Positions 1 through 64,000 of a DNA stretch of 64,000 nt are shown here, piece after piece. Each line of letters starts with the position of its first letter. Within the stretch, counting starts at the first letter, position 1. The stretch is from Chryseobacterium aquifrigidense (GTDB taxonomy: Bacteria; Bacteroidota; Bacteroidia; Flavobacteriales; Weeksellaceae). The stretch covers positions 1,611,096-1,675,095 of the forward strand of contig NZ_VFPD01000001.1 in assembly GCF_006716485.1 (NCBI RefSeq). Reading direction: 5' to 3'. Under the pieces are notes generated by a model. The model saw nothing but the letters and a program-made list of their open reading frames with translations, was not told the origin of the DNA and searched no databases. Both the position numbers and the translations under genes were made by a program.

Positions 1-90
1 TTATATTTATACCTGTTTGTGAATGAATCCATTGAACGGAAAACATTAATATTAGTAAGATTTTAAATTTCATATTTTTTGATTTAACAA

Positions 91-810
91 TTATTTTCCT
101 AGATACACAAATTGTTTCAGACTAATATAGCCGGGTGTCAAATTAAAAGCAGTTCCACTACCATTACTTTTTAATGTTATATTATGGGAATGAGCTCCTG
201 ATATACTTGTTGTTCGTATGGTATTGTCTGAGCCCCATTTTGCTCCTGTATTTTGAGCATTCAAAGTCATTCCACCTCCGTTAGCATGATTAATCATATT
301 GACAAAAATATGATCATGCTTACCCGCAGAGCTTGTTCTTCCGTTCAATTCGAATGCAGGTAAATTATTTCTCGAAAGTGTAATGCTAGATTTTCCTCCA
401 ATTGTGCCTAGAGAGCCGGCAGTATTTTTACTTTTGGATAATTTATTCCTAAAATCTGGAAGAGCGGAGCTAAAGCCCAGTGAGATAGCATTCTGTTTTG
501 CAACTGAGGGTAAGGTAGAAATACTTCTTCCATTTAAAAGAAACCAGCCATGATGATCCTGATCCTGAATAGCATCTTTGATATCACCAATGATCTCCTT
601 TCGGAATTGAGTGTAATCCTGTTTTGAAATATATCCATTTTCGTCAGAAACTAATATTTCAGCATTTGACCCGGCAACAGGCAAATTCCGAACTTTAACA
701 TCTCCATTTACATCTAAAGTTGCTGTTGGTTTTGCTACATTTATTCCTACCTGACTGTAAAGCCCAACGGAAGGAACAATTGTAATAATTACAAAAATAA
801 GTTTTTTCAT
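91..810 (-). CDS. Secreted QVGIN-type protein with tail-collar-like C-terminus
   Basis: A 239 aa protein that starts with a signal peptide (about residues 1-20, ending YSQ). The mature protein begins QVGINVAKPTATLDVNG, the same signature as the three long paralogs between 3.9 and 9.4 kb. The C-terminal part (residues ~85-239) has the pattern of phage tail-collar or microcystin-dependent-like proteins: GWFLLNGRSIS, LPDFRNK, then HSHNI and a closing PGYISLKQFVYLGK. This suggests a secreted or surface fibre-like protein; its ligand is unknown. An upstream element shared with the paralogs lies at 871-880. The signature and signal peptide are seen; the collar assignment is by family resemblance. 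Confidence 0.8.
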   Translation of the reverse strand: MKKLIFVIITIVPSVGLYSQVGINVAKPTATLDVNGDVKVRNLPVAGSNAEILVSDENGYISKQDYTQFRKEIIGDIKDAIQDQDHHGWFLLNGRSISTLPSVAKQNAISLGFSSALPDFRNKLSKSKNTAGSLGTIGGKSSITLSRNNLPAFELNGRTSSAGKHDHIFVNMINHANGGGMTLNAQNTGAKWGSDNTIRTTSISGAHSHNITLKSNGSGTAFNLTPGYISLKQFVYLGK

Positions 811-870
811 TCGTGTGTTTTTTTAGAGAGCTGCAAAGAAAAGAGATTACATTCTTATCTAAAAAAATTA

Positions 871-889
871 ACATACGTAAAAAAAACAA
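871..889 (-). promoter_or_regulatory. Conserved upstream element of the QVGIN family, copy 1
   Basis: On the minus strand this reads TTTTTTTTACGTATGT, with the TACGTA core 64 nt from the start codon at 810. A TTTCTTTG-like stretch, close to the Bacteroidota -7 consensus TAnnTTTG, sits between core and start. Equivalent sites occur upstream of the other family members at nearly the same distance, so it is probably an activator site or part of a shared promoter. Confidence 0.5.
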
Positions 890-1101
890 AAAGCAGAAAT
901 CTTGTCGTCACGATGGTTACAATCACTTAAGACAACAAATAAGTGAAATTTAAGTATTTAAGACATTCTAAAAATCTTATAATGGAGAGGTTAAAATATA
1001 TGAATCTGCTTAAATAAGTTTAAAATGAAAGCTTTGGTTGTTTTGTAAAGTTTAAACAAATTTATTTTAAAAGAAGTAAAATCCTATAAGTTTTTTAAAG
1101 A

Positions 1102-2592
1102 TTAAGGATTTATTTTCTTTAGCCAAACATACAAATCCTCTCCTTTTTCCAGTCCTATTTTTTTTCTTAATGTATATTTTCTGGTCTGAATGGTTCTATA
1201 GGATCTGAATGTATATTCAGCAATCTCTTTAGAAGAAAAATTTAGATAAACATAGGCAAGAAGTGTTAATTCACCCAAATTAAAACTAGGATTACATTCT
1301 AAAAGTCTTGGGCTAAATTCAGGATAAAATGTCTGAAACTTTTCAAAGAAAGATGTTGTATTTTTTTTAGCTTCATAGATAACTTCCTCCAGCGTTACAT
1401 CTAGTTTTTGTTGTAATTTCACATAATACATATTTTTTTCCTCTAGCAAATGATCTTTTTCCTGCAAAAGCAAATTCTTCTCAGAAATGACGGCTCTCTT
1501 TCTTCGTTTTAACTTTAAATATCTATAACCTATTATAATATTTAGAAACATAAATGGTATAATAGCAGATAAAAAAATAATCCAATTGAGTTTCCTGAAT
1601 TTGTCACTTCTATTCTGGTATTCGTTTTCTACTGTATTTACTGCAGACTGAAGGTTTGTTATCTTTAAACCGGCTAATTCATCAGACTCGATATAATATT
1701 TTTCCAAATAAATTTTCTCTTTTGCTTTATCATTAAGAAATCCATAAGACATTGAGATCTTTTTATTGGTGTAAGTAGAATATTCAAGATCTTTGATTCT
1801 ATTCTGATCAAGATCCTGTAAAGATTCAAAATAAAAATCAACTGCTTTTACATAATTTTTCAGCTCAAAATAGTAATCCCCAAGAGAAATGAGCTGGATA
1901 TATTTTCTTTTGATCCTGTTTAAGTGGGTATAACTTTTATTAAAATAATAATAAGCTGAGTCATACTTAAGGTTGTGTAAACACACATATCCTTTTATAG
2001 TGTATAAATTTAAATTATCAGAGAAATCATCATCCAGATTCTTGGATATTTTATGATGGATACTAATAGCTTTGTTAATAAACTTTTCTGAATACAGAGA
2101 TTCCTGTTTATTAAGGTAATACGAAGCCATTCTTGCATTAGTTCTGGATAATATTTTTTTTGCTTCAATATCATTCTTTCCTGATAGAAGTTCTATAATC
2201 CTATGATATTCTTTAAGTTCACTATCAGTGAGTTTTAACTTATTATAGTTAATCGCTTTTATTTCTCTGAATTGGCATTCTAATACAGCATCTTTCTTCG
2301 TTTCACTTCCATTTAATCCTTTTTCAATATATAAAAAACTATCTTTATAGTCCATTAATAGATTTGTACAACGAGCTATATTCAAGTAAGATTCTGCTAA
2401 TTTCAATGAATTTTTCTCATTTTCAGAAATCATAGCCGCATCCTTTGCATATGTAAGAGATTGTATAGTATTCGTATACAGAGTTTCTTTCGATTTTTCC
2501 AGCAAGCCATCAACTCTTTTAATCTCAATTCGTTGACTGTATAAAAAACCGAACATAAACAATAAAAAAATACGTATAAATTTAAATAACAT
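1102..2592 (-). CDS. Membrane-anchored TPR / LuxR-type HTH regulator
   Basis: A 496 aa one-component regulator of a type common in Flavobacteriia. It has a signal peptide (residues ~1-19, ending FLYS), a long helical tetratricopeptide-like region expected outside the cytoplasmic membrane (~25-320), one membrane segment (~336-357), a lysine/glutamate-rich coiled coil (~360-410), and a C-terminal LuxR/GerE-like helix-turn-helix (~436-496, containing FSSKEIAEYTFRSYRTIQTR). This layout suggests that an external signal is passed through the membrane to a DNA-binding domain. It lies between members of the QVGIN gene family on the same strand and is the obvious candidate regulator of their shared upstream element, which is inference. 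Signal and targets are unknown. Confidence 0.82.
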   Translation of the reverse strand: MLFKFIRIFLLFMFGFLYSQRIEIKRVDGLLEKSKETLYTNTIQSLTYAKDAAMISENEKNSLKLAESYLNIARCTNLLMDYKDSFLYIEKGLNGSETKKDAVLECQFREIKAINYNKLKLTDSELKEYHRIIELLSGKNDIEAKKILSRTNARMASYYLNKQESLYSEKFINKAISIHHKISKNLDDDFSDNLNLYTIKGYVCLHNLKYDSAYYYFNKSYTHLNRIKRKYIQLISLGDYYFELKNYVKAVDFYFESLQDLDQNRIKDLEYSTYTNKKISMSYGFLNDKAKEKIYLEKYYIESDELAGLKITNLQSAVNTVENEYQNRSDKFRKLNWIIFLSAIIPFMFLNIIIGYRYLKLKRRKRAVISEKNLLLQEKDHLLEEKNMYYVKLQQKLDVTLEEVIYEAKKNTTSFFEKFQTFYPEFSPRLLECNPSFNLGELTLLAYVYLNFSSKEIAEYTFRSYRTIQTRKYTLRKKIGLEKGEDLYVWLKKINP

Positions 2593-3109
2593 ATAAAATT
2601 TTCTATTTTTAATTAATATAAAAGAAAATAATTAACAATTTACAAAAAAAACAACATATACTTCAAGATCTTAACTTTAGCTACCTATTTGATTTTAATG
2701 CATTACCTATCATCAGCTTATTTAATTTAAAGACTTAGATCTAAAATCATTTGCTTACGATAATTTGAATAATATTAAAATGGATAAAGCGTCCAAAACA
2801 GAAATACCAATATTAATTTCTGCTATTTTAGACATGAGATTTGCCATCTGTTATAAAATTTTATACTGAGCTAGAGGTTAAAATGCTAAGCAAAAAACAA
2901 TAAATCAGAGATTCACATCAAGTTGTACTATTTTAGTTTAGTTACATCGTTTCCATGACAGAAAATAATAATCTCATTAGTTTGATTATTAATTAGACTT
3001 CTTGCTTTATCAGAATGACAAAAGTCGAATGATTTGACTTTTGAAATAATCTCCATATTTTATATTTGTCTTATTTCAATAATGCTGCAGTTCTTCTTAA
3101 TAATAAATT
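2593..3109. other. Intergenic, no gene recognised
   Basis: Very AT-rich spacer upstream of the TPR/LuxR gene. Short inverted repeats occur near 2796-2825 but no reading frame or RNA gene could be supported. Confidence 0.5.
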
Positions 3110-3355
3110 TTATAGAATTAATACCTGTTGACAATTTTGTTTGAAAAGACTGAATTGGGAAATATTACTGAAAAAAATCTTATTGTAATTTACCTTGTGA
3201 CCGTCTATAAAGGTTTTATAAAAATTATAACTGCCTCTAAAAAAACCAACAGTATAATTTATCATTGAATCAAAAGAATATATAATGGTCTCAATTCCTA
3301 TTTGATCAGACACACTGATTAATACCGTAATCTTGGGGAATTTATTTCTTCTCAT
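3110..3355 (-). pseudogene. Decayed relic of a QVGIN-family gene
   Basis: From an ATG at 3355 an open frame of 81 codons begins MRRNKFPKITVLISVSDQIG, continuing IET. This aligns residue by residue with the N-terminus of the neighbouring paralogs (MKK-LLP-hydrophobic-QVGINT) but the hydrophobic stretch is eroded and nothing after QIGIET resembles the family. The upstream DNA keeps the family layout: ttacaaaagaaa, then CATACGTAAAAA with the core 63 nt from the ATG. It is read as a dead copy that kept its promoter region. A longer frame starting at 3430 is open but runs into this upstream region and is not preferred. Confidence 0.45.
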
Positions 3356-3414
3356 TGTAAGGGCTTTGTTGTTTTTACAAAAGAAAGGAATACCAACCCT
3401 ATTAAAAAAAATAG

Positions 3415-3428
3415 CCATACGTAAAAAC
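3415..3428 (-). promoter_or_regulatory. Conserved upstream element, copy 2 (before a relic)
   Basis: CATACGTAAAAA on the plus strand, with the TACGTA core at 3418-3423, 63 nt upstream of the relic start at 3355. It matches the element before the intact paralogs in sequence and distance. Confidence 0.45.
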
Positions 3429-3430
3429 AA

Positions 3431-3810
3431 CCCAAATGCGCAACAAACTAGTAATCAATAATTAAAAATTTATTTTCAAGAAGATACTGTAAAGATTGCG
3501 TACATACTTACAACCAAATAATAATAATGAGAAATTTATTATTTATTAAAAAGAAAATTTATCTGACATAAATTTCTATATTGTACTCAATATTTTTTTA
3601 TCCAAAACAAGTGATATAAAAATACTATTATCACAAATAACCTTACCTTCTTATTATTGACAATTTGTTTAAATGAGCATTTTATAACCAAAGACTATGT
3701 CAATTTAATGCTCTATGAACCATTGCAAAAAATCAATACCTGTCAGTTCTTTTTTTGGTAAATTAAATGGACTCTCTGCCATTTGATCTTCAGAATATGA
3801 CATCGCAGCT
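3431..3810. other. Intergenic, no gene recognised
   Basis: AT-rich DNA between the relic and the terminator of the next gene. No supported coding region. Confidence 0.4.
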
Positions 3811-3846
3811 AAAAAAACAGCAGAAGTACTATAGAATTCTGCTGTT
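3811..3846 (-). terminator. Rho-independent terminator for 3906-5366
   Basis: Perfect 10-bp arms AACAGCAGAA (3816-3825) and TTCTGCTGTT (3837-3846). On the minus strand the hairpin is followed by a run of seven T. It lies 60 nt beyond the stop codon of the long QVGINT paralog. Confidence 0.8.
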
Positions 3847-3905
3847 AAATATAATTTCTATTATTTGATCAAATCTACATGATAATATATCAGGTAAATA
3901 TTCTA

Positions 3906-5366
3906 TCAGTTCTTTATCAATTGTATTTCGAAGAAGCTTCCAATACCATTTCCTGTTCCACCGCTTGGATTAGCAATAAAAGTAAGACCATGATTTGCGC
4001 CAAAAAAATAAGCTCTGCCTGCTTGTAATTCAGCCACTCCTATAAATGTAGTTGCGCTCCCGACAGTATTATTCGCAGCATAGGTCCCTTTAATGTAATC
4101 AGTTGGTATAGAAAATCTTAACACCCAATTACTGGTAGTAGAATCAGCAAATCCTACAACAGCATTGGGTACATTATAAGTATCGGGATCAGTAAGTTTA
4201 ATAGAAGTTGTCATGGTTATTTTATACAAACCAGTTTCAGGAGCTACAAAATAGCCTTCTTGATGGTCAAAATCATTACCTGGGTCATCAACCTGTGTAA
4301 AATAATTTAACCTATAAATTACCCCAGTTGTATTTCCAGTTTCACGATTATTATATAAATATGCTCTGGCAATTCCCTTTATTTCATTTTTCTTCTTTTT
4401 AATTACCCCATTAGCATCCGCCACCAAAGTTATATCCTGAATATTCGAACTGGGTACGATATCTCTCAGCCTGAGGTTTCCATTTACATCAAGTTTTTGG
4501 GTAGGATCAGTAGTACCTATTCCCACATTTCCATTATCAAGCACATTTACTCTAAATATGTTGTCTGAACTTGCAAGACCCATTATATATTCTGAAGCAT
4601 TGTTATTCCGAACATTCAAAGTACCTCCTGCATAATTATAACCACTTGGCCCCAATATTATTTTTCTTGATTTAGCAATCCCATCTATATCAAGCTTCTG
4701 TGTAGGACTATCTGTTCCTATCCCAACATTATTATCAGCTGCTAATACTACATTATTGTTACTACTACCGTTGACCGTTAATTTCATGGAACTGCTGCTA
4801 TTAGTGCCATCTCCCTGATAATAGGTCCTTATTCCTGACAAAATTTTATTGGTATCCCCAACATAACCACTTGTATAAAGGTTCGCTACATTCTGACCAT
4901 TTTGCAGATTACCGGTACCAGACCTTTCAACATACAAACTAGCTTCGTTACCATTTCTGAATATTAAAGAATTATCTGCCATACTCATAACTCTATTGCC
5001 TGTTAAAGTCCCATTGGCATTATAAATATTAGTATTGGTATCAGTATTCAGCTTTATCCACTTGCTTGTGGAACCATCAAAATGATAAAATCCCATTGCG
5101 TCAATGTTGGATGCCTGTCCTGTAGCTGAGCCTGTAGAGACGTCATTTACGTAAATTAAAGTAGAAGGTTCTACAGATATCATACTCAGTGCCCTCTGCC
5201 TGTCTACACGGGGAATAAGAACTCCATCTGCATTTGTTGTAGAACCTGTTGGGGTTTTAGCTATAATATCTAGTGTACTTTTAGGAGCAGTAGTATTAAT
5301 ACCTACTTGCCCAAACATGATACTGCCTAACAAGATGGCAGCCAGAGGTAATAGTTTTTTTTCCAT
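3906..5366 (-). CDS. Long secreted QVGINT repeat protein, C1q-like C-terminus
   Basis: A 486 aa protein when started at the ATG at 5366, which gives a clean signal peptide MEKKLLPLAAILLGSIMFG followed by QVGINTTAPKSTLDI; an upstream in-frame ATG at 5420 adds a poor leader. The N-terminal module (~residues 20-210, with GVLIPRVDRQRALSM and a GFYHFDGSTSKW motif) is nearly identical to the paralog at 6029-7666. It is followed by fibre-like repeats VGIGT(D/T)(S/D)PTQKLD and a C-terminal beta-rich domain (~345-486) resembling C1q/TNF-like folds. A surface fibre or adhesin-like role is inferred from these features. A terminator follows at 3811-3846. Confidence 0.82.
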   Translation of the reverse strand: MEKKLLPLAAILLGSIMFGQVGINTTAPKSTLDIIAKTPTGSTTNADGVLIPRVDRQRALSMISVEPSTLIYVNDVSTGSATGQASNIDAMGFYHFDGSTSKWIKLNTDTNTNIYNANGTLTGNRVMSMADNSLIFRNGNEASLYVERSGTGNLQNGQNVANLYTSGYVGDTNKILSGIRTYYQGDGTNSSSSMKLTVNGSSNNNVVLAADNNVGIGTDSPTQKLDIDGIAKSRKIILGPSGYNYAGGTLNVRNNNASEYIMGLASSDNIFRVNVLDNGNVGIGTTDPTQKLDVNGNLRLRDIVPSSNIQDITLVADANGVIKKKKNEIKGIARAYLYNNRETGNTTGVIYRLNYFTQVDDPGNDFDHQEGYFVAPETGLYKITMTTSIKLTDPDTYNVPNAVVGFADSTTSNWVLRFSIPTDYIKGTYAANNTVGSATTFIGVAELQAGRAYFFGANHGLTFIANPSGGTGNGIGSFFEIQLIKN

Positions 5367-5423
5367 GATAGAGATTTTATTTGTTATAAACAAAAAAACC
5401 AAAAACTGACAATACATCAAAAA

Positions 5424-5440
5424 AAAGACATACTCTATAA
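5424..5440 (-). promoter_or_regulatory. Upstream element, diverged copy 3
   Basis: GACATACTCTATAA lies 65 nt upstream of the start at 5366, the same position as the GACATACGTAAAA elements of the paralogs. The TACGTA core has changed to TACTCT, so this gene may respond differently. Confidence 0.35.
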
Positions 5441-5830
5441 GCAGCAGAATTTAAAAAGCTATAAAATAGATAGTTAAAATACAAAATTAAAAAAACATGT
5501 ATAAATTACGTACCTATATTTACTTTGCTAATCCCCATATTGAATCTTTCTAATATTTTTATGTTTGCTATTTTTTAAACCAAATAAAAACTTTACACAC
5601 ATAAGCTTTTTAACGTCCAAACTCTTGTGCATAATAGATGCACTAAATTTTATGAAAATTTTCGATTTTACTCTTATGTCAGCTTTTCTGCAGAATTATT
5701 TTAAACCTACCTAAACGGTTCTAAATATTTTAAAATAAAACCTTTCTTTGTTATGTAAAAATTTAGACAACTTTACTATTTTTATATTAGTATCGTTTTA
5801 ATTCTAAAAACTAATAGGTGTTTTATACAA
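5441..5830. other. Intergenic upstream of the QVGINT paralog
   Basis: AT-rich spacer. It contains ATTACGTACC at about 5505-5514, a further TACGTA palindrome. No gene is supported. Confidence 0.4.
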
Positions 5831-5857
5831 AAAGGCCGTCTCAATCTGAGACAGCCT
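5831..5857 (-). terminator. Terminator for 6029-7666
   Basis: Hairpin AGGC-c-GTCTCA / TGAGAC-a-GCCT with an ATC loop. On the minus strand it is followed by TTTTTG. It lies about 170 nt beyond the stop codon of the upstream paralog. Confidence 0.7.
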
Positions 5858-6028
5858 ACGGAAATGCATTGTATTAGAGTTAATGAGAGACGTCTAATAA
5901 ATATGCAAAGATTTAATAAATTGTAGTGTATTTCAAGCACCTAATTTATTATATCTAAAACTTATAAAAATTTAATGCTAGTAGTAAATGGAATAAATAA
6001 CATTATAATTAACAACCGCTTTCATTAT

Positions 6029-7666
6029 CTAGTCCATAATTGTAATGGAAATCTGTGGTGCAACGGAATCATTTATTATTACATTACCTGAATCTTGTTT
6101 AGCACATTTAACATATATAGTTTTAGTATTACCTGAAGGAATCGTCACAAATGTACTCATTGTGTTAGAGCTATTCCAATTTACAGCTGTATAACTCTGA
6201 GGTATAATAGATACAGAAGTATAAGAACCACTCCCCGCTTGTGTATCAAATATATGGCACCATGTATGCTTGGCATCACTGGTTTTTAGTCTTCCCATAT
6301 TGACATCCACCTTATAAGTTCTTCCTCCCTTTAAAACAAAATCAGTATTATTAACTTTAGAAATATAGCCTACCGGAGTAGAATTATACAACTGTTCTTG
6401 AAAGCGCACCCGATCTCCACTATTAGTGCTTGTATATGTGATAGTCTGTGAGGCATTAGAAGTAAAAGTAGCTGATGTATTTAAAGTTTCACTCACTGAA
6501 TCAAGCGTTTCCCACTTTCTATTCGTATCAGTACCAGTATTTACTTGTATTTTACCTATATCCTTATTATAAATAATCGTGGCTGCGTGCGCTCGATCTG
6601 AAGCAATTGCATCCCTTTGTGCGGTGGTCAACTGCGGCAGACGCACTCCTGAATCAGTCCCGGAAATATCTAATTTAGCTTTAGGTGAAGCTATTCCTAT
6701 ACCTAAATCTCCCGAGGAATTTAATACCATCTGTGAGTTTGATACCCCATTCACAGAAAACTTCAATTCTGAATCAGTAGTATTACCATTACCTTGATAT
6801 GTAGCTCTTATTCCTGCCAGATCTTTTTCCCCTCCTTCAACAAATCCTTTAAAATGAACTCGTCCAAATATTTGGTTGGCAGACAAATTTTCCCCAGCAT
6901 TTTGACGATACAATGATAAAGTAGGAACTGTAGCAGTAGTTGATTCAACTTTTATATCAGCATTATTCCCTATAAACCTTCCGTTACCGCTGACATCCAG
7001 CTTTTGCGTAGGAGAATCTGTACCTATACCTACGTTATTGTTGGAAGCTAGTACCAAATTATTGTTGATATTCCCATTAACTGAAAAAGTCATGGAACTA
7101 TTGGTATTGATTCCATCTCCTCGATAATAGGTTCTTATTCCTGACAGTGTTTTATTTGTATCCCCAACATAACCACTTGTATAAAGATTTGCTACATTCT
7201 GACCACTTTGCAGATTACCGGTACCAGACCTTTCAACATATAGATTAGCTTCATTGCCATTTCTTAATACCAAAGAGTTATTTGCCATACTCATAACCCT
7301 ATTGCTCGTTAAAGTGCCATTAGCATTATAAATATTAGTATCTGTATTGAATTTTACCCACTTACTTGTGGAACCATCGAAATGATAGAATCCCACCGCG
7401 TTGATATTGGATGCCTGTCCTGTAACTGTGCCTGTAGATATATCATTAACGTAAATTAAAGTAGAAGGCTCAACCAATGCCATACTCAATGCCCTCTGCC
7501 TGTCTACACGCGGAATAAGAATTCCATCTATATTGCTTGAATTACCGATTGGATTTTTTGCCGTAATATCTAAGCTACTTTTTGGGGAGACTGTATTAAT
7601 TCCCACCTGTCCAAACATAATGTTGCCTAACAGTATAATAGCAACAGGTAATAGTGATTTTTTCAT
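6029..7666 (-). CDS. Long secreted QVGINT repeat protein
   Basis: A 545 aa protein with signal peptide MKKSLLPVAIILLGNIMFG and mature start QVGINTVSPKSSLDITAKNP. The N-terminal module up to about residue 205 matches the proteins at 3906-5366 and 8053-9417, including GILIPRVDRQRALSM and the NLYVERSGTGNLQ stretch shared with the first. Middle repeats read VGIGTDSPTQKLDVSG and LGIGIASPKAKLDISG, the latter followed by GVRLPQLTTAQRDAI. The C-terminal ~130 residues form a beta-rich C1q-like domain that differs from the neighbour. The shared N-terminus with swapped C-termini points to recombination between paralogs. The ligand is unknown. Confidence 0.82.
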   Translation of the reverse strand: MKKSLLPVAIILLGNIMFGQVGINTVSPKSSLDITAKNPIGNSSNIDGILIPRVDRQRALSMALVEPSTLIYVNDISTGTVTGQASNINAVGFYHFDGSTSKWVKFNTDTNIYNANGTLTSNRVMSMANNSLVLRNGNEANLYVERSGTGNLQSGQNVANLYTSGYVGDTNKTLSGIRTYYRGDGINTNSSMTFSVNGNINNNLVLASNNNVGIGTDSPTQKLDVSGNGRFIGNNADIKVESTTATVPTLSLYRQNAGENLSANQIFGRVHFKGFVEGGEKDLAGIRATYQGNGNTTDSELKFSVNGVSNSQMVLNSSGDLGIGIASPKAKLDISGTDSGVRLPQLTTAQRDAIASDRAHAATIIYNKDIGKIQVNTGTDTNRKWETLDSVSETLNTSATFTSNASQTITYTSTNSGDRVRFQEQLYNSTPVGYISKVNNTDFVLKGGRTYKVDVNMGRLKTSDAKHTWCHIFDTQAGSGSYTSVSIIPQSYTAVNWNSSNTMSTFVTIPSGNTKTIYVKCAKQDSGNVIINDSVAPQISITIMD

Positions 7667-7719
7667 TTCTTAAAATAATTTATGTGTATTACAAAGAAAT
7701 AAGAGAAAAAAGAAATACG

Positions 7720-7745
7720 TAGAAAAAGACATACGTAAAAAAAAC
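7720..7745 (-). promoter_or_regulatory. Conserved upstream element, copy 4
   Basis: AATACGTAG and GACATACGTAAAAAAAAC lie in tandem, with the distal TACGTA core at 7732-7737, 66 nt upstream of the start. The homology with the region upstream of 9417 continues for well over 150 bp to a further ACGTATTTCA block at about 7808. Confidence 0.55.
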
Positions 7746-8052
7746 AATTATTAAAACACTGAAAACAAACATATTAAATTCAACCCACTTACATTTCATA
7801 TAGAAAACACGTATTTCATCGTGTATTAAAGAGAAAAGAAATCTACAAATCTCCAGTGAAATACTTGTACTTTAAATTGATAGGAAGTTTATTTAACAGA
7901 TCATTTTCTAATACATCTATTATTACTTATTTATTGACTGCTTCTATTGCTATGAAACAAACACCATTCAATATCTGTTAGAATCGTTGTGTTTATACTT
8001 AAATTACAACTCTTGCTATTTAATTATTTAGATGAGTGACATATTGATAATG
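7746..8052. other. Extended conserved upstream region
   Basis: The first ~120 bp align with the region upstream of the next paralog (9498-9610): AAAAC(A/G)CTGAAAACAA(A/G)CAT, then GAAAA(C/T)ACGTATTTCA. The rest is AT-rich spacer without a recognised gene or a clear terminator for 8053-9417. Confidence 0.45.
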
Positions 8053-9417
8053 CTATTTTTGAAATAATTGAAAGGAAAGATCCGTAGCAGACAAATCTAT
8101 AAAAGGATTAGTACCAGGATTAAATTCCCCATTAGCAGTCCCTTCATTATATTTAAATATATTATCTTTTAATTTTAAAACTATTTCCAATTTATTATTA
8201 GATGAATTCAATGGAATTGATGATAAGTCTATAATAAAATTCTTATTGTGATAATTAGTAGAACCAGATCCAAATGAAGAAGTTGCGCTATACGTCTTAA
8301 TAACACTGTTATTTAAAAGCACTTGTATATCATAAATGGTATAAGTTGCATTAGGAGGTGTATTATTATTGTTTGGTCTTAAACGAATAGAATAATCAAG
8401 ATTTATCTGCATAAAGCTGTTCGGGTTGGTACTCTGGGAGTTAAAATACAGTGTATATATGGGGTTAAACACAACAGAAGAAAGGGGTGAGTATTTCCAA
8501 GGTGCTAATACAACCGTCCCAACAATTTGGCTATAGGAAAAGCTTCTTGTAGTAGCTACAGAAGATGAATACCCCTGTAAAGCTGTCAAATTATAACCAT
8601 CATATGCACCTGGCGGCAATCCATTTAAAACTCCTACAACGCCGTTATCATCAGCAACCAAAGTCTTGGTTGCAGTAAATCCTGTTGTCCCATTCACTGG
8701 TAGATTACGCACTCTGGCCTTACCATTCACATCCAATCTTTCTGTAGGAGAAACTGTATTAATACCCACATTACCATTTTCATTAATCCTAAATAATTCA
8801 AAGGCCTCAGTACCGTAGGCAAGAAATACAGCCTTTGAAGCGTCTTGATTCCTTACCTGTAAGCCTCCTGCATATTGAGACAAATTCCCAATGTTTACAG
8901 GACCTCCCTGAATATTTACTTTTGAACCAAATGTTAGAGTATTGGTGCCTATACCTACGCTACCATTGTCCTTAATCACAAAATCTGATCCTGAAGCACG
9001 GCTTTCTCCTAAAGAAGTAGTTCCCAGTTTTACCATAGAATTGGCAGAGTCATCTATAAAAGCATCCGGAGTAAAATCTGCTTTAACCCCACCAATATTC
9101 AGCTTTGTCCACTTACTTACCGAGCCATCAAAATAATAGAATCCCACCGTATCAATATTGGATGCCTGTCCTGTAGCCGTACCAGTAGAGATGTCATTGA
9201 TGTAAATTAAAGTAGAAGACTCTATAGAGGTCATACTCAATGCTCTCTGCCTGTCTACACGAGGAATCAGAATTCCTTCTACATTTGTTGAAGTCCCTAC
9301 TGGATTTTTTGCCGTAATATCTAAGCTACTTTTTGGGGAGACTGTATTAATTCCCACCTGCCCGTACATGATTATACCAGTTAATATAGCAACAAGAGGT
9401 AATAATGTCTTTTTCAT
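8053..9417 (-). CDS. Long secreted QVGINT repeat protein
   Basis: A 454 aa protein with signal peptide MKKTLLPLVAILTGIIMYG followed by QVGINTVSPKSSLDITAKNP. The N-terminal ~105 residues are almost the same as those of the paralog at 6029-7666, down to long stretches of identical DNA around 9240-9370. Fibre repeats VGIGTNTLTFGSKVNI and VGINTVSPTERLDVNGKARV follow, with RNLPVNG also found in the small member at 91-810. The C-terminal ~190 residues are a different beta-rich domain (not recognised). It is the upstream end of the intact array. Confidence 0.8.
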   Translation of the reverse strand: MKKTLLPLVAILTGIIMYGQVGINTVSPKSSLDITAKNPVGTSTNVEGILIPRVDRQRALSMTSIESSTLIYINDISTGTATGQASNIDTVGFYYFDGSVSKWTKLNIGGVKADFTPDAFIDDSANSMVKLGTTSLGESRASGSDFVIKDNGSVGIGTNTLTFGSKVNIQGGPVNIGNLSQYAGGLQVRNQDASKAVFLAYGTEAFELFRINENGNVGINTVSPTERLDVNGKARVRNLPVNGTTGFTATKTLVADDNGVVGVLNGLPPGAYDGYNLTALQGYSSSVATTRSFSYSQIVGTVVLAPWKYSPLSSVVFNPIYTLYFNSQSTNPNSFMQINLDYSIRLRPNNNNTPPNATYTIYDIQVLLNNSVIKTYSATSSFGSGSTNYHNKNFIIDLSSIPLNSSNNKLEIVLKLKDNIFKYNEGTANGEFNPGTNPFIDLSATDLSFQLFQK

Positions 9418-9477
9418 TTTTTAAAATAATTTATGTGTATTACAAAGAAATATAGAAAATGGAAAAAGGAATAAAAA

Positions 9478-9497
9478 AGACCTACTTAAAAAAAACA
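9478..9497 (-). promoter_or_regulatory. Upstream element, copy 5
   Basis: GACCTACTTAAAAAAAACAA, core at 9483-9488, 66 nt upstream of the start at 9417. It is a one-base variant of TACGTA. GAAAATACGTATTTCAG further up (around 9552-9568) keeps an intact ACGTA block. Confidence 0.45.
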
Positions 9498-9887
9498 ACA
9501 ATTAAAACGCTGAAAACAAGCATTGTAAAACTCACTTGTTTAGATTTTAGTAGAAAATACGTATTTCAGTACAAGAATACTAAGTGTAAAGAAAAGTAAT
9601 CTCTAAATAATATCTTGAAATTCATGCAATAATATTTATGTGCCCAAAATTATTTTTTCATTAATTAATCTTAAAACAATAATACAAGAGTAGTTCGAAT
9701 CACCAGAATTATATGTCTTATCTCATATTATGTTCGTGATTTTAGATTACATAATATTCGAAAATTTTTATTGATCGTAGATGTTCAAGTGGAACTTTTT
9801 ACAAAGTGAACCACTTGTAACAACTATTATCTTTAAATCTCCAAAGAATGTAGGCAAAGATTTGATACCTACATTTACCTACAGAGT
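9498..9887. other. Intergenic between PAP2 gene and array
   Basis: The part nearest the array is the conserved upstream region. Near 9786-9817 the arms CAAGTGG and CCACTTG could form a weak terminator for the phosphatase gene on the minus strand. Nothing else is recognised. Confidence 0.4.
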
Positions 9888-10649
9888 TTATTTAACCTTA
9901 GTATTTAATGTAAGTATTAATCCTATACCACAACTATCTTTGTCCATAAAAGGATAGCCTGCAAGTTTAACCTGATGATTCGAAATTTTTATAAAATCAA
10001 AACCAGATAAAGGATTCCAATAATTAACAATAATAGCAACCCCTATACCCAAACCTGCTCCTGTAAGTATATCGCCACTCCAGTGTCTATTATTTCCAAC
10101 GCGCATTAATGCTGTCATAATTGCAAATAAATAACCAGAGGAGGCGTAGATAATATTATTGTCTTTATACTCCAAGAATTGAATTGTTGCAAGATTGAAG
10201 GCCAATGCAGAATGACCAGAAGGATATGAATTATAAGCAGATTTATCAGGCCTTAAACTTCCAAAACTTTCTTTACTTATATATGTAATACTTCCTGTGA
10301 TCAAAGATGAAATAAGTACATTGGTGATCATCTGCCTAGAACCATGCAAAGCCTTAAATCCAAGAAACTGTCCTGATAATAAAAATAATAATGGAGTATA
10401 TTGTGTAAAATCATCAATTTTTGTTTTAAAATTATACCCAAACAAGCTTCTTACATTTCCTTGAACATTATCTTCAAGTGACGGAATTTTCAAAACAGAT
10501 CCTGCGGCTATTAAACTTACAGGCAAGATTAGTTTTTTATACGTAAATGTGTGGCTAATGTTTTTATCCTTATATGCAACAAATGAAGAATCTTGAGAAT
10601 TAAAACAATAAGGAATAGAAAGTAAATAAAATACTATTAACTTTTTCAT
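9888..10649 (-). CDS. PAP2-family phosphatase, secreted or membrane-bound
   Basis: A 253 aa protein with an N-terminal signal or anchor. The three motifs of the PAP2/vanadium-haloperoxidase superfamily are present: K126-x6-R133-P, PSGH at 143-146, and R183-x5-H189-x3-D193. These carry the phosphate-binding and nucleophilic histidine residues used to dephosphorylate lipid phosphates such as undecaprenyl pyrophosphate or phosphatidic acid. The exact substrate cannot be told from sequence. Hydrophobic helices around the motifs fit a membrane enzyme with its site on the outer face. It stands alone between the QVGINT array and relic DNA. Confidence 0.85.
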   Translation of the reverse strand: MKKLIVFYLLSIPYCFNSQDSSFVAYKDKNISHTFTYKKLILPVSLIAAGSVLKIPSLEDNVQGNVRSLFGYNFKTKIDDFTQYTPLLFLLSGQFLGFKALHGSRQMITNVLISSLITGSITYISKESFGSLRPDKSAYNSYPSGHSALAFNLATIQFLEYKDNNIIYASSGYLFAIMTALMRVGNNRHWSGDILTGAGLGIGVAIIVNYWNPLSGFDFIKISNHQVKLAGYPFMDKDSCGIGLILTLNTKVK

Positions 10650-10890
10650 AAATTAAAATAGGTTATGCTAAAACGTCTTTAAATGATTACTCAACTTTTC
10701 CTTATCATTATACTGTAAAGAAAAAGTTCTGTAAAAAATAAACGAATTAAATACATTAAGAAGGGTACGCTTGAATCATACTCAGAGGTCATATGTCTTT
10801 TTAAGTAAGGATAATTAGACCGTCACTGGTTGCCAGTTATCTAAAATCTACTGGATGTATTAAGGCACTATCTGTTTATAGGTGATAGCA

Positions 10891-10929
10891 TCATAAAATA
10901 GAATAGTCCGATAATAATTTTTTTTTCAT
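10891..10929 (-). pseudogene. Start-codon relic of a QVGIN-family gene
   Basis: An ATG at 10929 opens MKKKLLSDYSIL and then stops. The upstream DNA (GTACAAAGAAA, then GGACATACATAAAA with its core 65 nt away) matches that of the intact paralogs, whereas the coding sequence is lost after five residues. It is read as the promoter and first codons of a deleted copy. Confidence 0.5.
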
Positions 10930-11228
10930 TGCTGAAAGAATCTATGTTTAGTACAAAGAAAGGAATTCAAAAGTTGAGAGAAAAAAAAGGACATACATAA
11001 AAAATACGTTTTTACAACTACCTAAAAACAAGATTTTTAATATAAAGGTTATATATAAAAATACGTTTTTTAGGTAATTTTTTGCTTGAAGTTTTCCTAA
11101 ATGTGATTTTAATCTTTTCAAAAAGTAAATTAAAACTTCCTATTTTCTTACATCCTGCCCGCTTTTTACTTCTATTTAATAATTTCTAGAAATTGCTTAA
11201 GATATGTCCATCTTCATTAAAACAAAGT
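10930..11228. other. Retained promoter region of the relic and spacer
   Basis: Contains GACATACATAAAAAATACGT at 10990-11009 and another AAATACGTTTTTTAGG at about 11057-11072, the same ACGTA blocks as upstream of the intact paralogs. No coding region is seen. Confidence 0.45.
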
Positions 11229-11254
11229 GGCTGCCCTAATTCTAAGACAGCCCT
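11229..11254 (-). terminator. Possible terminator for 11465-12097
   Basis: Imperfect hairpin GGCTG(ccc)TA / TA(aga)CAGCC. On the minus strand it is followed by an AT-rich stretch with ACTTTGTTTT. It lies about 210 nt beyond the barrel-protein stop, so assignment is tentative. Confidence 0.35.
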
Positions 11255-11464
11255 TGAAAACACAAATAACAAGTAGAATGATGAGCAACCTTTCTACAAA
11301 TATAATTTAGTACTCCTCTTTGACATGCCAACAACTATTATGCTCATCAATACTATTACATATATCATTTAAATGTTTTTAATTAATATAGAACTTTCAA
11401 AGCATTCCTGATATTTTTCTTTCAATTATATGGCTATTTTCAGAGAATTTTCAGATAAAAAAAC

Positions 11465-12097
11465 TCACTCACTAAACCACCAATTCTTAACAAGTGTTAT
11501 CCGCATTCCCACAGAAAAAGATCCAAATCTATTTAAATTTTCAAGATCTGTAACAGCATAGACTTTTCCCAATCCTCTGGAATACGTCACGAAAACCTCT
11601 GTTCGGTCTGAAATGGTAAATCCACCGCCACCGTTCAAAACATAATCAAGCTTTGTAGAATGATATTGCTTTCCGTTGTTATAATCTAATCTCCATATTA
11701 TATATTCAAACTTTCCTCCAACAAATATGTAAAATCTTCCTTTTTGGAAATTTTGATTTAAATGTTTTTTCAGATTTATTCCCCCTGCATATGTGGAAAA
11801 ACTTAGATCCTTACTATAAGGGTTTTTAACCGGTACAGATAGTTCAAAAAAAGGTTGCAGATACAATTCACTAGAATCAAAATATAAAATTTTTGAAAGA
11901 GCTACATCCAGTGATAAATGGGCTGTATATTTATTAATCCACCTGCTTTTTCCTTCCTTTTGATCTGTTAAATTGCCTCCTGTATAACTTGCTCCTAAAT
12001 TCCATTTTACAAACTGTGATCGCCATTCATCATAATGCTGAGCATAAAGAATTTCCGAAATTAATATAAGCAAGCAAATAAAAAGTTTTCCTATCAT
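11465..12097 (-). CDS. Predicted outer-membrane beta-barrel protein
   Basis: A 210 aa protein with a signal peptide (about residues 1-19, ending LYAQ). The remainder alternates polar and aromatic/hydrophobic residues in short strands (for example LSFSTYAGGINLKKHL, FYIFVGGKFEYIIW, FGSFSVGMRITLVKNWWF), with glycine-rich turns and an aromatic C-terminus, the usual appearance of a small outer-membrane barrel. No specific family is recognised. No operon partner is close. Confidence 0.65.
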   Translation of the reverse strand: MIGKLFICLLILISEILYAQHYDEWRSQFVKWNLGASYTGGNLTDQKEGKSRWINKYTAHLSLDVALSKILYFDSSELYLQPFFELSVPVKNPYSKDLSFSTYAGGINLKKHLNQNFQKGRFYIFVGGKFEYIIWRLDYNNGKQYHSTKLDYVLNGGGGFTISDRTEVFVTYSRGLGKVYAVTDLENLNRFGSFSVGMRITLVKNWWFSE

Positions 12098-12573
12098 CTT
12101 ATTGGTTTAGTTTCTTCTGTCCATTTTATCAACGTTCATACCTATTACACCTCAAATATCAACGGCATCATTAAATCGATTCTTTAAACACAGATTGATG
12201 AGGGTCAAAATTTATATTGGAAAGAAATGAACTATTCTGAAATTGTTTATTTAAAAAAAACACTAAAAAGGATGATTTAAATAACCATATAATAATCAAA
12301 TACTTAACATATTAACGATTACAGAAAACAAGCTAATATATGTACCTTATACGTATGTATCTCTAACATGTCACCATATTAATAACTACTGTATTTTGCA
12401 AAGCTGCATCTCTTTTAACCGTTTATCAAATTCGTTTAGAATATGTTCTACAGGAAAACTAACTTAACATGTAGTATCATTGTAGACAGAACTAGATATC
12501 TAGAAACTGTGCTATAACAATAGATTCACTACAAATTAAGAGAGGGTTTTCTTTGCCATAGAAGATACCGGAA
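12098..12573. other. Intergenic, no gene recognised
   Basis: AT-rich. It contains TATACGTATGTAT at about 12349-12361, another copy of the ACGTATGT word seen upstream of the QVGIN genes but here in the opposite orientation. No coding region is supported. Confidence 0.4.
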
Positions 12574-12605
12574 ATAAAAGGAGGAGACCTTTTGGTCTCC
12601 CTTTC
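12574..12605 (-). terminator. Hairpin downstream of IS481-type relic
   Basis: GGAGACC (12583-12589), TTTT loop, GGTCTCC (12594-12600), extended by imperfect AAAGG/CCTTT arms. On the minus strand TTTTATTT follows. It fits a terminator for the transposase relic or for older genes here. Confidence 0.55.
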
Positions 12606-12695
12606 CGTATATCTAAAAGCGTATTGCTGGCATGAGCTTCGCTCGCAGCCTTCGGAAAGAACTTCGTTTTTTTCTCCTCTTTTTCCCAGCAGAGC

Positions 12696-13080
12696 CTACT
12701 TCCTCTTAGGCTTTGAAGCTAAATTGATATTTTTTTGTTTTATATAATTTAAGTAAGTATAATTTCTGGGCAATATCACTTCATTTGAGTCCCAAAATGT
12801 TGCAGTAACATCAGGCTGAATAGGGATAAGATGTTCCAACGACTGTAATTTTTCCCAAGGCGTTTTTCCATTCAAAGAAAAGTGCGGTCTTTTCTTATTG
12901 TAAAACTCCTACCATTCAAAAGCTAAAGCATTTAAATTAAGATCAGGATCAGGTAAATCCACTAGCGACCAGAATTCGGATTTGTCCATTTAAATAAGGG
13001 GATCTTGGCTTGATAGGTCTGTATTTGATAAAATGTTCATGTAGCTCATATTGAAAGTAATAATTAAAAAACCAATGAAA
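12696..13080 (-). pseudogene. Decayed IS481-type transposase, C-terminal part
   Basis: On the minus strand the 5' part reads FQYELHEHFIKYRPIKPRSP then YLNG, typical of the integrase core of IS481-type transposases around the third catalytic region. The frame is then lost and resumes as DKSEFWSLVDLPDPDLN, an in-frame TAG, and EFYNKKRPHFSLNGKTPWEK to the stop at 12696. The residues normally between LNG and DKSEF (including the catalytic glutamate) are missing. One deletion-type frameshift and one stop codon therefore make this non-functional. The N-terminal half is absent; the DNA upstream of 13080 belongs to a different repeat. Confidence 0.8.
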
Positions 13081-13160
13081 GAACGCAAAACCTATTAGTC
13101 GCATTAGAAGACTAAAGAGAAAATTTACATGTAGACGTAATTTATAAAAATCAATCTTTG

Positions 13161-13225
13161 CATAAATTTTAGAATCAAAAAGGCTTATACGCCGAATCAA
13201 AATATTGGTATATACTTTCTATACG
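13161..13225. repeat. 65-bp dispersed repeat, copy 1
   Basis: Aligns over its whole length with 38049-38112 at roughly four identical bases in five, including AATCAAAATATT, TATATACTTTCTAT and AAATTTT. It ends exactly where the IS21-family element begins. Its function is not known. Confidence 0.6.
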
Positions 13226-13248
13226 TGTAAATTCCATTGATATTGACC
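13226..13248. repeat. Left terminal inverted repeat of the IS21 element
   Basis: TGTAAATTCC, six variable bases, then ATTGACC. It pairs with 15800-15822. A second ATTGACCAC unit follows at about 13270. Confidence 0.7.
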
Positions 13249-13331
13249 ACCTAATTCCTGATTAAATTGACCACTAAGAATGAAGTCAAAAAAGGTGTCT
13301 AAAAGATGGTTTAAAAATATAAAATAAATCT

Positions 13332-14075
13332 TTACTCTGAGCTGATTTTCTGATCAGCTTTTTTTCTTCTCATCGATTCCCCTGTAAGATCTATTCTCAG
13401 GGAGTTATGTACCATTCTGTCAAGGATTGCATCCGCTATTGTTTGTTCCGCAATCACTTCATGCCAAGCGCTTACAGGCAGCTGGGAAGCAATAATAGTT
13501 GAGCGTTTTCCGTGCCTGTCTTCTATAATTTCCATAAAATCCTGCCTTTTAAGATTATCCAGCGACTGTAACCCAAAATCATCAAGGATAATAAGATCCT
13601 GCTTTTCTATTCGGTCAATCTCTTTAAAATAAGAGCCGTCTGCCTTAGCCATTTTAAGCTTTGAGAAGAGTTTATTGATGCTGAAGTACATAACTTTATA
13701 TCCCATTGTACAGGCTTTGTAGCCAATGGCAGTTGCAATAAAACTTTTTCCAACTCCTGTACTTCCTGTAATAAGAATATTCTGTTTCTGAGAGATAAAA
13801 TCACAGGAAGATAACCTTCCAATAGTATTCTTATCAATATTCCTGGAAGAAGAGGCTGTGATCTCTTCTATAAATGCCCTGTATCTGAACTTAGCTGTGA
13901 TAATCAATCTCTCTACCTTTATGCTTTCCCTGTCGTCATACTCGGATTCAATTAAGTAGGCTATAAGTTCATCATTGGTATAGGAAACACTTCCTGTTTC
14001 CATTGTTGTGGAAAAAGCCCTGTGCATCCCGTGGAGCTTTAAATGTTTCATTTTTTCTAATGTTGCCTGATTCAT
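13332..14075 (-). CDS. istB: IS21-family helper ATPase IstB
   Basis: A 247 aa AAA+ ATPase that assists the IS21 transposase in target capture. Walker A reads GSTGVGKS (residues ~104-111) and Walker B LIILDDFGL (~165-173); the C-terminal LTGESMRR motif is typical of IstB. Length and N-terminus (MKHLKLHGM) are normal, so the gene appears intact. It lies 41 nt downstream of the istA stop, in the usual istA-istB order. An internal Met eight residues in (MKHL) is an alternative start. Confidence 0.92.
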   Translation of the reverse strand: MNQATLEKMKHLKLHGMHRAFSTTMETGSVSYTNDELIAYLIESEYDDRESIKVERLIITAKFRYRAFIEEITASSSRNIDKNTIGRLSSCDFISQKQNILITGSTGVGKSFIATAIGYKACTMGYKVMYFSINKLFSKLKMAKADGSYFKEIDRIEKQDLIILDDFGLQSLDNLKRQDFMEIIEDRHGKRSTIIASQLPVSAWHEVIAEQTIADAILDRMVHNSLRIDLTGESMRRKKADQKISSE

Positions 14076-14116
14076 AGGTTTCGTATTAATGATTTAATTG
14101 TTAATGATTGTAGATG

Positions 14117-15677
14117 TTACTGATAGTATTTTCCGCCTCTTATGTTTTTGTGTTTAGGCAGTTTCTTTTCTTCAAAAAATGCATCGTCATCGGTGAGATT
14201 ATCCAGACCTCTTTCCAAGATACTTTTAATCATGGCTAGGCTGTATTTTTCATATCCCAATGCTCTTTTACAGGCATTGTCAAGTCTTATGCTGCCAATC
14301 TTTTTTGATAATGAAAGGATTCCCAGGGCAGGTTTTATAGGATTGCTCAGGATGCTGTTTCTTTTCCAGGATTTTGATGATGTACTGTTCACAATATTCT
14401 CCAACAGACCTTCCCCAAGAGATAAACCGGGATGGATTCCATTCCGTCATAAACTGATAAGATGAAGGCATATGTTCTTTTACGGTCGTATACTGATATT
14501 TGGCCAGGATTCTGTTGTGGAATGCTATTCTGCGCTGGTCATAGTAGATCTCGACCGTGTTTTTACTAAAAATAATGTTTACTTTTTTACCAATATAGCT
14601 GAACGGAACACTGTAATAATGCTGGTCTTTGCTTAAATATACATGGCTGGTCTTATGAACAGTGGCACGTACAGAATGCTTGAGTTGGTACATCATAGCG
14701 GGTAGTGGGGATAATGCATGTCTTTCAACCTCACGGAAAACATCAGCCCTGGAATACTTCTTTCTTTTCATGGGAGCTTCATTATATCCTTCCAGCAGGT
14801 TTTCTATAGCTTTGTTCAATGCTTCCAAGCTAAAGAAGTGATCTTTACGCAATGGAGCAAAAATGCGGGTATAAACAATACGTACCGCATTCTCAACCAA
14901 AGCCTTGTCCTTGGGATGATAGGTACGAGTAGGAAGTATTGTAGTGCTATAGTGGGAAGCAAAATCCAGAAGGGAATCAGTGATGACAGGTTCGTACTTA
15001 TGACTTTTTTTTACCGCTGTACGCAGGTTATCGGTAACAATAGCTGCGGGAACTCCTCCATAATAATGCAGGGCTTTGGTAAGGCTTCCAAGAAAATCTT
15101 CTTTTCCTTGGGTTCTTGTAGCTTCTACGAAGGTCATGCCACTGGCTCCAAGTATCGATACGAAGATCTCGACTTCCTGTTGTTCTCCTGTTTCTTTATC
15201 AATAATGTGAAGTTTTTTTCCTGTATAATCCACAAAAAGTTTATCCCCTGCCTTATGTTCAATATGCATGGAGGGGTTCACCTTTTTACACCATTCCCTG
15301 TAATGATGACAAAAGCGGGAATATTGGTAGCCCAAAGGGTACTTCTCTATGTATTCTTCCCATAGCAGATAACGGGTAACACCTACACGTTTTAGTTCTA
15401 TGGATATGTAAGGAAACAACGATTCAAGCTGTTTTTTGATACTGTCCTTATCCCTTATAGCGGTTGGCGGAGTCTCAAATAAATCATCTAAATCTTCATC
15501 ACTCAGCTCTATCAGCTCCTCATACGTAAGCTGGTGTTCATTGAACAGGCTGATATACTTTTTGGCAGTATTGCGTGAGATACCCAGCTGTTTGCTTATC
15601 TGCAATTTACTTACTCCCTGGGTGTATAATCGTAATAATTGTTTGATGTTCAACATGTCTATTCTTTTGTTAGCCAT
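14117..15677 (-). pseudogene. istA: IS21-family transposase istA, broken by one frameshift
   Basis: The first 465-codon frame holds an N-terminal helix-turn-helix (GVSKLQISKQLGISRNTAKK), and a DDE integrase core with FVDYTG, AAIVTDNLRTA and the E in HPKDKALVENAV. At about 14325-14330 the frame leaves the family pattern after YKTC, while the other frame (14404 down to 14117) continues with GILSLSKKIGSIRLDNACKR to a normal IstA end. The sequence TGCCCTGGG has one C more than needed to join the two frames. Only the region after the catalytic core is lost. A programmed shift or a read error cannot be excluded. Confidence 0.85.
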
Positions 15678-15719
15678 TGATATTTTTTGGCTAAGTTATT
15701 CAAGACACGTTTTTTGACT

Positions 15720-15822
15720 TTTTTTGGTGGTCAGTTTGGGCAGGAATACCCTGGTCAATTTGCTCAGGAATCAACTGATCACTTTCGCAGGATTGAGATG
15801 GTCAATTTTGAAGGATTCTACA
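15720..15822. repeat. Right end of the IS21 element with subterminal repeats
   Basis: On the minus strand four spaced units follow each other: AATTGACCA-n-AATCCTG, AGTGATCAG-n-ATTCCTG, ATTGACCAG-n-ATTCCTG and ACTGACCACC, about 24 nt apart. The outermost 23 bp form the terminal inverted repeat. Confidence 0.7.
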
Positions 15823-15912
15823 ACTGTTGTCTGTTCTAATTTTGCGCTATAATTTTCTCATGTTAAAACTGACATATTAACACTAAACCTTGGGAAATAA
15901 ATGTATAAGATT

Positions 15913-16593
15913 ATGAAAGAGCAAAAATCAGTAAGAATTGGCGTAGCTTTATTTTTTATCAGTCTAACAACAGCCTTCCAGGCTCAGACAATTGCAGAAA
16001 AACAACCCGATCTCAAAAGCACACCTATCAACATGGAGATGATGCTGGGTAGCAGGGGTATCTATTATCAGGTTATGGTTAATAAAAAGTTTAAAAGTAT
16101 ACCAAAACTTGGCTTTTTCAGTATTACCAATGGAAATGCTCCTTGGGAAAAAGAGATGACACCTGACATCATGACACAATCGCATATTACTTATACATTG
16201 TTAAGGGGTTTAGAAGTCACAACAGGTTTGCAATATACTCCTGTTTATGGATTCAGACCGGTAGCAAGTCTGATATATTCATATTCTACACCTGAATTTA
16301 CTATCGTAGCAAACCCAAAAATCGATCTAGCAAGTGATTGGGCATCAGAAAACATGCTACTCATAGAATATCGTCCAAAAATTAATGATAACTGGTCATG
16401 GTACGGTCGTGTACAAGGTTTGTATGGATTTGTTCCAAGCTCAGGTGATCATAACAGAAGCTACATTTATCTGCGTGCAGGACTCAGCTACAAAGAGTTT
16501 AGCTTTGGTCTAGGTAGTAATTTTGAATGGTATGGCCCTATTAAACATAATGAGAACAGTATTGGTTTGTTCGCCAGTGTACTTGTCTTCTAA
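15913..16593 (+). CDS. Predicted outer-membrane barrel protein
   Basis: 226 aa from the ATG at 15913, which gives a compact signal peptide (MKEQKSVRIGVALFFISLTT, ending FQAQ); an ATG 12 nt upstream is also possible. The mature part alternates short amphipathic strands with turns (GLQYTPVYGFRPVASLIYSY, SYIYLRAGLSYKEFSFGLGS) and ends in LFASVLVF with a terminal aromatic residue, as in outer-membrane barrels. No family is recognised. It lies just beyond the IS21 element and may have lost its original neighbours. Confidence 0.65.
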   Translation: MKEQKSVRIGVALFFISLTTAFQAQTIAEKQPDLKSTPINMEMMLGSRGIYYQVMVNKKFKSIPKLGFFSITNGNAPWEKEMTPDIMTQSHITYTLLRGLEVTTGLQYTPVYGFRPVASLIYSYSTPEFTIVANPKIDLASDWASENMLLIEYRPKINDNWSWYGRVQGLYGFVPSSGDHNRSYIYLRAGLSYKEFSFGLGSNFEWYGPIKHNENSIGLFASVLVF

Positions 16594-17155
16594 TAATAAT
16601 TGTCTGAAACCGTTGATTTACAATTTTTTTATTGATAAGTTTTATTTTGAAATAATCAATGTTAAAATTTCATCCTAATCAAATAGTGAATATAATCCAA
16701 TCTCTTGTAACAAAATATATTTATGGGAACAGATGAAAGTTGAAAAGACGGTCAATTGAGCAACTAATTTCGAAGTGAATGGAACGTCTTTTTAAGGTTT
16801 GAGATCATATCACAGCGATATTTAATTTTTTTTATAACGCTTTTAAATCGTCCGTCAAATGTTTCTATATTTCTTCGGTTATGGCATAAAACCAAAATAG
16901 CCAATTAAAGACTTAAAAGTCCAATAATAAATTCTAAAAGCTTTGTAAATTAAATTGCATTAAACTTCTGTTAAATTTAAAAACGAGACTTTAGTTTTAA
17001 CTTAAAAGCTTAAAGCAATTCTTCTATCTTAATCAAATTTTCCTAGAAAATGTATTTATTAAAAGTCAGACGTACCATTATAATTAAAAATGCAGAACAA
17101 AAAGATCTGCACTAAAATTTTAAAATTATCAAAAGAAAAATTTATAATTGAAAGT
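16594..17155. other. Intergenic with repeat-derived sequence
   Basis: A 130-bp block (about 16836-16965) is related to 37625-37755. On the minus strand a 42-codon open frame (16892 down to 16764) reads HNRRNIETFDGRFKSVIKKI and ends FHSLRN; it has no start codon and looks like the C-terminus of a lost gene, perhaps a transposase. Neither reading is certain. Confidence 0.4.
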
Positions 17156-17908
17156 TTAGCTTTTAAATGTTTCCAGTGCCCAATCCTCAAAAAGTTTCTG
17201 ACCAGCGGAGTAATGACCAGCGGGAACTAGAAGTGAATTAGTAACAACAAAATGCATATACTTACTTTCATTTTCTGTAATCACTTTTTTGTCCTGACCT
17301 GTAATTTGAATATACTCAGAGACAAAAGTCCCCATTTTGCCACGTCTTGGTCCTGCAATTTCAATGGTGTTATTTTTAGGTTCTTCCAAAGAGAATTGTA
17401 CTATAAATTCGGCAACATCATCAAGTGCAATTGGTTGATAGTCTAAGTTCGAAACAAAAACTTTATCCCCTTCTCCCTGAACTTGGATGATGGCTTCCAC
17501 ATGTTCGTGAAATTGTGTTGACCTAATTATAGTGTAAGGTATACCCGAGTTTTTAATAGTATCCTCTTGAAGTTTTTTTGCTCTGAGATAACCGATTTCC
17601 AATGCATCATCTGTTCCTACAATTGATAGAACGATATGATGCTTAATACTAGCATTCAATTCTGCTTTGACAAGATTCTTTCCCGCAGTCACAAAAAATC
17701 GAAGTGCATTTTCTCCTTCGGGAGAAGATGAATTTGATAGATCGATTACTATTTCAGTTCCGGTCAATGCTTCCTGAAGCCCTTCACCAGTAATGACATC
17801 GACACCTTGTGATGGCGAACCGATTACTACTTTATGACCAAGTTTTTCCAATTTTTTAGTTACAAGCCTCCCTGTTAGACCTGTACCTCCTACTACTAAA
17901 ATTTTCAT
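17156..17908 (-). CDS. NmrA-like NAD(P)-binding protein
   Basis: A 250 aa atypical short-chain dehydrogenase with the N-terminal dinucleotide-binding motif VVGGTGLTGRLV (GxxGxxG, residues 5-16). It has no classical YxxxK catalytic pair in the usual place; YLRAKKLQED near the middle and YTIIRSTQFHEH are typical of the NmrA/SDR_a5 subgroup. Likely a nucleotide-binding redox sensor or reductase of unknown substrate. It follows the SnoaL-like gene by 29 nt on the same strand, with an AraC regulator just upstream, so the three probably form one transcription unit. Confidence 0.85.
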   Translation of the reverse strand: MKILVVGGTGLTGRLVTKKLEKLGHKVVIGSPSQGVDVITGEGLQEALTGTEIVIDLSNSSSPEGENALRFFVTAGKNLVKAELNASIKHHIVLSIVGTDDALEIGYLRAKKLQEDTIKNSGIPYTIIRSTQFHEHVEAIIQVQGEGDKVFVSNLDYQPIALDDVAEFIVQFSLEEPKNNTIEIAGPRRGKMGTFVSEYIQITGQDKKVITENESKYMHFVVTNSLLVPAGHYSAGQKLFEDWALETFKS

Positions 17909-17937
17909 ATCTGATTTATTTAATATTGTAAAGTTTT

Positions 17938-18363
17938 TTAAAATAAGCTGCGCACTTGAACACCAAAGGGATTTTCAAACCAATATCTCCAATATCCATC
18001 GGTTCCTCTTTTAGCATAATCATTAGATGTTCCTCGAATACATATTTTTTCACCATTATTCGCAATACGTGCTATACTCCAGTCCAAGATTAGTGATGCT
18101 AGATTACCATATACATAAACATTCCTTGTTGTAATTTTGATTGGCAAACCGAATTTAAAGAAGCAGTCCAATTCTCGCGCAATCTCCAATCTTCCTCTAC
18201 GAGGCTGACCACTATCACGAATAAAGATTGCATCTTCCTCATAGAAACGAAGCATAGTCTCCGTATGGAAAGAATTCATATGAGCAAGAAAAGAGTCGAC
18301 TATTCCCTCGGGAGTTCTCGACAATGAGAGTACTGAGCTTTCAACAAAATTCTGTCCAATCAT
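17938..18363 (-). CDS. SnoaL-like / NTF2-fold protein
   Basis: A 141 aa protein with the cone-shaped NTF2-like pattern: an N-terminal helix pair (VDSFLAHMNSFHTETMLRFY), then EEDAIFIRDSGQPRRGRLEI and a set of beta strands ending in YWRYWFENPFG. Such proteins are small isomerases, hydrolases or dimerisation partners; no catalytic assignment can be made. It is sandwiched between the AraC regulator and the NmrA-like gene, which suggests work on the same compound. Confidence 0.78.
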   Translation of the reverse strand: MIGQNFVESSVLSLSRTPEGIVDSFLAHMNSFHTETMLRFYEEDAIFIRDSGQPRRGRLEIARELDCFFKFGLPIKITTRNVYVYGNLASLILDWSIARIANNGEKICIRGTSNDYAKRGTDGYWRYWFENPFGVQVRSLF

Positions 18364-18475
18364 AAAATCTAAATTTTCTTTAGAAGTAATTTTTTTGTCT
18401 TACAAAATTGAGCAATTGGCATATGCAACGCCACTCACAAATTAAGGTAAAAGGTGGACAAAAGAAGGAACAATC

Positions 18476-19369
18476 TTAATGATCTAAGGTTTGGTCTGAA
18501 CATTTAGCGTATTGCTTCCGATATTCACTTGGTGAAAAACCTGCATTTTTACTAAACAGCCTGATGAAATATTTGGTGTCTTGATATCCCAGCTGATAGG
18601 AAATTTCCTTGATGCTTATTTCGGTATAGTAGAGCAATCTTTGCGCTTCACTCATCACTTCCTTCTGTATATGTTCGGAAGCAGATAAACCAGTAACTTT
18701 TTTTACTGTATCGCTTAGATGTCCAACAGTTATATTAAGCATTGCTGCAAATTCAGATGGACGCTTTATACTCCGGAAATGTGATTTTACAAGATTCCTG
18801 AATTCCTTCGTGAGATTTATAGAACGTAGGCTAACACTTTCGGAATTAATGAATGATTGGCGTTTGTAGCATAAAACTGCCTGTTCAATAAAAGCTGAAA
18901 GCAATGGTTTTTCAACTTGCCTATAAGGGGTATCGTTCAGATCTTGTAATTTCATGATTGACTCAAAGATTGTTCTAAACCAATGCCGCTCATTATTAGA
19001 GAGAGCGATAATCAAGGTTTCCTCTAATAAATTATCCAAACTGGTTTGTGCCATTCTACCGATATGACGGCTTTCAAAAGACAAATAATAACCTGTTGCA
19101 CTAAGAGTCTCTAGAATCTGATGAACTTGTCCAGGAGGAGAGATAAAAAGTGTCCCCACCGGCATTGTTAAATGCTTAAAATCAAATACAACTTCAAGCT
19201 GATCAGCCTCAATTAGCATGCAAGTATAATGGTCGTGCCTATGAGGTGAAAGTGCTTTTATAATACCTGGTGTAGATACGTTCCAAATACCAACAGCAAT
19301 CCCACTGCTGTAATCCATTCTATTTACTGTAATTGAATCGTTTTTAGGCATAACAATTTCTTTGCACAA
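18476..19369 (-). CDS. AraC-family transcriptional regulator
   Basis: A 297 aa regulator with an N-terminal cupin-like sensor (HRHDHYTCMLIEADQ, residues ~42-56; GTLFISPPGQVHQI ~72-85) and a C-terminal double helix-turn-helix (~205-290): LNITVGHLSDTVKKVTG, ISIKEISYQLGYQDTKYFIR and FSKNAGFSPSEYRKQ. It lies 112 nt upstream of the SnoaL-like gene on the same strand and probably controls that pair. Start could also be the Met at residue 7 (MPKNDSI). Confidence 0.9.
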   Translation of the reverse strand: MCKEIVMPKNDSITVNRMDYSSGIAVGIWNVSTPGIIKALSPHRHDHYTCMLIEADQLEVVFDFKHLTMPVGTLFISPPGQVHQILETLSATGYYLSFESRHIGRMAQTSLDNLLEETLIIALSNNERHWFRTIFESIMKLQDLNDTPYRQVEKPLLSAFIEQAVLCYKRQSFINSESVSLRSINLTKEFRNLVKSHFRSIKRPSEFAAMLNITVGHLSDTVKKVTGLSASEHIQKEVMSEAQRLLYYTEISIKEISYQLGYQDTKYFIRLFSKNAGFSPSEYRKQYAKCSDQTLDH

Positions 19370-19694
19370 CTAATTTAGTTTTTCTTTATTTAATAGTGTG
19401 TATTATTCAAGACTAAAAGTAAAGAAGCTAACTAAATGTGCAATTTTTTCAAAAACATCCATTTTTAACAGTTATCTAAAATTCCAACGTTGCAAACAAC
19501 AGTATTGATAAATAAAAAAGAAATTAAGTATATCCTTTTCTTGATCGGTTGGACCTTCAGTTTATGAATCAATGAATTATTTAAATTTCATTTGAATTGT
19601 TTAAATAAAAACAGGTAGTATGTAGTAACAAGCAACTTTTACTATTTCAAAAAATAACTGTTACCTTTACATCTTCATTAAAACTAAAATAGTT
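19370..19694. other. Divergent promoter region
   Basis: Separates the AraC gene (minus) and the ClC gene (plus). TACCTTTAC at about 19662 is close to a Bacteroidota -7 box for the ClC gene. No gene is seen. Confidence 0.4.
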
Positions 19695-20996
19695 ATGAAA
19701 GGCAATACAGCGTACCGAAAGAAAATAATAAGATCCAGCTATGTCAAATTAATCGGGATATCTATTATCGTTAGTATTATGTGTTGTCTTATATCTTATA
19801 CTTTAAAACATTTGACAGGACAGGTACAGGAATACCTCTTTGAAGAAATTATAGCCACGGAAAACAAATTGCTAATCTTTCTACCAAGTGTAGGCATTAC
19901 AGCAATCTATTTCCTACGTAAATATTTCTTTCAGAATAGAAAAAATAAAGGAATTAAGGAAATATATACAACCCTTGAAACAAGAAAGGATCATCTTCCT
20001 TTTTTTAAAATACCTTCTCACTGCATTAATGGCTTTTTAACGGTCATTTTCGGAGGATCTACAGGAGTCGAAGTATCAACAGTAGTTGCCACCGCAACAG
20101 TTGGTAATCAGGCATACAAACATTTGCATAGTGCTTGGGCCTACAAGACGGAACTGATATGTGCAGGTATTATAGCGGGTGTAACCGTACTCTTTGGAAG
20201 TGCGCTGGGCGGTTTTCTATTTGCATTTGAAGTTATTACACGTAAATACAATAAAACCTTACTGATCAGTGGAATAAGTTCGATGATTATAGCTCATCTA
20301 TTTGTGCATTTTTATGACTCAAACCCATTATTTACATTTAAGGTACAGGACTGGCGGTGGCAATCCATACCTTTTGCTGTGATACTAAGTTTAATCGGAG
20401 GTATATTTGCCCTTTATTTTACAAAAATTGTCATCTACGCAAAAACATTTTTTGGTGGGATTAACAACAATTTCATACGTGTAAATTTAGGTGCCATAAC
20501 TGTTGGGGTATTTATCTTTTTTCTTCCGGCATTATATGGTGATAGTTATCAAGGGCTTGGTAAAATCCTTGAATCAAGTTCGTCCGATATTGTTAATCTC
20601 GCATATTTAATTCCTCTGGTTTTGCTCATCTTTATAAAGCCATTGGCAGCTTCCCTCACTCTCGGCGCAGGCGGTGACGGCGGTGTATTTGCCCCGAGTA
20701 TTGTTACAGGTGCATTTTTAGGGGTATTTTTTGCCCAATTCTGCAACCATTATTTAGGTACTCATCTTGTGGTTATTAACTTTGCGTTATTTGGAGCCGC
20801 TGCCATGCTTTCCGCAGCTATTCACGCCCCTCTTACAGCCATGTTTATTATTTCTAGTATAGTACCGTCTGGCTATCTATTGCTGTTTCCTTTGTTCATC
20901 AGTAGTATTATTTCTAAAATTCTGGCAAAGAAAATCTATCCTTACAATGTGTATACTTACAAAGAATTTCCAAGCAGTCCGAACACAATAAATTGA
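19695..20996 (+). CDS. ClC-family chloride channel/transporter with atypical filter
   Basis: A 433 aa polytopic protein. The third ClC signature is clear: GAGGDGGVFAPSIVTGA (residues 324-340, matching GxFxP). GSALGGFLFAFEV (168-180) corresponds to the GxPLxGxxFxxE region. However, the usual GSGIPE is replaced by KNKGIKE (~83-89), and the GREGP motif, which carries the gating glutamate, by GGSTGVEVSTV (120-130). If S-T-G-V aligns with R-E-G-P, the gate residue is Thr122. Loss of this glutamate elsewhere turns exchangers into channels, so passive anion flow is possible; this is inference. A strong terminator follows at 21224. Confidence 0.85.
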   Translation: MKGNTAYRKKIIRSSYVKLIGISIIVSIMCCLISYTLKHLTGQVQEYLFEEIIATENKLLIFLPSVGITAIYFLRKYFFQNRKNKGIKEIYTTLETRKDHLPFFKIPSHCINGFLTVIFGGSTGVEVSTVVATATVGNQAYKHLHSAWAYKTELICAGIIAGVTVLFGSALGGFLFAFEVITRKYNKTLLISGISSMIIAHLFVHFYDSNPLFTFKVQDWRWQSIPFAVILSLIGGIFALYFTKIVIYAKTFFGGINNNFIRVNLGAITVGVFIFFLPALYGDSYQGLGKILESSSSDIVNLAYLIPLVLLIFIKPLAASLTLGAGGDGGVFAPSIVTGAFLGVFFAQFCNHYLGTHLVVINFALFGAAAMLSAAIHAPLTAMFIISSIVPSGYLLLFPLFISSIISKILAKKIYPYNVYTYKEFPSSPNTIN

Positions 20997-21107
20997 TTAT
21001 AAGTACCGTACGATATTTAAATAAAACAAATCATATCAATAACATCTTATCTATTTATATTGGATTATTACATTTACTAAAAAAAGTAATTTGCAAAAAC
21101 TTTACAA

Positions 21108-21217
21108 CTACAAGTGATTAAATATTAAAATCGGAGTTACCAATTCCTTTTTGATTTGCCTCAAACGAAGCAAATCATCGATAAAAGTGTTTGAAGATAC
21201 GCCCGCCTTGATCACAA
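21108..21217 (-). repeat. Coding-like repeat 'SSNTFIDDL', copy A
   Basis: Minus-strand frame reads FVIKAGVSSNTFIDDLLRLR then QIKKEL and stops at 21108. It shares AAAAGTGTTTGAAGATACGC with copies at 37481-37594 and 37755-37880. No start codon or upstream gene is attached, so it is a C-terminal fragment of a lost gene. Confidence 0.6.
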
Positions 21218-21223
21218 ACAGCC

Positions 21224-21265
21224 AAATGGCGCCAACTAAAGACAGTTAGCGCCATTTTTATTTTG
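21224..21265 (+). terminator. Terminator of the ClC gene
   Basis: Long hairpin: AAATGGCGCCAACT (21224-21237) with AGTTAGCGCCATTT (21244-21257), followed by TTATTTT. It lies about 230 nt beyond the stop codon. Confidence 0.75.
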
Positions 21266-21456
21266 CATAAGAATGAATAAATTTGTAAATGTTGGATATA
21301 AATTATTCAAAAAATTTAGAATCTAATAATTTTTAAGCATAAAATCAAATAAAGGGTTGACAAAGAATTTTACAGAGTTGGAAACTCGTAGAGATTTACA
21401 TAAATAAAAGCGAAAAATTAAAAATCTATACTTTTAAACTGATGGTAAATGGTAAG

Positions 21457-21951
21457 TTAAATTAATATTTGATTCAATGCACTTTTATAACACCCTAAAA
21501 TAAATTCGGTATAATACAACTGTGCATCCAGTGCCTGGGTCTTATCATGAAGCTCTATGCGTTTTGAAAGTACAATCTCTCCTTTGTAACTGAATGAACA
21601 GAATGAATACACTTTAAATCCCGAATTTCTTACAGATGCAGCATATCCAGTAGAAGCAATTCCCCAATCTGTTCCAAATGATTCAGCGACCTTTACAGCG
21701 ATTGTATCAGCCATTTTTTGGGTTTCAAAACTATTTTCCTTAACTTCGATTTGATTTATATCTAAAAATTGAATTTTTTCAGGTAATGTAAAAGTCGTTA
21801 TTCCTCCTTTGTAAAACAGTTTTGCATTAGCCATTTGGGAAAAAGCCAGCTGTATTAATCCCGAGGTTACGCTTTCTGCTATAGAAACCGTTTCATTCAT
21901 TGTAATGAGTGAAGTACTGATATAATCAAGTAAACTTTGCTGAAATTTCAT
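21457..21951 (-). CDS. CinA C-terminal-family protein (nicotinamide-nucleotide amidohydrolase-like)
   Basis: A 164 aa single-domain protein of the CinA C-terminal (PncC) family, which deamidates nicotinamide mononucleotide in pyridine-nucleotide salvage. Visible family features are TVSIAESVTSGLIQLAFSQM (residues ~22-41, normally AESCTGG-L), YKGGITTFT (~46-54) and a STGYA segment near residue 105 in place of the family's GIAGP. The usual AESCTGG cysteine and glycines are changed to AESVTSG, so activity is uncertain. It precedes the small KTIHLF-type gene on the same strand but is downstream of it. Confidence 0.8.
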   Translation of the reverse strand: MKFQQSLLDYISTSLITMNETVSIAESVTSGLIQLAFSQMANAKLFYKGGITTFTLPEKIQFLDINQIEVKENSFETQKMADTIAVKVAESFGTDWGIASTGYAASVRNSGFKVYSFCSFSYKGEIVLSKRIELHDKTQALDAQLYYTEFILGCYKSALNQILI

Positions 21952-22002
21952 GGGTCTATTATTTGTTGATCAAAAAAACTTTTATGCTGCTGAAATCAAT
22001 AT

Positions 22003-22272
22003 TCAGATAACGTCATAATCATTCATGGTTGTCACAAAATAATGCTCAATCATTTCTCTGGCATTTCTGCACATTGACAAAAGATCTTCTCTGGTCATAT
22101 CTTCAAAAATAAAATCATCATGAACTTCAATAATGAACTCAGTCACTTTTTCGGTGTTCATCAGATCATAGGCCATTAAATCATTTAAATTATCTAATCT
22201 ACATTCTTCCTTAAAAAAAGGAAGTTTCCGGGTAATGGAATTCTTAAACTGAAAAAGGTGTATTGTTTTCAT
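22003..22272 (-). CDS. Small KTIHLF-type protein, copy 1
   Basis: 89 aa from the ATG at 22272 (a frame from 22323 is open but its leader has no match in the paralog). It aligns throughout with the 87 aa product at 32154-32417: MKTIHLF(Q/R)F, PFFKEE, DLMN, V(T)E(F/Y)I, HDDF, DLLSMC, and I(I)EHYF...YDVI. The family is acidic, without signal peptide or known motif; function is unknown. It lies 51 nt upstream of the CinA-type gene on the same strand, probably in one operon driven from the promoter-like sequence near 22720. Confidence 0.7.
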   Translation of the reverse strand: MKTIHLFQFKNSITRKLPFFKEECRLDNLNDLMAYDLMNTEKVTEFIIEVHDDFIFEDMTREDLLSMCRNAREMIEHYFVTTMNDYDVI

Positions 22273-22323
22273 GACTTTTGACGTTAAAGTGGTAATAAGA
22301 AAGTCTGTTTTGTATTTAAACAT

Positions 22324-22781
22324 GTTGTTTACTCATGAATGTTCAAACAGTTTTATGGACTCAGTTGATGAAAATTTTTATATATCTATCAATTCCTATA
22401 ATATGGATGAAAAGGACAGAAACCATGGGGCTCCATCCTTGATTAATTAAATCCTTTCGAAAACAGATCTACTATTTTATCGGGATTTAATATGCTCATT
22501 GTCAAAATTGAGAATCCTTAAGCCTACTAATTTTATATGTCGTATATTCGCTTTTTCACATCTTTCTTTATTACTACAATGTTTTCAAATACGGGAGAAC
22601 GGCCTGTTGTTTGATAAATATTTTCAACTGTTCACTATATTTCCTATCTAAAATTGCACTATTTATAGTGATATAAGCTTTATGGATTTTGTGAATTCCT
22701 GATTATTATACTACAAAGATGGCCGTTTAAGTGTTATACTAAGCTATATATATCCGGTATAATTTTACATATATCACACAT
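22324..22781. other. Intergenic with promoter-like element
   Basis: Holds the promoter-like repeat at 22700-22745. The rest is AT-rich leader sequence. No gene is recognised. Confidence 0.4.
22700..22745 (-). promoter_or_regulatory. Duplicated promoter-like element, copy 1
   Basis: AAAGATGGCCGTTT followed by AAGCTATATA recurs at 28764-28800. On the minus strand it reads CTTAG, about 18 bases, then CATCTTTG, close to the Bacteroidota -33/-7 pattern. It points toward the small KTIHLF gene about 440 nt away. That it is a promoter is inference from the repeat and the -7 match. Confidence 0.45.
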
Positions 22782-23342
22782 TTATAAGTCTTCCAGATTT
22801 CCAAGACGTCTTTGTTTCAGCTGTTTATAAAATGAAGGGGAAAGTCCTGTAATTTTTTTAAACTGATTGGAGAGGTGGGCCACGCTGCTGTAATTGAGTT
22901 TATAAGAGATTTCTGTAAGATTAAGTTCATCATATAACAGCAGTTCTTTTACCTTTTCTACTTTATTAATAATAATAAAATGCTGGAGTGTCATTCCTTT
23001 CACTTCTGAAAAGGTATTAGCCAGATAGGTATAATCATAGCCTAATTTTTCACTTACATAGTCTGAGAAATTTTCTTTTGGGAGTTCATCTGAATAATGA
23101 ATCATTTCTATCACTACATTCTTTATTTTCTCTATCAGGATACTTTTTTTATCATCTAATACTTCAAGTCCTGTTTTAAGCAAATTTTCTTTAAGTATCT
23201 GTCTTTGTTCTGAGCTAATATCATCCAATAATTCTACTGTCCCTAAATCAACGACAGCATTTTTAATGCCCAATCTTTCCAGTTCCTGATGGACAACCAT
23301 TTTGCAGCGCAAACTTACCATATATTTTACATACAACTTCAT
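22782..23342 (-). CDS. Short AraC-type HTH regulator
   Basis: A 186 aa protein with an AraC helix-turn-helix pair at the C-terminus (~95-178: FSDYVSEKLGYDYTYLANTF, NLTEISYKLNYSSVAHLSNQ, KKITGLSPSFYKQ). The N-terminal ~80 residues (MKLYVKYMVSLRCKMVVHQEL) replace the normal cupin sensor by a small alpha/beta region that recalls a heavy-metal-associated fold but lacks a CxxC pair. Regulators of this short build are common in Chryseobacterium. It is divergent from the GH130/GT4 operon and may regulate it; the ligand is unknown. Confidence 0.82.
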   Translation of the reverse strand: MKLYVKYMVSLRCKMVVHQELERLGIKNAVVDLGTVELLDDISSEQRQILKENLLKTGLEVLDDKKSILIEKIKNVVIEMIHYSDELPKENFSDYVSEKLGYDYTYLANTFSEVKGMTLQHFIIINKVEKVKELLLYDELNLTEISYKLNYSSVAHLSNQFKKITGLSPSFYKQLKQRRLGNLEDL

Positions 23343-23508
23343 CTCCCCTACTGTTTACATCCGTCAATTATTTCATTAACAGTCATTTATCCAAAGTTAG
23401 TCTATTAAATCGGAAATATCTATGATTTATACAACAAATTAAAAGACAATTGCAAAGCTTTCCTTTTTTAATGATTGAAATTTACAGGTAACAAAAAAAT
23501 ATTTCACA

Positions 23509-23640
23509 ATGTCAAAAGAAAAAGACGGAAAAAAGAAATCAGATAAAACCCCACCCGCAAAATCTGCAAAAGAGAAACGGGAGGATAAAACGAGTAAACG
23601 AAGAGAAAGGGAACAAGAAGCCCGAAATACCGGCAACTAA
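23509..23640 (+). CDS. Small highly charged protein
   Basis: A 43 aa open frame, MSKEKDGKKKSDKTPPAKSA and so on to RNTGN, made almost only of Lys, Arg, Glu, Asp and Ser/Thr. Its stop codon directly abuts the ATG of the GH130 gene (23641), which suggests translational coupling. It has no hydrophobic core and is probably disordered; such peptides occur in stress-related operons of Flavobacteriia, but no family is assigned. Conservation would be the test. Confidence 0.6.
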   Translation: MSKEKDGKKKSDKTPPAKSAKEKREDKTSKRREREQEARNTGN

Positions 23641-24669
23641 ATGGTATCCTTGAAAAAAGATGGAATTATACTCAGAAAAACAACATTAGACTTTGAGAGT
23701 GAAGGAGTTCTAAATCCTGCAGTCATTCAGGATAACGGAAAAATACATTTATTATACAGGGCTCTTGCCAGGAATAACTTCTCGAGTATCGGATACTGTA
23801 TATTATCGGATTATAAGACTCCTGAAATACGGCTCAGCAATCCGGTTATTATCCCTGAATTTGAATACGAAAAACACGGTGTTGAAGATCCAAGAATTGT
23901 CAAAATCGATCACTTATTTTACCTTACTTATACCAGTTATGACGGGGTTAATGCATTGGGTGCACTTGCCGTATCTAAGGATCTAATATCATGGCAAAAG
24001 CTAGGAATCATTGTGCCAAAAATTCCATACAAAAAGTTTAAGCTTTTAGCAGAATCTCAAGGTGAAATAGGAGAAAAGTACAGACGTTTCAACAAACTCC
24101 CGCATACTCATATAAAGGATAAAGAGGTCTTCCTTTGGGATAAAAATGTGATATTTTTTCCAAGAAGAATTAATGGTAAGCTTTATTTTCTACATCGCAT
24201 AAGGCCTGATATCCAAATTGTAAGGATAGAAAAGATTGAAGATCTGAATCCTGATTTCTGGAAAGACTACTTCCTTCATTTTAAAGAACATATTGTATTA
24301 TCTCCCAAATATGAGCATGAAGTAAGCTATATTGGCGGTGGATGCCCCCCTATAGAAACTGAGCATGGATGGCTTTTAATCTACCATGGTGTACATGATA
24401 CCATTGAAGGATATGTTTACAGCGCATGTGCTGCTTTACTGGATCTTGATACTCCTGAAAAAGAAATTTCAAGACTTCCTTATCCTCTTTTCAAGCCCGA
24501 TGAAGAATGGGAACAGAAGGGAGAAGTGAACAATGTCTGCTTCCCTACCGGAGCCATCGTAGAAGGACATACACTCCATATTTACTATGGCGCTGCTGAC
24601 AAAAGAATAGCTATTGCTTCTTTAAGCATCCCTGAATTACTGAAGGAATTACTACAGTACACATCATAA
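23641..24669 (+). CDS. GH130-family glycoside phosphorylase/hydrolase
   Basis: A 342 aa five-bladed beta-propeller enzyme of family GH130. Family hallmarks are NPAVIQDNGKIHLLYRA (residues ~23-39), HGVEDPRIVKIDHLFYLTYT (~80-99) with the conserved ED(P)R, and IGGGCPPIETEHGWLLIYHG (~230-250). GH130 members phosphorolyse or hydrolyse mannosides; which linkage cannot be read here. It begins immediately after the small basic protein and is followed 44 nt later by a glycosyltransferase, so the pair may make and recycle a mannose-containing oligosaccharide (inference). Confidence 0.88.
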   Translation: MVSLKKDGIILRKTTLDFESEGVLNPAVIQDNGKIHLLYRALARNNFSSIGYCILSDYKTPEIRLSNPVIIPEFEYEKHGVEDPRIVKIDHLFYLTYTSYDGVNALGALAVSKDLISWQKLGIIVPKIPYKKFKLLAESQGEIGEKYRRFNKLPHTHIKDKEVFLWDKNVIFFPRRINGKLYFLHRIRPDIQIVRIEKIEDLNPDFWKDYFLHFKEHIVLSPKYEHEVSYIGGGCPPIETEHGWLLIYHGVHDTIEGYVYSACAALLDLDTPEKEISRLPYPLFKPDEEWEQKGEVNNVCFPTGAIVEGHTLHIYYGAADKRIAIASLSIPELLKELLQYTS

Positions 24670-24713
24670 TTGACTATTCTATACAGAATGTCAGGTTTAA
24701 AATAAATATCAAT

Positions 24714-26987
24714 ATGAATAAAAATATAAAATCAGACGTGGAGGAAAAGACAAAAAGACAATCTTTACAAAGTAATAAAAACACAATTAACTATAAACCT
24801 GAAATTATCTTTATAAGTACTTTTCCTCCCAAGGTATGCGGTATTGCAACATACTGTCAGGACTTGGTACAATCCCTTAAATTAAAATTCAGAGAATCAT
24901 TTAGCATCAGCATCTGCCCAATGGAAACTGAGGATGAGGATGAGCATTATCAATATGAAGATGATCCAGAATATCGCTTAAATACATCCGATGCCGTATC
25001 TTATCTGGAGCTGGCTGATAAAATCAATAAGAATAACAATATTCAACTGGTTATGCTCCAGCATGAATTTGGATTTTTCAACGAAACCCCCAACGGATTA
25101 CTGCTTTTTCTTCAAAATACAGAAAAAGATATCATCATTACTTTTCACACCGTTCTACCAAAACCGGATCGGGAATTAAAAGAAAAGGTAAAAGAAATCA
25201 GCAGTTTTGTAAAATCTATTATTGTAATGACCAGTATTTCTGCGGATATACTGAACAATGATTATGATATACCACCTGATAAAATTAAAGTGATACCCCA
25301 CGGCACCCATTTACTGCCATTTATCGATAAAATTTCACTGAAAGCGAAATACGGATTTAAAGATAAAAAAGTTCTTTCAACCTTTGGTTTACTGGGTTCG
25401 GGGAAAAATATTGAAACAACCTTAGAAGCTCTGCCTGAAATCATTTCCAAAAACCCGGATGTAATGTTTCTGATTATTGGAAAAACGCATCCCGGCATCA
25501 TTAAGTATGAAGGTGAGAAATATCGTGATTTTTTGAAGGATACTGTTAAGAGGCTCCATCTGGAAAATCATACTTATTTTATCAATCAGTACCTGCCTCT
25601 AGATAAGTTGTTGGATTATCTTCAGCTTACCAATGTCTATCTTTTCACTTCAAAAGACAGAAATCAGGCAGTAAGTGGTACTTTTTCGTATGCCATCAGC
25701 TGCGGATGTCCCATTATTTCCACGCCTATTCCCCATGCTTTGGAAGTACTGAATGAAGACCTGGGAATTATTATTGATTTTGAAGCTCCGAAGCAGCTTG
25801 CTGTTGCCGTAAATACATTACTAAAAAATGAAACTGTACAGGAAAAATTACGATCAAATAGTCTGGAAAAAATGGCTCCCACAGCCTGGGAAAATTCTTC
25901 TATTTCGCACGCCCTATTATTTCAACAATACAGCAAAGATAAAATGACATTACATTATACATTCCCCAACATTAATCTAAGCCATGTCAAAAATATGACA
26001 ACGGATTTTGGGATGATCCAGTTTTCTAAAATCAACAAACCTGATATCAATTCCGGGTATACTTTGGACGATAATGCCCGGGCTATGATTGTAGCCTGCA
26101 GACATTATGAGCTGAGCAGAGATGAATCTGATCTTGATTTAATCTCAACTTATCTGAAACTTATTAAGTTTTGTCAACAACCGGATGGAAGTTTTCTCAA
26201 TTATATAAATCAGTACAAGGAATTTGCTCAGCAGAATTATGAAACCAACCTTGAAGATTCCAATGGAAGAGCTATCTGGGCACTGGGATATCTTCTTTCA
26301 ATAAAAGCAATCTTACCGCAGCAGTTTTCTGATGAAGCAGAATCAATCATTGAAAAAAGTATTTCATCTATTGAGAATATCCATTCTACCCGGGCAATGG
26401 CTTTTATCATCAAGGGATTGCATTATCAAAACTCTGAAAACAATATTCCATTATTGAAAAAACTCGCCAATCGTCTCGTGAAAATGTATCAGCATGAAAA
26501 ACATAAAGACTGGCATTGGTTTGAAAACTATCTTACTTACGGAAACGGTGTACTCCCTGAAGCTTTATTGTGTGCGTGGATTACCACCAAGGATGAAATG
26601 TATAAACAGGTTGCCGATGAATCATTCAAGTTTTTGCTTTCTAAAATATTTAGTAAGGGCGGCATCAAAGTAATCTCCAATAAAGGATGGCTACAGAAAG
26701 AAACGGTTAAAAGTCCTGAATCAATTGGCGGGGAACAGCCCATAGATGTTGCTTACACCATACTTGCATTATCTACATTCTACAAGGTTTTTAAGGATGA
26801 AAAATATTTGCAGATGATGAGGAGTGCTTTTAGTTGGTTTTTAGGAAAAAATTATTTACATCAGATTATTTATAACCCTGCAACAGGTGGATGTTATGAT
26901 GGGCTTGAAGAGAAAAATGTCAATCTCAATCAGGGAGCGGAATCAACAGTCAGCTTTCTCATGGCAAGGCTCTGTTTTACTAAATAA
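24714..26987 (+). CDS. GT4 glycosyltransferase fused to an alpha/alpha-toroid domain
   Basis: A 757 aa two-part protein. Residues ~25-400 form a GT4/GT-B glycosyltransferase: FISTFPPKVCGIATYCQDLV, HGTHLLPF, STFGLLGSGKNIETTLEALP and AVSGTFSYAISCGCPIISTP with the donor-binding region. Residues ~430-757 form a helical toroid resembling glycosidase or epimerase (alpha/alpha)6 folds: YTLDDNARAMIVACRHYE, DSNGRAIWALGYL, WHWFENYLTYGNGVLPEALL and ESIGGEQPIDVAYTILAL. The first half would transfer sugars; the second may bind or trim the product. It is cytoplasmic, with no signal peptide. It is the last gene of the GH130 operon. Confidence 0.85.
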   Translation: MNKNIKSDVEEKTKRQSLQSNKNTINYKPEIIFISTFPPKVCGIATYCQDLVQSLKLKFRESFSISICPMETEDEDEHYQYEDDPEYRLNTSDAVSYLELADKINKNNNIQLVMLQHEFGFFNETPNGLLLFLQNTEKDIIITFHTVLPKPDRELKEKVKEISSFVKSIIVMTSISADILNNDYDIPPDKIKVIPHGTHLLPFIDKISLKAKYGFKDKKVLSTFGLLGSGKNIETTLEALPEIISKNPDVMFLIIGKTHPGIIKYEGEKYRDFLKDTVKRLHLENHTYFINQYLPLDKLLDYLQLTNVYLFTSKDRNQAVSGTFSYAISCGCPIISTPIPHALEVLNEDLGIIIDFEAPKQLAVAVNTLLKNETVQEKLRSNSLEKMAPTAWENSSISHALLFQQYSKDKMTLHYTFPNINLSHVKNMTTDFGMIQFSKINKPDINSGYTLDDNARAMIVACRHYELSRDESDLDLISTYLKLIKFCQQPDGSFLNYINQYKEFAQQNYETNLEDSNGRAIWALGYLLSIKAILPQQFSDEAESIIEKSISSIENIHSTRAMAFIIKGLHYQNSENNIPLLKKLANRLVKMYQHEKHKDWHWFENYLTYGNGVLPEALLCAWITTKDEMYKQVADESFKFLLSKIFSKGGIKVISNKGWLQKETVKSPESIGGEQPIDVAYTILALSTFYKVFKDEKYLQMMRSAFSWFLGKNYLHQIIYNPATGGCYDGLEEKNVNLNQGAESTVSFLMARLCFTK

Positions 26988-27302
26988 TTAGTTTACTTGT
27001 TTTTCAACCAGCAGCCAACCCTATGATCAAAACTCTGATATCAGTCATTTATCTGCAACTCTGTAATAAGACCTTAGGTTTATGATCTTTAAGATTTCTT
27101 CTTTTTCCAGCTCCAAATTTATACAATTATGGGCATAATCACAGATTTTTTCCCTTTTATAAAACATCACTCTCTCAGTAAGAAAAAGACTCCGGATACT
27201 AACAATGTGTGATAACTGCAATATAAAAAACAAGCTGTAATACATAGGTTATAAAAACACCACCTTGTACTGCAGCAATTAAGTTATATTAAATTCCACG
27301 TC
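26988..27302. other. Intergenic; contains copied upstream region of the csbD-like gene
   Basis: From about 27200 the sequence aligns with 30275-30384 upstream of the intact CsbD-like gene (GTGTGATA, GCAA, CTGTAATACA, GCAATTAAGTTA). The alignment continues into the broken gene at 27303. An open frame on the minus strand here overlaps the copied region and is not believed. Confidence 0.5.
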
Positions 27303-27450
27303 ATGAACACAAATCATCATAAAGGTGACAAACCTTTCAAATTCCTGAAAACTGGAATTTACAGTCAAAATAAATTTATAACTTTCTTGCAAAGAAAATT
27401 AAATATTATCACAGAATTGACGCATTAAAAAGTTATACTTAAAAAATACC
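27303..27450 (+). pseudogene. Broken CsbD-like gene
   Basis: ATG AACACAAATCATCATAAAG opens MNTNHHKGDKPFKF, matching MDTNHNKGNQSFKI of the intact gene at 30385. One A is missing after FK; restoring it gives FKIPENWNLQSK, then a TAA where the intact gene has Gln, and only weak similarity afterwards. Upstream DNA is also copied. It is a decayed duplicate with a frameshift and a stop. Confidence 0.7.
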
Positions 27451-28034
27451 CTAAGAGCGTTAAAAATAAATGCATTATTTCTACTCCATATACGACAATA
27501 ATAAATAGAATCACATGACTTGCAGCATATTAATGTAATTTATTTAGATATACATTTACTGTTCATAATAGTTGTACATTCTCATTAGTACAATTGACTC
27601 TCCCCTAAAAGGGAGGGTTTTGTTATATACTCTCCTCCTAAGCATTAGAAAGGTTAATATCTGTAGGATATTAAATCGGACTGTAAAATTTACTATATAG
27701 TGTTTCCAGGATATGAGTATGATTATACCTCTACAGAAATCTACTCATAATAGCGGGGATTTTTTATTTACACAGTTTTCGATTTTGCAAAATGTAATGA
27801 CTTTTGTATGGGAAATTGTAATTGCTATGCGAAGCCGAAAGTGAAAATGCTAATTTTCATCATCATAGTGCCGTTGACCACTCCTTTAAAGATGTTATCG
27901 TTTTAGTAAGAGTAACAAATACTATATAGCTTTCAGAAACCATCAAAACGAAATAAGACAAAGCATCAATATTCCAAACAAATTTGAATTCTAACATTAA
28001 GCTATGATCGGAGGAATAATAAAGTATAGTAATG
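27451..28034. other. Intergenic
   Basis: CTCCC(ctaaaa)GGGAG followed by GGTTTTGTT at 27600-27624 looks like a plus-strand terminator. The remaining AT-rich DNA shows no supported gene. Confidence 0.4.
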
Positions 28035-28274
28035 TTATGTTTTCTGAATAGCGTAATTATATATTGTATCTTCACTAAGATATAAATACAATCTTGTCTT
28101 AAAAATTCCTAAAAATGTTTTTTCCAAAATATAAACACGCTCTATTGTATGTAGCTTTTCTAGCTGATAATCAGTTAAAAAACATTCTATAGCATCTATA
28201 TTTTCTCCAATTAATTGATCTTCTGATATAATATTCTGACTTTTATCGTGGAAGTAATATTTTTTACTAGTCAT
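28035..28274 (-). CDS. Hypothetical small protein
   Basis: 79 aa, MTSKKYYFHDKSQNIISEDQ, cytoplasmic in appearance, with many Tyr, Leu and Ile residues. No family is recognised and there is no signal peptide. It lies downstream of another small frame (28347-28529) and both are downstream of the duplicated promoter-like element at 28764. Kept because of length, ATG start and position; it may be spurious. Confidence 0.4.
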   Translation of the reverse strand: MTSKKYYFHDKSQNIISEDQLIGENIDAIECFLTDYQLEKLHTIERVYILEKTFLGIFKTRLYLYLSEDTIYNYAIQKT

Positions 28275-28346
28275 ATCGATAAATAATTTTTATTTGTAAA
28301 ATCTTTTTTCTGTTCAGAGTACTTTTCAAACTTTTAAAGTATTGAC

Positions 28347-28529
28347 TTAACCCAAGTTGTGAACCAATTTCTGTGTTATCTCATTAGTTTTTATTTGAAA
28401 TTTCAATATTTGGGCAACATCTTTATAATCATATGATTTGTACTCATTACTTGTTGCACAGTCATAAAACAAAATATGGTTTACTGCAATAATTCCTAAT
28501 AAGTAATAACTTTTAATTTCCAAGATCAT
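28347..28529 (-). CDS. Hypothetical small protein
   Basis: 60 aa, MILEIKSYYLLGIIAVNHIL, with a hydrophobic N-terminal stretch. It is the first frame after the promoter-like element at 28764-28800. No family is recognised; the sequence has few features and could be a chance frame. Confidence 0.3.
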   Translation of the reverse strand: MILEIKSYYLLGIIAVNHILFYDCATSNEYKSYDYKDVAQILKFQIKTNEITQKLVHNLG

Positions 28530-28763
28530 GTTTATGGATTTCCATGATTTTATAGGTATAAGTATCTCATCTTTGATTTATATTTTCCATTTATTCTGTT
28601 ATAATCGAAATTTTAGCTTTCTCTCCGTTTTAATGATTTCCGATAGTGAGAAATTATAAGAAAGGTCGGTTTGGTAAGGAAAAAAGTTCTTTTCATGAGC
28701 CTTCAAACGTTTTTTTGGATTCATGATGAAATATATTCTATATCAACCATCATATCATATAAA

Positions 28764-28800
28764 CTAAAGATGGCCGTTTCACTATATATCAAGCTATATA
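28764..28800 (-). promoter_or_regulatory. Duplicated promoter-like element, copy 2
   Basis: CTAAAGATGGCCGTTT followed by CAAGCTATATA, the same as at 22700-22745. On the minus strand: CTTGA, about 17 bases, CATCTTTA. It points toward the small frames at 28.0-28.5 kb. Confidence 0.4.
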
Positions 28801-28819
28801 ATGCATAACTTAAATAGGT

Positions 28820-29917
28820 TTATGGTACAATTGTAATAAAAAGATAAATTAAAAAAATAGCGATCAATACAATTCCCTGCATGATATTAGTTCTGCCTGT
28901 TGCCAGTGAAACAGTAATAATAAAAAGAGACAGCCCTAAAAGTATTGTTGATTTGATATCTATCCCCAATGTCATTCTTATACCGGTTATTACAGATATA
29001 ATGGCAATCGCAGGAATACTTAGTCCGATACTCGCTAAAGCTGAACCAAAAGCCAGATTTAATGAAGTTTGAATCTGATCACTTTTTGCAGCTCTGAATG
29101 CAGCCAGACCTTCCGGAAGCAGAACAATACCAGCAATAATGATACCTACAAGAGATTTGGGGGCACCCACAGAAACAACTATATGTTCAACATCCTTTGA
29201 AAGAAGTTTTGCCAGCAAAACGACTATTCCCAGGGATAAAATTAACAATATACAATTGATATACAATTGTTTTGTGGAAATTATTTTATTATTGCTTTCT
29301 ACAGGCAGATTCTCGGATAATTTGTTTTGTGGAGAAATGAAAAAGCTTCGATGTCTAAAAGTTTGGATCATGGTAAATCCAAGATAAAGCCCTAAAGAAA
29401 TCAAGGCGATAAAAAGCAGTTGGAGGGACGTGTATTCGCCTCCGAGGTGACTTACCGTATAATTGGGCAGAATAAGCACAAAAATAATAACAGAGGTCAG
29501 TGTAATCAGTGCCGTACTTACCCCCTGTAAGGTAAAGCTCTGTTCTCTATATCGTAAGGATCCTATCACAATACAGCTTCCAATGATTCCCGTAAGGATT
29601 ATCATCACTGCAGCAAAAACCGTATCTCTGGCAAGAGTAATGGTTTCCAACCCTTTTGCTCCCATCATAATGGAAATAATAAGCCCTACTTCTATGACCG
29701 TAATAGCAAATGCCAAAAGCAAAGTTCCAAATGGTTCCCCCAAACGATGCGCAATAACTTCGGAATGGTACACCGCAGCTAAAACACTTCCTATTAAAAA
29801 TAAAGTAAGAATCACAGAGTAATACCCTGAAGAAAAAACAGAATTTCCAACATAAGAGAACCATGCCAGGATAGGAATCAAAAATGTCCACATCCTTAAA
29901 TATTTTTTTATATACAT
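28820..29917 (-). CDS. ChaA-type Ca2+/Na+:H+ antiporter
   Basis: A 365 aa integral membrane protein of the CaCA superfamily. The two inverted alpha-repeat motifs are seen: HSEVIAHRLGEPFGTLLLAF with AITVIEVGLI (residues ~51-80), and LPEGLAAFRAAKSDQIQTSL followed by NLAFGSALASIGLS (~273-305). These acidic residues bind the exported cation. About eleven hydrophobic helices are present. ChaA-type exchangers remove Ca2+, Na+ or K+ at the expense of the proton gradient and help at high pH or salt. It is monocistronic in appearance. A Met eight residues in is an alternative start. Confidence 0.88.
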   Translation of the reverse strand: MYIKKYLRMWTFLIPILAWFSYVGNSVFSSGYYSVILTLFLIGSVLAAVYHSEVIAHRLGEPFGTLLLAFAITVIEVGLIISIMMGAKGLETITLARDTVFAAVMIILTGIIGSCIVIGSLRYREQSFTLQGVSTALITLTSVIIFVLILPNYTVSHLGGEYTSLQLLFIALISLGLYLGFTMIQTFRHRSFFISPQNKLSENLPVESNNKIISTKQLYINCILLILSLGIVVLLAKLLSKDVEHIVVSVGAPKSLVGIIIAGIVLLPEGLAAFRAAKSDQIQTSLNLAFGSALASIGLSIPAIAIISVITGIRMTLGIDIKSTILLGLSLFIITVSLATGRTNIMQGIVLIAIFLIYLFITIVP

Positions 29918-30384
29918 AAAAACATTAATAATTTTTTTACCATTGAATTCTCTTTTGGAGAGAATCAGCAGATTTATATTCTCCTTTTCAAAAACAGTTT
30001 TATAAATGATTTGAAGTGGAACAAAGAGGTATGCCGGAAGTATTAAATAATGAAAGAAAAAGAAGTGAATACACTGGTTCTTTGAGTCCAGATTGTCAGC
30101 TCAATGCAATTATTCAGCAAGATACAAATAATCAATCACTTATTTGGAATTATCGAGCAGTATTTTAAGTTTGTAATCATTTCCTAGACTTAACCACCTC
30201 CATTACTTTATAAGGAGTCATCAAACACTGCTTTTATGATCAACCACATTTCAGATGTTCAAAATAAGCTGGAATTTTGTAAAAGTGTGATATGTGCAAC
30301 ATAAAAGAAACAATCTGTAATACAATAGATTAATAAATACCCAACTTTGTATTGTAGCAATGAAGTTACACTAAAACCTACCTT
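29918..30384. other. Intergenic; upstream region of the csbD-like gene
   Basis: The last ~110 bp are conserved with the region upstream of the broken copy at 27303. CAACTTTG at 30341-30348 is close to the -7 consensus TAnnTTTG, which would put the transcript start near 30355. The rest shows no gene. Confidence 0.45.
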
Positions 30385-30603
30385 ATGGACACAAACCACA
30401 ACAAAGGCAACCAATCTTTCAAAATTCCAGGAGACTGGGATGTGCAATCAAAACAATTGAAAGAAAAATTTTCAACATTAACGGACCACGACCTGAAGCT
30501 TGAAGAAGGTAAAGAAAAGGAAATGCTGGAAAGAATCGGAAACAGATTAAGAAAAAACCGTGAAGAAGTTCTCAATATTATCAAAGAAATCAATCTTTCA
30601 TAA
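30385..30603 (+). CDS. CsbD-like general stress protein
   Basis: 72 aa, with the helical CsbD pattern: IPGDWDVQSKQLKEKFSTLT, DHDLKLEEGKEKEMLERIGN and RLRKNREEVLNIIKE. Members of this family are small, very soluble proteins induced by general stress; their biochemical role is unknown. The upstream region is duplicated at 27.2 kb together with a broken copy of the gene. Confidence 0.82.
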   Translation: MDTNHNKGNQSFKIPGDWDVQSKQLKEKFSTLTDHDLKLEEGKEKEMLERIGNRLRKNREEVLNIIKEINLS

Positions 30604-30725
30604 ATTGTTTTCAAGGACAGTTAAAGCCAATGAAAAGATATATTTATCAAACGCTTTCACTGGAAAAAGGGATGGAATATTAGACAGTTCTGTCCCTTTT
30701 ATTTACAATACCATGTGCTTTTTTT

Positions 30726-31082
30726 ATGTTTAAACCCACAGTGATGAATCATAGAGAACTTGAAAAATCGAAAGTATATATTACAAGCCAGATTGTAGAT
30801 TACATTCCAAATTCTGTAGTCAGTAAAAATATACTTGAAAAACTGACCGGTAATATCAGTGTTTTATCTTTTGATGACAAAGAAGGGTTATCTGAAAAGA
30901 TATCTCCTTTCGATACTGTTGCACAGATCATTGAAGGTAAAGCTGAAATCATTATAGACGGAGCTTCTTACTTTATGGAAGAAGGTGAATGCATTATCGT
31001 TCCTGCCCATAAACGTCATTCAATAAAAGGAAATAAACGCTTTAAGATGATATTAACAATAATAAAAAGCGGCTATGAATAA
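30726..31082 (+). CDS. Cupin-domain protein
   Basis: 118 aa single cupin. The second half reads SPFDTVAQIIEGKAEIIIDG (residues ~60-79) and YFMEEGECIIVPAHKRHSIK (~82-101), the two cupin motifs; the first motif lacks the usual HxH, having SPFDT instead, so a bound metal is doubtful, while H97 and H/R of PAHKRH are retained. Small cupins of this type often act on or sense small molecules. The start could be the Met at residue 7 (MNHREL). The gene overlaps the next by 8 nt, which indicates co-translation. Confidence 0.75.
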   Translation: MFKPTVMNHRELEKSKVYITSQIVDYIPNSVVSKNILEKLTGNISVLSFDDKEGLSEKISPFDTVAQIIEGKAEIIIDGASYFMEEGECIIVPAHKRHSIKGNKRFKMILTIIKSGYE

Positions 31083-31305
31083 TCTAAACACTATATCTGT
31101 TTTAACGAAAAAGATATTTAAAAAAACAGTGGAAATCCAAAAAGAATTTCCTGAACTGTATGAACTTCTAGATGAAACTCCATTATTTTTTTCTGAGAAA
31201 GAAAAAAATATTACGATAAAAGATTTAAGACAATATCTTGTTTCCCTTATCATACAACAAAAATCCTTTGAAAAAGGAACTATGAAGAAAAATGATCTAC
31301 AATAA
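31075..31305 (+). CDS. Conserved-looking hypothetical protein
   Basis: 76 aa, MNNLNTISVLTKKIFKKTVE, acidic helical protein with no signal peptide or known motif (ELYELLDETPLFFSEKEKNI, DLRQYLVSLIIQQ). It overlaps the cupin gene by 8 nt and the next gene by up to 14 nt, so the three are one operon. Function is unknown. Confidence 0.6.
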   Translation: MNNLNTISVLTKKIFKKTVEIQKEFPELYELLDETPLFFSEKEKNITIKDLRQYLVSLIIQQKSFEKGTMKKNDLQ

Positions 31306-32110
31306 AATTCTAATGAAAAAGTTAATCAAGCATCCAAAGAGCAAATCGGGACTCAGAAATAAAAAAAATATTTCAAGAAGAGCCTATTATTCCCAGTTTA
31401 CCTCTCTTTTCTATCTGCGAAATACCAACATCACCTTAGAAAGAGACGCTAAGGAAATTCTTAGAATATTAAAAGAATTACAGCAGCTTATTAACAAATC
31501 AAGATTGGTATTCAGTACATACTGCAGCTTAAGCCAGCATAACCTGTGGCAGTCTGTTTTAGAAGACCTGAGTGAGAACATAAAGAATATTAGAATCCAG
31601 TTTGAATATATACTGGGAAATATTATTAAAAAAAATAAAATCAATTCACTCATATTCTGGCAGCAAAACAAACTCTACACAGATGAAATGGAAGTAATCC
31701 ATAAAAAACTTATTCTGTTGACTATTCAGGTTTTACCGGAAGAAGAAAGCTTATCTTGGAAGGTAAATATTTATAATTTTTATGATGAAATTTTTTCTTT
31801 ACTTACTCCACTTATCGGGATGTGCAGGCTTGAATTAGACTTTATAGAAAAATATTCACCTAAAACCTTTAACCAAAATGTTATGGATATTATTAAAGAT
31901 ATTCCAGAAAATTACACATTACAGGAAGCAAAGGAATATGAACACGAATACATAAAAATATTAACTAACTACAGTCATGAATTATGTAGGAAAAATAATT
32001 TTTGGGGCAGCTTATTGTATATCCTTTCAGGAGGCTTGTACCCATTACCATCAGAACGTACCTTAACTAAAAAAAGGATCTACAGAAAAATAAAAGATAA
32101 GCTTTCTTGA
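31292..32110 (+). CDS. Hypothetical helical protein
   Basis: 272 aa (or 265 aa from the ATG at 31313), lysine-rich N-terminus, then long amphipathic helices with conserved-looking aromatic positions (SLFYLRNTNITLERDAKEIL, IFWQQNKLYTDEMEVIHKKL, NFWGSLLYILSGGLYPLPSE). No signal peptide, membrane segment or recognised fold. It is the last gene of the cupin operon and lies 43 nt upstream of the second KTIHLF-type gene. Function is unknown. Confidence 0.55.
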   Translation: MIYNKILMKKLIKHPKSKSGLRNKKNISRRAYYSQFTSLFYLRNTNITLERDAKEILRILKELQQLINKSRLVFSTYCSLSQHNLWQSVLEDLSENIKNIRIQFEYILGNIIKKNKINSLIFWQQNKLYTDEMEVIHKKLILLTIQVLPEEESLSWKVNIYNFYDEIFSLLTPLIGMCRLELDFIEKYSPKTFNQNVMDIIKDIPENYTLQEAKEYEHEYIKILTNYSHELCRKNNFWGSLLYILSGGLYPLPSERTLTKKRIYRKIKDKLS

Positions 32111-32153
32111 CAAAGCCTCAACCTAAATTTTCCATCCTATTAAATAGTTTATA

Positions 32154-32417
32154 ATGAAAACAATACATCTCTTTCGGTTTAACGATTCTATTTTCCGTAA
32201 AATTCCTTTCTTCAAAGAAGAAAATAGGCTGAAAACCGATGTAACAGAAATTGATTTAATGAATATTGAAATAGTAACTGAATATATTGTGAAAACCCAT
32301 GATGACTTTAGTTTCGACAACACATCAGTAAATGATCTTTTATCGATGTGCAAGAAAGCTCAAAGAATAATTGAACATTACTTTATTTTGGGAGTGAATG
32401 GTTATGATGTTATTTGA
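32154..32417 (+). CDS. Small KTIHLF-type protein, copy 2
   Basis: 87 aa paralog of the product at 22003-22272: MKTIHLFRFNDSIFRKIPFF, KEENRL, DLMNIEIVTEYIV, HDDFSFD, DLLSMCKKAQRIIEHYF and a closing NGYDVI. The ATG corresponds exactly to the chosen ATG of the other copy. No known domain. It ends the cupin-hypothetical gene set, whereas the other copy precedes a CinA-type gene, so the shared element is the small protein itself. Confidence 0.7.
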   Translation: MKTIHLFRFNDSIFRKIPFFKEENRLKTDVTEIDLMNIEIVTEYIVKTHDDFSFDNTSVNDLLSMCKKAQRIIEHYFILGVNGYDVI

Positions 32418-32460
32418 CAATTACTAATCAAACCTTATTCAGATAAGGAATTAAATGGAA

Positions 32461-32951
32461 TTAATCCAATATACCGTCATTACTATTATTTTTTTCAAAA
32501 AAATGATAGAGAAAGATAACGTTTCCCGTATAAGCAGGCTTACTTTGATTTCTTATTAGAAGTTTTGCTTCTACCGCTACTTTTATAGTCCCTCTCAATC
32601 GGTAACTGATTTAACAGTTGCCTGGAGCCTTACATCACTACCTACCAATACAGCTTGACCAAACTTAAAATTCTCAATCCCATAATTAATTTCCATTTTC
32701 ACGTTCCTCACCTCAGCAATTTGCTTCCATAGATAAGGGATTAGCGCTAATAGCAAATAGCCATGAGCAATAGTGGATTTAAAGGGATATTCATTTTTTG
32801 CCCTTGCCTCATTAATATGGATCCACTGATCATCTAAAGTTGCTTCTGCAAAACTATTGATTTGCTGCTGGTCTATAGTGTACCAGTCAGAAAAACCAAC
32901 CATTTGCCCTTCCAAAACTTTATATTCAATAAAATTGTTAATAATAATCAT
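32461..32951 (-). pseudogene. MaoC-like hydratase gene with a frameshift
   Basis: The first 118 codons encode a MaoC/hotdog-fold hydratase: DWYTIDQQQINSFAEATLDD, QWIHINEARA and YPFKSTIAHGYLLLALIPYL, with the catalytic D and H of the hydratase motif. The frame stops after VKSVTD. In another frame the family C-terminus continues: RGTIKVAVEAKLLIRNQSKP then AYTGNVIFLYHFFEKN, stopping at 32461. One missing T near 32598 explains the break. The truncated protein keeps the active-site region but lacks the last strands of the fold. A read error is possible. Confidence 0.75.
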
Positions 32952-32995
32952 GTTTGAATGTCTTACTATTTAAGATGATGAAAATTATTTCTTGA

Positions 32996-33020
32996 AAAAC
33001 CTCTCACGTGCTGTGAGAGG
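32996..33020 (-). terminator. Terminator of the cold-shock gene
   Basis: CCTCTCAC (33000-33007), GTGCT loop, GTGAGAGG (33013-33020). On the minus strand it is followed by TTTTTC. It lies about 170 nt after the stop codon. Confidence 0.75.
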
Positions 33021-33187
33021 CAAATGAACATTATGAAAATAAAAAGTAATTAAACTTACACCAATGTTCTTTCAAACAATATACTCAAACTCCGAAGGTT
33101 ACTGGACTTTGAATTGTAAAAAAATAAAAAATATAATACTGAAATTGAAAATAATGTCTATTTCAAACAGATGATATTAAAGATTAA

Positions 33188-33382
33188 TTACGCCAATTTT
33201 ACGTTGACAGCATTTAAGCCCTTGTCGCTCTTTTGTACATCAAAAACGACTTTATCATTTTCACGAATTGCACTTACGCTCAATCCTGAAGAATGTACAA
33301 ATATGTCCTTACTTCCATCTGCTGGAGTAATAAATCCGAAGCCTTTTGCTTCATTGAAAAATTTTACGGTGCCTTGTTGCAT
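33188..33382 (-). CDS. Cold-shock domain protein (CspA family)
   Basis: 64 aa single cold-shock domain that binds single-stranded RNA and DNA and melts RNA structure. RNP1 is KGFGFITP (residues 13-20) and RNP2 DIFVHSSGL (26-34), both intact; length is typical. It lies 50 nt downstream of the DEAD-box helicase gene on the same strand, a pairing usual for cold adaptation. The upstream helicase is broken, so the csp gene may now depend on its own promoter. Confidence 0.93.
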   Translation of the reverse strand: MQQGTVKFFNEAKGFGFITPADGSKDIFVHSSGLSVSAIRENDKVVFDVQKSDKGLNAVNVKLA

Positions 33383-33432
33383 TGTAATTATTATTAAAAA
33401 TTGAATAGTATGTTCTGTAAACGCTACAGACT

Positions 33433-34554
33433 TTATTTATAAAATGATCTGACCGGTACTGTAAATCCGAGCAGTTTTTGAATATTTTTAAGATCTAATC
33501 GCTCATCGGTATCGCAAAATGAAATAGCAGTACCTTCCATTCCTGCCCTTCCGGTTCTACCGATCCGGTGGACATAAGTTTCCGGGATATTGGGAAGCTC
33601 GTAGTTCACTACATGAGGAAGATCATCAATATCAATTCCTCTAGCTGTTATATCTGTAGCTATCAACACTTTAATCTTACTGTTTTTGAAATCATCAAGA
33701 GCATTCTGTCTTGCCATCTGAGATTTGTTTCCATGAATTGCTGCAGCAAAAATCCCTACCCTTCCAATTGCTGTACAAGCTTATTGGCAACATGTTTAGT
33801 ACGGGTAAAAACCAGTGAACGCATTATATGTTCATTTTGCAATAAATCAATTAGTAAACCTGTTTTTATCTTTTTTTTCCACAAAATAGACGGATTGTTT
33901 CACCGTTTGTGCCGTTGAAGATACTGGATTTACAGTAACCTCTACAGGATTATTCAGAATTGTTTCTGCAATTTTTTTTATCCATGCGGGCATTGTAGCT
34001 GAAAAAAACAAGGTCTGTCTCTTCTGAGGAATTAGCCTCAAAATTTTTTTGACATCATTGACAAATCCCATATCCAACATTCTGTCTGCTTCATCCAAAA
34101 CTAATATTTCTATTTTAGAAAGATCAATATGTCTTTGATTGGCCAAATCCAGTAATCTGCCTGGTGTAGCCACCAGAATATCTACTCTTTTTCTAAGGGC
34201 GGCAAGCTGATTTCCTGCTGCAACTCCTCCATAAATAGAAAACTGTGATAAAGGTAAATATTTGCTGTAAACAGCAAAATTCTCTTCAATCTGTATTGCC
34301 AGCTCACGAGTCGGTGTAAGTATTAATGTCCTTATTTCTTTATGTTCAGGAGTATATTTTTTTAACAGCTGCAGGATAGGCATTGCAAAAGCTGCCGTTT
34401 TCCCCGTTCCTGTCTGGGCACATCCTATAATATCTTTTCCGGCAAGAATATGCGGTATAGCGGAATACTGTATTTCAGTTGGCTTGGAATATCCTGACTC
34501 TGTTACAGCACGGATTATTGGATTAATTAAATTTAAACTTTTAAAACTCATCAT
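33433..34554 (-). pseudogene. DEAD-box RNA helicase (RhlE-like), two frameshifts
   Basis: The 5' part (34554 to 33847) encodes the first RecA domain with Q motif (SLNLINPIIRAVTESGYSKP), AQTGTGKT, PTRELA, DEAD and SAT. It stops at KDKNRFTN because of an extra T near 33853; the other frame continues RLLIDLLQNEHIMRSLVFTR and [15 protein letters not shown] second shift near 33767 moves to [14 protein letters not shown], and then the rest of domain 2 ([25 protein letters not shown]) to the stop at 33433. Two shifts within 90 bp make a functional full-length helicase unlikely unless they are sequencing errors. Confidence 0.85.
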
Positions 34555-34965
34555 AATTTACAGATTTCCCGATATTTTGTAAGCAAATTCACTTTTCAGA
34601 ATTTGAATTGGTGTACGACAGGATGAGTTAAGAACTTCTTTTCTCATCACTTTCACTTGCTTAGCTTAATATAAATCAAATAATTATCATTGATAAGCCT
34701 GCAATAACGCATCATTCTAAGATGAAAAAATTTATATAGCATTTCACATTAGAAACCCGATTGATAATTGGGTGGCTGAAAAAGCAAAGACTGAAAGAAA
34801 AAATTGTGAGTTTAAACTATTACAGAATAGCAAAGGCAGAAACCTGTTTTATAAATGCTTTGCAAATGTACAATAAAACAATTAAACTACAGTCAATTTA
34901 ATTAACTGATTATCAGAAATATATTCGTAAATTACACGCATAAACTGAATTGTTTGCCTGTGCGG
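34555..34965. other. Divergent intergenic region
   Basis: Separates the helicase gene (minus) from the GT14-like gene (plus). AT-rich; no gene or clear promoter box was identified. Confidence 0.4.
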
Positions 34966-35934
34966 ATGATTTTAAATTTCACTCCTATGCAAACGTCACT
35001 TCCCATAACTCTTCCCCATTCCCAAACTTCCGACCTACATTCTGCTTCGCAGGTGAGGATTGCTTATTTTATTATGATCCATCATAAACCTGATGTATTT
35101 AAAGAAATGTTTCAGAAGATTTATACAAGGGATCAATTTTATCTTATTCATATTGATCGGAAGGCAAAAGCAGAATTTACAGAAGAAATACAATTATATT
35201 TAATACACTTTCCCAATGTATATATTTTGGAAAGTATAAATATTGTAGCTGGAGGGTTTAGCATGATTAAGGCTGAACTTAATGCAATGGAATACCTTTT
35301 GAATGTTAGTAATGACTGGAATTATTTTATCAATCTAAGCGGTGAAGATTCCCCCCTTAAGTCACAAAATACTATACGTAAATTTCTTACAGTCAATAAT
35401 GGAAGAAATTATATTTTTTATTATGATCAGAAGTTTTACAGGCCAGATACTCTTCAAAGAATACAAAATCACTTTACAGAGCTAACCCACAAAATCTCTT
35501 CATTAATATATAAAAGAGATTTTATGAAGGGTGTTATCCCTTATATTGGTGGAAAATGGTTTATTTTTACAAGAGAAACCTGTGTTTTCTTGACCAATAA
35601 TAAGAGGGTAATGGATTTTGAAGACTACTATCTCCATACTCTTTTACCAGCCGAATCATTTTTTCAGACGGTTCTTCTCAATACCGTATTTAATGATATT
35701 ATCGTAAATGACGATAAAAGAGCAGTTATTGAAAAAAGTTTTTTTAATAAAGACCAATATGCTGATAATTTCATCGAAACTCTAAAATCTTCCAATTATC
35801 TTTTTATCAGAAAAGTAAATAATAAAACAAATAAAAATATTCTAAAATACATAAGTGAAAGTTATCAGCTTCCTTTGTTGGAAATTGATGAGATAGAACG
35901 GGAACTTAGGAGAAATAGCAATCAGAATAATTAA
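34966..35934 (+). CDS. GT14-type (core-2/I-branching) glycosyltransferase
   Basis: 322 aa from the ATG at 34966 (an upstream TTG and a downstream ATG at 34987 are alternatives). It carries the GT14 pattern: RIAYFIMIHHKPDVFKEMFQ, FYLIHIDRKA, AGGFSMIKAELNAMEYLL, and NYFINLSGEDSPLKS with the conserved SGxDxP-like loop, then YIGGKWFIFTRETCVFL and LPAESFFQTVLLN. Such enzymes add N-acetylglucosamine or xylose branches. It has no signal peptide or membrane segment and is probably cytoplasmic. No other surface-glycan genes adjoin it. Confidence 0.82.
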   Translation: MILNFTPMQTSLPITLPHSQTSDLHSASQVRIAYFIMIHHKPDVFKEMFQKIYTRDQFYLIHIDRKAKAEFTEEIQLYLIHFPNVYILESINIVAGGFSMIKAELNAMEYLLNVSNDWNYFINLSGEDSPLKSQNTIRKFLTVNNGRNYIFYYDQKFYRPDTLQRIQNHFTELTHKISSLIYKRDFMKGVIPYIGGKWFIFTRETCVFLTNNKRVMDFEDYYLHTLLPAESFFQTVLLNTVFNDIIVNDDKRAVIEKSFFNKDQYADNFIETLKSSNYLFIRKVNNKTNKNILKYISESYQLPLLEIDEIERELRRNSNQNN

Positions 35935-35943
35935 TTAAAATTA

Positions 35944-36342
35944 TCAGAATTTGTAAACAAATGCAATATCTCTTGGCTCACCTCCACTTTCGCCGGTATA
36001 AGAAGGATCAAAAGCAATAACGGCACCCCTCCTTTCCACCATTTGATTGGCATATAAACCTGAAGATTGTTCTTTCACCGCACCAAACGGTCCACTGATT
36101 GCCAACGCTGCCAATTTTTCGTTCCCAGAGTTTTTGGGAAGGTATAAATCTCCTGAAAGAGTGATTCCGTAACGATTTTTGAAAGTAACCGATTTTCGGA
36201 TTACTTTATCGCTGAGTTGAAAAGTATAATGTTCATTTTGTTCTGCTGCATTCATTTTTCTTTGATATAATTTTTTATTCTGTGCGAATACCTGTCCGAT
36301 GAAAAGAAAGGACAAAGCCAACACTGTTGTTGCTATTTTCAT
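35944..36342 (-). pseudogene. Truncated secreted alpha/beta-hydrolase
   Basis: 132 codons: signal peptide (ending VFAQ), then VTFKNRYGITLSGDLYLPKN, LAALAISGPFGAVKEQSSGL, VIAFDPSYTGESGGEPRDIA, the N-terminal third of a dienelactone-hydrolase-like alpha/beta hydrolase. The frame ends FVYKF just before the nucleophile region; full members are over 300 residues, and the catalytic Ser, Asp and His parts are missing. The deletion joint is within a few bases of the end of the GT14-like gene. Related genomes often pair this hydrolase with an AraC regulator like the next gene (from memory of the family). Confidence 0.8.
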
Positions 36343-36431
36343 ATCTGAATTTTGTTTAAAAATTACTGATACAAAATTATAAACAGCGGAGTGCTACCAG
36401 TTAATGATAATCAAACCAAAAATTAAGAAAT

Positions 36432-37340
36432 TCAAACTTCGGTCAAACGAAATGCTTTTGGATTGGCACCTGTTTGTTTTTTAAAGAAATTATTAAAATA
36501 CGTCGGATAATCGAATCCGAGAGCGAAAGCCATTTCTGAAATATTCCAATCGGTGTGCTGCAACAATGCTTTTGCTTCTGTAAGAATACGTTCTGTGATA
36601 TGCGCTGTCGTAGATTTTCCGGTAACTTCCTTTATGGTACGATTGAGATAATTGACGTGAACATTTAGATTCTTTGCAAAATCCTGAGCTGATTTCAGTT
36701 GCAGAGATTGGTGTGTAGTTTCAATAGGAAATTGTCTTTCTAACAGTTCTAGAAAAACTGATGATAATCTTGATGCCGCATTCTTATTCTGGTCGAAATC
36801 TTCTGCAGGTTCCAGCTTTAAAGATTCGTGAATGATAAGACTTATGTAGTTGCGTATCAGCTCATCCTTATAAACATAATCGCTTTCCTGTTCTGCAATT
36901 ATCTTTTGAAAAATGGTATTAAGAAATTGTCTTTGCTCTTCGGTAATTTTCAGAACAGGAGTTCCACCGATTTTAAAGAAAGATGACTGCTGTAAACTTT
37001 CAGAGCGTTCAGAATTCTTAAAAAATTCCTCGGAAAAAAGAATGGTATATCCTTTATAAGTCGTAGAAATTGTTTCCCAGGAATATGGAATATGTGGGTT
37101 TCCGAAAAAAAGCACCGTTCCCTCCTGCTCAAAACTTTTATCGGAATAATGAATTTTACTTTTCCCGGTCGTAAGGCAGATTTTATAGAATTCTTTTCTG
37201 CTGTACACACGGGTTTCGTTTCCGTCCTGCTCAATTTGAAACGCACGGAAACCTTTTAATTTTAACTCAGTATTAAACTCCGAAACAGCTCTTTTTATCT
37301 TTTTCTCATTTTTCAAAGTTAAGAAAATCAAACTACACAT
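36432..37340 (-). CDS. AraC-family transcriptional regulator
   Basis: 302 aa. N-terminal cupin-like domain (YKICLTTGKSKIHYSDKSFE, EGTVLFFGNPHIPYSWE, residues ~52-88) and C-terminal AraC DNA-binding domain (~200-300: SAQDFAKNLNVHVNYLNRTI, KEVTGKSTTAHI, NISEMAFALGFDYPTYFNNF, KKQTGANPKAF). It is upstream of the truncated hydrolase on the same strand, so its target may be gone. The sensed compound is unknown. Confidence 0.9.
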   Translation of the reverse strand: MCSLIFLTLKNEKKIKRAVSEFNTELKLKGFRAFQIEQDGNETRVYSRKEFYKICLTTGKSKIHYSDKSFEQEGTVLFFGNPHIPYSWETISTTYKGYTILFSEEFFKNSERSESLQQSSFFKIGGTPVLKITEEQRQFLNTIFQKIIAEQESDYVYKDELIRNYISLIIHESLKLEPAEDFDQNKNAASRLSSVFLELLERQFPIETTHQSLQLKSAQDFAKNLNVHVNYLNRTIKEVTGKSTTAHITERILTEAKALLQHTDWNISEMAFALGFDYPTYFNNFFKKQTGANPKAFRLTEV

Positions 37341-37480
37341 ATAAGTATTAAAAATGTAATTTACTATAGCCTAATGTTTCGTAAACTTCAGCAAAGGAAT
37401 AAAAGACAATCGAAGCTAACTAAAGACCAATAACGTCAATCACCATTTTTTTAAATGCTTAAAATTATATTGCAAGTAGT

Positions 37481-37594
37481 TTAAAGTGTATGAAAATTAC
37501 CTGTTAAAAATGAGCTTTGTAAGTCTTTTTTTATTTGGCTCAACCGAATCAAATCATCTATAAAAGTGTTTGAAGATACGCTCTTTGAGGTCAC
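37481..37594 (-). repeat. Coding-like repeat 'SSNTFIDDL', copy B
   Basis: Minus-strand frame VTSKSVSSNTFIDDLIRLSQ, then IKKDL and a stop at 37481. The DNA core AAAAGTGTTTGAAGATACGC is the same in all three copies. Confidence 0.6.
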
Positions 37595-37754
37595 ATCACA
37601 GGATTATTTAATTCTACAATTCTTTCCAAATCCTCAACCAAATGTTTCGATACCTCTTCGGGTATGGGTACAAGACCAACACAGCCAAATTAAGGCTTAT
37701 TATTCCATTGCTGATTTCTAATAGTTTAAAAAATTAAATTGCATTAGAAAAAAG

Positions 37755-37880
37755 CTAAAATAACTTGTTTGATAAAATTGGGATTAGTAATTGATTTTTA
37801 ATTTGACTTAATCGAATCAAATCATCTATAAAAGTGTTTGAAGATACGCTCGTCTTGGTCACAAGACCGACATTTGAAGA
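37755..37880 (-). repeat. Coding-like repeat 'SSNTFIDDL', copy C
   Basis: Minus-strand frame KRVKSSNVGLVTKTSVSSNT, then FIDDLIRLSQIKNQLL and a stop at 37755. It is the longest copy and extends further upstream than A and B. Confidence 0.6.
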
Positions 37881-38048
37881 TTTCACTCTCTTATGTCCGT
37901 TTTTTCATTCTATAATCCCTGCTTTCAAACGTTTCCCGACTTTGGAGCAAGTTTAAAGGAAATGATCTGTTCTAATTATCAGAAAGGATAAGGACAGTCA
38001 TCATATTTTGCAGTTCTCCGAGTAATATTTTATAAAAGGTAATATTTA

Positions 38049-38112
38049 TATAAATTTTGGTATTAAAACAGCTTATCCCCAAATCAAAATATTAATATAT
38101 ACTTTCTATCCG
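38049..38112. repeat. 65-bp dispersed repeat, copy 2
   Basis: Aligns with 13161-13225 next to the IS21 element. It shares AATCAAAATATT and TATATACTTTCTAT. It has no coding potential of its own. Confidence 0.6.
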
Positions 38113-38502
38113 CAATAAATCTTCTTTAAAAAAATTCGAGAAATCATCCGTTGGTGCTCCAAAAAAGCAATTTGCGGTTCTTTAATAATCCGACTATGCA
38201 GCCAAATGATCTATATCCATTGCATGAAAAAGAATTCAGACTGTATTACACTTCCGAATCAACGGTTTCAAAAAATGTGATATTGGTTATAAAAAATGAC
38301 CAGTAGATCATTCAAACTGCCACAAAAGATTTACTAAGATTTTATTGTAAATATTTTCCTAACTATTTTTTGAGAAATCTGCTTATTTGTAACGGCTTAT
38401 AGAATACTTAAATGAGCCATTCACTACCTATTACTGCAATTGAAAGACAGTTTGAAGACTTATGTTCAGCAGTCCCATAGCTTCATAATTCAAAATTGAA
38501 TT
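38113..38502. other. Intergenic upstream of HTH genes
   Basis: A 36-codon frame from an ATG at about 38195 (MQPNDLYPLHEKEFRLYYTS) is open but has no known match and is not called. Otherwise nothing is recognised. Confidence 0.35.
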
Positions 38503-38778
38503 ATGGAATTTATACTCATAGAAAAGAATGCCTACGAAGCCTTGAATAAAGAAATTGAGGGGCTTAACAAATTACTTTCAGAAATAGCTGCACCATATCA
38601 ATCCACCTATAGTAAAAACAGGTGGCTGGATAATCAGGAGGTATGCCAGCTTTTGAATATTAGTAAAAGAAGCCTACAAAATTATAAGCAAAAAGGCCTA
38701 TTGCCCTGCACCTGCATCAGTCGGAAAAATTATTTTAAATATAATGATGTAATCGCATTAGTTCAATCAAAAAATTAA
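38503..38778 (+). CDS. Excisionase-type HTH protein
   Basis: 91 aa. The C-terminal half is a MerR-like/HTH_17 domain: WLDNQEVCQLLNISKRSLQN, YKQKGLLPCTCISRKNYFKY. Such small proteins are usual next to recombinases of Bacteroidota mobile elements and act as excisionase or regulator. The next HTH gene starts 3 nt after its stop; both face the integrase gene at 39081-40325, which is convergent. Confidence 0.85.
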   Translation: MEFILIEKNAYEALNKEIEGLNKLLSEIAAPYQSTYSKNRWLDNQEVCQLLNISKRSLQNYKQKGLLPCTCISRKNYFKYNDVIALVQSKN

Positions 38779-38781
38779 AGG

Positions 38782-39066
38782 ATGCAATCTATAAAAAACG
38801 CTACCGAAGAAATTTTATCCTGGCTTAAAGATTTGAATGCTATTAAAAAACATATTAAGCAGATAAGCCGATATTTACGACCGTCCCATCAGGAAGAAAA
38901 ATATTTAACCGGCGATGAAGTATGTCGCTTGCTTCATATCAGCAGGCGCACACTTCAACAATACCGGGACGATCGCATATTACCTTTTGTACAAATTCAG
39001 GGAAAAATATTGTACAAGGAATTAGATATTTTGAACCTGTTGGAAAATAATTACAAAGCAAAATGA
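38782..39066 (+). CDS. Excisionase-type HTH protein
   Basis: 94 aa paralog of the preceding gene: YLTGDEVCRLLHISRRTLQQ, YRDDRILPFVQIQGKILYKE. The N-terminal 35 residues are a charged helix (EEILSWLKDLNAIKKHIKQI). It probably works as partner of the upstream protein, either in excision or in control of the recombinase. It ends 15 nt before the convergent integrase stop. Confidence 0.85.
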   Translation: MQSIKNATEEILSWLKDLNAIKKHIKQISRYLRPSHQEEKYLTGDEVCRLLHISRRTLQQYRDDRILPFVQIQGKILYKELDILNLLENNYKAK

Positions 39067-39080
39067 TATACCAAAAAATC

Positions 39081-40325
39081 TTATGAATTAAAAGCAGCTT
39101 CTAGCTCCTTAAATTTATGAGATACTTCTTCCATATCCCGACCCACCTTCTCATTAAGGATTTTAGCATAGATCTGGGTAGTAGCTATGTTTTTATGCCC
39201 CATCATCTTACTAAGACTTTCCAGTGGCACACCTTCGCTTAAAAATAAAGTAGCAAAGGTATGCCGTGCTATATGAAAGGATATTTTTTTTCCTTTAAGG
39301 CATTCTACTTCCCTTGCAAGCTTTTTAAGACTAAGATTACATTGATAGTTGCCTACCAGAGTAAAAAGAAGACTGTTCTTTGCAGTACCTTCATACTTTG
39401 CAATAATCTTTTTAGGAATATCGAGCAATAAAATATTTGAGGATATTGTTGTTTTTTTACGCCGTAGAATGATCCATATATTGCCATCAAAAAATTCACG
39501 TATATGTGTCTTATCCAATCTTTTAATATCGCTGTAAGACAGTCCGGTAAAGCAACTAAATAAGAACATATCTTTTATGTACTCAATATTTTTTTTCATA
39601 GGTTGATATTCGATAAGCGCTTCCAGTTCTTTTTTCATAAGATAACCTCTGTCCTTATCCTTACGAATATTGCTATACTCAACAAAAGGATTATCATAAA
39701 GTAACTTTCGGCTGATGGCCAGCTTTACGATCGTTCTTAATGAAACCATATATGCCCATATTGTGTTGTGACAGTTATTTTTTTCATTACGCATATAATA
39801 ATCGAAATCCTGCACAAAAGCACAGTTGATTTCCTTTAAGGGGATATCATTTTTGGCATAATTGAACATAATAAAACCGGCTAAATTATTACGAAGTATG
39901 GAATATGTAGAACAAGTAGCTTTTGATCGGGTACCACTAGCTACTTTCTTTTTAAAGTCCACGATAAAATTATCCATAAATTGCAACAGTGTAAATTCGT
40001 TACTATCCAAACCAAGAAAAGTATTTTTCAGTTTTTCAGTAGATACAGTATGATCCTTATCCAAAATCCTAGAATAACACTGCTCTATACGGACTCTTAT
40101 TTTATCCAGTCTTTGATTTGTTTCCACTGCATCCCTACTTTTACCATTTACCCTTCCATATTTTAAATCCCACTGTTGTGGATTAATTTCCAACTTAGTG
40201 CTAAACTGAGAGATATTGCCATTAATGGTTAATCTCGCCATAATAGCTACCGCACCATTTTTCTTAGGTGCGTTTTTTTTTAGGTAAAATAGTAACTTAA
40301 AAGTTGACCTTTTTGTAGTTTCCAT
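39081..40325 (-). CDS. Tyrosine recombinase, IntDOT-like
   Basis: 414 aa. N-terminal arm-binding domain (residues ~8-90), SAM-like core-binding domain (~110-220), and catalytic domain (~230-400). Catalytic residues seen: H351-IA-R354, H377 in GHKN, and nucleophile Y386 in TTQIYAK; K290 lies in RRKKT. At the first arginine position the sequence is TGLSYSDI (260-267), a serine instead of Arg, as known for the CTnDOT integrase. This supports an integrase of a conjugative or mobilisable element. No relaxase, mobilisation or transfer genes are near, so it is a remnant or a minimal element. Confidence 0.9.
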   Translation of the reverse strand: METTKRSTFKLLFYLKKNAPKKNGAVAIMARLTINGNISQFSTKLEINPQQWDLKYGRVNGKSRDAVETNQRLDKIRVRIEQCYSRILDKDHTVSTEKLKNTFLGLDSNEFTLLQFMDNFIVDFKKKVASGTRSKATCSTYSILRNNLAGFIMFNYAKNDIPLKEINCAFVQDFDYYMRNEKNNCHNTIWAYMVSLRTIVKLAISRKLLYDNPFVEYSNIRKDKDRGYLMKKELEALIEYQPMKKNIEYIKDMFLFSCFTGLSYSDIKRLDKTHIREFFDGNIWIILRRKKTTISSNILLLDIPKKIIAKYEGTAKNSLLFTLVGNYQCNLSLKKLAREVECLKGKKISFHIARHTFATLFLSEGVPLESLSKMMGHKNIATTQIYAKILNEKVGRDMEEVSHKFKELEAAFNS

Positions 40326-40645
40326 AACTCAATGTTTTGATATTTAAAATTAAATTCAATTGAGTTACGAGGCAATATGAAATACAATGCAAAATTCAGA
40401 ATTACAACCAATTACATATTTAGCCCTAAAAGAACATAGGTAATGATTTGGTAACCTGATTTTTCAGTTGGACTTCTTTAAGTAGCTTTTCACTGCACCA
40501 TTTCAATTTTATCATTCTCCTAAAATCCTTTATTCATGCAGGTCTTCACCTTTTTTTACGTTTTTCTTAGAGTTCATTACTTTTAATATACAAATACTAT
40601 TATTATTTTAGCAGAATAGAAATTTGATTTTTAACAATTAAGGAT
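40326..40645. other. Intergenic upstream of integrase and lipoprotein genes
   Basis: A divergent promoter region with no recognised gene. It could carry one attachment site of the element, but no repeat partner was found by eye. Confidence 0.35.
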
Positions 40646-41149
40646 ATGAAAAATTTAATCTTATTGGGCGCTGTATCAGCTTTTTTAATCAACTGTAATA
40701 AGAAAACTGAAGCACCGGCTCCCAAAGTGGAAGCAGATACCATTGCTGTGGAAGAGCCTGTAATAGATACTCTTGGACCAAAATCGTTCTGTTATATCGG
40801 GGCTACAGGAAAAGACAGTGTTTTTGCTTCTATTGATGACAATTTAGGAACAATCACCGGAAAATTATCTTATAAAAACAGCGAAAAAGACAGTTCAAAA
40901 GGAGATGTAACAGGTTTCAAATCCGGAGATACCCTGAAACTAACTTATGAATTCAGCTCTGAAGGTAAAAAAAGCAAAAGAGATATCTACTTCCTGCAGA
41001 AAGATAATACTTTAACGGAAGGTATTGGTGATCACAAAGAAGAGGACGGACAAACCAAATATGCTGACGAGAAAAAAATCAGCTATAAAGACGGACAGAA
41101 GCTAACGCCTGCAGACTGTAAAATAGTCAACGAAGCTTTGAAAAAATAA
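40646..41149 (+). CDS. Lipoprotein of unknown function
   Basis: 167 aa with a lipoprotein signal peptide: MKNLILLGAVSAFLINC, Cys17 as the lipidation site, followed by NKKTEAPAPK. The mature domain (FCYIGATGKDSVFASIDDNL, GTITGKLSYKN, GDTLKLTYEF, RDIYFLQKDNTLTEGIGDHK) is a small beta-rich fold found in many Flavobacteriia without assigned function. It should be anchored in the outer membrane, facing the periplasm. A strong terminator follows. Confidence 0.75.
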   Translation: MKNLILLGAVSAFLINCNKKTEAPAPKVEADTIAVEEPVIDTLGPKSFCYIGATGKDSVFASIDDNLGTITGKLSYKNSEKDSSKGDVTGFKSGDTLKLTYEFSSEGKKSKRDIYFLQKDNTLTEGIGDHKEEDGQTKYADEKKISYKDGQKLTPADCKIVNEALKK

Positions 41150-41163
41150 TCCATTATAAAACA

Positions 41164-41198
41164 CAAAACAGCCTTTTTTCCAAGGCTGTTTTTTTATG
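41164..41198. terminator. Bidirectional terminator
   Basis: AAAACAGCCTT, TTTTCC loop, AAGGCTGTTTTTTT. It lies between the convergent lipoprotein and aldolase-like genes and has T-runs on both strands. Confidence 0.85.
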
Positions 41199-42227
41199 CT
41201 AATTCTGTTCGATTATTTCAATAAAACGGTTCACAGCTTCATCATCTGTACTCCATGAAGTAATAAGACGAATGGCTGAAAAATTTTCATCTACTTTTTT
41301 CCAGACATAAAACTCAAAATTCTCAGACAGTATCTCTATAAGCTGGTTATTGAGAATAGGAAAAATCTGGTTGGTATAGGTATCTGAAAGAAATGCAGCT
41401 CCTTTTTGCTGCAAAGCTTTTTTAATTTTCATTGCCTGCTGATTGGCATGTTGTGCCAGCTCAAAATACAGATTATCCTTCATCAGCTCTAAAAACTGAA
41501 TTCCCAACAGTCTTCCTTTCGCCAATAATGCTCCTTTCTGTTTGATATTAAAAGCAAAATCTTCCTGTAATACAGGATTATTAATCACAATCGCTTCTCC
41601 AATTAAGGCTCCGTTTTTAGTTCCTCCAATATAAAAAACGTCAGTAAGAGCAGCTACCTTTTCCAGGGTAAGATCGCTGATTTCAGCTGTCAGCCCATGC
41701 CCAAGTCTTGCCCCATCCATAAACAGATATAATTTATTTTCCTTACAAAATGCAGAGAGTTCTTCCAGTTCTTTTGCCTGGTAGATTGTTCCCAGCTCTG
41801 TAGAATTGGAAATATAAACCAATTTGGGCATTACCTGATGCGGCACATTACGATGTCCTTCTAAAATCGGGATAATATCTGACGGTTTTAATTTACCATC
41901 TGCCGTTTCAATGCTTAATACTTTATGACCTGTGGCCTCAATAGCTCCTGTTTCATTATTCAGAATATGTCCGGGTGCTGCGGAAATAACACATTGATAA
42001 GGTTTTAAGATCGCTGAAATAACAATTAAGTTCGCCTGCGTTCCCCCGGAAACTAAAAAAACTTCCGAATCCGGATTGTTGATTTTTTCTTTAATTAATG
42101 CTTTCGCTTTTAATGAATACTCATCTTCTCCATAGCCAGCCTGCTGTACAAGATTATACTGTAAAAGTGCCTGTAAGATATTGGGATGGCAGCCTTCAGA
42201 ATAATCGTTTTTGAATGAAAATTTCAT
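41199..42227 (-). CDS. Threonine-aldolase-like PLP enzyme
   Basis: 342 aa fold-type I PLP enzyme of the low-specificity L-threonine aldolase / beta-eliminating lyase family. SNSTELGTIYQ, LFMDGARLGHGL (residues ~163-174, with the Asp that pairs with the cofactor ring) and the PLP lysine in FYIGGTKNGALIG (~193-205) are present. It would cleave L-threonine or allo-threonine to glycine and acetaldehyde. It is divergent from the DtxR/MntR-type regulator, sharing the intergenic region that carries an inverted-repeat operator. Confidence 0.88.
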   Translation of the reverse strand: MKFSFKNDYSEGCHPNILQALLQYNLVQQAGYGEDEYSLKAKALIKEKINNPDSEVFLVSGGTQANLIVISAILKPYQCVISAAPGHILNNETGAIEATGHKVLSIETADGKLKPSDIIPILEGHRNVPHQVMPKLVYISNSTELGTIYQAKELEELSAFCKENKLYLFMDGARLGHGLTAEISDLTLEKVAALTDVFYIGGTKNGALIGEAIVINNPVLQEDFAFNIKQKGALLAKGRLLGIQFLELMKDNLYFELAQHANQQAMKIKKALQQKGAAFLSDTYTNQIFPILNNQLIEILSENFEFYVWKKVDENFSAIRLITSWSTDDEAVNRFIEIIEQN

Positions 42228-42280
42228 AGAGTAAAAGTAAAAAAAGTTAAAATAACAAGAGTCAACTTTTCATTTTATTT

Positions 42281-42310
42281 TGTTAGATTTGTACTGAAAA
42301 TCATCTAACA
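42281..42310 (+). promoter_or_regulatory. Operator and promoter of the DtxR/MntR-type regulator
   Basis: Inverted repeat TGTTAGAT-N14-ATCTAACA (42281-42288 and 42303-42310) that ends 2 nt before the TTG start. A perfect Bacteroidota -7 box TAGATTTG (42284-42291) lies inside the left arm. Binding here would block transcription, so negative autoregulation by metal-loaded repressor is likely (inference). Confidence 0.65.
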
Positions 42311-42312
42311 TT

Positions 42313-42966
42313 TTGAAAACAACCCTAACAGAAGAGAATTACCTGAAAGCTTTGTTTCATTTAGTTGACAATGAAGGAAAGGTTACGATTAATGAACTCA
42401 GCAAATTTTTAAATGTCAAAATGCCGAGTGTCAATAATATGATGAAGAAATTTGCAGAGAAAAAGTGGGTCATTTATGAAACCTACAAACCCTTGATCGT
42501 TACAGAAAGCGGGAGACGTGAAGCAGCCCTGGTTGTTCGTAAACACCGACTTACCGAAATGTTCCTGGTAAAAAAGATGAATTTCGGCTGGGAAAACGTT
42601 CATGAGATTGCAGAACAGCTTGAGCATGTGCATTCTCAAATCTTTTTTGAGAAAATGGACGAAATCCTGGATCATCCTAAATTCGATCCTCACGGAGAAC
42701 CTATTCCTGATAAAGATGGCAATATTATTGCTCAGGATCTGCAAAAATTAAGCAATTGTGAACCGGGAGAAAATGTAACTTTTGCCTCTGTTACCCTTTC
42801 CGATGATGCTTTCCTGACCTACTTGAATGACAGGAAATTACTGCTCAATACAAAGGTAAAAATTATAAAAATAGAAAGTTTTGACAAATCAATGACGATA
42901 GAAATTGAAGGCAAAACAGAAATTTTAAGCAAAAAAGCTACTGAAAAAATACTGGTTAAGAAATAG
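42313..42966 (+). CDS. DtxR/MntR-family metal-dependent regulator
   Basis: 217 aa with a TTG start; the reading MKTTLTEENYLKALFHLVDN matches the family N-terminus exactly and no ATG lies near. Winged helix (residues ~5-65: LSKFLNVKMPSVNNMMKKFA), dimerisation and metal-binding domain (~66-140: H in RKHRLTEMFLV, E and H in EIAEQLEHVHSQIFFEKMDE, HPKFDPHGEPIP), and a C-terminal FeoA/SH3-like domain (~150-217). These proteins repress metal uptake genes when loaded with Fe2+ or Mn2+. No transporter adjoins, so targets are elsewhere. Confidence 0.9.
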   Translation: MKTTLTEENYLKALFHLVDNEGKVTINELSKFLNVKMPSVNNMMKKFAEKKWVIYETYKPLIVTESGRREAALVVRKHRLTEMFLVKKMNFGWENVHEIAEQLEHVHSQIFFEKMDEILDHPKFDPHGEPIPDKDGNIIAQDLQKLSNCEPGENVTFASVTLSDDAFLTYLNDRKLLLNTKVKIIKIESFDKSMTIEIEGKTEILSKKATEKILVKK

Positions 42967-42985
42967 TCTTAACGGATCCCATCAT

Positions 42986-43018
42986 AAACCTAACAGGTTT
43001 TGAAAACCTGTTAGGTTT
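42986..43018. repeat. Perfect 16-bp-arm palindrome
   Basis: AAACCTAACAGGTTTT and AAAACCTGTTAGGTTT separated by one base. It can form a hairpin after the regulator gene. Palindromes of this CCTAACAGG type are recalled as common intergenic repeats in Flavobacteriia; here it may also end transcription. Confidence 0.7.
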
Positions 43019-43179
43019 GACACTTAAAAAATTAAACATTAAGAAGCACTTAACAACTTAATAATCTTAATGATTTTAAAAATATTGATTTTAGTTTTTA
43101 AGCTATTAAAGATTTTTTCGATACTGTTAAAAAACGGTTAAACTCTTCTTCTCTCAATACCACAAAATTTATTTTTAGT

Positions 43180-43187
43180 TAGGTTTG
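43180..43187 (+). promoter_or_regulatory. -7 box of the metallo-beta-lactamase gene
   Basis: TAGGTTTG, a full match to TAnnTTTG, 65 nt upstream of the ATG. No clear -33 box is seen. Confidence 0.45.
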
Positions 43188-43251
43188 CAAAACAATCTAC
43201 AGACTTTGTCTTTTCTGACAAATACATACATTAATTATTACTCAAAAAATT

Positions 43252-43980
43252 ATGAAAAAAAGCATTCCGTTTTTTATTATTTCGATGTTGCTAAGCCCAT
43301 TGGGAAATGCTCAAACCACTCAGGTAAGAGATTTTGTAATTGAGCCACAGATTCAACCTAATTTTTATATTTACAAGACTTTTGGAGTATTCGGAGGAAA
43401 GGAATATTCTACCAATGCAGTGTATCTGGTAACTAAAAAGGGAGTTGTTTTATTTGATGTTCCATGGCAGAAAACACAATATCAAAGTTTGATGGATACC
43501 ATTCAGAAACGCCATAACGTTCCTGTGATTGCAGTGTTTGCTACCCATTCGCATGAAGACAGAGCCGGAGATTTAAGCTTTTATAATAAAAAAGGAATTA
43601 AAACTTACGCTACGGCAAAAACCAATGAACTGTTAAAGAAAGAAGGAAAAGCTACTTCTACCGAACTTATCAAAACAGGAAAACCTTACCGTATTGGTGG
43701 TGAAGAATTTGTAGTTGACTTTCTTGGTGAAGGGCACACAGCCGACAATGTTGTAGTATGGTTCCCGAAATATAAAATTCTTGATGGGGGCTGTCTTGTA
43801 AAAAGTAATGCTGCAGTTGATCTTGGCTACACCGGAGAGGCAAATGTTGCAGAATGGCCGAAAACCATGACAAAGCTGAAAAACAAATATTCACAGGCAA
43901 CTTTGATTATCCCCGGACACGATGAATGGAAAGGAGGCGGACATGTAGAACATACTCTTGATCTTTTGAACAAAAAATAA
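43252..43980 (+). CDS. bla: Subclass B1 metallo-beta-lactamase, IND/CGB-like
   Basis: 242 aa zinc enzyme that hydrolyses beta-lactams including carbapenems. Signal peptide to about residue 20 (GNAQ). All B1 zinc ligands are present: H99, H101 and D103 in HSHEDRAGD, H162 in GEGHTADN, C181 in DGGCLVK and H223 in PGHDEWKGGG. K184 is in the substrate-binding position. The overall sequence, such as YKTFGVFGGKEYS and KKGVVLFDVPW, is that of chromosomal IND/CGB enzymes of Chryseobacterium. It has its own -7 box and terminator and no mobile element beside it, so it is probably intrinsic. The variant number cannot be given from here. Confidence 0.93.
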   Translation: MKKSIPFFIISMLLSPLGNAQTTQVRDFVIEPQIQPNFYIYKTFGVFGGKEYSTNAVYLVTKKGVVLFDVPWQKTQYQSLMDTIQKRHNVPVIAVFATHSHEDRAGDLSFYNKKGIKTYATAKTNELLKKEGKATSTELIKTGKPYRIGGEEFVVDFLGEGHTADNVVVWFPKYKILDGGCLVKSNAAVDLGYTGEANVAEWPKTMTKLKNKYSQATLIIPGHDEWKGGGHVEHTLDLLNKK

Positions 43981-44018
43981 ATATGAAGCGCCCTGGCGAA
44001 TGCCAGGGCGCTTCATAT
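43981..44018. terminator. Bidirectional terminator with perfect 17-bp stem
   Basis: ATATGAAGCGCCCTGGC, GAAT loop, GCCAGGGCGCTTCATAT. It starts right after the bla stop codon and also serves the convergent aminotransferase gene. The high GC of the stem stands out from the surrounding AT-rich DNA. Confidence 0.85.
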
Positions 44019-44032
44019 TTAAAACCACCATT

Positions 44033-45208
44033 TTAATGGCGGATATTTTCTAAAAGTTGTGATACTTTTTCAATTTCTTCCATCGTATTGAAATAATGGG
44101 GAGATAACCGGATCGCGTGGTCTACATTTTTAGAGGTAAAATCAATTAAAGCATCTTCTCTGCGGTTTTCCTTAAAAAACACCTTATGATCACTCAAAGC
44201 CTTATGAATTTTTTCTACATTTCCATCTGGCTGGCAGAAAGTGACAATACTGCTTAATCTATTTCCTTTATCCAGCACTCTGAAATCACTATTCTGCAGA
44301 TTGATTCTTAAAGTATCTGCCAACTTCCGGTTGTAACTCTCAATCTGATCCATTCCAATGGCATTGGCATAGCGCAAAGCTTCTGCAAATCCCACCAAAG
44401 CAGCATAAGGTCTTTCAAAAAGCTCAAATATTTTGGCTGTGTCATGAACCTGGTAATCATCAAATGCGGTCCATTTAGCTCCCAGACTATCCAAATATAA
44501 AGGATAAATTTTCCGGTTTAAGGCTCTATCAGAAACATATAAAAATCCTGTTCCTCTCGGTCCGCGCATAAATTTCCTTCCGGTTGCCGTGAGAAAATCA
44601 CAATGGATGTTTTCTACATCCACCACGATCTGTCCCACAGACTGACAGGCATCCACAAGATACAGAACATCATACTGTTTACATAACTTTCCCACTCCTT
44701 CCACATTCTGAATTAAACCGGAATTGGTAGGAATATGAGTAACAGCAATTAATTTAGGATTATGTTTCTTAATTAATCTTTCAAAATCTTCAAGATCCAA
44801 TTCATGGTCAGGAAGATTCGCAACCCTGATGATTTCAATATGATATCTTTTCTGCAAAGAAATAAAAGCAATCTGATTGGATATATAATCATCATTAGTG
44901 GTAATGATACAGTCGCCTTCTTTAAAAGAAATGCTAGACAGAGCTTTTGCATAGCCATCTGTAGAACTGCCTGCAAATGCAATATTGGAAGGCTTTGTAT
45001 TAATCAGTTTTGCCGTCTCTTCATAAAACTGATTGATGAGACCTGCGTTTTGTACTGCTGCCGCATAGCCTCCAAATTCCTGTTCTTCATACAAAAACTT
45101 AATGGTAGCATCCACAACGGTTTTTGGCATCAATGATGCGCCTGCACTGTTTAAAAATATTTTATCCGAACATCCCGGAGTATCTTTTCTTATAACCTCT
45201 GAATTCAT
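44033..45208 (-). CDS. Class V aminotransferase (cysteine-desulfurase-like)
   Basis: 391 aa PLP enzyme. FLNSAGASLMPKTVVDATIK (residues ~18-37), AFAGSSTDGYAKAL, PTNSGLIQNVEGV, VDACQSVGQIVVDVENIHCD (cofactor Asp) and the PLP lysine in FLTATGRKFMRGPRGTGFLY are typical of the class V group containing NifS/Csd and isopenicillin-N-epimerase-like enzymes. The catalytic cysteine loop of true desulfurases is not evident, so the substrate is unknown. It lies beyond a terminator from the tss operon and probably has its own promoter. Confidence 0.85.
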   Translation of the reverse strand: MNSEVIRKDTPGCSDKIFLNSAGASLMPKTVVDATIKFLYEEQEFGGYAAAVQNAGLINQFYEETAKLINTKPSNIAFAGSSTDGYAKALSSISFKEGDCIITTNDDYISNQIAFISLQKRYHIEIIRVANLPDHELDLEDFERLIKKHNPKLIAVTHIPTNSGLIQNVEGVGKLCKQYDVLYLVDACQSVGQIVVDVENIHCDFLTATGRKFMRGPRGTGFLYVSDRALNRKIYPLYLDSLGAKWTAFDDYQVHDTAKIFELFERPYAALVGFAEALRYANAIGMDQIESYNRKLADTLRINLQNSDFRVLDKGNRLSSIVTFCQPDGNVEKIHKALSDHKVFFKENRREDALIDFTSKNVDHAIRLSPHYFNTMEEIEKVSQLLENIRH

Positions 45209-45259
45209 TTTTATCTATCCTTACAACAAATTTACTTTTAATTTTTCCTAAATACCCCC

Positions 45260-45296
45260 ATAAAAAATCCCGAATTTTCATCCGGGATTCTATTTT
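45260..45296 (-). terminator. Terminator after tssK
   Basis: AATCCCG / CGGGATT arms (45266-45272, 45283-45289). On the minus strand TTTTTTATG follows. It lies directly after the tssK stop codon. Confidence 0.8.
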
Positions 45297-45309
45297 TTAC
45301 TCAGTGATT

Positions 45310-46449
45310 TTAATCTAAAACACTCCAACCTCTTTTTGGGTTTGTGTTCGTGGATACTTCCTGCTCATTAACGATGATATTTTCTTTTCTCTGGCCGATA
45401 TAATCAAGCTCACTCAGTTTAGAGAAGATAATTTCAAGGCTTCTCAACATCTGTTGAATATAAAGCAAAGGTTCACCACAATTATGGTGGTCATAATTCG
45501 TTTCTGCTACAATAGAAAGCTGGTTCAGTAAAGTATGAGGCGCAATTTCGCTCCACTCTAAGCTGTAGTTCAGCATTTCTTCCAGTTCTGCAGGAACAAG
45601 AAGCTGGGTTGAATTGTATAAATGAAGCGCCAGTCTTGCAAAAGATTCAATTAAAAATACAGGTGGCTGCCAAGGCGTAATATTTCTGAACTGGAAATAC
45701 ATATCTCCAAAAGTATTCACCATGGTAGTACACAAGAACTTAACATTTTGTGCTAAAGCTGTATTCTGATTTTTGTGAGATGCTTTCTGAATAATTTTAA
45801 AAGCATACTGCTGAAGATTTCCAATAGACTTCGCATAGCTGCTGTAATAATCTACCAAAGCCGGATGACTCTGTACAGAAGTACAAGGCGGAATAAAGTT
45901 GGAATCTACCTGGGCGATATTTCCTTTTAAATCTACCTTACCGATAATAAGATAATTTCCTCCTGAGTAGCTGCTGTTCAAAGATGTTACAGGAAGCAGT
46001 TCAATATGATGATTCGGCTGTGCACTTGGGTGTCGTGGCGGAATTTCCTCAGGATCAATATCTCCGAAAGGTACTTTATCAAAAGGATTTACAGAGATCA
46101 AAATATAATATTCTCCATCGGCCTGCTCTTCATTCATAGATTTCGCCAATGATTTTACGCTGATTCTTCTGTCTGTCAGTTCAATACGGTATCCTGCCAT
46201 TGTAACCGCGCTGCAACGCTTGATGACCAGCTGTACATCATTGGTTGCGGTATTGTGAACGTCAAAAATAGTACGGTCTGTAAATTCATTGGAAATAGGC
46301 AGAAGTCCGTAGTTATATGTAGTAATTCCAAGGGAATTGGAATCTCTGATGGTATCAATTAAGAAATTATCCTGATCATTAAGGTGTCTCTGGGAAACTT
46401 TCATCCCATCCACCCAATTGATGGCAAAATGTTTAATAGGCTGTATCAT
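45310..46449 (-). CDS. tssK: Type VI secretion baseplate subunit TssK (subtype iii)
   Basis: 379 aa. The N-terminus INWVDGMKVSQRHLNDQDNF resembles the TssK shell domain (W-x-GM-h-hxxHLq-q pattern), and the middle part (YRIELTDRRISVKSLAKSMN, YYILISVNPFDKVPFGDIDP) and helical C-terminal region (~210-350) match the Bacteroidota version of TssK. TssK trimers link the baseplate wedge to the membrane complex. It is the last gene of a tssG-tssN-tssK operon with a 25-nt gap to tssN and a terminator afterwards. Confidence 0.82.
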   Translation of the reverse strand: MIQPIKHFAINWVDGMKVSQRHLNDQDNFLIDTIRDSNSLGITTYNYGLLPISNEFTDRTIFDVHNTATNDVQLVIKRCSAVTMAGYRIELTDRRISVKSLAKSMNEEQADGEYYILISVNPFDKVPFGDIDPEEIPPRHPSAQPNHHIELLPVTSLNSSYSGGNYLIIGKVDLKGNIAQVDSNFIPPCTSVQSHPALVDYYSSYAKSIGNLQQYAFKIIQKASHKNQNTALAQNVKFLCTTMVNTFGDMYFQFRNITPWQPPVFLIESFARLALHLYNSTQLLVPAELEEMLNYSLEWSEIAPHTLLNQLSIVAETNYDHHNCGEPLLYIQQMLRSLEIIFSKLSELDYIGQRKENIIVNEQEVSTNTNPKRGWSVLD

Positions 46450-46474
46450 GTTTAATACTTTTTAATTTTTGTGT

Positions 46475-47377
46475 TTATGATTTTCTTGTGACTCCCTCCT
46501 CTTCATGCTGAATAACTCTCTTACAAATCACCACTTCATTTTCAGAAATGTTGTTTGTCGTAATGTCGTGGTCGAAATCTATATATTTTCTAAAACTGAA
46601 AAACGATTTTTTTGTGTAGAAAATCCAGTAATACGGCTCATTTCCTTCGTCTGAAAGATGGATAATTGAACCCGGATTTTTATGGTTATAATCATCTACT
46701 ACTCTGTAGAACCAATCTCCGAATGTAACTCCTGTAGGAAGTGTTTTCGCTTTAATTCTGAATCGGTTGGTATCTTCTAATTTTTTGCTCAGTTCAACAT
46801 TCAGGACCATTAATCTGTCAAAATCTGCTCCCTCAAAATCAGGAAGTTTCTGATCCGGAGAATATCTCCATGTTTTATAAATATCAAAAGGAATACTGAT
46901 AAACTGAATATAGCAGTAATAAAACACCATGGGAACCACAAAGATCACCATACTTGTTGCTGCCATTACAGCATATCCTGTGCCTTTGCTCATCCAGTTG
47001 AAGATCAGTGTGAAAAGATATCCACCCAAAGCGATACATGTCAGTGAAAGGATAGATTCAAACAGAATGCTCATTGCCAGAGAATCGATATGCTTTTTGA
47101 AATATTTATGCAGCAGATTCACATGAATAATCCCAAAAATAAGGTAAATTACCTGTGCAATAAGATACCAGTACGGATTAAAAAGATTTCCCGCAAACCC
47201 GAAAACACCCGGAATAGCCAGACATAAACTGCAAAGGAGTACGTATATAATAATTACTTTAATTTTGATCGCAGGTTTATTTCTCCTGATTACACCGAGT
47301 ATAACCATCATAATAATTGCGATTAAAGGCATTAAGATATACCTTAAAAAAATACCTTTTACTGAAGAAATTTCCAT
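46475..47377 (-). CDS. tssN: Type VI secretion membrane protein TssN (subtype iii)
   Basis: 300 aa. Five to six hydrophobic helices in the first ~180 residues (YILMPLIAIIMMVILGVI, VIIIYVLLCSLCLAIPGVFG, WYLIAQVIYLIFGIIHVNLL, LTCIALGGYLFTLIFNWM, SMVIFVVPMVFYYCYIQFI) followed by a cytoplasmic domain with LPTGVTFGDWFYRVVDDYNH and PYYWIFYTKKSFFSFRKYI. This is the arrangement of TssN, a component found only in Bacteroidota T6SS and thought to replace canonical membrane-core parts. Position between tssG and tssK supports the call. Confidence 0.75.
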   Translation of the reverse strand: MEISSVKGIFLRYILMPLIAIIMMVILGVIRRNKPAIKIKVIIIYVLLCSLCLAIPGVFGFAGNLFNPYWYLIAQVIYLIFGIIHVNLLHKYFKKHIDSLAMSILFESILSLTCIALGGYLFTLIFNWMSKGTGYAVMAATSMVIFVVPMVFYYCYIQFISIPFDIYKTWRYSPDQKLPDFEGADFDRLMVLNVELSKKLEDTNRFRIKAKTLPTGVTFGDWFYRVVDDYNHKNPGSIIHLSDEGNEPYYWIFYTKKSFFSFRKYIDFDHDITTNNISENEVVICKRVIQHEEEGVTRKS

Positions 47378-47431
47378 TTGTTTCTTTTCGAATTTATACT
47401 TTGTTGGTAGTTGTAAATATAATAAAATAAT

Positions 47432-48373
47432 TTAGAGGAATGTAGAGTATCCAAGGCGGCTGGCATTTCTTTCATCGTCCTCAAGGCTGAATGAATATTC
47501 CTCCTTTTCTGTGACAAAATTCTCCTCCACATCCACTGTTACGGGAAGAAAATAATCATAAAGAGCCTGAAGCACATTTCTGAACGGACTTCCCTGAATA
47601 TACTTCTTCATATCTCCATAAGGAATGGGACCAATGTTCACCACCCAGTTTCGCTGCCCGTCCATATGAGGCCCGCTTGGAATATAGGTGACTCCCAGTC
47701 TTGAATTTCCAAGTAACATGGAGTTATCATTTTTCTCAATCCCGTCAATAATATTAGGTGAAAAACTTACTTTTACCGGTACCTGCAGAAAAGCAGTCAT
47801 ACATCTTTCAAACCATCTCTTGTCTCCTCTGATCTGATGAAAAAACGGCAAAATATGCATAAAAATATAGGCACTCTGCTTGTCCAGCATTTTTATCATA
47901 GGCCAAAGTTCACTTACTGTTTCCAGTAAAGAATCTGTACTGCTGGTGATATCAAATTCTGATTCTTTAAGTAAAGCACTGATTTCCGTAAAAAAAACTT
48001 CCAGCTCAAATGGACGGAAAAACTTACGGGCATCATCCTCTACCCTTTTCTGTTTCCGGATTTCCCTTACCACAGTATCTACATTCTTTCTGGAAGCTCC
48101 AAGAGACGGCGGATGAAATAAACCTTCCGGAAGATAGTCGTAAATACCTTCCCTGTAAGTCTCTATAGTAAAAACTTCCTCGTCAAATCCTAAATAACTG
48201 CTTGAAATACTTTTAATATCTTTCAGGTAAGCACGGTCGTTCACACCTACACGCTCAATGAAGATATTGCTTACCGCACGATGGTATTTCAAGAGGTTTA
48301 CAGCCACAGCTTCAGCCTTAAAGTCTGTCTGCAGCTTATTGTAATGCATATCTACAATATTATTCTCATACAT
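47432..48373 (-). CDS. tssG: Type VI secretion baseplate subunit TssG-like (subtype iii)
   Basis: 313 aa. N-terminus DFKAEAVAVNLLKYHRAVSN and YLPEGLFHPPS, and C-terminal SRLGVTYIPSGPHMDGQRNW, VVNIGPIPYGDMKKYIQGSP, in which LG-x(n)-GP-(I/L) matches the closing motif of TssG. TssG is part of the wedge with TssF and TssE. It is the first gene of the minus-strand operon, 54 nt before tssN. No tssF, tssE, tssB/C, hcp or vgrG lies in the window. Assignment to TssG rests on motif pattern and context. Confidence 0.68.
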   Translation of the reverse strand: MYENNIVDMHYNKLQTDFKAEAVAVNLLKYHRAVSNIFIERVGVNDRAYLKDIKSISSSYLGFDEEVFTIETYREGIYDYLPEGLFHPPSLGASRKNVDTVVREIRKQKRVEDDARKFFRPFELEVFFTEISALLKESEFDITSSTDSLLETVSELWPMIKMLDKQSAYIFMHILPFFHQIRGDKRWFERCMTAFLQVPVKVSFSPNIIDGIEKNDNSMLLGNSRLGVTYIPSGPHMDGQRNWVVNIGPIPYGDMKKYIQGSPFRNVLQALYDYFLPVTVDVEENFVTEKEEYSFSLEDDERNASRLGYSTFL

Positions 48374-48786
48374 AGTGTTTCCTCTGATTATGACTTGTAA
48401 AGATAATATATCTCATAAGTTTGAAAAAATATTTTTACAATAATTTTATCCTAAAAATAATAATTTATTGACATTAATAGGAATAATTTTCTACAAATTC
48501 CGTGAAAATACGGTAAATAGCCTATTTATTTGCTTTTCTGAATTTAAAATTACCTATTCAGAATCAATTGATTAATGGTTTTTTAATTAAGGTTTAAAAT
48601 TTAAAGCTTAAGGTTCTGATTTGGATTTTAAATTGTTCTTCTTTATGTTCTATCCTACCTTCATTACCAAAAAAATTCAAACTGCCCAACCTACTATAAC
48701 TGCTTCTTTTATGTAAATTAAATTTTATTAACATCATCATACGGAATAAATTCAGGATAATGCATGCTCATTCCGAAAGTGGGCCG
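48374..48786. other. Divergent intergenic region
   Basis: Lies between tssG and the nuclease gene. AT-rich, with AAGGTTTAAAATTTAAAGC-type short repeats near 48590 that recur at 49704-49750. No gene is seen. Confidence 0.45.
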
Positions 48787-48794
48787 TATCTTTG
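48787..48794 (+). promoter_or_regulatory. -7 box of the S1/P1 nuclease gene
   Basis: TATCTTTG, a full match to the Bacteroidota -7 consensus TAnnTTTG, 24 nt upstream of the ATG at 48818. The transcript would have a very short leader. Confidence 0.55.
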
Positions 48795-48817
48795 CAGACT
48801 GAAAATTGTTATTTAAA

Positions 48818-49609
48818 ATGAAAAGTATTTATTCTAAAATTCTGATTTTAGCATTCATGGCCTCTTCACTTTATTCTTATGCGTGGGGATTAACGGGACA
48901 CAGAGTGATTGCAGACATTGCACAAAACCACCTTTCCCGCAAAGCAAGAAGAGAAATTAAAAAGATCATGGGAAAAGAGCGTCTGGCTTACTGGGCGAAC
49001 TGGCCGGATTTTATCAAATCTGATACCACAGGTACCTGGAAGCAGGCTTCATCATGGCATTATGTAAACATTGATCCGATGACCGACTTTAAAGCTTTTG
49101 AACAAAATTTAAAAGCACAGGCAGGACCAAGCCTCTATACTCAGGTAAACACATTGTCCAGCCAGATCAAAGACAAAAACACTTCTGAAAAAGACAGAAA
49201 AATTGCTTTAATTTTCCTTATCCATATTATGGGAGACCTTGCTCAGCCATTACACGTAGGAAGAGCTGAAGATTTGGGTGGAAATAAAATCAATGTTACC
49301 TATTTCGGGGAAAAAACTAATTTACACTCTGTTTGGGATGGAAAATTAGTAGATTCTCAAAAATACAGTTACACTGAATATTCTAAACTTCTAGATATCA
49401 AATCTAAAGAGGAAGTAGCACAGATCCAGTCCGGAACACTGGAAGACTGGTTGTACGATTCTCATAAAATCGCCAACAAGATCTATGCACAGACTCCAAA
49501 CGATTCTAAATTGTCTTACGACTATCAGTATAAGTTCAATGAAACGATGGAAAGACAGCTTCTATACGGAGGATTGAGACTGGCGAAAGTATTAAACGAG
49601 CTTTTCTAG
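48818..49609 (+). CDS. S1/P1-family nuclease, secreted
   Basis: 263 aa from the ATG at 48818 (an upstream TTG frame is less likely because it overlaps the short leader). Signal peptide to SLYSYA, giving a mature N-terminus WGLTGHRVIADIA; in this family the N-terminal Trp itself binds zinc. Other ligands are seen: H in GHR, D in WANWPDF, SSWHYVNI, HIMGDLAQPLHVG and the D/H of LHSVWDGKL. These enzymes cleave single-stranded DNA and RNA and remove 3' phosphates in the periplasm or outside the cell. Single gene with own promoter and terminator. Confidence 0.9.
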   Translation: MKSIYSKILILAFMASSLYSYAWGLTGHRVIADIAQNHLSRKARREIKKIMGKERLAYWANWPDFIKSDTTGTWKQASSWHYVNIDPMTDFKAFEQNLKAQAGPSLYTQVNTLSSQIKDKNTSEKDRKIALIFLIHIMGDLAQPLHVGRAEDLGGNKINVTYFGEKTNLHSVWDGKLVDSQKYSYTEYSKLLDIKSKEEVAQIQSGTLEDWLYDSHKIANKIYAQTPNDSKLSYDYQYKFNETMERQLLYGGLRLAKVLNELF

Positions 49610-49673
49610 TTGCGGGTTTAGGGTTTCAGGTTTGCGGGTACTCAATATAACCTGAAATAGTACTTTTAGATAT

Positions 49674-49703
49674 AAAAACGGGACTTCGGTTTCGTTTTTT
49701 TTT
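49674..49703 (+). terminator. Terminator of the nuclease gene
   Basis: AAACGGGAC, TTCG tetraloop, GTTTCGTTT then a T-run. The UUCG tetraloop makes a stable hairpin. Confidence 0.75.
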
Positions 49704-49980
49704 GTTTAAAATTTAAAGTTCAAGGTTTAAGGTTTAAGGTTTAAGGTTTAGTAAAATTATAAAGTTTTGTAAATGAATTTATTATTTTAGAATTTATAAT
49801 TATTCTTTTAAATTATAAGTTAAAACACACAACAAACTAGTTATCAATCATTTAATCTATTGTTAAAAAATCATTAATACATTTTATCGTATACTTTGTA
49901 TAAAAATATTGAATCATGTGTAACCTTTTTACCTTTTCATACGTATATATTATAGTAACTCTTTTTTGAGGAAAAAATAA
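49704..49980. other. Intergenic upstream of rpoD with short tandem repeat
   Basis: GGTTTAA is repeated four times in tandem around 49723-49750. Downstream, GTATACTTTG at 49889-49898 is a near match to a -7 box for rpoD. No gene. Confidence 0.45.
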
Positions 49981-50847
49981 ATGAGACAATTAAAAATCAC
50001 TAAGCAGGTTACCAACAGGGAAACTGCTTCATTAGACAAGTATTTGCAGGAAATTGGTAAAGTGGAACTGATTACTGCGGACGAGGAAGTAGAATTGGCA
50101 CAAAGAATACGTGCAGGTGACAGAGCCGCACTTGAGAAATTAATCAAAGCCAACCTTCGTTTCGTAGTATCTGTATCTAAGCAATACCAAAATCAGGGTC
50201 TTTCTTTACCCGATTTGATCAATGAAGGTAACTTAGGATTAATGAAAGCGGCAAAAAGGTACGATGAAACTAGAGGTTTCAAATTTATCTCTTATGCAGT
50301 ATGGTGGATTCGTCAATCAATCTTACAGGCATTGGCTGAGCAGTCAAGAATTGTAAGATTACCATTGAACAAGATTGGATCTATCAACAAAATCAATAAA
50401 GCATACGCTCACCTTGAGCAGGAAAATGAAAGACCACCTTCTCCGGAAGAATTGGCTGAAGTTCTTGACATGAGCGAGGAAGATATCAAAGAATCAATGA
50501 AAAACTCCGGAAGACACCTGTCTATGGATGCGCCTTTGGTAGAAGGTGAAGATTCTAATCTTTATGATGTATTACGTTCAGGAGAATCTCCAAGTCCTGA
50601 TAAAGATCTGATGCTTGAATCTCTGCAAATCGAGATTGAAAGAGCATTGAATACTTTGACGCCAAGAGAGGCTGACTTAGTAAGATTGTACTTCGGACTG
50701 AACGGAAAACACCCAATGACTTTAGAGGAAATTGGTGAAACTTTCGATCTTACAAGAGAGAGAGTTCGTCAGATCAAAGAAAAAGCAATTAAGAGACTAA
50801 AACACAATACCAGAAGCAAGATCCTTAAATCTTACCTGGGTAAATAA
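49981..50847 (+). CDS. rpoD: Primary RNA polymerase sigma factor
   Basis: 288 aa sigma-70 factor of the Bacteroidota type, without region 1.1 and without the non-conserved insert. Region 1.2: [20 protein letters not shown] (residues ~18-37). Region 2: [40 protein letters not shown] and [16 protein letters not shown] (2.3-2.4). Region 3: [16 protein letters not shown]. Region 4: [16 protein letters not shown] and [20 protein letters not shown] with the -33 recognition helix. It recognises TAnnTTTG-type promoters. It is monocistronic with a terminator at 50873. Confidence 0.95.
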
Positions 50848-50872
50848 TTTTAGCGTAAAAAAATTTTATAGG

Positions 50873-50902
50873 CGGAGTCTGGTTTCAGGCTCCGTTTTTT
50901 TT
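50873..50902 (+). terminator. Terminator of rpoD
   Basis: CGGAG-t-CTG, GTTT loop, CAG-g-CTCCG followed by eight T, 25 nt after the stop codon. Confidence 0.9.
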
Positions 50903-51035
50903 ATGGCTGTAACATTTTTCAACGTTTGTTCAACTAATTAAAATCATATCCTTTAATCACTTGTGTTAGAATTGAAATGATTAATTTTAATTGCTTTGGA
51001 TATGATGCTGATTTTCAACCCAAACAAAACATACT

Positions 51036-51644
51036 ATGAAAAAAATATTTTTCGGCTCTATTCTGGTTTTATCTCTACTTTCATGCAGTGAAAACAAATC
51101 ACGGCAAGCTCCTACCGTAGAAAATGCAGTTGATAATGCAGAATCTTCAGTTTCAGGAGCTATTAAAAAAAATACAAGATATTCCTCTCGTGAAGGAAAC
51201 CTTGTTCATGAAATCTATCAGGAGCTGATAAAAAATGATCAAGCTTTGCAGGATCTTGATAAAAGAATAGCGGTTATTAATCAGGAAACTGAGGATGCAA
51301 TGACCGAATATGATGATGTTATTCAAAAATCAGAAACATACTATAATGATGCAACGGCACTATCAAATTCGGTAACCGATTCTGTCACAAAGAAACAGAT
51401 TGAAAAAGAGATAAAAACCAGTTCTGAAAAATATGACATAAAAACACAAACTATCCGGGACCTCATCGCTAAAATAAAAACAAACAGAACAAAAGTTCAT
51501 GATCAATACGTTGTATTCAAAATCAGAAAAACGCTTCCCGAAATTGAAAAATACCAGAATGCGCATCCTCTGAAAACAGATAGCCTCAATCAATTCATCA
51601 ATAAACAGAATAAACTGTTGGAAGAACTGAAAAATCTAAAATAA
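51036..51644 (+). CDS. Coiled-coil lipoprotein
   Basis: 202 aa with lipoprotein signal MKKIFFGSILVLSLLSC (Cys17), then a polar linker and long charged helices (QALQDLDKRIAVINQETEDA, ITKQIEKEIKTSSEKYD-like region, LIAKIKTNRTKVHDQYVVFK) with heptad character. No known family. It is expected on the inner side of the outer membrane. It is followed 13 nt later by a GNAT gene, probably in one transcript, but the two functions do not obviously connect. Confidence 0.72.
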   Translation: MKKIFFGSILVLSLLSCSENKSRQAPTVENAVDNAESSVSGAIKKNTRYSSREGNLVHEIYQELIKNDQALQDLDKRIAVINQETEDAMTEYDDVIQKSETYYNDATALSNSVTDSVTKKQIEKEIKTSSEKYDIKTQTIRDLIAKIKTNRTKVHDQYVVFKIRKTLPEIEKYQNAHPLKTDSLNQFINKQNKLLEELKNLK

Positions 51645-51657
51645 AAACCATCACCTC

Positions 51658-52158
51658 ATGAAATATACTACTCAATGGCTTACCGATAAAAGCCGCGTGA
51701 AAGAGCTCGTAGACTTTTTTATTACCCACAAAACAGATTCTTATATTTCCCATGGCGAAATGATGTCCGGCAGAGCGATAGATTCACACCACTGGAATCC
51801 GGATCTTGAACTGATTCTTACCGAACAGCTGATTACTGATTTTAATTCTGATGGCAGTTCCAAACTGAATATTCTGATTGCAGAAAATGAAAATGGGGAA
51901 ATTGTCGGCATGATGGTTTTTAATGTGATCAACAGTCCTTTTAAAAAATATGCCATTCTGGAAGATATGCTTCTGGATCAGTCTGTAAGAGGTCAGTCAC
52001 TGGGAAGTAAACTTCTGGAGAAAGCCATCCATGAATCTAAAAACTGGAATATCAGCTTTATTTTACTGGAAAGCGGAGTCAACAATCATGGAGCTCATAA
52101 TTTTTTCAGCAAGTATGGGTTTAAAAAAGTATCGGAAAGTTATATTTTAAGTTTATAA
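51658..52158 (+). CDS. GNAT-family N-acetyltransferase
   Basis: 166 aa. Acetyl-CoA binding motif A is visible: AILEDMLLDQSVRGQSLGSK (residues ~99-118; R/QxxGxG/S type) and LLEKAIHESKNWNISFILLE, then HGAHNFFSKYGFKKVSESYI. The acceptor substrate cannot be predicted. It lies between the coiled-coil lipoprotein and an FAD monooxygenase on the same strand. Confidence 0.85.
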   Translation: MKYTTQWLTDKSRVKELVDFFITHKTDSYISHGEMMSGRAIDSHHWNPDLELILTEQLITDFNSDGSSKLNILIAENENGEIVGMMVFNVINSPFKKYAILEDMLLDQSVRGQSLGSKLLEKAIHESKNWNISFILLESGVNNHGAHNFFSKYGFKKVSESYILSL

Positions 52159-52212
52159 ATTAAATACGGTACAAAGTAGTTTTTGTCTTTGCATTTTCAA
52201 AAAACAAATCTT

Positions 52213-53331
52213 ATGAACTCTATTTCAATCATTGGAGCCGGAATCGGAGGATTGACCCTCGGAAATGTACTGAAACAGCATCAGTATGATTTCACAATTT
52301 ATGAGTCCGCTCCCGAAATAAAACCTGTAGGAGCTGGAATTATGATGGCCGTGAATGCGATGCAGGTTTTTGACCACCTGGGTTTAAAAGAAAAGATTGA
52401 AAAAGCAGGTAATAAAATTCACAGGATTGTTATCGCTAATGAATCTTTACAAACAATCTCCAAAACCGAAATCCTTGAACTGGAAACGCATTACAATTCC
52501 TGCAATGTTGCGATTCACCGGGCCGAACTTCAAAAGATTTTGGCTGAAAACCTCCCTTCTGATTGTATCCGATTAAATCATTCACTGCAGACAATAAGAA
52601 AAAAGGAACACTATATTTTAGATTTTGACAATGGAAACCAGATTGAAAGCACAATCGTTTTTGGTGCAGACGGTATAAAATCTCCTATCCGTAATCAGAT
52701 CCTGAAAACCGGTACCATACGAAATTCAGGGCAAAAATGCTGGCGTGGTCTGGTAGATTTTGATCTGCCGGAAAAATACCATCAGGAAGCTTTTGAAATG
52801 TGGGGCAAAGGAAAACGTTTTGGTTTTGTAAAAATTTCTAAAAAAAAGGTTTATTGGTATGCATGTATCAATGAAAAAAGTTTCAGCAGTGAGGCATCGC
52901 TTACAGATATTTTTAAAGATTTTGATTCCCTGGTTTTACAACTTATTGAAGCCACTGAAAACGGAAATATTATTTGTAGTATCATTGCCGACCTTGCTCC
53001 TATTCCCAAATGGTATTCTGAAAATCTATGCCTGATTGGAGATGCTGCTCACGCTACAACTCCCAATATGGGACAAGGTGCCTGCCAGGCTATTGAGGAT
53101 GCTTATATTATTGGAAAACTGCTGGAAAAAAAACAGGATTTTAATGCAGTTTTTGAAGGATTTCAAAGTATCAGAAGAAAAAAGGTGGATTATATTGTCA
53201 ATACCAGCCGTACCATTGGAAAGATTTCTCAATGGGAAAAAGGAAATTCATTCCGTAATTTTCTGATGGGCTTGATTCCGGAAAGCATGAATCAGAAAAT
53301 GGCAAAAAAAATAATAGAACTGGAAATGTAG
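52213..53331 (+). CDS. FAD-dependent aromatic-type monooxygenase
   Basis: 372 aa from the ATG at 52213, which puts the flavin-binding motif SIIGAGIGGLTLGNVL (GxGxxG) at the very N-terminus; a TTG 30 nt upstream is less likely. DG motif: FGADGIKSPIRNQI. GD motif: LCLIGDAAHATTPNMGQGAC (~275-294). This is the PHBH-like group A fold that hydroxylates organic substrates with NAD(P)H and O2. TetX-like tetracycline-modifying enzymes and urate or kynurenine hydroxylases are relatives; the substrate is not known. Confidence 0.87.
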   Translation: MNSISIIGAGIGGLTLGNVLKQHQYDFTIYESAPEIKPVGAGIMMAVNAMQVFDHLGLKEKIEKAGNKIHRIVIANESLQTISKTEILELETHYNSCNVAIHRAELQKILAENLPSDCIRLNHSLQTIRKKEHYILDFDNGNQIESTIVFGADGIKSPIRNQILKTGTIRNSGQKCWRGLVDFDLPEKYHQEAFEMWGKGKRFGFVKISKKKVYWYACINEKSFSSEASLTDIFKDFDSLVLQLIEATENGNIICSIIADLAPIPKWYSENLCLIGDAAHATTPNMGQGACQAIEDAYIIGKLLEKKQDFNAVFEGFQSIRRKKVDYIVNTSRTIGKISQWEKGNSFRNFLMGLIPESMNQKMAKKIIELEM

Positions 53332-53403
53332 ATTATGATGATAAGAAAAGATACAGTTTAAAAATCATAAACAATTTATTAATAACAACTAAAAATTAAC
53401 AAC

Positions 53404-55434
53404 ATGAAAAAAATCTTTTATGTATTGCTCCTGCTCATAGGAGTTCATACGGCACGAGCACAGGAGGTCCCGGTACTGGACAGAGGTTTATTTTTTGGTA
53501 ACCCGGAGATTTCCGGCGGGCAGCTAAGCCCGGATGGAAAATGGATTTCCTTTACAAAAGAATATGGAGGAATTATGAATATCTGGGTAAAAAAAATTGA
53601 CGAACCTTTTGATAAAGCACGCCCACTTACAGACAGCAAACGCCCGCTGAATGGCTACTTCTGGTCAGAAGACGGAAAATATATCCTGTATGTAAAAGAT
53701 AATAACGGAGATGAAAACATGAATATTTTTGCGGTTGATCCTATGGCGAAAGTAGCAAAAGGAGTTCCGGAATCCCGAAATATAACGCCGCTTAAGGATG
53801 TAACTGCTCAGATTTATATGGTGAGCAGAAAAGATCCTGATCTATTGATGATTGGATTGAATAACCGTGATAAAGCTTGGCACGACTTATATTCATTGAA
53901 AATTTCTACAGGTGAACTGAAAAAGATTTTTGAAAATAAAGACCGCATCACCAGCTATGATTTTGACTGGGATGAAAAATTAAGGGTTCTGTCAAAAACT
54001 GATGATAAAGGAACCACACAGTATTTTTATAAAGAAGGTGATAAACTGACTCCTATTTATGAAACACTGGTAACGGAAAGTGCTTATATCTCCAACTGGA
54101 ACGAGGACAATTCCAAATTTTATCTTGTAACCAATAAAGGAGATCTTGATAAATCGGCATTATTCCTGATGGATCCTAAGACTAAACAGATCACAAAAGT
54201 AGAAAGTGATCCTAAAGATAAAGTAGACTTTGGAGGGCTGTTTCTGGACAGAAATACAAGAAAGATGATTAACACCTCTTACACCGGAGATAAAACGGAG
54301 TATTACTGGAAAGATAAAATATGGGAAGCTAACTACAAATTTCTGCAAAGCAAATTTCCCGGAAGAGAGGTGGCTTTTTCAAGCTCAACCAATGACTATT
54401 CTAAGTTTCTGGTTTCTGTAGGAGGAGATAAATATGCTTCTGAGGCGTATTTCTTCGATGCAAAGACAAAAGAGTTAATTTTTCAATATACACCCAGAAC
54501 AGAATTGAAAAAGGTTGAAAAATATCTGGCTGCAATGACTCCTATCAGCTATAAAAGCAGTGACGGACTTGAAATTCCGGCATATCTGACTTTACCTGTA
54601 GGATCAAGCGGTAAAAATGTTCCTGTAGTGGTACTGGTTCACGGAGGTCCGAAAGGTCCAAGAGATTATTGGGGATACAATTCAACCGTACAATTTTTAG
54701 CCAACAGAGGATATGCGGTATTACAACCCAACTTCAGAGCGAGTGGCGGATACGGTAAAAAGTTCCAGAACGGCGGAGATCTTCAGTGGGGAAAACTAAT
54801 GCAGGACGATATCACCTGGGGTGTAAAATACCTGATTGATCAGGGAATTGCAGACAAAAATAAAGTAGTAATTATGGGAGGAAGTTATGGTGGATATGCA
54901 ACACTCGCAGGTTTAGCCTTCACTCCTGATGTATATGCTGCCGGAGTAGATATTGTAGGACCTAGCAATTTATTTACGTTGCTGGATTCTGTTCCTGCTT
55001 ACTGGGAAGCTGCCCGTGCTTTCCTTTACGGAATGGTGGGTGATCCTAAAACTGAAGAGGGTAAAAAACGTATGCATGATGCCAGTCCGTTATTCAGTGT
55101 AGATAAGATCAACAAGCCATTACTGATTGTTCAGGGAGCGAATGATCCAAGGGTAAAACAGGCTGAGGCGGATCAAATTGTCATTGCACTGCGTGATAAA
55201 GGGAAAAAAGTAAATTATATCTTAGCCGATGATGAAGGGCACGGATTCCGTAAACCTGTAAACAGCATGGCAATGTACGCTGAAACAGAGAAATTTCTAG
55301 CTGAAGTAATCGGAGGAAGATATCAGAAAGAAATGCCTGATAATGTGGCAAAACGTCTGAAGGAAATGACGGTGGATATTTCAAAAGTGACCTATACACC
55401 AAAAAGCGAAAAAACTGCAGGAACTACTAAATAA
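53404..55434 (+). CDS. S9-family prolyl oligopeptidase / acylaminoacyl peptidase
   Basis: 676 aa secreted serine peptidase. Signal peptide ends HTARAQ (residue ~20). Residues ~30-390 form a seven-bladed propeller ([33 protein letters not shown]). The alpha/beta-hydrolase domain carries the catalytic triad: Ser494 in GGSYGGY, Asp581 in GANDPRV, and His613 in DEGHGFRKP. It trims short peptides in the periplasm. Starts 72 nt after the monooxygenase stop; a terminator follows. Confidence 0.92.
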
Positions 55435-55457
55435 AAGTATTTATATTAATTATAGAA

Positions 55458-55490
55458 AGCCACTTCATTTTATGAGGTGGTTTTGTTTTT
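55458..55490 (+). terminator. Terminator of the S9 peptidase gene
   Basis: CCACTTCA / TGAGGTGG arms followed by TTTTGTTTTT. Confidence 0.85.
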
Positions 55491-55719
55491 AAACAAATAG
55501 ATTAATCAACACATAATCTTACAACTTATAAGAATAATATTATCTTTCTCAAGATTTTTAATTAATTTAATTACAAAATAAACAACAAAAATACTGTTAA
55601 TTTGGAGTAATTTAAATTTAAACAAATAATCATTGTTAATAATATAAAATTCCCATAACATTGTTTCCAGATTGCAATCTAAAACATTTTATTATTTATT
55701 AAAAATTAAAATTTTAACG

Positions 55720-56013
55720 ATGAAAAAAATTATCTTTATTGTTGCCTTTGGTGCAGCTGGACTTATGAGTGCTAAAAATATTACTGCTAAAAAAGTAATT
55801 AAAAAAGCTGAAACTATTGAGAAAAAAGCTGTAAACCATAGTAAAGTTTCTCAAAAGACAAAAGCTATTTTTTATAACTGGATTCAAGTAATATCTCCGT
55901 GTGGAGCTGTTTATTATTTAGAAGCTAGTGATTATGATAGCGTGGGTGATTTTACTGATGATGTAATTTACTTTAATGCGCAAAAGTGCGGAACATCTTA
56001 TCCTCTAGCATAA
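55720..56013 (+). CDS. Small secreted protein with two cysteines
   Basis: 97 aa from the ATG at 55720, which yields a signal peptide MKKIIFIVAFGAAGLMSA; an upstream frame from 55672 adds a non-signal leader. The mature part is lysine-rich (KKVIKKAETIEKKAVNHSK), then YNWIQVISPCGAVYYLEASD and NAQKCGTSYPLA, whose two cysteines could form a disulfide. Such small secreted peptides occur in families in Chryseobacterium; no function is known. A hairpin follows at 56024. Confidence 0.7.
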   Translation: MKKIIFIVAFGAAGLMSAKNITAKKVIKKAETIEKKAVNHSKVSQKTKAIFYNWIQVISPCGAVYYLEASDYDSVGDFTDDVIYFNAQKCGTSYPLA

Positions 56014-56023
56014 CGAATTATAA

Positions 56024-56056
56024 ATAAGGCGGATAGAAGTATCCGTCTTATATTTT
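56024..56056 (+). terminator. Terminator of the small secreted protein gene
   Basis: ATAAGGCGGATA (56024-56035), GAAG loop, TATCCGTCTTAT (56040-56051), then ATTTT. The stem is perfect. Confidence 0.75.
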
Positions 56057-56073
56057 AACAAAAAACAAATAGA

Positions 56074-56910
56074 ATGAAATTTATAGTTGTATTATCAGTT
56101 ACATTTATTAGCTTTATTAAAGGGCAGGATACTAAATTTCCTGATAATTTTACACTTCAAGCCCCTAAGTACCAAGTGAAAATCTATGAAAAAAGTAATC
56201 TAAATATTTATTATCAGGTCAAGTTTTCTGATAATATCAATGTTCCTGAAAGCAAGAAGGAAGCACTTTGTATCTTACAAGTAGGAAATAGCCATTCTAA
56301 ATTTAGTGACAATAAGGGTGTCCAACAAGATTCAATATCTGAAAAATTTAGTCATCAAGAAAGAATTGGAGGAAAAGAAATTAACCAACTACTTAAAGTT
56401 CGAGAAATATGGTCAAATATTATCTTTAAAAATAAATTAACAGATAGCTTAATTATACAGGATAAAGCCAAAAATAAGTATCAATATAATGAAAAAATAC
56501 CTTTTTTTACTTGGACTATGAGTGAAGAGAGAAAAAAAATCCTTAATTATGAGTGTAAAAAGGCAACAACACGATATAGAGGTAGAGATTATACGGCTTG
56601 GTATACAGATAAAATACCTATTAGTAATGGGCCTTATGTTTTTGGTGGATTGCCTGGTTTAATACTTGAAATTGAAGATAATAAAAAATATTTCCATTTT
56701 GAAGCAATTGCAGTTGATCAAAAACCTACTGATATTTACTTACGTAATGATAAAAGCATATTCAAAGTAAGCAGAGATAAATTTAGAATGATTCAGCAAT
56801 CATATTATGATAATCCTGGATTTTTTCATGGTAAAGTTTATAATGGTGATGGTAGCCAAATGCCAATAAAATCTAATCCTCTCCCTTATAACCCTATTGA
56901 ATTAGAGTAA
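56074..56910 (+). CDS. GLPGLI-family secreted protein
   Basis: 278 aa. Signal peptide MKFIVVLSVTFISFIKG then QDTKFP. The family motif appears as FGGLPGLILEIED (residues ~189-201), after the typical DYTAWYTDKIPISNGPY. GLPGLI proteins are Bacteroidota-specific, exported, and without defined activity; some lie next to TonB-dependent receptors. Here it follows the small two-cysteine protein and ends in a terminator. Confidence 0.88.
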   Translation: MKFIVVLSVTFISFIKGQDTKFPDNFTLQAPKYQVKIYEKSNLNIYYQVKFSDNINVPESKKEALCILQVGNSHSKFSDNKGVQQDSISEKFSHQERIGGKEINQLLKVREIWSNIIFKNKLTDSLIIQDKAKNKYQYNEKIPFFTWTMSEERKKILNYECKKATTRYRGRDYTAWYTDKIPISNGPYVFGGLPGLILEIEDNKKYFHFEAIAVDQKPTDIYLRNDKSIFKVSRDKFRMIQQSYYDNPGFFHGKVYNGDGSQMPIKSNPLPYNPIELE

Positions 56911-56978
56911 ATAAAGAATCAATCTGTAAGATTAAAATATTAATGTACTTAAATTTAAAAAGCAACTCTGAATAAACA

Positions 56979-57013
56979 AACCATCTCACTTTCACGAGAT
57001 GGCTTTTGTTTTT
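56979..57013. terminator. Bidirectional terminator
   Basis: CCATCTC (56981-56987) / GAGATGG (56996-57002) with T-rich CTTTTGTTTTT on the plus strand. It separates the GLPGLI gene from the convergent copper operon. Confidence 0.8.
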
Positions 57014-57019
57014 AAGTTC

Positions 57020-57484
57020 TTATTTTTCCTTTTCAGCCTGCGTCAGCTCTATCCAGCGAACTATTTCTTCTGTCTGTTTTTCGGAAAGTTTCGCTTCCGG
57101 ATGAAGATAAGTATAAGAAGTAAGCGGCATTTTTTTCTGCTTTATTTGATTCACAATAGATTCTAATTTATTAGTCTGTTTACGACGGCTGTAGCTCCCC
57201 CATTCATTAAAATTCAATTCTTCTTTTCCTTTTTTAATATGCTTTTCAAGATAATAACTTAAAGGCTGTATATAAGAATAAAATGGATAATGAGTAGAAT
57301 TGCTGTGACAGTCGTAGCAGGAATTTCTAAGAACAGACTGCACATTATCAGGAATTTTGTAAACCTTTGAAATATCTGTAGAAGGAACCTGCCCGTAATC
57401 AATATTACGGGCAGGCTGAATAATCTGAATAAGTAAAAAAATTAGAACAAACCCTAGCAATATGTTTTTCATGTGTCGGTTCAT
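57020..57484 (-). CDS. Haem-binding-domain protein
   Basis: 154 aa, exported, with one membrane/signal segment (NILLGFVLIFLLIQIIQPAR). It has a single c-type haem motif CYDCH (residues ~56-60) in LRNSCYDCHSNSTHYPFYSY, and the rest matches the small Haem_bd domain family (WGSYSRRKQTNKLESIVNQI, MPLTSYTYLHPEAKLS). The haem would be on the periplasmic side, suited to electron transfer. It is the last gene of the copper operon, 14 nt after the DUF3347 gene. The Met at residue 5 (MKNIL) is an alternative start. Confidence 0.83.
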   Translation of the reverse strand: MNRHMKNILLGFVLIFLLIQIIQPARNIDYGQVPSTDISKVYKIPDNVQSVLRNSCYDCHSNSTHYPFYSYIQPLSYYLEKHIKKGKEELNFNEWGSYSRRKQTNKLESIVNQIKQKKMPLTSYTYLHPEAKLSEKQTEEIVRWIELTQAEKEK

Positions 57485-57498
57485 CTCTTTTTACTGTT

Positions 57499-58125
57499 TT
57501 AAAATACTTTTTTTATAGATCCGCAGTTAATCATTTTCTGTCCTTCATATGGATTGATAATCTCTTCCGATTCACTGATCCAGGTTCCGCCTTTTCCATT
57601 ATTGTACATCGGACAGAAGTCCTGGTATAATTTTAATCCGCCAGTTCCCTTCTCTTTTATTAAATCATTAATATCATTACTCAGAGATAGCAGATGTTCT
57701 CTCTGATGGGCTATATCATCATATTTTTCACCGATATGCTCTGCATTTTCTGCTGCACTTTCTACAATATCACGCAACTCAGAATTGTTTTTTGCATCGG
57801 TTTTACTGATATCTATTTTCTTTAATATAGAAAACAGACTTTTAGCCGCATCGGAAGCTTTTTTAGAATCATCCTGAGCCAGGGCATTTTTTAGAGGAAG
57901 GTAACCTTTGATAATTTGCTGAATCGGAAAAGCTGAAAGCTCGCCGGTTTCTTTTTTACTTTCTTCCGGGTTTTCTTTTACCTCTTGGTTTGAGATTTCT
58001 GCAGGTTCAGTTTTACCCGTCGTTTTAATTTCCGGTTCTGCTTTCTTCTCAGATATTTTACTGTCGGGTTTATTACAAGAGTATAATGTAGCTCCCACAA
58101 ACAATACGGTTATTATATTTTTCAT
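57499..58125 (-). CDS. DUF3347 lipoprotein
   Basis: 208 aa with a lipoprotein signal MKNIITVLFVGATLYSC (Cys17) and a Lys/Glu/Pro-rich linker (~18-70). The C-terminal DUF3347 domain is helical, with QREHLLSLSNDINDLIKEKG and the signature YQDFCPMYNNGKGGTWISES, EEIINPYEGQKMINCGSI. The CPM and CG residues resemble copper-binding sites, and this domain is recurrently found with copper-export genes. It lies 28 nt downstream of the multicopper oxidase and is a paralog of 60982-61455. Confidence 0.85.
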   Translation of the reverse strand: MKNIITVLFVGATLYSCNKPDSKISEKKAEPEIKTTGKTEPAEISNQEVKENPEESKKETGELSAFPIQQIIKGYLPLKNALAQDDSKKASDAAKSLFSILKKIDISKTDAKNNSELRDIVESAAENAEHIGEKYDDIAHQREHLLSLSNDINDLIKEKGTGGLKLYQDFCPMYNNGKGGTWISESEEIINPYEGQKMINCGSIKKVF

Positions 58126-58153
58126 TGTTTCTTAAATAATATGGTTAAAAAAA

Positions 58154-60892
58154 TTAATACGTTAAAGTAACACCTGCACCCCAGCCCATTTCATTATCAT
58201 AGTTTCCGGAAACGGATAACCATTTTTGAAGAATATACCTCATTCCCGTTGAGAATTCACCATCAGAATTGACGCTGAAGTTTCCTCTCAGTCTTCTTGA
58301 AAGTGGAATATCCTCACGGCTCAGTTCCAACAGTACTTTTCCGTTCTGGTCTACACTTGCATCAGCTGTAATCAACATCGGAAGTACATATTGCATACCT
58401 ACCATGAATGCCAATTTGTCTTTGGAAGCTTTTTGCTGTCCGAACCAGGTCTTTTTCCCATGAAAATCCATACCCATATCTTCTGCCATTTGTCTTTCCA
58501 TGATCTCATGATTTTTTTGAACTCTTACTCCTGCATAGGGAAGCGCCCACTGGAATTTTCCTAAAAACCGTCCTACTTTTGCACTTCCTTCAAAATGATC
58601 AAAATTCCAGTTGGAATGAAACTCATTAAGGTTAGCCCATCTCGGTCCGAACATCGTCATCGTTTCTGCATGGATCTTATTACTTGCTACATCCAGCATC
58701 GCCATAGAACTGGTCATTTTATTATCCTGTATAAAGTTCTTCCAGGCTAATTTTCTGTTCGGAAGCTGTGGATTGGGTTTAGAGTTTTCATAACTGAAGA
58801 TTCTTCCCATTCCCGCCATCATATGGTATAAGATATGGCAGTGGAAAAACCAGTCACCATCCTGATTCGCTGCGAATTCTATCGTTACGGTTTCCATTGG
58901 CATGATATCTACCACATTTTTCAATGGAGAATATTCCCCTTTTGAATTAATCAATCTGAAATCATGACCATGAAGGTGCATCGGGTGGCGCATCATAGAA
59001 TTATTATACATTTTAATTCTAAGCACCTCTCCTTTTTTGATCAGAATTTTATCCGTCTCTGTTACGGTTTTGTTATCCAGCGTCCACAGATAATGGTTCA
59101 TATTCCCTTCCAGCGTAAATTTCATTTCTCGGATGCTGTCTGTAGGAAGAATAGTTTTTTCAGGAGATTTTAAGATATTGTAAGACAATCTTTTAATGGT
59201 TTTCTCTTCTCCCATATCCATTCCGGAGTGTTGAGAATGATCCTCTTTTTTATCTTCTTTCGTCTTCACTCCCATCATCTCATTGATATGCTTTGCTGTA
59301 GTTTTCCTTTGATTTTCAGATAATTCCGGGTACATTACTTCGTTCATATCCATCATCTGGTTTCCCATCGTCATGGTCATAGGCTTCATATTTCCGCTCA
59401 TTTCCATCATGCCGTTCATCATTTTCATTCCTTCAAAAAGCATCAGCCTTGGAAGATTGGGAGCTTCTACCTTCTCACCGGACCCCAGCCAAAGGGAAGC
59501 GTGTCCTATCCTGTCTTCTGAAGTCGCTCTGAATTCAAAGCTTTTATTCTCCGGAATCGTGACTTCAATATCATAAGTCTCGGAAACCCCGACAATCAAA
59601 CGGTCAACTTCTATCGGAACCACATCATTTCCATCATTTCCGACTACTTTTATCTTTCCGCCTCCATAATTCAGCCAAAAATAGGTAGATGAACCTCCGT
59701 TGGCCACTCTTAATCTCACTTTGTCTCCAGGCTTTAGATTGGAATAATCTGAACTGGGAGTTCCATTGATCAGGAATTTATCGTAATAAACATCACTTAC
59801 ATCCATCGCCTCCATTCTTTTCCATTCATTCAGGGCTTTTGTACCTAAATTGCCGGACTTGATGGCTTCCCAGTAACTCTGTACTGCATTTTTCTTTACC
59901 GCATACCAGTCTGTGTTGGCCATATGAAGTCTTCTTGCAATCTGCATCGGATCATCATCACTCCAATCTCCCAGTAATACCGGAATTTCAGCATTGTACT
60001 CTGTTTTAGGTTCACCTTCTCTTTTTTTGAAAACCAGGATACCATTCATTCCGATCTGCTCCTGCAGTGCTTCATGAGAATGGTACCAATAGGTTCCGTT
60101 CTGAGAGATTCTGAATTTATATAAATGGGTTTCTCCCGGTTTTACAGGTTTCGTGGTCAGATTAGGAACACCATCCTGTTCATTGGGAAGAATTACCCCA
60201 TGCCAGTGCAATCCTGTATTTTCCTTAAGCATATTGTGCAGATAAATTTCGGCTGTGTCTCCTTCCGTAAAATATAAAGTCGGAGCCTGAAGTTTCCCGT
60301 TGATCGCAATTGCTCTTCTGTTTTTTCCGGTGAAATTGACAATGGTGTCTTTTACATACAGATCATAACGAACCGTTTTCCCACCGAAAGTAATTCTTCC
60401 GTTTTCGGAGTTACGTTTTAAAACAGATTTTTCTTCTTTGGGATTTTCAGCCTGTGTATGGGAATGATCTTCTTTTTCTACCAGATCCATCCCGCATTTA
60501 GGGCATTTTCCCGGTTTTTCCGAAACTATTTTCGGATGCATCGGGCATGTATAAGTAGTTTGAGCTTTAGCTGATGATACAACTTTTTTTTCTGGCTGAA
60601 CAGAAGGCTTTATTACTTTTGTTTGATCAACCTTAGTTGCTTCCTTTATTTTATTTGTCTTATTTATTTTTATTTCTGCAGGTTTTGCCTTTGTTTCTGT
60701 TTTAGCTGCAGGTCTCGCTTCCGGCTTTACAACGGCTGTCTTTTTAACCAGAGTCATTCCGCATTTCGGGCAGTCCCCAGGTTTTGAGGAGACCACTTCA
60801 GCGTGCATCGGACAGGTATAATACGTTTTTGTATTTTGAGCGAAAGTAAAAACAGAGAATAACAGCACCAGAAACATTATCAGTTTTTTCAT
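58154..60892 (-). CDS. Multicopper oxidase with metal-binding N-terminus and barrel-like C-terminus
   Basis: 912 aa, larger than a normal CopA-type oxidase (~600). Signal peptide to FTFAQ. Two heavy-metal modules, each CPMH...CPKCGM (residues 27-46 and 116-135), are joined by a Lys/Pro linker. The oxidase has all copper motifs: HWHG (229-232), WYHSH (269-273), HPMHLHGH (636-643) and HCHILYHMMAGM (684-695), plus a Met-rich stretch (~489-515). Residues ~740-912 alternate like an outer-membrane barrel (VGRFLGKFQWALPYAGVRVQ; closing GWGAGVTLTY) and resemble CopB. A CopA-CopB-like fusion oxidising Cu(I) is proposed. Central gene of the copper operon. Confidence 0.9.
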   Translation of the reverse strand: MKKLIMFLVLLFSVFTFAQNTKTYYTCPMHAEVVSSKPGDCPKCGMTLVKKTAVVKPEARPAAKTETKAKPAEIKINKTNKIKEATKVDQTKVIKPSVQPEKKVVSSAKAQTTYTCPMHPKIVSEKPGKCPKCGMDLVEKEDHSHTQAENPKEEKSVLKRNSENGRITFGGKTVRYDLYVKDTIVNFTGKNRRAIAINGKLQAPTLYFTEGDTAEIYLHNMLKENTGLHWHGVILPNEQDGVPNLTTKPVKPGETHLYKFRISQNGTYWYHSHEALQEQIGMNGILVFKKREGEPKTEYNAEIPVLLGDWSDDDPMQIARRLHMANTDWYAVKKNAVQSYWEAIKSGNLGTKALNEWKRMEAMDVSDVYYDKFLINGTPSSDYSNLKPGDKVRLRVANGGSSTYFWLNYGGGKIKVVGNDGNDVVPIEVDRLIVGVSETYDIEVTIPENKSFEFRATSEDRIGHASLWLGSGEKVEAPNLPRLMLFEGMKMMNGMMEMSGNMKPMTMTMGNQMMDMNEVMYPELSENQRKTTAKHINEMMGVKTKEDKKEDHSQHSGMDMGEEKTIKRLSYNILKSPEKTILPTDSIREMKFTLEGNMNHYLWTLDNKTVTETDKILIKKGEVLRIKMYNNSMMRHPMHLHGHDFRLINSKGEYSPLKNVVDIMPMETVTIEFAANQDGDWFFHCHILYHMMAGMGRIFSYENSKPNPQLPNRKLAWKNFIQDNKMTSSMAMLDVASNKIHAETMTMFGPRWANLNEFHSNWNFDHFEGSAKVGRFLGKFQWALPYAGVRVQKNHEIMERQMAEDMGMDFHGKKTWFGQQKASKDKLAFMVGMQYVLPMLITADASVDQNGKVLLELSREDIPLSRRLRGNFSVNSDGEFSTGMRYILQKWLSVSGNYDNEMGWGAGVTLTY

Positions 60893-60981
60893 AATATTTC
60901 AAAGTTTTTAAAAGTTGTACAACTTAAAGTCAATTATAACTTTAGCTATACAACTTATTATTTTAAAGAATAATAGACTAA

Positions 60982-61455
60982 TTATTTAATCTCCGACTTT
61001 ACACTTCCGCATGAAAGCATAGACTTCCCATAGTATGGGTTGGCAATCTGTTTTTCATCGCTCAGCCAGCTGCCGTCTGCCATTGGGCAATATTGAACAT
61101 AGACTGGTTTTTCAGAAAGTTTGAACTCCTTGGTTAAAGCGATCATATTATCTGAAAGGTTGAGAAAGGTTTCTCTCTGGGCAGTAACATTTCTTGCTTC
61201 GGAAATAACAGAAGCATCTTTTCTAAGAACATTAAGATTCCCTTCCGAAACCATTTTATAGTCAATGGTTGAAGCTGTTTTAATGAATTCTGTTGCGGCT
61301 TTTGAAGTTTTATCTGCATCATCTGAAGCTAGTGCTGATTTGATTGCGATATAGTTCTGATACAGCTTAGAAATCTGAGCATCTTTTTTAGACTGTGCTG
61401 ATAATGAAATGATTGAAAATAAAGATAAGGCTGATGTAATGATATATTTTTTCAT
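60982..61455 (-). CDS. DUF3347 secreted protein
   Basis: 157 aa. Signal peptide ends ISLSAQ. DUF3347 domain: KLYQNYIAIKSALASDDADK, QRETFLNLSDNMIALTKEFK, and the C-terminal VQYCPMADGSWLSDEKQIAN, PYYGKSMLSCGSVK with conserved CPM and CG. It is the periplasmic paralog of the lipoprotein at 57499-58125; the two flank the multicopper oxidase and may deliver or buffer copper (inference). Confidence 0.87.
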   Translation of the reverse strand: MKKYIITSALSLFSIISLSAQSKKDAQISKLYQNYIAIKSALASDDADKTSKAATEFIKTASTIDYKMVSEGNLNVLRKDASVISEARNVTAQRETFLNLSDNMIALTKEFKLSEKPVYVQYCPMADGSWLSDEKQIANPYYGKSMLSCGSVKSEIK

Positions 61456-61571
61456 TGTTTTAGATTTTAGAATTAATTTTTAATAAAGAATAAGGGTAAC
61501 GCATCAGGAATATGCGTCAGAACATGTCGCCTGTAACTGTATAAGATGATACAGAAAACGACAGACGGATT

Positions 61572-61952
61572 CTAAATTCTAAAATTACAATGATTGATGT
61601 AGATAGGTACCGGCCGGTATTCGGGCGGTGCATTGATCTGGATCTGAGTAAATTTGGTGGCTGAAAAAGATTTATCAATAACAGCAAACTGATGTTTCAC
61701 CGGAATTTCTGAAATCTGGCCTAAAAAGTCAATTTTAAGCAAATCTGATTTCTGGGAATCATCTACTTTTACTACTTTGATCTCTGTTTTGCAGCATCCT
61801 TTTTTGTCTTTAACACCGCATTTAGCACAGATACCATCTGTTTTCTGGCTTACAGAAACAAATTCCTTCATGCAATAATGAATGCTAAAAGCTGCTCCGG
61901 AAGAAAACCCGAAGTAGAAAATAGAAAACAATATGGCAAGAATCTTTTTCAT
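61572..61952 (-). CDS. HYC_CC_PP-family protein
   Basis: 126 aa exported protein named for three motifs, all present: HYC in FSIHYCMKEF (residues ~24-27), CC in KKGCCKTEIK (~50) after CAKCGVKDKK, and PP in QINAPPEYRPVPIY (~107). Signal peptide to about residue 20. The cysteines and histidines suggest metal binding; the family regularly occurs with TonB-dependent receptors and copper genes. A tandem 21-bp repeat lies just upstream. Confidence 0.88.
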   Translation of the reverse strand: MKKILAILFSIFYFGFSSGAAFSIHYCMKEFVSVSQKTDGICAKCGVKDKKGCCKTEIKVVKVDDSQKSDLLKIDFLGQISEIPVKHQFAVIDKSFSATKFTQIQINAPPEYRPVPIYINHCNFRI

Positions 61953-61985
61953 TGATAGGACAAAGATAAAAATATCTCTGAGACC

Positions 61986-62027
61986 GTTGTTATAAAATTT
62001 GGTAATGTTGTTATAAAATTCGGGTAA
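61986..62027 (-). repeat. Two 21-bp tandem direct repeats in the HYC_CC_PP promoter region
   Basis: GTTGTTATAAAATTTGGTAA-T (61986-62006) and GTTGTTATAAAATTCGGGTA-A (62007-62027). They lie 34 nt upstream of the start at 61952, between it and the terminator of the TonB gene. Two helical turns apart on one DNA face, they fit a regulator site. Confidence 0.6.
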
Positions 62028-62030
62028 AAT

Positions 62031-62061
62031 AAAAAGCTTCCGAATGTCTCCGAAAGCTTTT
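62031..62061 (-). terminator. Terminator of the TonB-dependent receptor gene
   Basis: AAAAGCTTTCGGA / TTCGGAAGCTTTT on the minus strand, followed by TATTTTA. It separates the receptor from the rest of the operon, so the downstream genes probably have their own promoter. Confidence 0.75.
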
Positions 62062-62105
62062 ATTTATTTTTTGAGAGATTAACATCAACCTCATCTTTTA
62101 ATTTT

Positions 62106-64000
62106 TTACAGTTTAAATTCTAACTTCACATTAAAGAAACGTCCTGTAAGACGTACCGGAACAGGATACATATAATTACTGTTATAATCTGTGATCCATT
62201 GGTTCGCAACAGTATTGTTAATATTAAATGCATTGAAAACCTGAACTCCTAATGTCAGTTCTTCAAAATTACCCCAGAAACCGGATCTCTTATTTTTTTC
62301 TTTCGGATCGATGAATACTTTTGTCAATCCCAAATCTACCCTTTTATAAGAAGGAAGTGTCTGCTGATAATTATAAGCTGAACCAAAATCTGGTTGTCCG
62401 TTGCTATTAAACATTACTGGAGCTCCTGTAGGTAATCCCATAGCGTATACCAGAGTAAGGTTCACACGCATAGACGGGAAGCTTGGCATATAATCCTGAT
62501 AGAACATGGCAAACCTCAACCTCTGATCTGTAGGTCTGGGAATATCTCCTCTTCCATCAATATTTTCATATACTCTAGCATAACTCGCAGATAACCAAGA
62601 ATCTACACCTGGTACAAATTCCCCGAATAATCTGGTATCAATACCATAGGCATATCCTTTGGAATTATTCTGCCCAGAATACCGGATTCTTACATTATCC
62701 ATATAATACGGAATAAGGTTATCCATTTTCTTGTAATAAAGTTCCGTTGTCAGTTTGAATGGTCTGTCATACATCTGGAACTCATAATCATTGGCAAGAA
62801 TAACCTGGATAGAGCGCTGCGATTTTATATTAGAGTTAAAATTACCATCTAAATCCTTGATTTCTTTATAGAAAGGAGCCTGATAGTAAATTCCCCCTGA
62901 AATTTTAAATAACATATCGCTGTCCCAGTCCGGTTTTATCGCAAATTGGGCTCTTGGAGAGAATATCGTTTCTTTATTGAAACTCCAGTTGGCAACACGT
63001 ACTCCGGCATTCACAAACACTTTACTGGCACCCCAATAAAACTTCTGTGAATACTGTGCATATGCTGAAAGTCTTGTAGGCTCAATATTGTTTTGTCCGG
63101 CAATATAATAAGCAAGCTTAAGATCTCCTGTTGTTCCGGTTCTCGGATCAATTATTTCCGGTCTTGGAAGGCTGTACCCTGCAGAATCTACTAATTTCCA
63201 CTCATTAGTAAGATCTTTCAGATTTTCTTTTTCATATTTGAAACCTATCTCAAAGTCTGTGTTTACATTGGGTGAAAATTTGGCTCTGAACTGAGTTCCG
63301 TAGGTTCTTACAAATAAGTCATTTCTTGCATGTTCTATTTGCCCTCCCACATCAAAAGAAGTCACAGGCTGTTGTGTTACCGGATCAAAAGTCTGAAGTT
63401 CGTAGGCCGACTGTATGGTATAATACTCTCTTTCTCTGTTCTGATAGGCAAAGGCATCCAGGGTAAGTTTCCACTTGTCTGCCGGCTTATAATTCATAGA
63501 GAATGTTCCCATCATATTTTTATACTGGTCATTTTCCTGACCTCCATATCCAATATTGACGGTAATAGGCTGCTGAAGACTTCCAAACGTAACGCTTTTT
63601 GCTTTAGGAATCATCTGATAGTCGTTCTTGGAATAATATCCGATGAATGACATGCTGAATTTATCACTGACATGATAGTTCAGATAAGACTGGAAATCCC
63701 AATACGTTGGATTAAAATCCGTATCTTCTTTTAAGGTATTAAGAACAAGGTTGGTGTTTCTGTATCTTCCCGAAAATAAGGCTGTAAATTTTTTATTTTT
63801 GGAAGCCAGCCCGGTAGTGAGCCTTCCTCCAATTAAACTGGCCTCTCCTGAAACTTCAAATTTTTCAGGTTCACGGTAATAGATATTTAAGGCAGAAGAC
63901 ATTTTATCACCATACTTGGCTTCAAATCCTCCCGCAGAGAAATTCACTGCAGAAACCATATCCGGGTTAATGATACTCATCCCCTCCTGTTGAGAGTTTC
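62106..64000 (-). CDS. TonB-dependent receptor, 5' end outside window
   Basis: At least 631 residues are in the window. The frame is open to the window edge and reads NSQQEGMSIINPDMVSAVNF before SAGGFEAKYGDKMSSALNIY, the plug-barrel junction typical of TonB-dependent receptors, so the apparent ATG at 63980 is internal. The remainder is a 22-strand barrel pattern (YRNTNLVLNTLKEDTDFNPT, SVSGNY-like turns) and ends FFNVKLEFKL with a terminal aromatic/hydrophobic motif. It would import a chelated metal or other ligand across the outer membrane; neighbours point to copper. Confidence 0.92.
   Translation of the reverse strand, partial: NSQQEGMSIINPDMVSAVNFSAGGFEAKYGDKMSSALNIYYREPEKFEVSGEASLIGGRLTTGLASKNKKFTALFSGRYRNTNLVLNTLKEDTDFNPTYWDFQSYLNYHVSDKFSMSFIGYYSKNDYQMIPKAKSVTFGSLQQPITVNIGYGGQENDQYKNMMGTFSMNYKPADKWKLTLDAFAYQNREREYYTIQSAYELQTFDPVTQQPVTSFDVGGQIEHARNDLFVRTYGTQFRAKFSPNVNTDFEIGFKYEKENLKDLTNEWKLVDSAGYSLPRPEIIDPRTGTTGDLKLAYYIAGQNNIEPTRLSAYAQYSQKFYWGASKVFVNAGVRVANWSFNKETIFSPRAQFAIKPDWDSDMLFKISGGIYYQAPFYKEIKDLDGNFNSNIKSQRSIQVILANDYEFQMYDRPFKLTTELYYKKMDNLIPYYMDNVRIRYSGQNNSKGYAYGIDTRLFGEFVPGVDSWLSASYARVYENIDGRGDIPRPTDQRLRFAMFYQDYMPSFPSMRVNLTLVYAMGLPTGAPVMFNSNGQPDFGSAYNYQQTLPSYKRVDLGLTKVFIDPKEKNKRSGFWGNFEELTLGVQVFNAFNINNTVANQWITDYNSNYMYPVPVRLTGRFFNVKLEFKL

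Follow-up and report, generated by a model that had tools for sequence, protein, structure and literature searches.

Mannan metabolism that pairs a GH130 enzyme with a GT4 enzyme is already known, and the gene pair described here appears to be a variant of it. The Thermoanaerobacter Teth514_1788/1789 cluster holds a mannose-1-phosphate guanylyltransferase gene, a GT4 gene and five ABC transporter genes (PMC4264767). In mycobacteria, the GT4 mannosyltransferase ManT and the mannan hydrolase MmpH make and recycle methylmannose polysaccharide (PMC9883506), and Leishmania GT108 enzymes, which have a GH130-like five-bladed propeller, both make and degrade mannogen, a beta-1,2-mannan reserve (PMC8950772).

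The locus studied here lies in the window, a 64,000-nt stretch of the Chryseobacterium aquifrigidense genome, where a GH130 gene is followed by a gene for a GT4-like domain fused to an (alpha/alpha)6 toroid. Both this locus and the Thermoanaerobacter cluster combine a GH130 from the beta-1,2 lineage with a GT4 gene and a tie to GDP-mannose metabolism, but the window operon lacks the ABC importer, has a GT4-toroid fusion instead of a separate GT4 protein, and carries Tyr230 in its GH130 enzyme (PMC4264767). The solved structures of ManT and MmpH both match the corresponding halves of the fusion, whereas the two are separate proteins, ManT has both of its glutamates, and methyltransferases take part in the pathway; the four genes of that cluster do not include a GH130 (PMC9883506). 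The likeness to Leishmania GT108 is that of GH130-like enzymes acting on mannan (PMC8950772). Among the 25 PDB matches to the window GH130 profile (E up to 0.1), no GT108 chain was present. Leishmania mannogen turnover is not known to involve a GT4-toroid protein. The open-access literature searched gave no characterisation of the GH130/GT4-toroid pair among the matches listed.

The layout of the locus is summarized in the table. The sequence-only reading of this stretch had described an operon in which the stop codon of a small charged peptide abuts the GH130 start codon, the GT4 gene follows after 44 nt, its product joins a sugar transferase to a toroid, and an AraC regulator stands beside it. 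Each of these statements agrees with the data: the ORF coordinates place the peptide stop codon directly before the ATG, a 44-nt spacer lies between the GH130 stop codon and the ATG that follows, the fusion matches PF00534 and has a toroid with 7tem as its nearest structure, and the HTH gene is divergent from the operon.

Table. Features of the locus, in positions of the window.
Feature	Positions	Strand	Basis
AraC-type regulator, 186 aa, C-terminal HTH_18, divergent from the operon	22782..23342	-	PF12833, E 1.4e-15
Intergenic stretch between AraC gene and operon, with conserved blocks	23343..23508	.	12-locus upstream alignment
ORF, 43-aa Lys/Arg-rich small protein (16 K+R, 9 D+E)	23509..23640	+	ORF list
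GH130 enzyme, 342 aa	23641..24669	+	PF04041
GT4-like plus (alpha/alpha)6 toroid fusion, 757 aa	24714..26987	+	ORF list, Pfam, fold matches
GT-B (GT4-like) domain, residues ~27-410	24792..25943	+	fold matches, 149-sequence census, MshA alignment
Toroid domain, residues ~418-757	25965..26984	+	model pLDDT 93.1, 7tem match, census

The same enzyme pair is widespread and recurs in very different bacteria. A full-length fusion was found in 53 of the 296 Bacteroidota genomes searched and also on alphaproteobacterial, Ilyobacter and Deinococcus plasmids, where annotated records name it only "glycosyltransferase family 4 protein". One-genome-per-species contigs gave at least 569 matching stretches, in which one gene may count twice. 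For comparison, 149 loci were assembled: the window, 11 family loci (L032-L042), 60 further loci (L084-L143) and 77 others. The latter are part of 80 loci kept from the one-genome-per-species search, from which L175, L184 and L215 were dropped for want of a full-length ORF; L144-L146 were left out as well, being partial or split matches. Because L033 and L147 are identical, the loci are not independent.

Linkage was counted over every ORF in the fetched flanks. A GH130 gene lies inside the flanks of 122 of the 149 loci, and in 86 it is on the same strand and overlaps the fusion or lies at most 20 nt away. When the nearest GH130 is on the same strand, 103 of 109 pairs are within 150 nt and 62 overlap or abut without a gap. 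By a rough estimate that places genes at random and allows each genome of 4-5 Mb a few GH130 genes, a GH130 would fall within the roughly 16 kb looked at in about 0.5-2% of cases. Orthologs co-occur as well: where the fusion is close (at least 54% identity), a GH130 ortholog adjoins it in 17 of 17 genomes compared, a long GH130 adjoins a distant fusion in three of three, and the ortholog occurs in 0 of 12 genus mates that lack the fusion. In the remaining 27 loci no GH130 is linked within the flanks; 12 of these genomes were examined and all have a GH130 elsewhere, two of them ~8-10 kb from the fusion.

The GH130 partner has also been exchanged. Three GH130 lineages, types A, B and C, have replaced each other beside the fusion. 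The types were read from one residue and then checked on a GH130 tree, where they form near-clades (label changes: A 2, C 2, B 3). On the fusion tree, 10 changes account for the nearest partner's type over 118 typed loci, compared with a mean of 37 after shuffling, the untyped partners L166, L223, L224 and L226 (4 of 122) being left out; counting "none" and mixed labels as states gives 30 changes. Both trees were built with FastTree and have many open forks. The roughly 10 changes of partner type indicate that the link between GH130 and fusion outlasts gene replacement, and the exchange of three lineages argues for a strong functional link. Thus, a chance neighbourhood was rejected on the grounds of the recurrent pair, the partner exchange and the co-occurrence of orthologs, and the functional coupling of the two genes proposed earlier gained support.

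Both enzymes keep strictly conserved active-site-like residues. The window GH130 passes PF04041 with 170.9 bits (cut-off 26), and its two best solved matches are 9fj8, a 1,2-beta-oligomannan phosphorylase (E 6.1e-66, profile A5), and 7fip, the beta-1,2-mannobiose phosphorylase Teth514_1789. It falls below the NCBIfam equivalog cut-off for beta-1,2-mannoside phosphorylase (NF052550; 188.6 vs 450 bits). Asp83, within a GVEDPR motif, is invariant in the 12 sequences of alignment A5; the invariant GH130 aspartate is described as the candidate catalytic acid, Asp142 in BT3780 (PMC4599007). His185-Arg186 is kept. Lys168 aligns with the lysine of 9fj8, 7fip, Lin0857 (5b0p) and Uhgb_MS, whereas the beta-1,4 enzyme TM1225 has an arginine there; this lysine is the proposed determinant of beta-1,2 linkage (PMC4599007). 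Tyr230 sits just before the IGxG/VGxG motif, where all seven enzymes compared, which are phosphorylases or synthases, have Lys or Arg. We infer this basic position to be a putative phosphate site. The reversibility of the window GH130 is therefore doubtful. In the 122 nearest partners the corresponding residue is Tyr in 59, Gln in 26, His in 18, Lys in 15 and Asn in three, and could not be read in one; type B partners carry the usual Lys.

The first half of the fusion has a GT-B fold. It passes PF00534 (65.2 bits vs 26.4), matches HepE, MshA, PimA and PimB' with Z 33-35, and matches the ManT structure 7qsg with Z 31.3. Canonical GT4 enzymes carry the two glutamates of an EX7E motif, Glu274/Glu282 in PimA and Glu316/Glu324 in MshA, and in ManT mutation of the second abolished activity and that of the first strongly reduced it (PMC9883506). 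By the census and the MshA alignment, the first is replaced by Gln318 in 149 of 149 fusions and the second by Tyr326 in 148. Lys231 of the R/K pair is kept, the Arg is missing, and the Glu that contacts ribose in GT4 enzymes is replaced. Because both canonical glutamates are lost, the predicted use of GDP-mannose by this domain is not assured. Its residues His145, His196-Gly197, Lys231, Gly256-x-Thr-His-Pro, Gln318, Ser321-Gly-Thr and Tyr326 are conserved as strictly as those of the toroid.

The toroid model (pLDDT 93.1) has 7tem, YPO2471, as its best fold match (Z 38.1). This protein is also the only clear sequence relative among solved structures (profile E 1.3e-20), but it is stand-alone and annotated as exported, and the 7tem protein has no assigned function; no paper naming YPO2471 was found in the open-access literature searched. 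Asp453, Asn454, Arg456, Arg519, Trp602, Glu604, Tyr609 and Asn611 are identical in all 149 fusions. Its fold neighbours include GH76 mannanases and MmpH (7qsj, Z 24.5), the latter not being the best match; glucosidase-like and AGE-type epimerase structures outscore the mannanases. Weak Pfam matches among 29 members were to PF07470 (12), PF06662 (7), PF07944 (4) and PF03663 (2), and all resemblances to GH88, C5-epimerase, GH127 and GH76 are weak in sequence. Cellobiose 2-epimerases share the (alpha/alpha)6 fold at Z about 27-28. AGE and cellobiose 2-epimerases have a conserved catalytic His pair; PDB entry titles name H247 and H248 mutants. An AGE-type epimerase was rejected, since the toroid lacks such a pair: beginning at residue 411, no His other than His424, at the start of the domain (68 of 72), is conserved in at least 93%.

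The retained beta-1,2-mannoside lysine, Lys168, makes a cytoplasmic module that makes and trims a mannoside the best reading of the operon. We hold with middling confidence that it builds and trims a mannose-containing oligosaccharide. The GH130 enzyme would cleave a beta-1,2-mannosidic bond and shorten the chain, or extend it if mannose-1-phosphate can still be used. The GT4-like domain would transfer mannose to the same glycan, in alpha configuration if it resembles other GT4 enzymes, and the fused toroid would cleave glycosidic bonds, either to trim the product or to reset its length. Synthase and trimming enzyme would then share one chain, with a logic similar to that of the separate proteins ManT and MmpH. 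Mannose as the sugar, suggested earlier, is supported by the GH130 family, Lys168, the beta-1,2-mannoside phosphorylase relatives and the mannose genes of Sphingobium, where ManC, mannose-6-phosphate isomerase and phosphomannomutase stand beside the pair; in Sphingomonas part of the GDP-mannose supply genes flank it. Mannose-supply genes lie near three of the 149 loci, all three among the seven plasmid loci fetched. The genome of the window itself has ManC and PGM/PMM homologues.

The sequence-only reading had proposed a system that makes and recycles a mannose oligosaccharide, for instance a putative storage compound or compatible solute, and this held in part: the coupling, mannose as the likely sugar and surroundings unlike those of a dietary locus favour it, and Tyr230 and the lost EX7E motif count against it. 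The few loci with mannose genes (3 of 149) and the 27 of 149 without linkage weaken it further. The role of the toroid as a mannan trimmer is likewise weakened, because 7tem is its best match and glucosidase-like and AGE-type structures rank above mannanases. The genome also has glycogen synthase homologues, which means that another reserve is available and argues against a mannoside store. Should the pair indeed make and trim an intracellular mannoside, several phyla would have a carbohydrate store or protectant that has so far gone unrecognised, and nature would have supplied, in the nearly invariant QX7Y, a test of the role of the EX7E glutamates in GT4 enzymes. In its boldest form, which we consider quite unlikely, the pair would make a widespread bacterial counterpart of mannogen: a cytoplasmic mannose reserve or protectant, with a new QX7Y clade of GT4 enzymes, a fused trimming toroid, a GH130 with an altered phosphate site, and possibly no nucleotide-sugar donor, for instance if driven by mannose-1-phosphate.

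Neighbouring genes bear on the alternatives; of 37 neighbour clusters, the representative was annotated by Pfam in 10, and one more (AraC) was identified. The pair could make a mannosylated surface glycan or glycolipid, the GT4 protein adding mannose to a lipid or capsule precursor, which GH130 would edit in the cytoplasm. PimA and PimB', both lipid mannosyltransferases, are among the nearest GT-B folds, and MlaE lipid-transport genes inside the flanks of 29 of the 149 loci hint at a lipid-linked product; an earlier clustering had MlaE on the same strand and downstream in 20 of 26 loci, and MlaD and an ATPase were about as frequent. However, MlaE is confined to loci where the fusion has a type A partner or is unlinked, and common descent may explain its presence in Flavobacterium-like loci; a toroid fused to a transferase in our judgement better fits a soluble oligosaccharide, so that we regard the surface product as unlikely. 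A salvage role of the kind proposed for Thermoanaerobacter, in which imported beta-mannosides are degraded by GH130 to feed a GDP-mannose pool that the GT4 protein draws on for another purpose, would resemble the Teth514_1788/1789 cluster with its guanylyltransferase and GT4 genes (PMC4264767) and accords with the Lys of type B partners. It appears improbable, since the five transporter genes of that cluster have no equivalent in the window operon and phosphorolysis by the window GH130 is hard to reconcile with Tyr230. SusC-like genes were found near four and SusD-like genes near one of the 149 loci, the window in neither group (a single query was used for each, with E up to 1e-8). Their rarity beside the pair also led us to reject a dietary glycan or polysaccharide utilisation locus. 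Finally, the GT4 domain might be a binding or scaffold domain that is no longer a transferase, leaving mannoside breakdown to the toroid and GH130. In favour stand the loss of both EX7E glutamates and of the Arg in the R/K pair, and the many polar residues that are identical throughout the toroids, but the equally strict conservation of the GT4 domain suggests that its active site performs different chemistry and makes a scaffold distinctly improbable.

In the make-and-trim module, the small basic peptide would be translated first, coupled to GH130. By sequence comparison the peptide is a conserved gene, with a single match in its own genome. It directly abuts GH130 in 10 of the 12 family loci and in 13 of 15 parsed regions (18 fetched); the latter count leaves out L234, L241 and L249, and the L234 region also carries the peptide. 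Residues 1-25 are identical across the eight closest relatives among the parsed regions. Against five family relatives its codons show 10-14 silent and 13-15 residue-changing differences; this comparison is not clear-cut, so that strong conservation is limited to the first part of the peptide. The divergent AraC gene would control the operon. An AraC homologue lies inside the fetched flanks of 29 of the 149 loci, and much the same divergent layout is seen in the window, L032-L040 and L147. Of the 12 loci aligned upstream, the 10 that bear the peptide share the conserved blocks, which are absent from L041 and L042.

Three forward-strand ORFs encoding 43, 342 and 757 residues are found where the sequence-only reading placed them, with the GH130 start codon directly after the peptide stop codon, 44 nt between the GH130 and fusion genes, and the AraC-type regulator divergent from the operon. 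The same reading described the largest product as a transferase joined to a toroid, and the structure model (42-sequence alignment; mean pLDDT 89.8, pTM 0.88) bears this out. Residues 27-410 match the GT4 structures HepE, MshA, PimA and PimB' (Z 33-35) and ManT (7qsg, Z 31.3), and residues 418-757 in the whole-protein model match the YPO2471 structure 7tem with Z 38.2. Modelled alone, the toroid reaches pLDDT 93.1 and again matches 7tem (Z 38.1), followed by the exo-glucosidase/glucosaminidase VC0615 (Z 29.6), an endoglucanase-related protein (28.9), cellobiose 2-epimerases (27-28), MmpH (24.5) and GH76 entries (23-26.5). By sequence, 7tem was its only clear match (E 1.3e-20). The fusion was not found in titles or abstract openings of the literature, among the matches listed.

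Features of the operon and its surroundings (window coordinates)
Feature	Position	Strand	Basis or remark
Peptide gene, 43 aa	23509-23640	+	ORF
GH130 gene, 342 aa	23641-24669	+	ORF
Fusion gene, 757 aa	24714-26987	+	ORF
AraC-type gene, divergent from operon	22782-23342	-	ORF and domain match
Small protein gene downstream of operon	30385-30603	+	resembles set in locus L249
Small protein gene downstream of operon	31075-31305	+	resembles set in locus L249
Small protein gene downstream of operon	32154-32417	+	resembles set in locus L249
DEAD-box RNA helicase-like gene	33433-34554	-	split over three frames; named by eye
Cold-shock-like gene	33188-33382		adjoins split helicase gene
IS21-like pair (ATPase helper and transposase-like ORFs)	13332-15677	-	upstream of region; named by eye from translations

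Aligned with MshA, the fusion has Gln318 and Tyr326 in place of the two EX7E glutamates. Across 149 loci with full-length fusions, two of which (L033 and L147) are identical, these positions are Gln in all and Tyr in 148; Lys231 is present in every fusion, and the Arg position of the R/K pair is Leu in 141. ManT likewise appears to lack this Arg, to judge from its authors' list of retained residues, and its second EX7E Glu is essential and the first important (PMC9883506). A separate GT4 of about 335 residues, near 15 of the 149 loci, has the canonical motif in all nine examples examined. Because the glutamates are replaced by Gln and Tyr, ManT needs the second Glu and the separate GT4 keeps the motif, the fusion is, as judged from its residues, a non-canonical GT4, though its own residues are strictly conserved. 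The loci with this second GT4 include L112, L118, L120 and other long-GH130 loci, and 13 of the 15 have a type C partner (defined below), which suggests that the module also exists with three enzymes.

A GH130 gene lies within the flanks of the fusion in 122 of the 149 loci. It is short, directly upstream and on the same strand in 79, short and directly downstream in 12, long and directly downstream in 10, and long and directly upstream in two; the remainder are further away or on the opposite strand. Where the flanks lack a GH130 (27 loci), all 12 genomes searched carry GH130 genes elsewhere: in one genome a type-A-like gene is about 310 kb off, and in two a GH130 is about 8-10 kb from the fusion. 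A close fusion is accompanied by the adjacent GH130 ortholog in 14/14 genus mates and 3/3 further family members, and a distant fusion by a long GH130 alongside in 3/3 genomes, while the ortholog occurs in none of 12 fusion-less genus mates (in six the only GH130 is about 37-40% identical, and six have none); given the relatedness of the genomes and the adjacency of the genes, the sample is not independent. The coupling of GH130 and fusion is well supported. Full-length fusions occur in 53 of 296 Bacteroidota genomes, including this one; 199 have a match of some kind, for most of them a partial one. Among matching plasmid records, 24 of 29 span 80% or more of the fusion, mostly from Sphingomonadales and Hyphomicrobiales, with others from Ilyobacter and Deinococcus. 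When one genome of each species was scanned, at least 569 matching stretches were confirmed, in which one gene can count twice, and 80 loci were kept. In a close relative (L248, 2999-5301), a frameshift around residue 220 splits the fusion gene into two ORFs and the GH130 is intact. Two operons are decayed: in L044 (10396-10641) the peptide gene is intact and GH130 similarity stops after about 39 codons; in L249 (276-2599) it extends for about 55 residues, and nothing but the final part of the fusion is left.

GH130 partners were typed by one diagnostic residue (A, Tyr/His; B, Lys/Arg; C, Gln, mostly long). On the GH130 tree the types form near-clades, with two label changes for A, three for B and two for C. 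Mapped on the fusion tree, the nearest-partner type needs 10 changes across 118 typed loci (77 of type A, 26 of C and 15 of B), against a shuffled mean of 37 and a lowest shuffled value of 32. The fusion has thus exchanged its GH130 lineage several times while retaining a GH130 neighbour.

The 12-sequence profile for this GH130 is nearest to the 1,2-beta-oligomannan phosphorylase 9fj8 (E 6.1e-66) and the beta-1,2-mannobiose phosphorylase 7fip (E 9.8e-63). The position of Tyr230 is Lys in UhgbMP, TM1225, 5ayd (RaMP2) and 7fip, and Arg in 9fj8, Uhgb_MS and the phosphorylase Lin0857. We infer that a basic residue here would bind phosphate, since the hydrolases described in PMC4599007 lost basic residues. 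Lys168 aligns with the lysine proposed by Cuskin et al. as the beta-1,2 determinant (PMC4599007). The second GH130 of this genome (L043, 10427-11398) has Arg at the Lys168 position, as in TM1225, and looks beta-1,4-like on that account; the 19 kb that were read contained no fusion partner for it.

The sequence-only reading proposed a make-and-recycle system for a mannose-based oligosaccharide. Beyond the coupling of the enzymes, mannose is likely to be the sugar involved, and synthesis plus trimming inside the cell is the most economical reading. On plasmid pSES220 of Sphingobium yanoikuyae the gene row is groES, groEL, ManC, mannose-6-phosphate isomerase, fusion, GH130 and phosphomannomutase; in Sphingomonas paucimobilis ManC accompanies the fusion and GH130, genes for DnaK, GrpE and a universal stress protein lie close by, and the Rhizobium SL42 locus has an additional AGE-type epimerase. 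However, phmmer searches with the Sphingobium queries placed mannose-supply genes near only three of the 149 loci (ManC 2, isomerase 2, phosphomannomutase 1), which leaves the GH130 as the main basis of the mannose link. MlaE genes lie near 29 of the 149, and this genome encodes ManC, PGM/PMM and glycogen synthase homologues elsewhere.

Of 12 family loci, 10 have the peptide gene immediately abutting the GH130 gene, as do 13 of 15 parsed regions (18 fetched). Residues 1-25 are identical in the eight closest parsed relatives, all changes lying further on. In more distant relatives, silent (10-14) and residue-changing (13-15) codons, of 44, are about equal, so strong conservation is confined to the first part. 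Pfam and NCBIfam gave no match, and the peptide has one match in its own genome. Similar sequences in three other Bacteroidota loci (L163, L173, L214) do not abut a GH130; the peptide may therefore be a general small protein recruited to the operon.

The stress genes noted earlier are neighbours, and the link to stress comes from them only. The three downstream small genes resemble those of L249, which suggests that such small, possibly stress-related genes form a conserved block. In L249, from another genome, this set adjoins the same AraC gene and the decayed operon. The split helicase-like gene is either a recent pseudogene or a product of sequencing errors.
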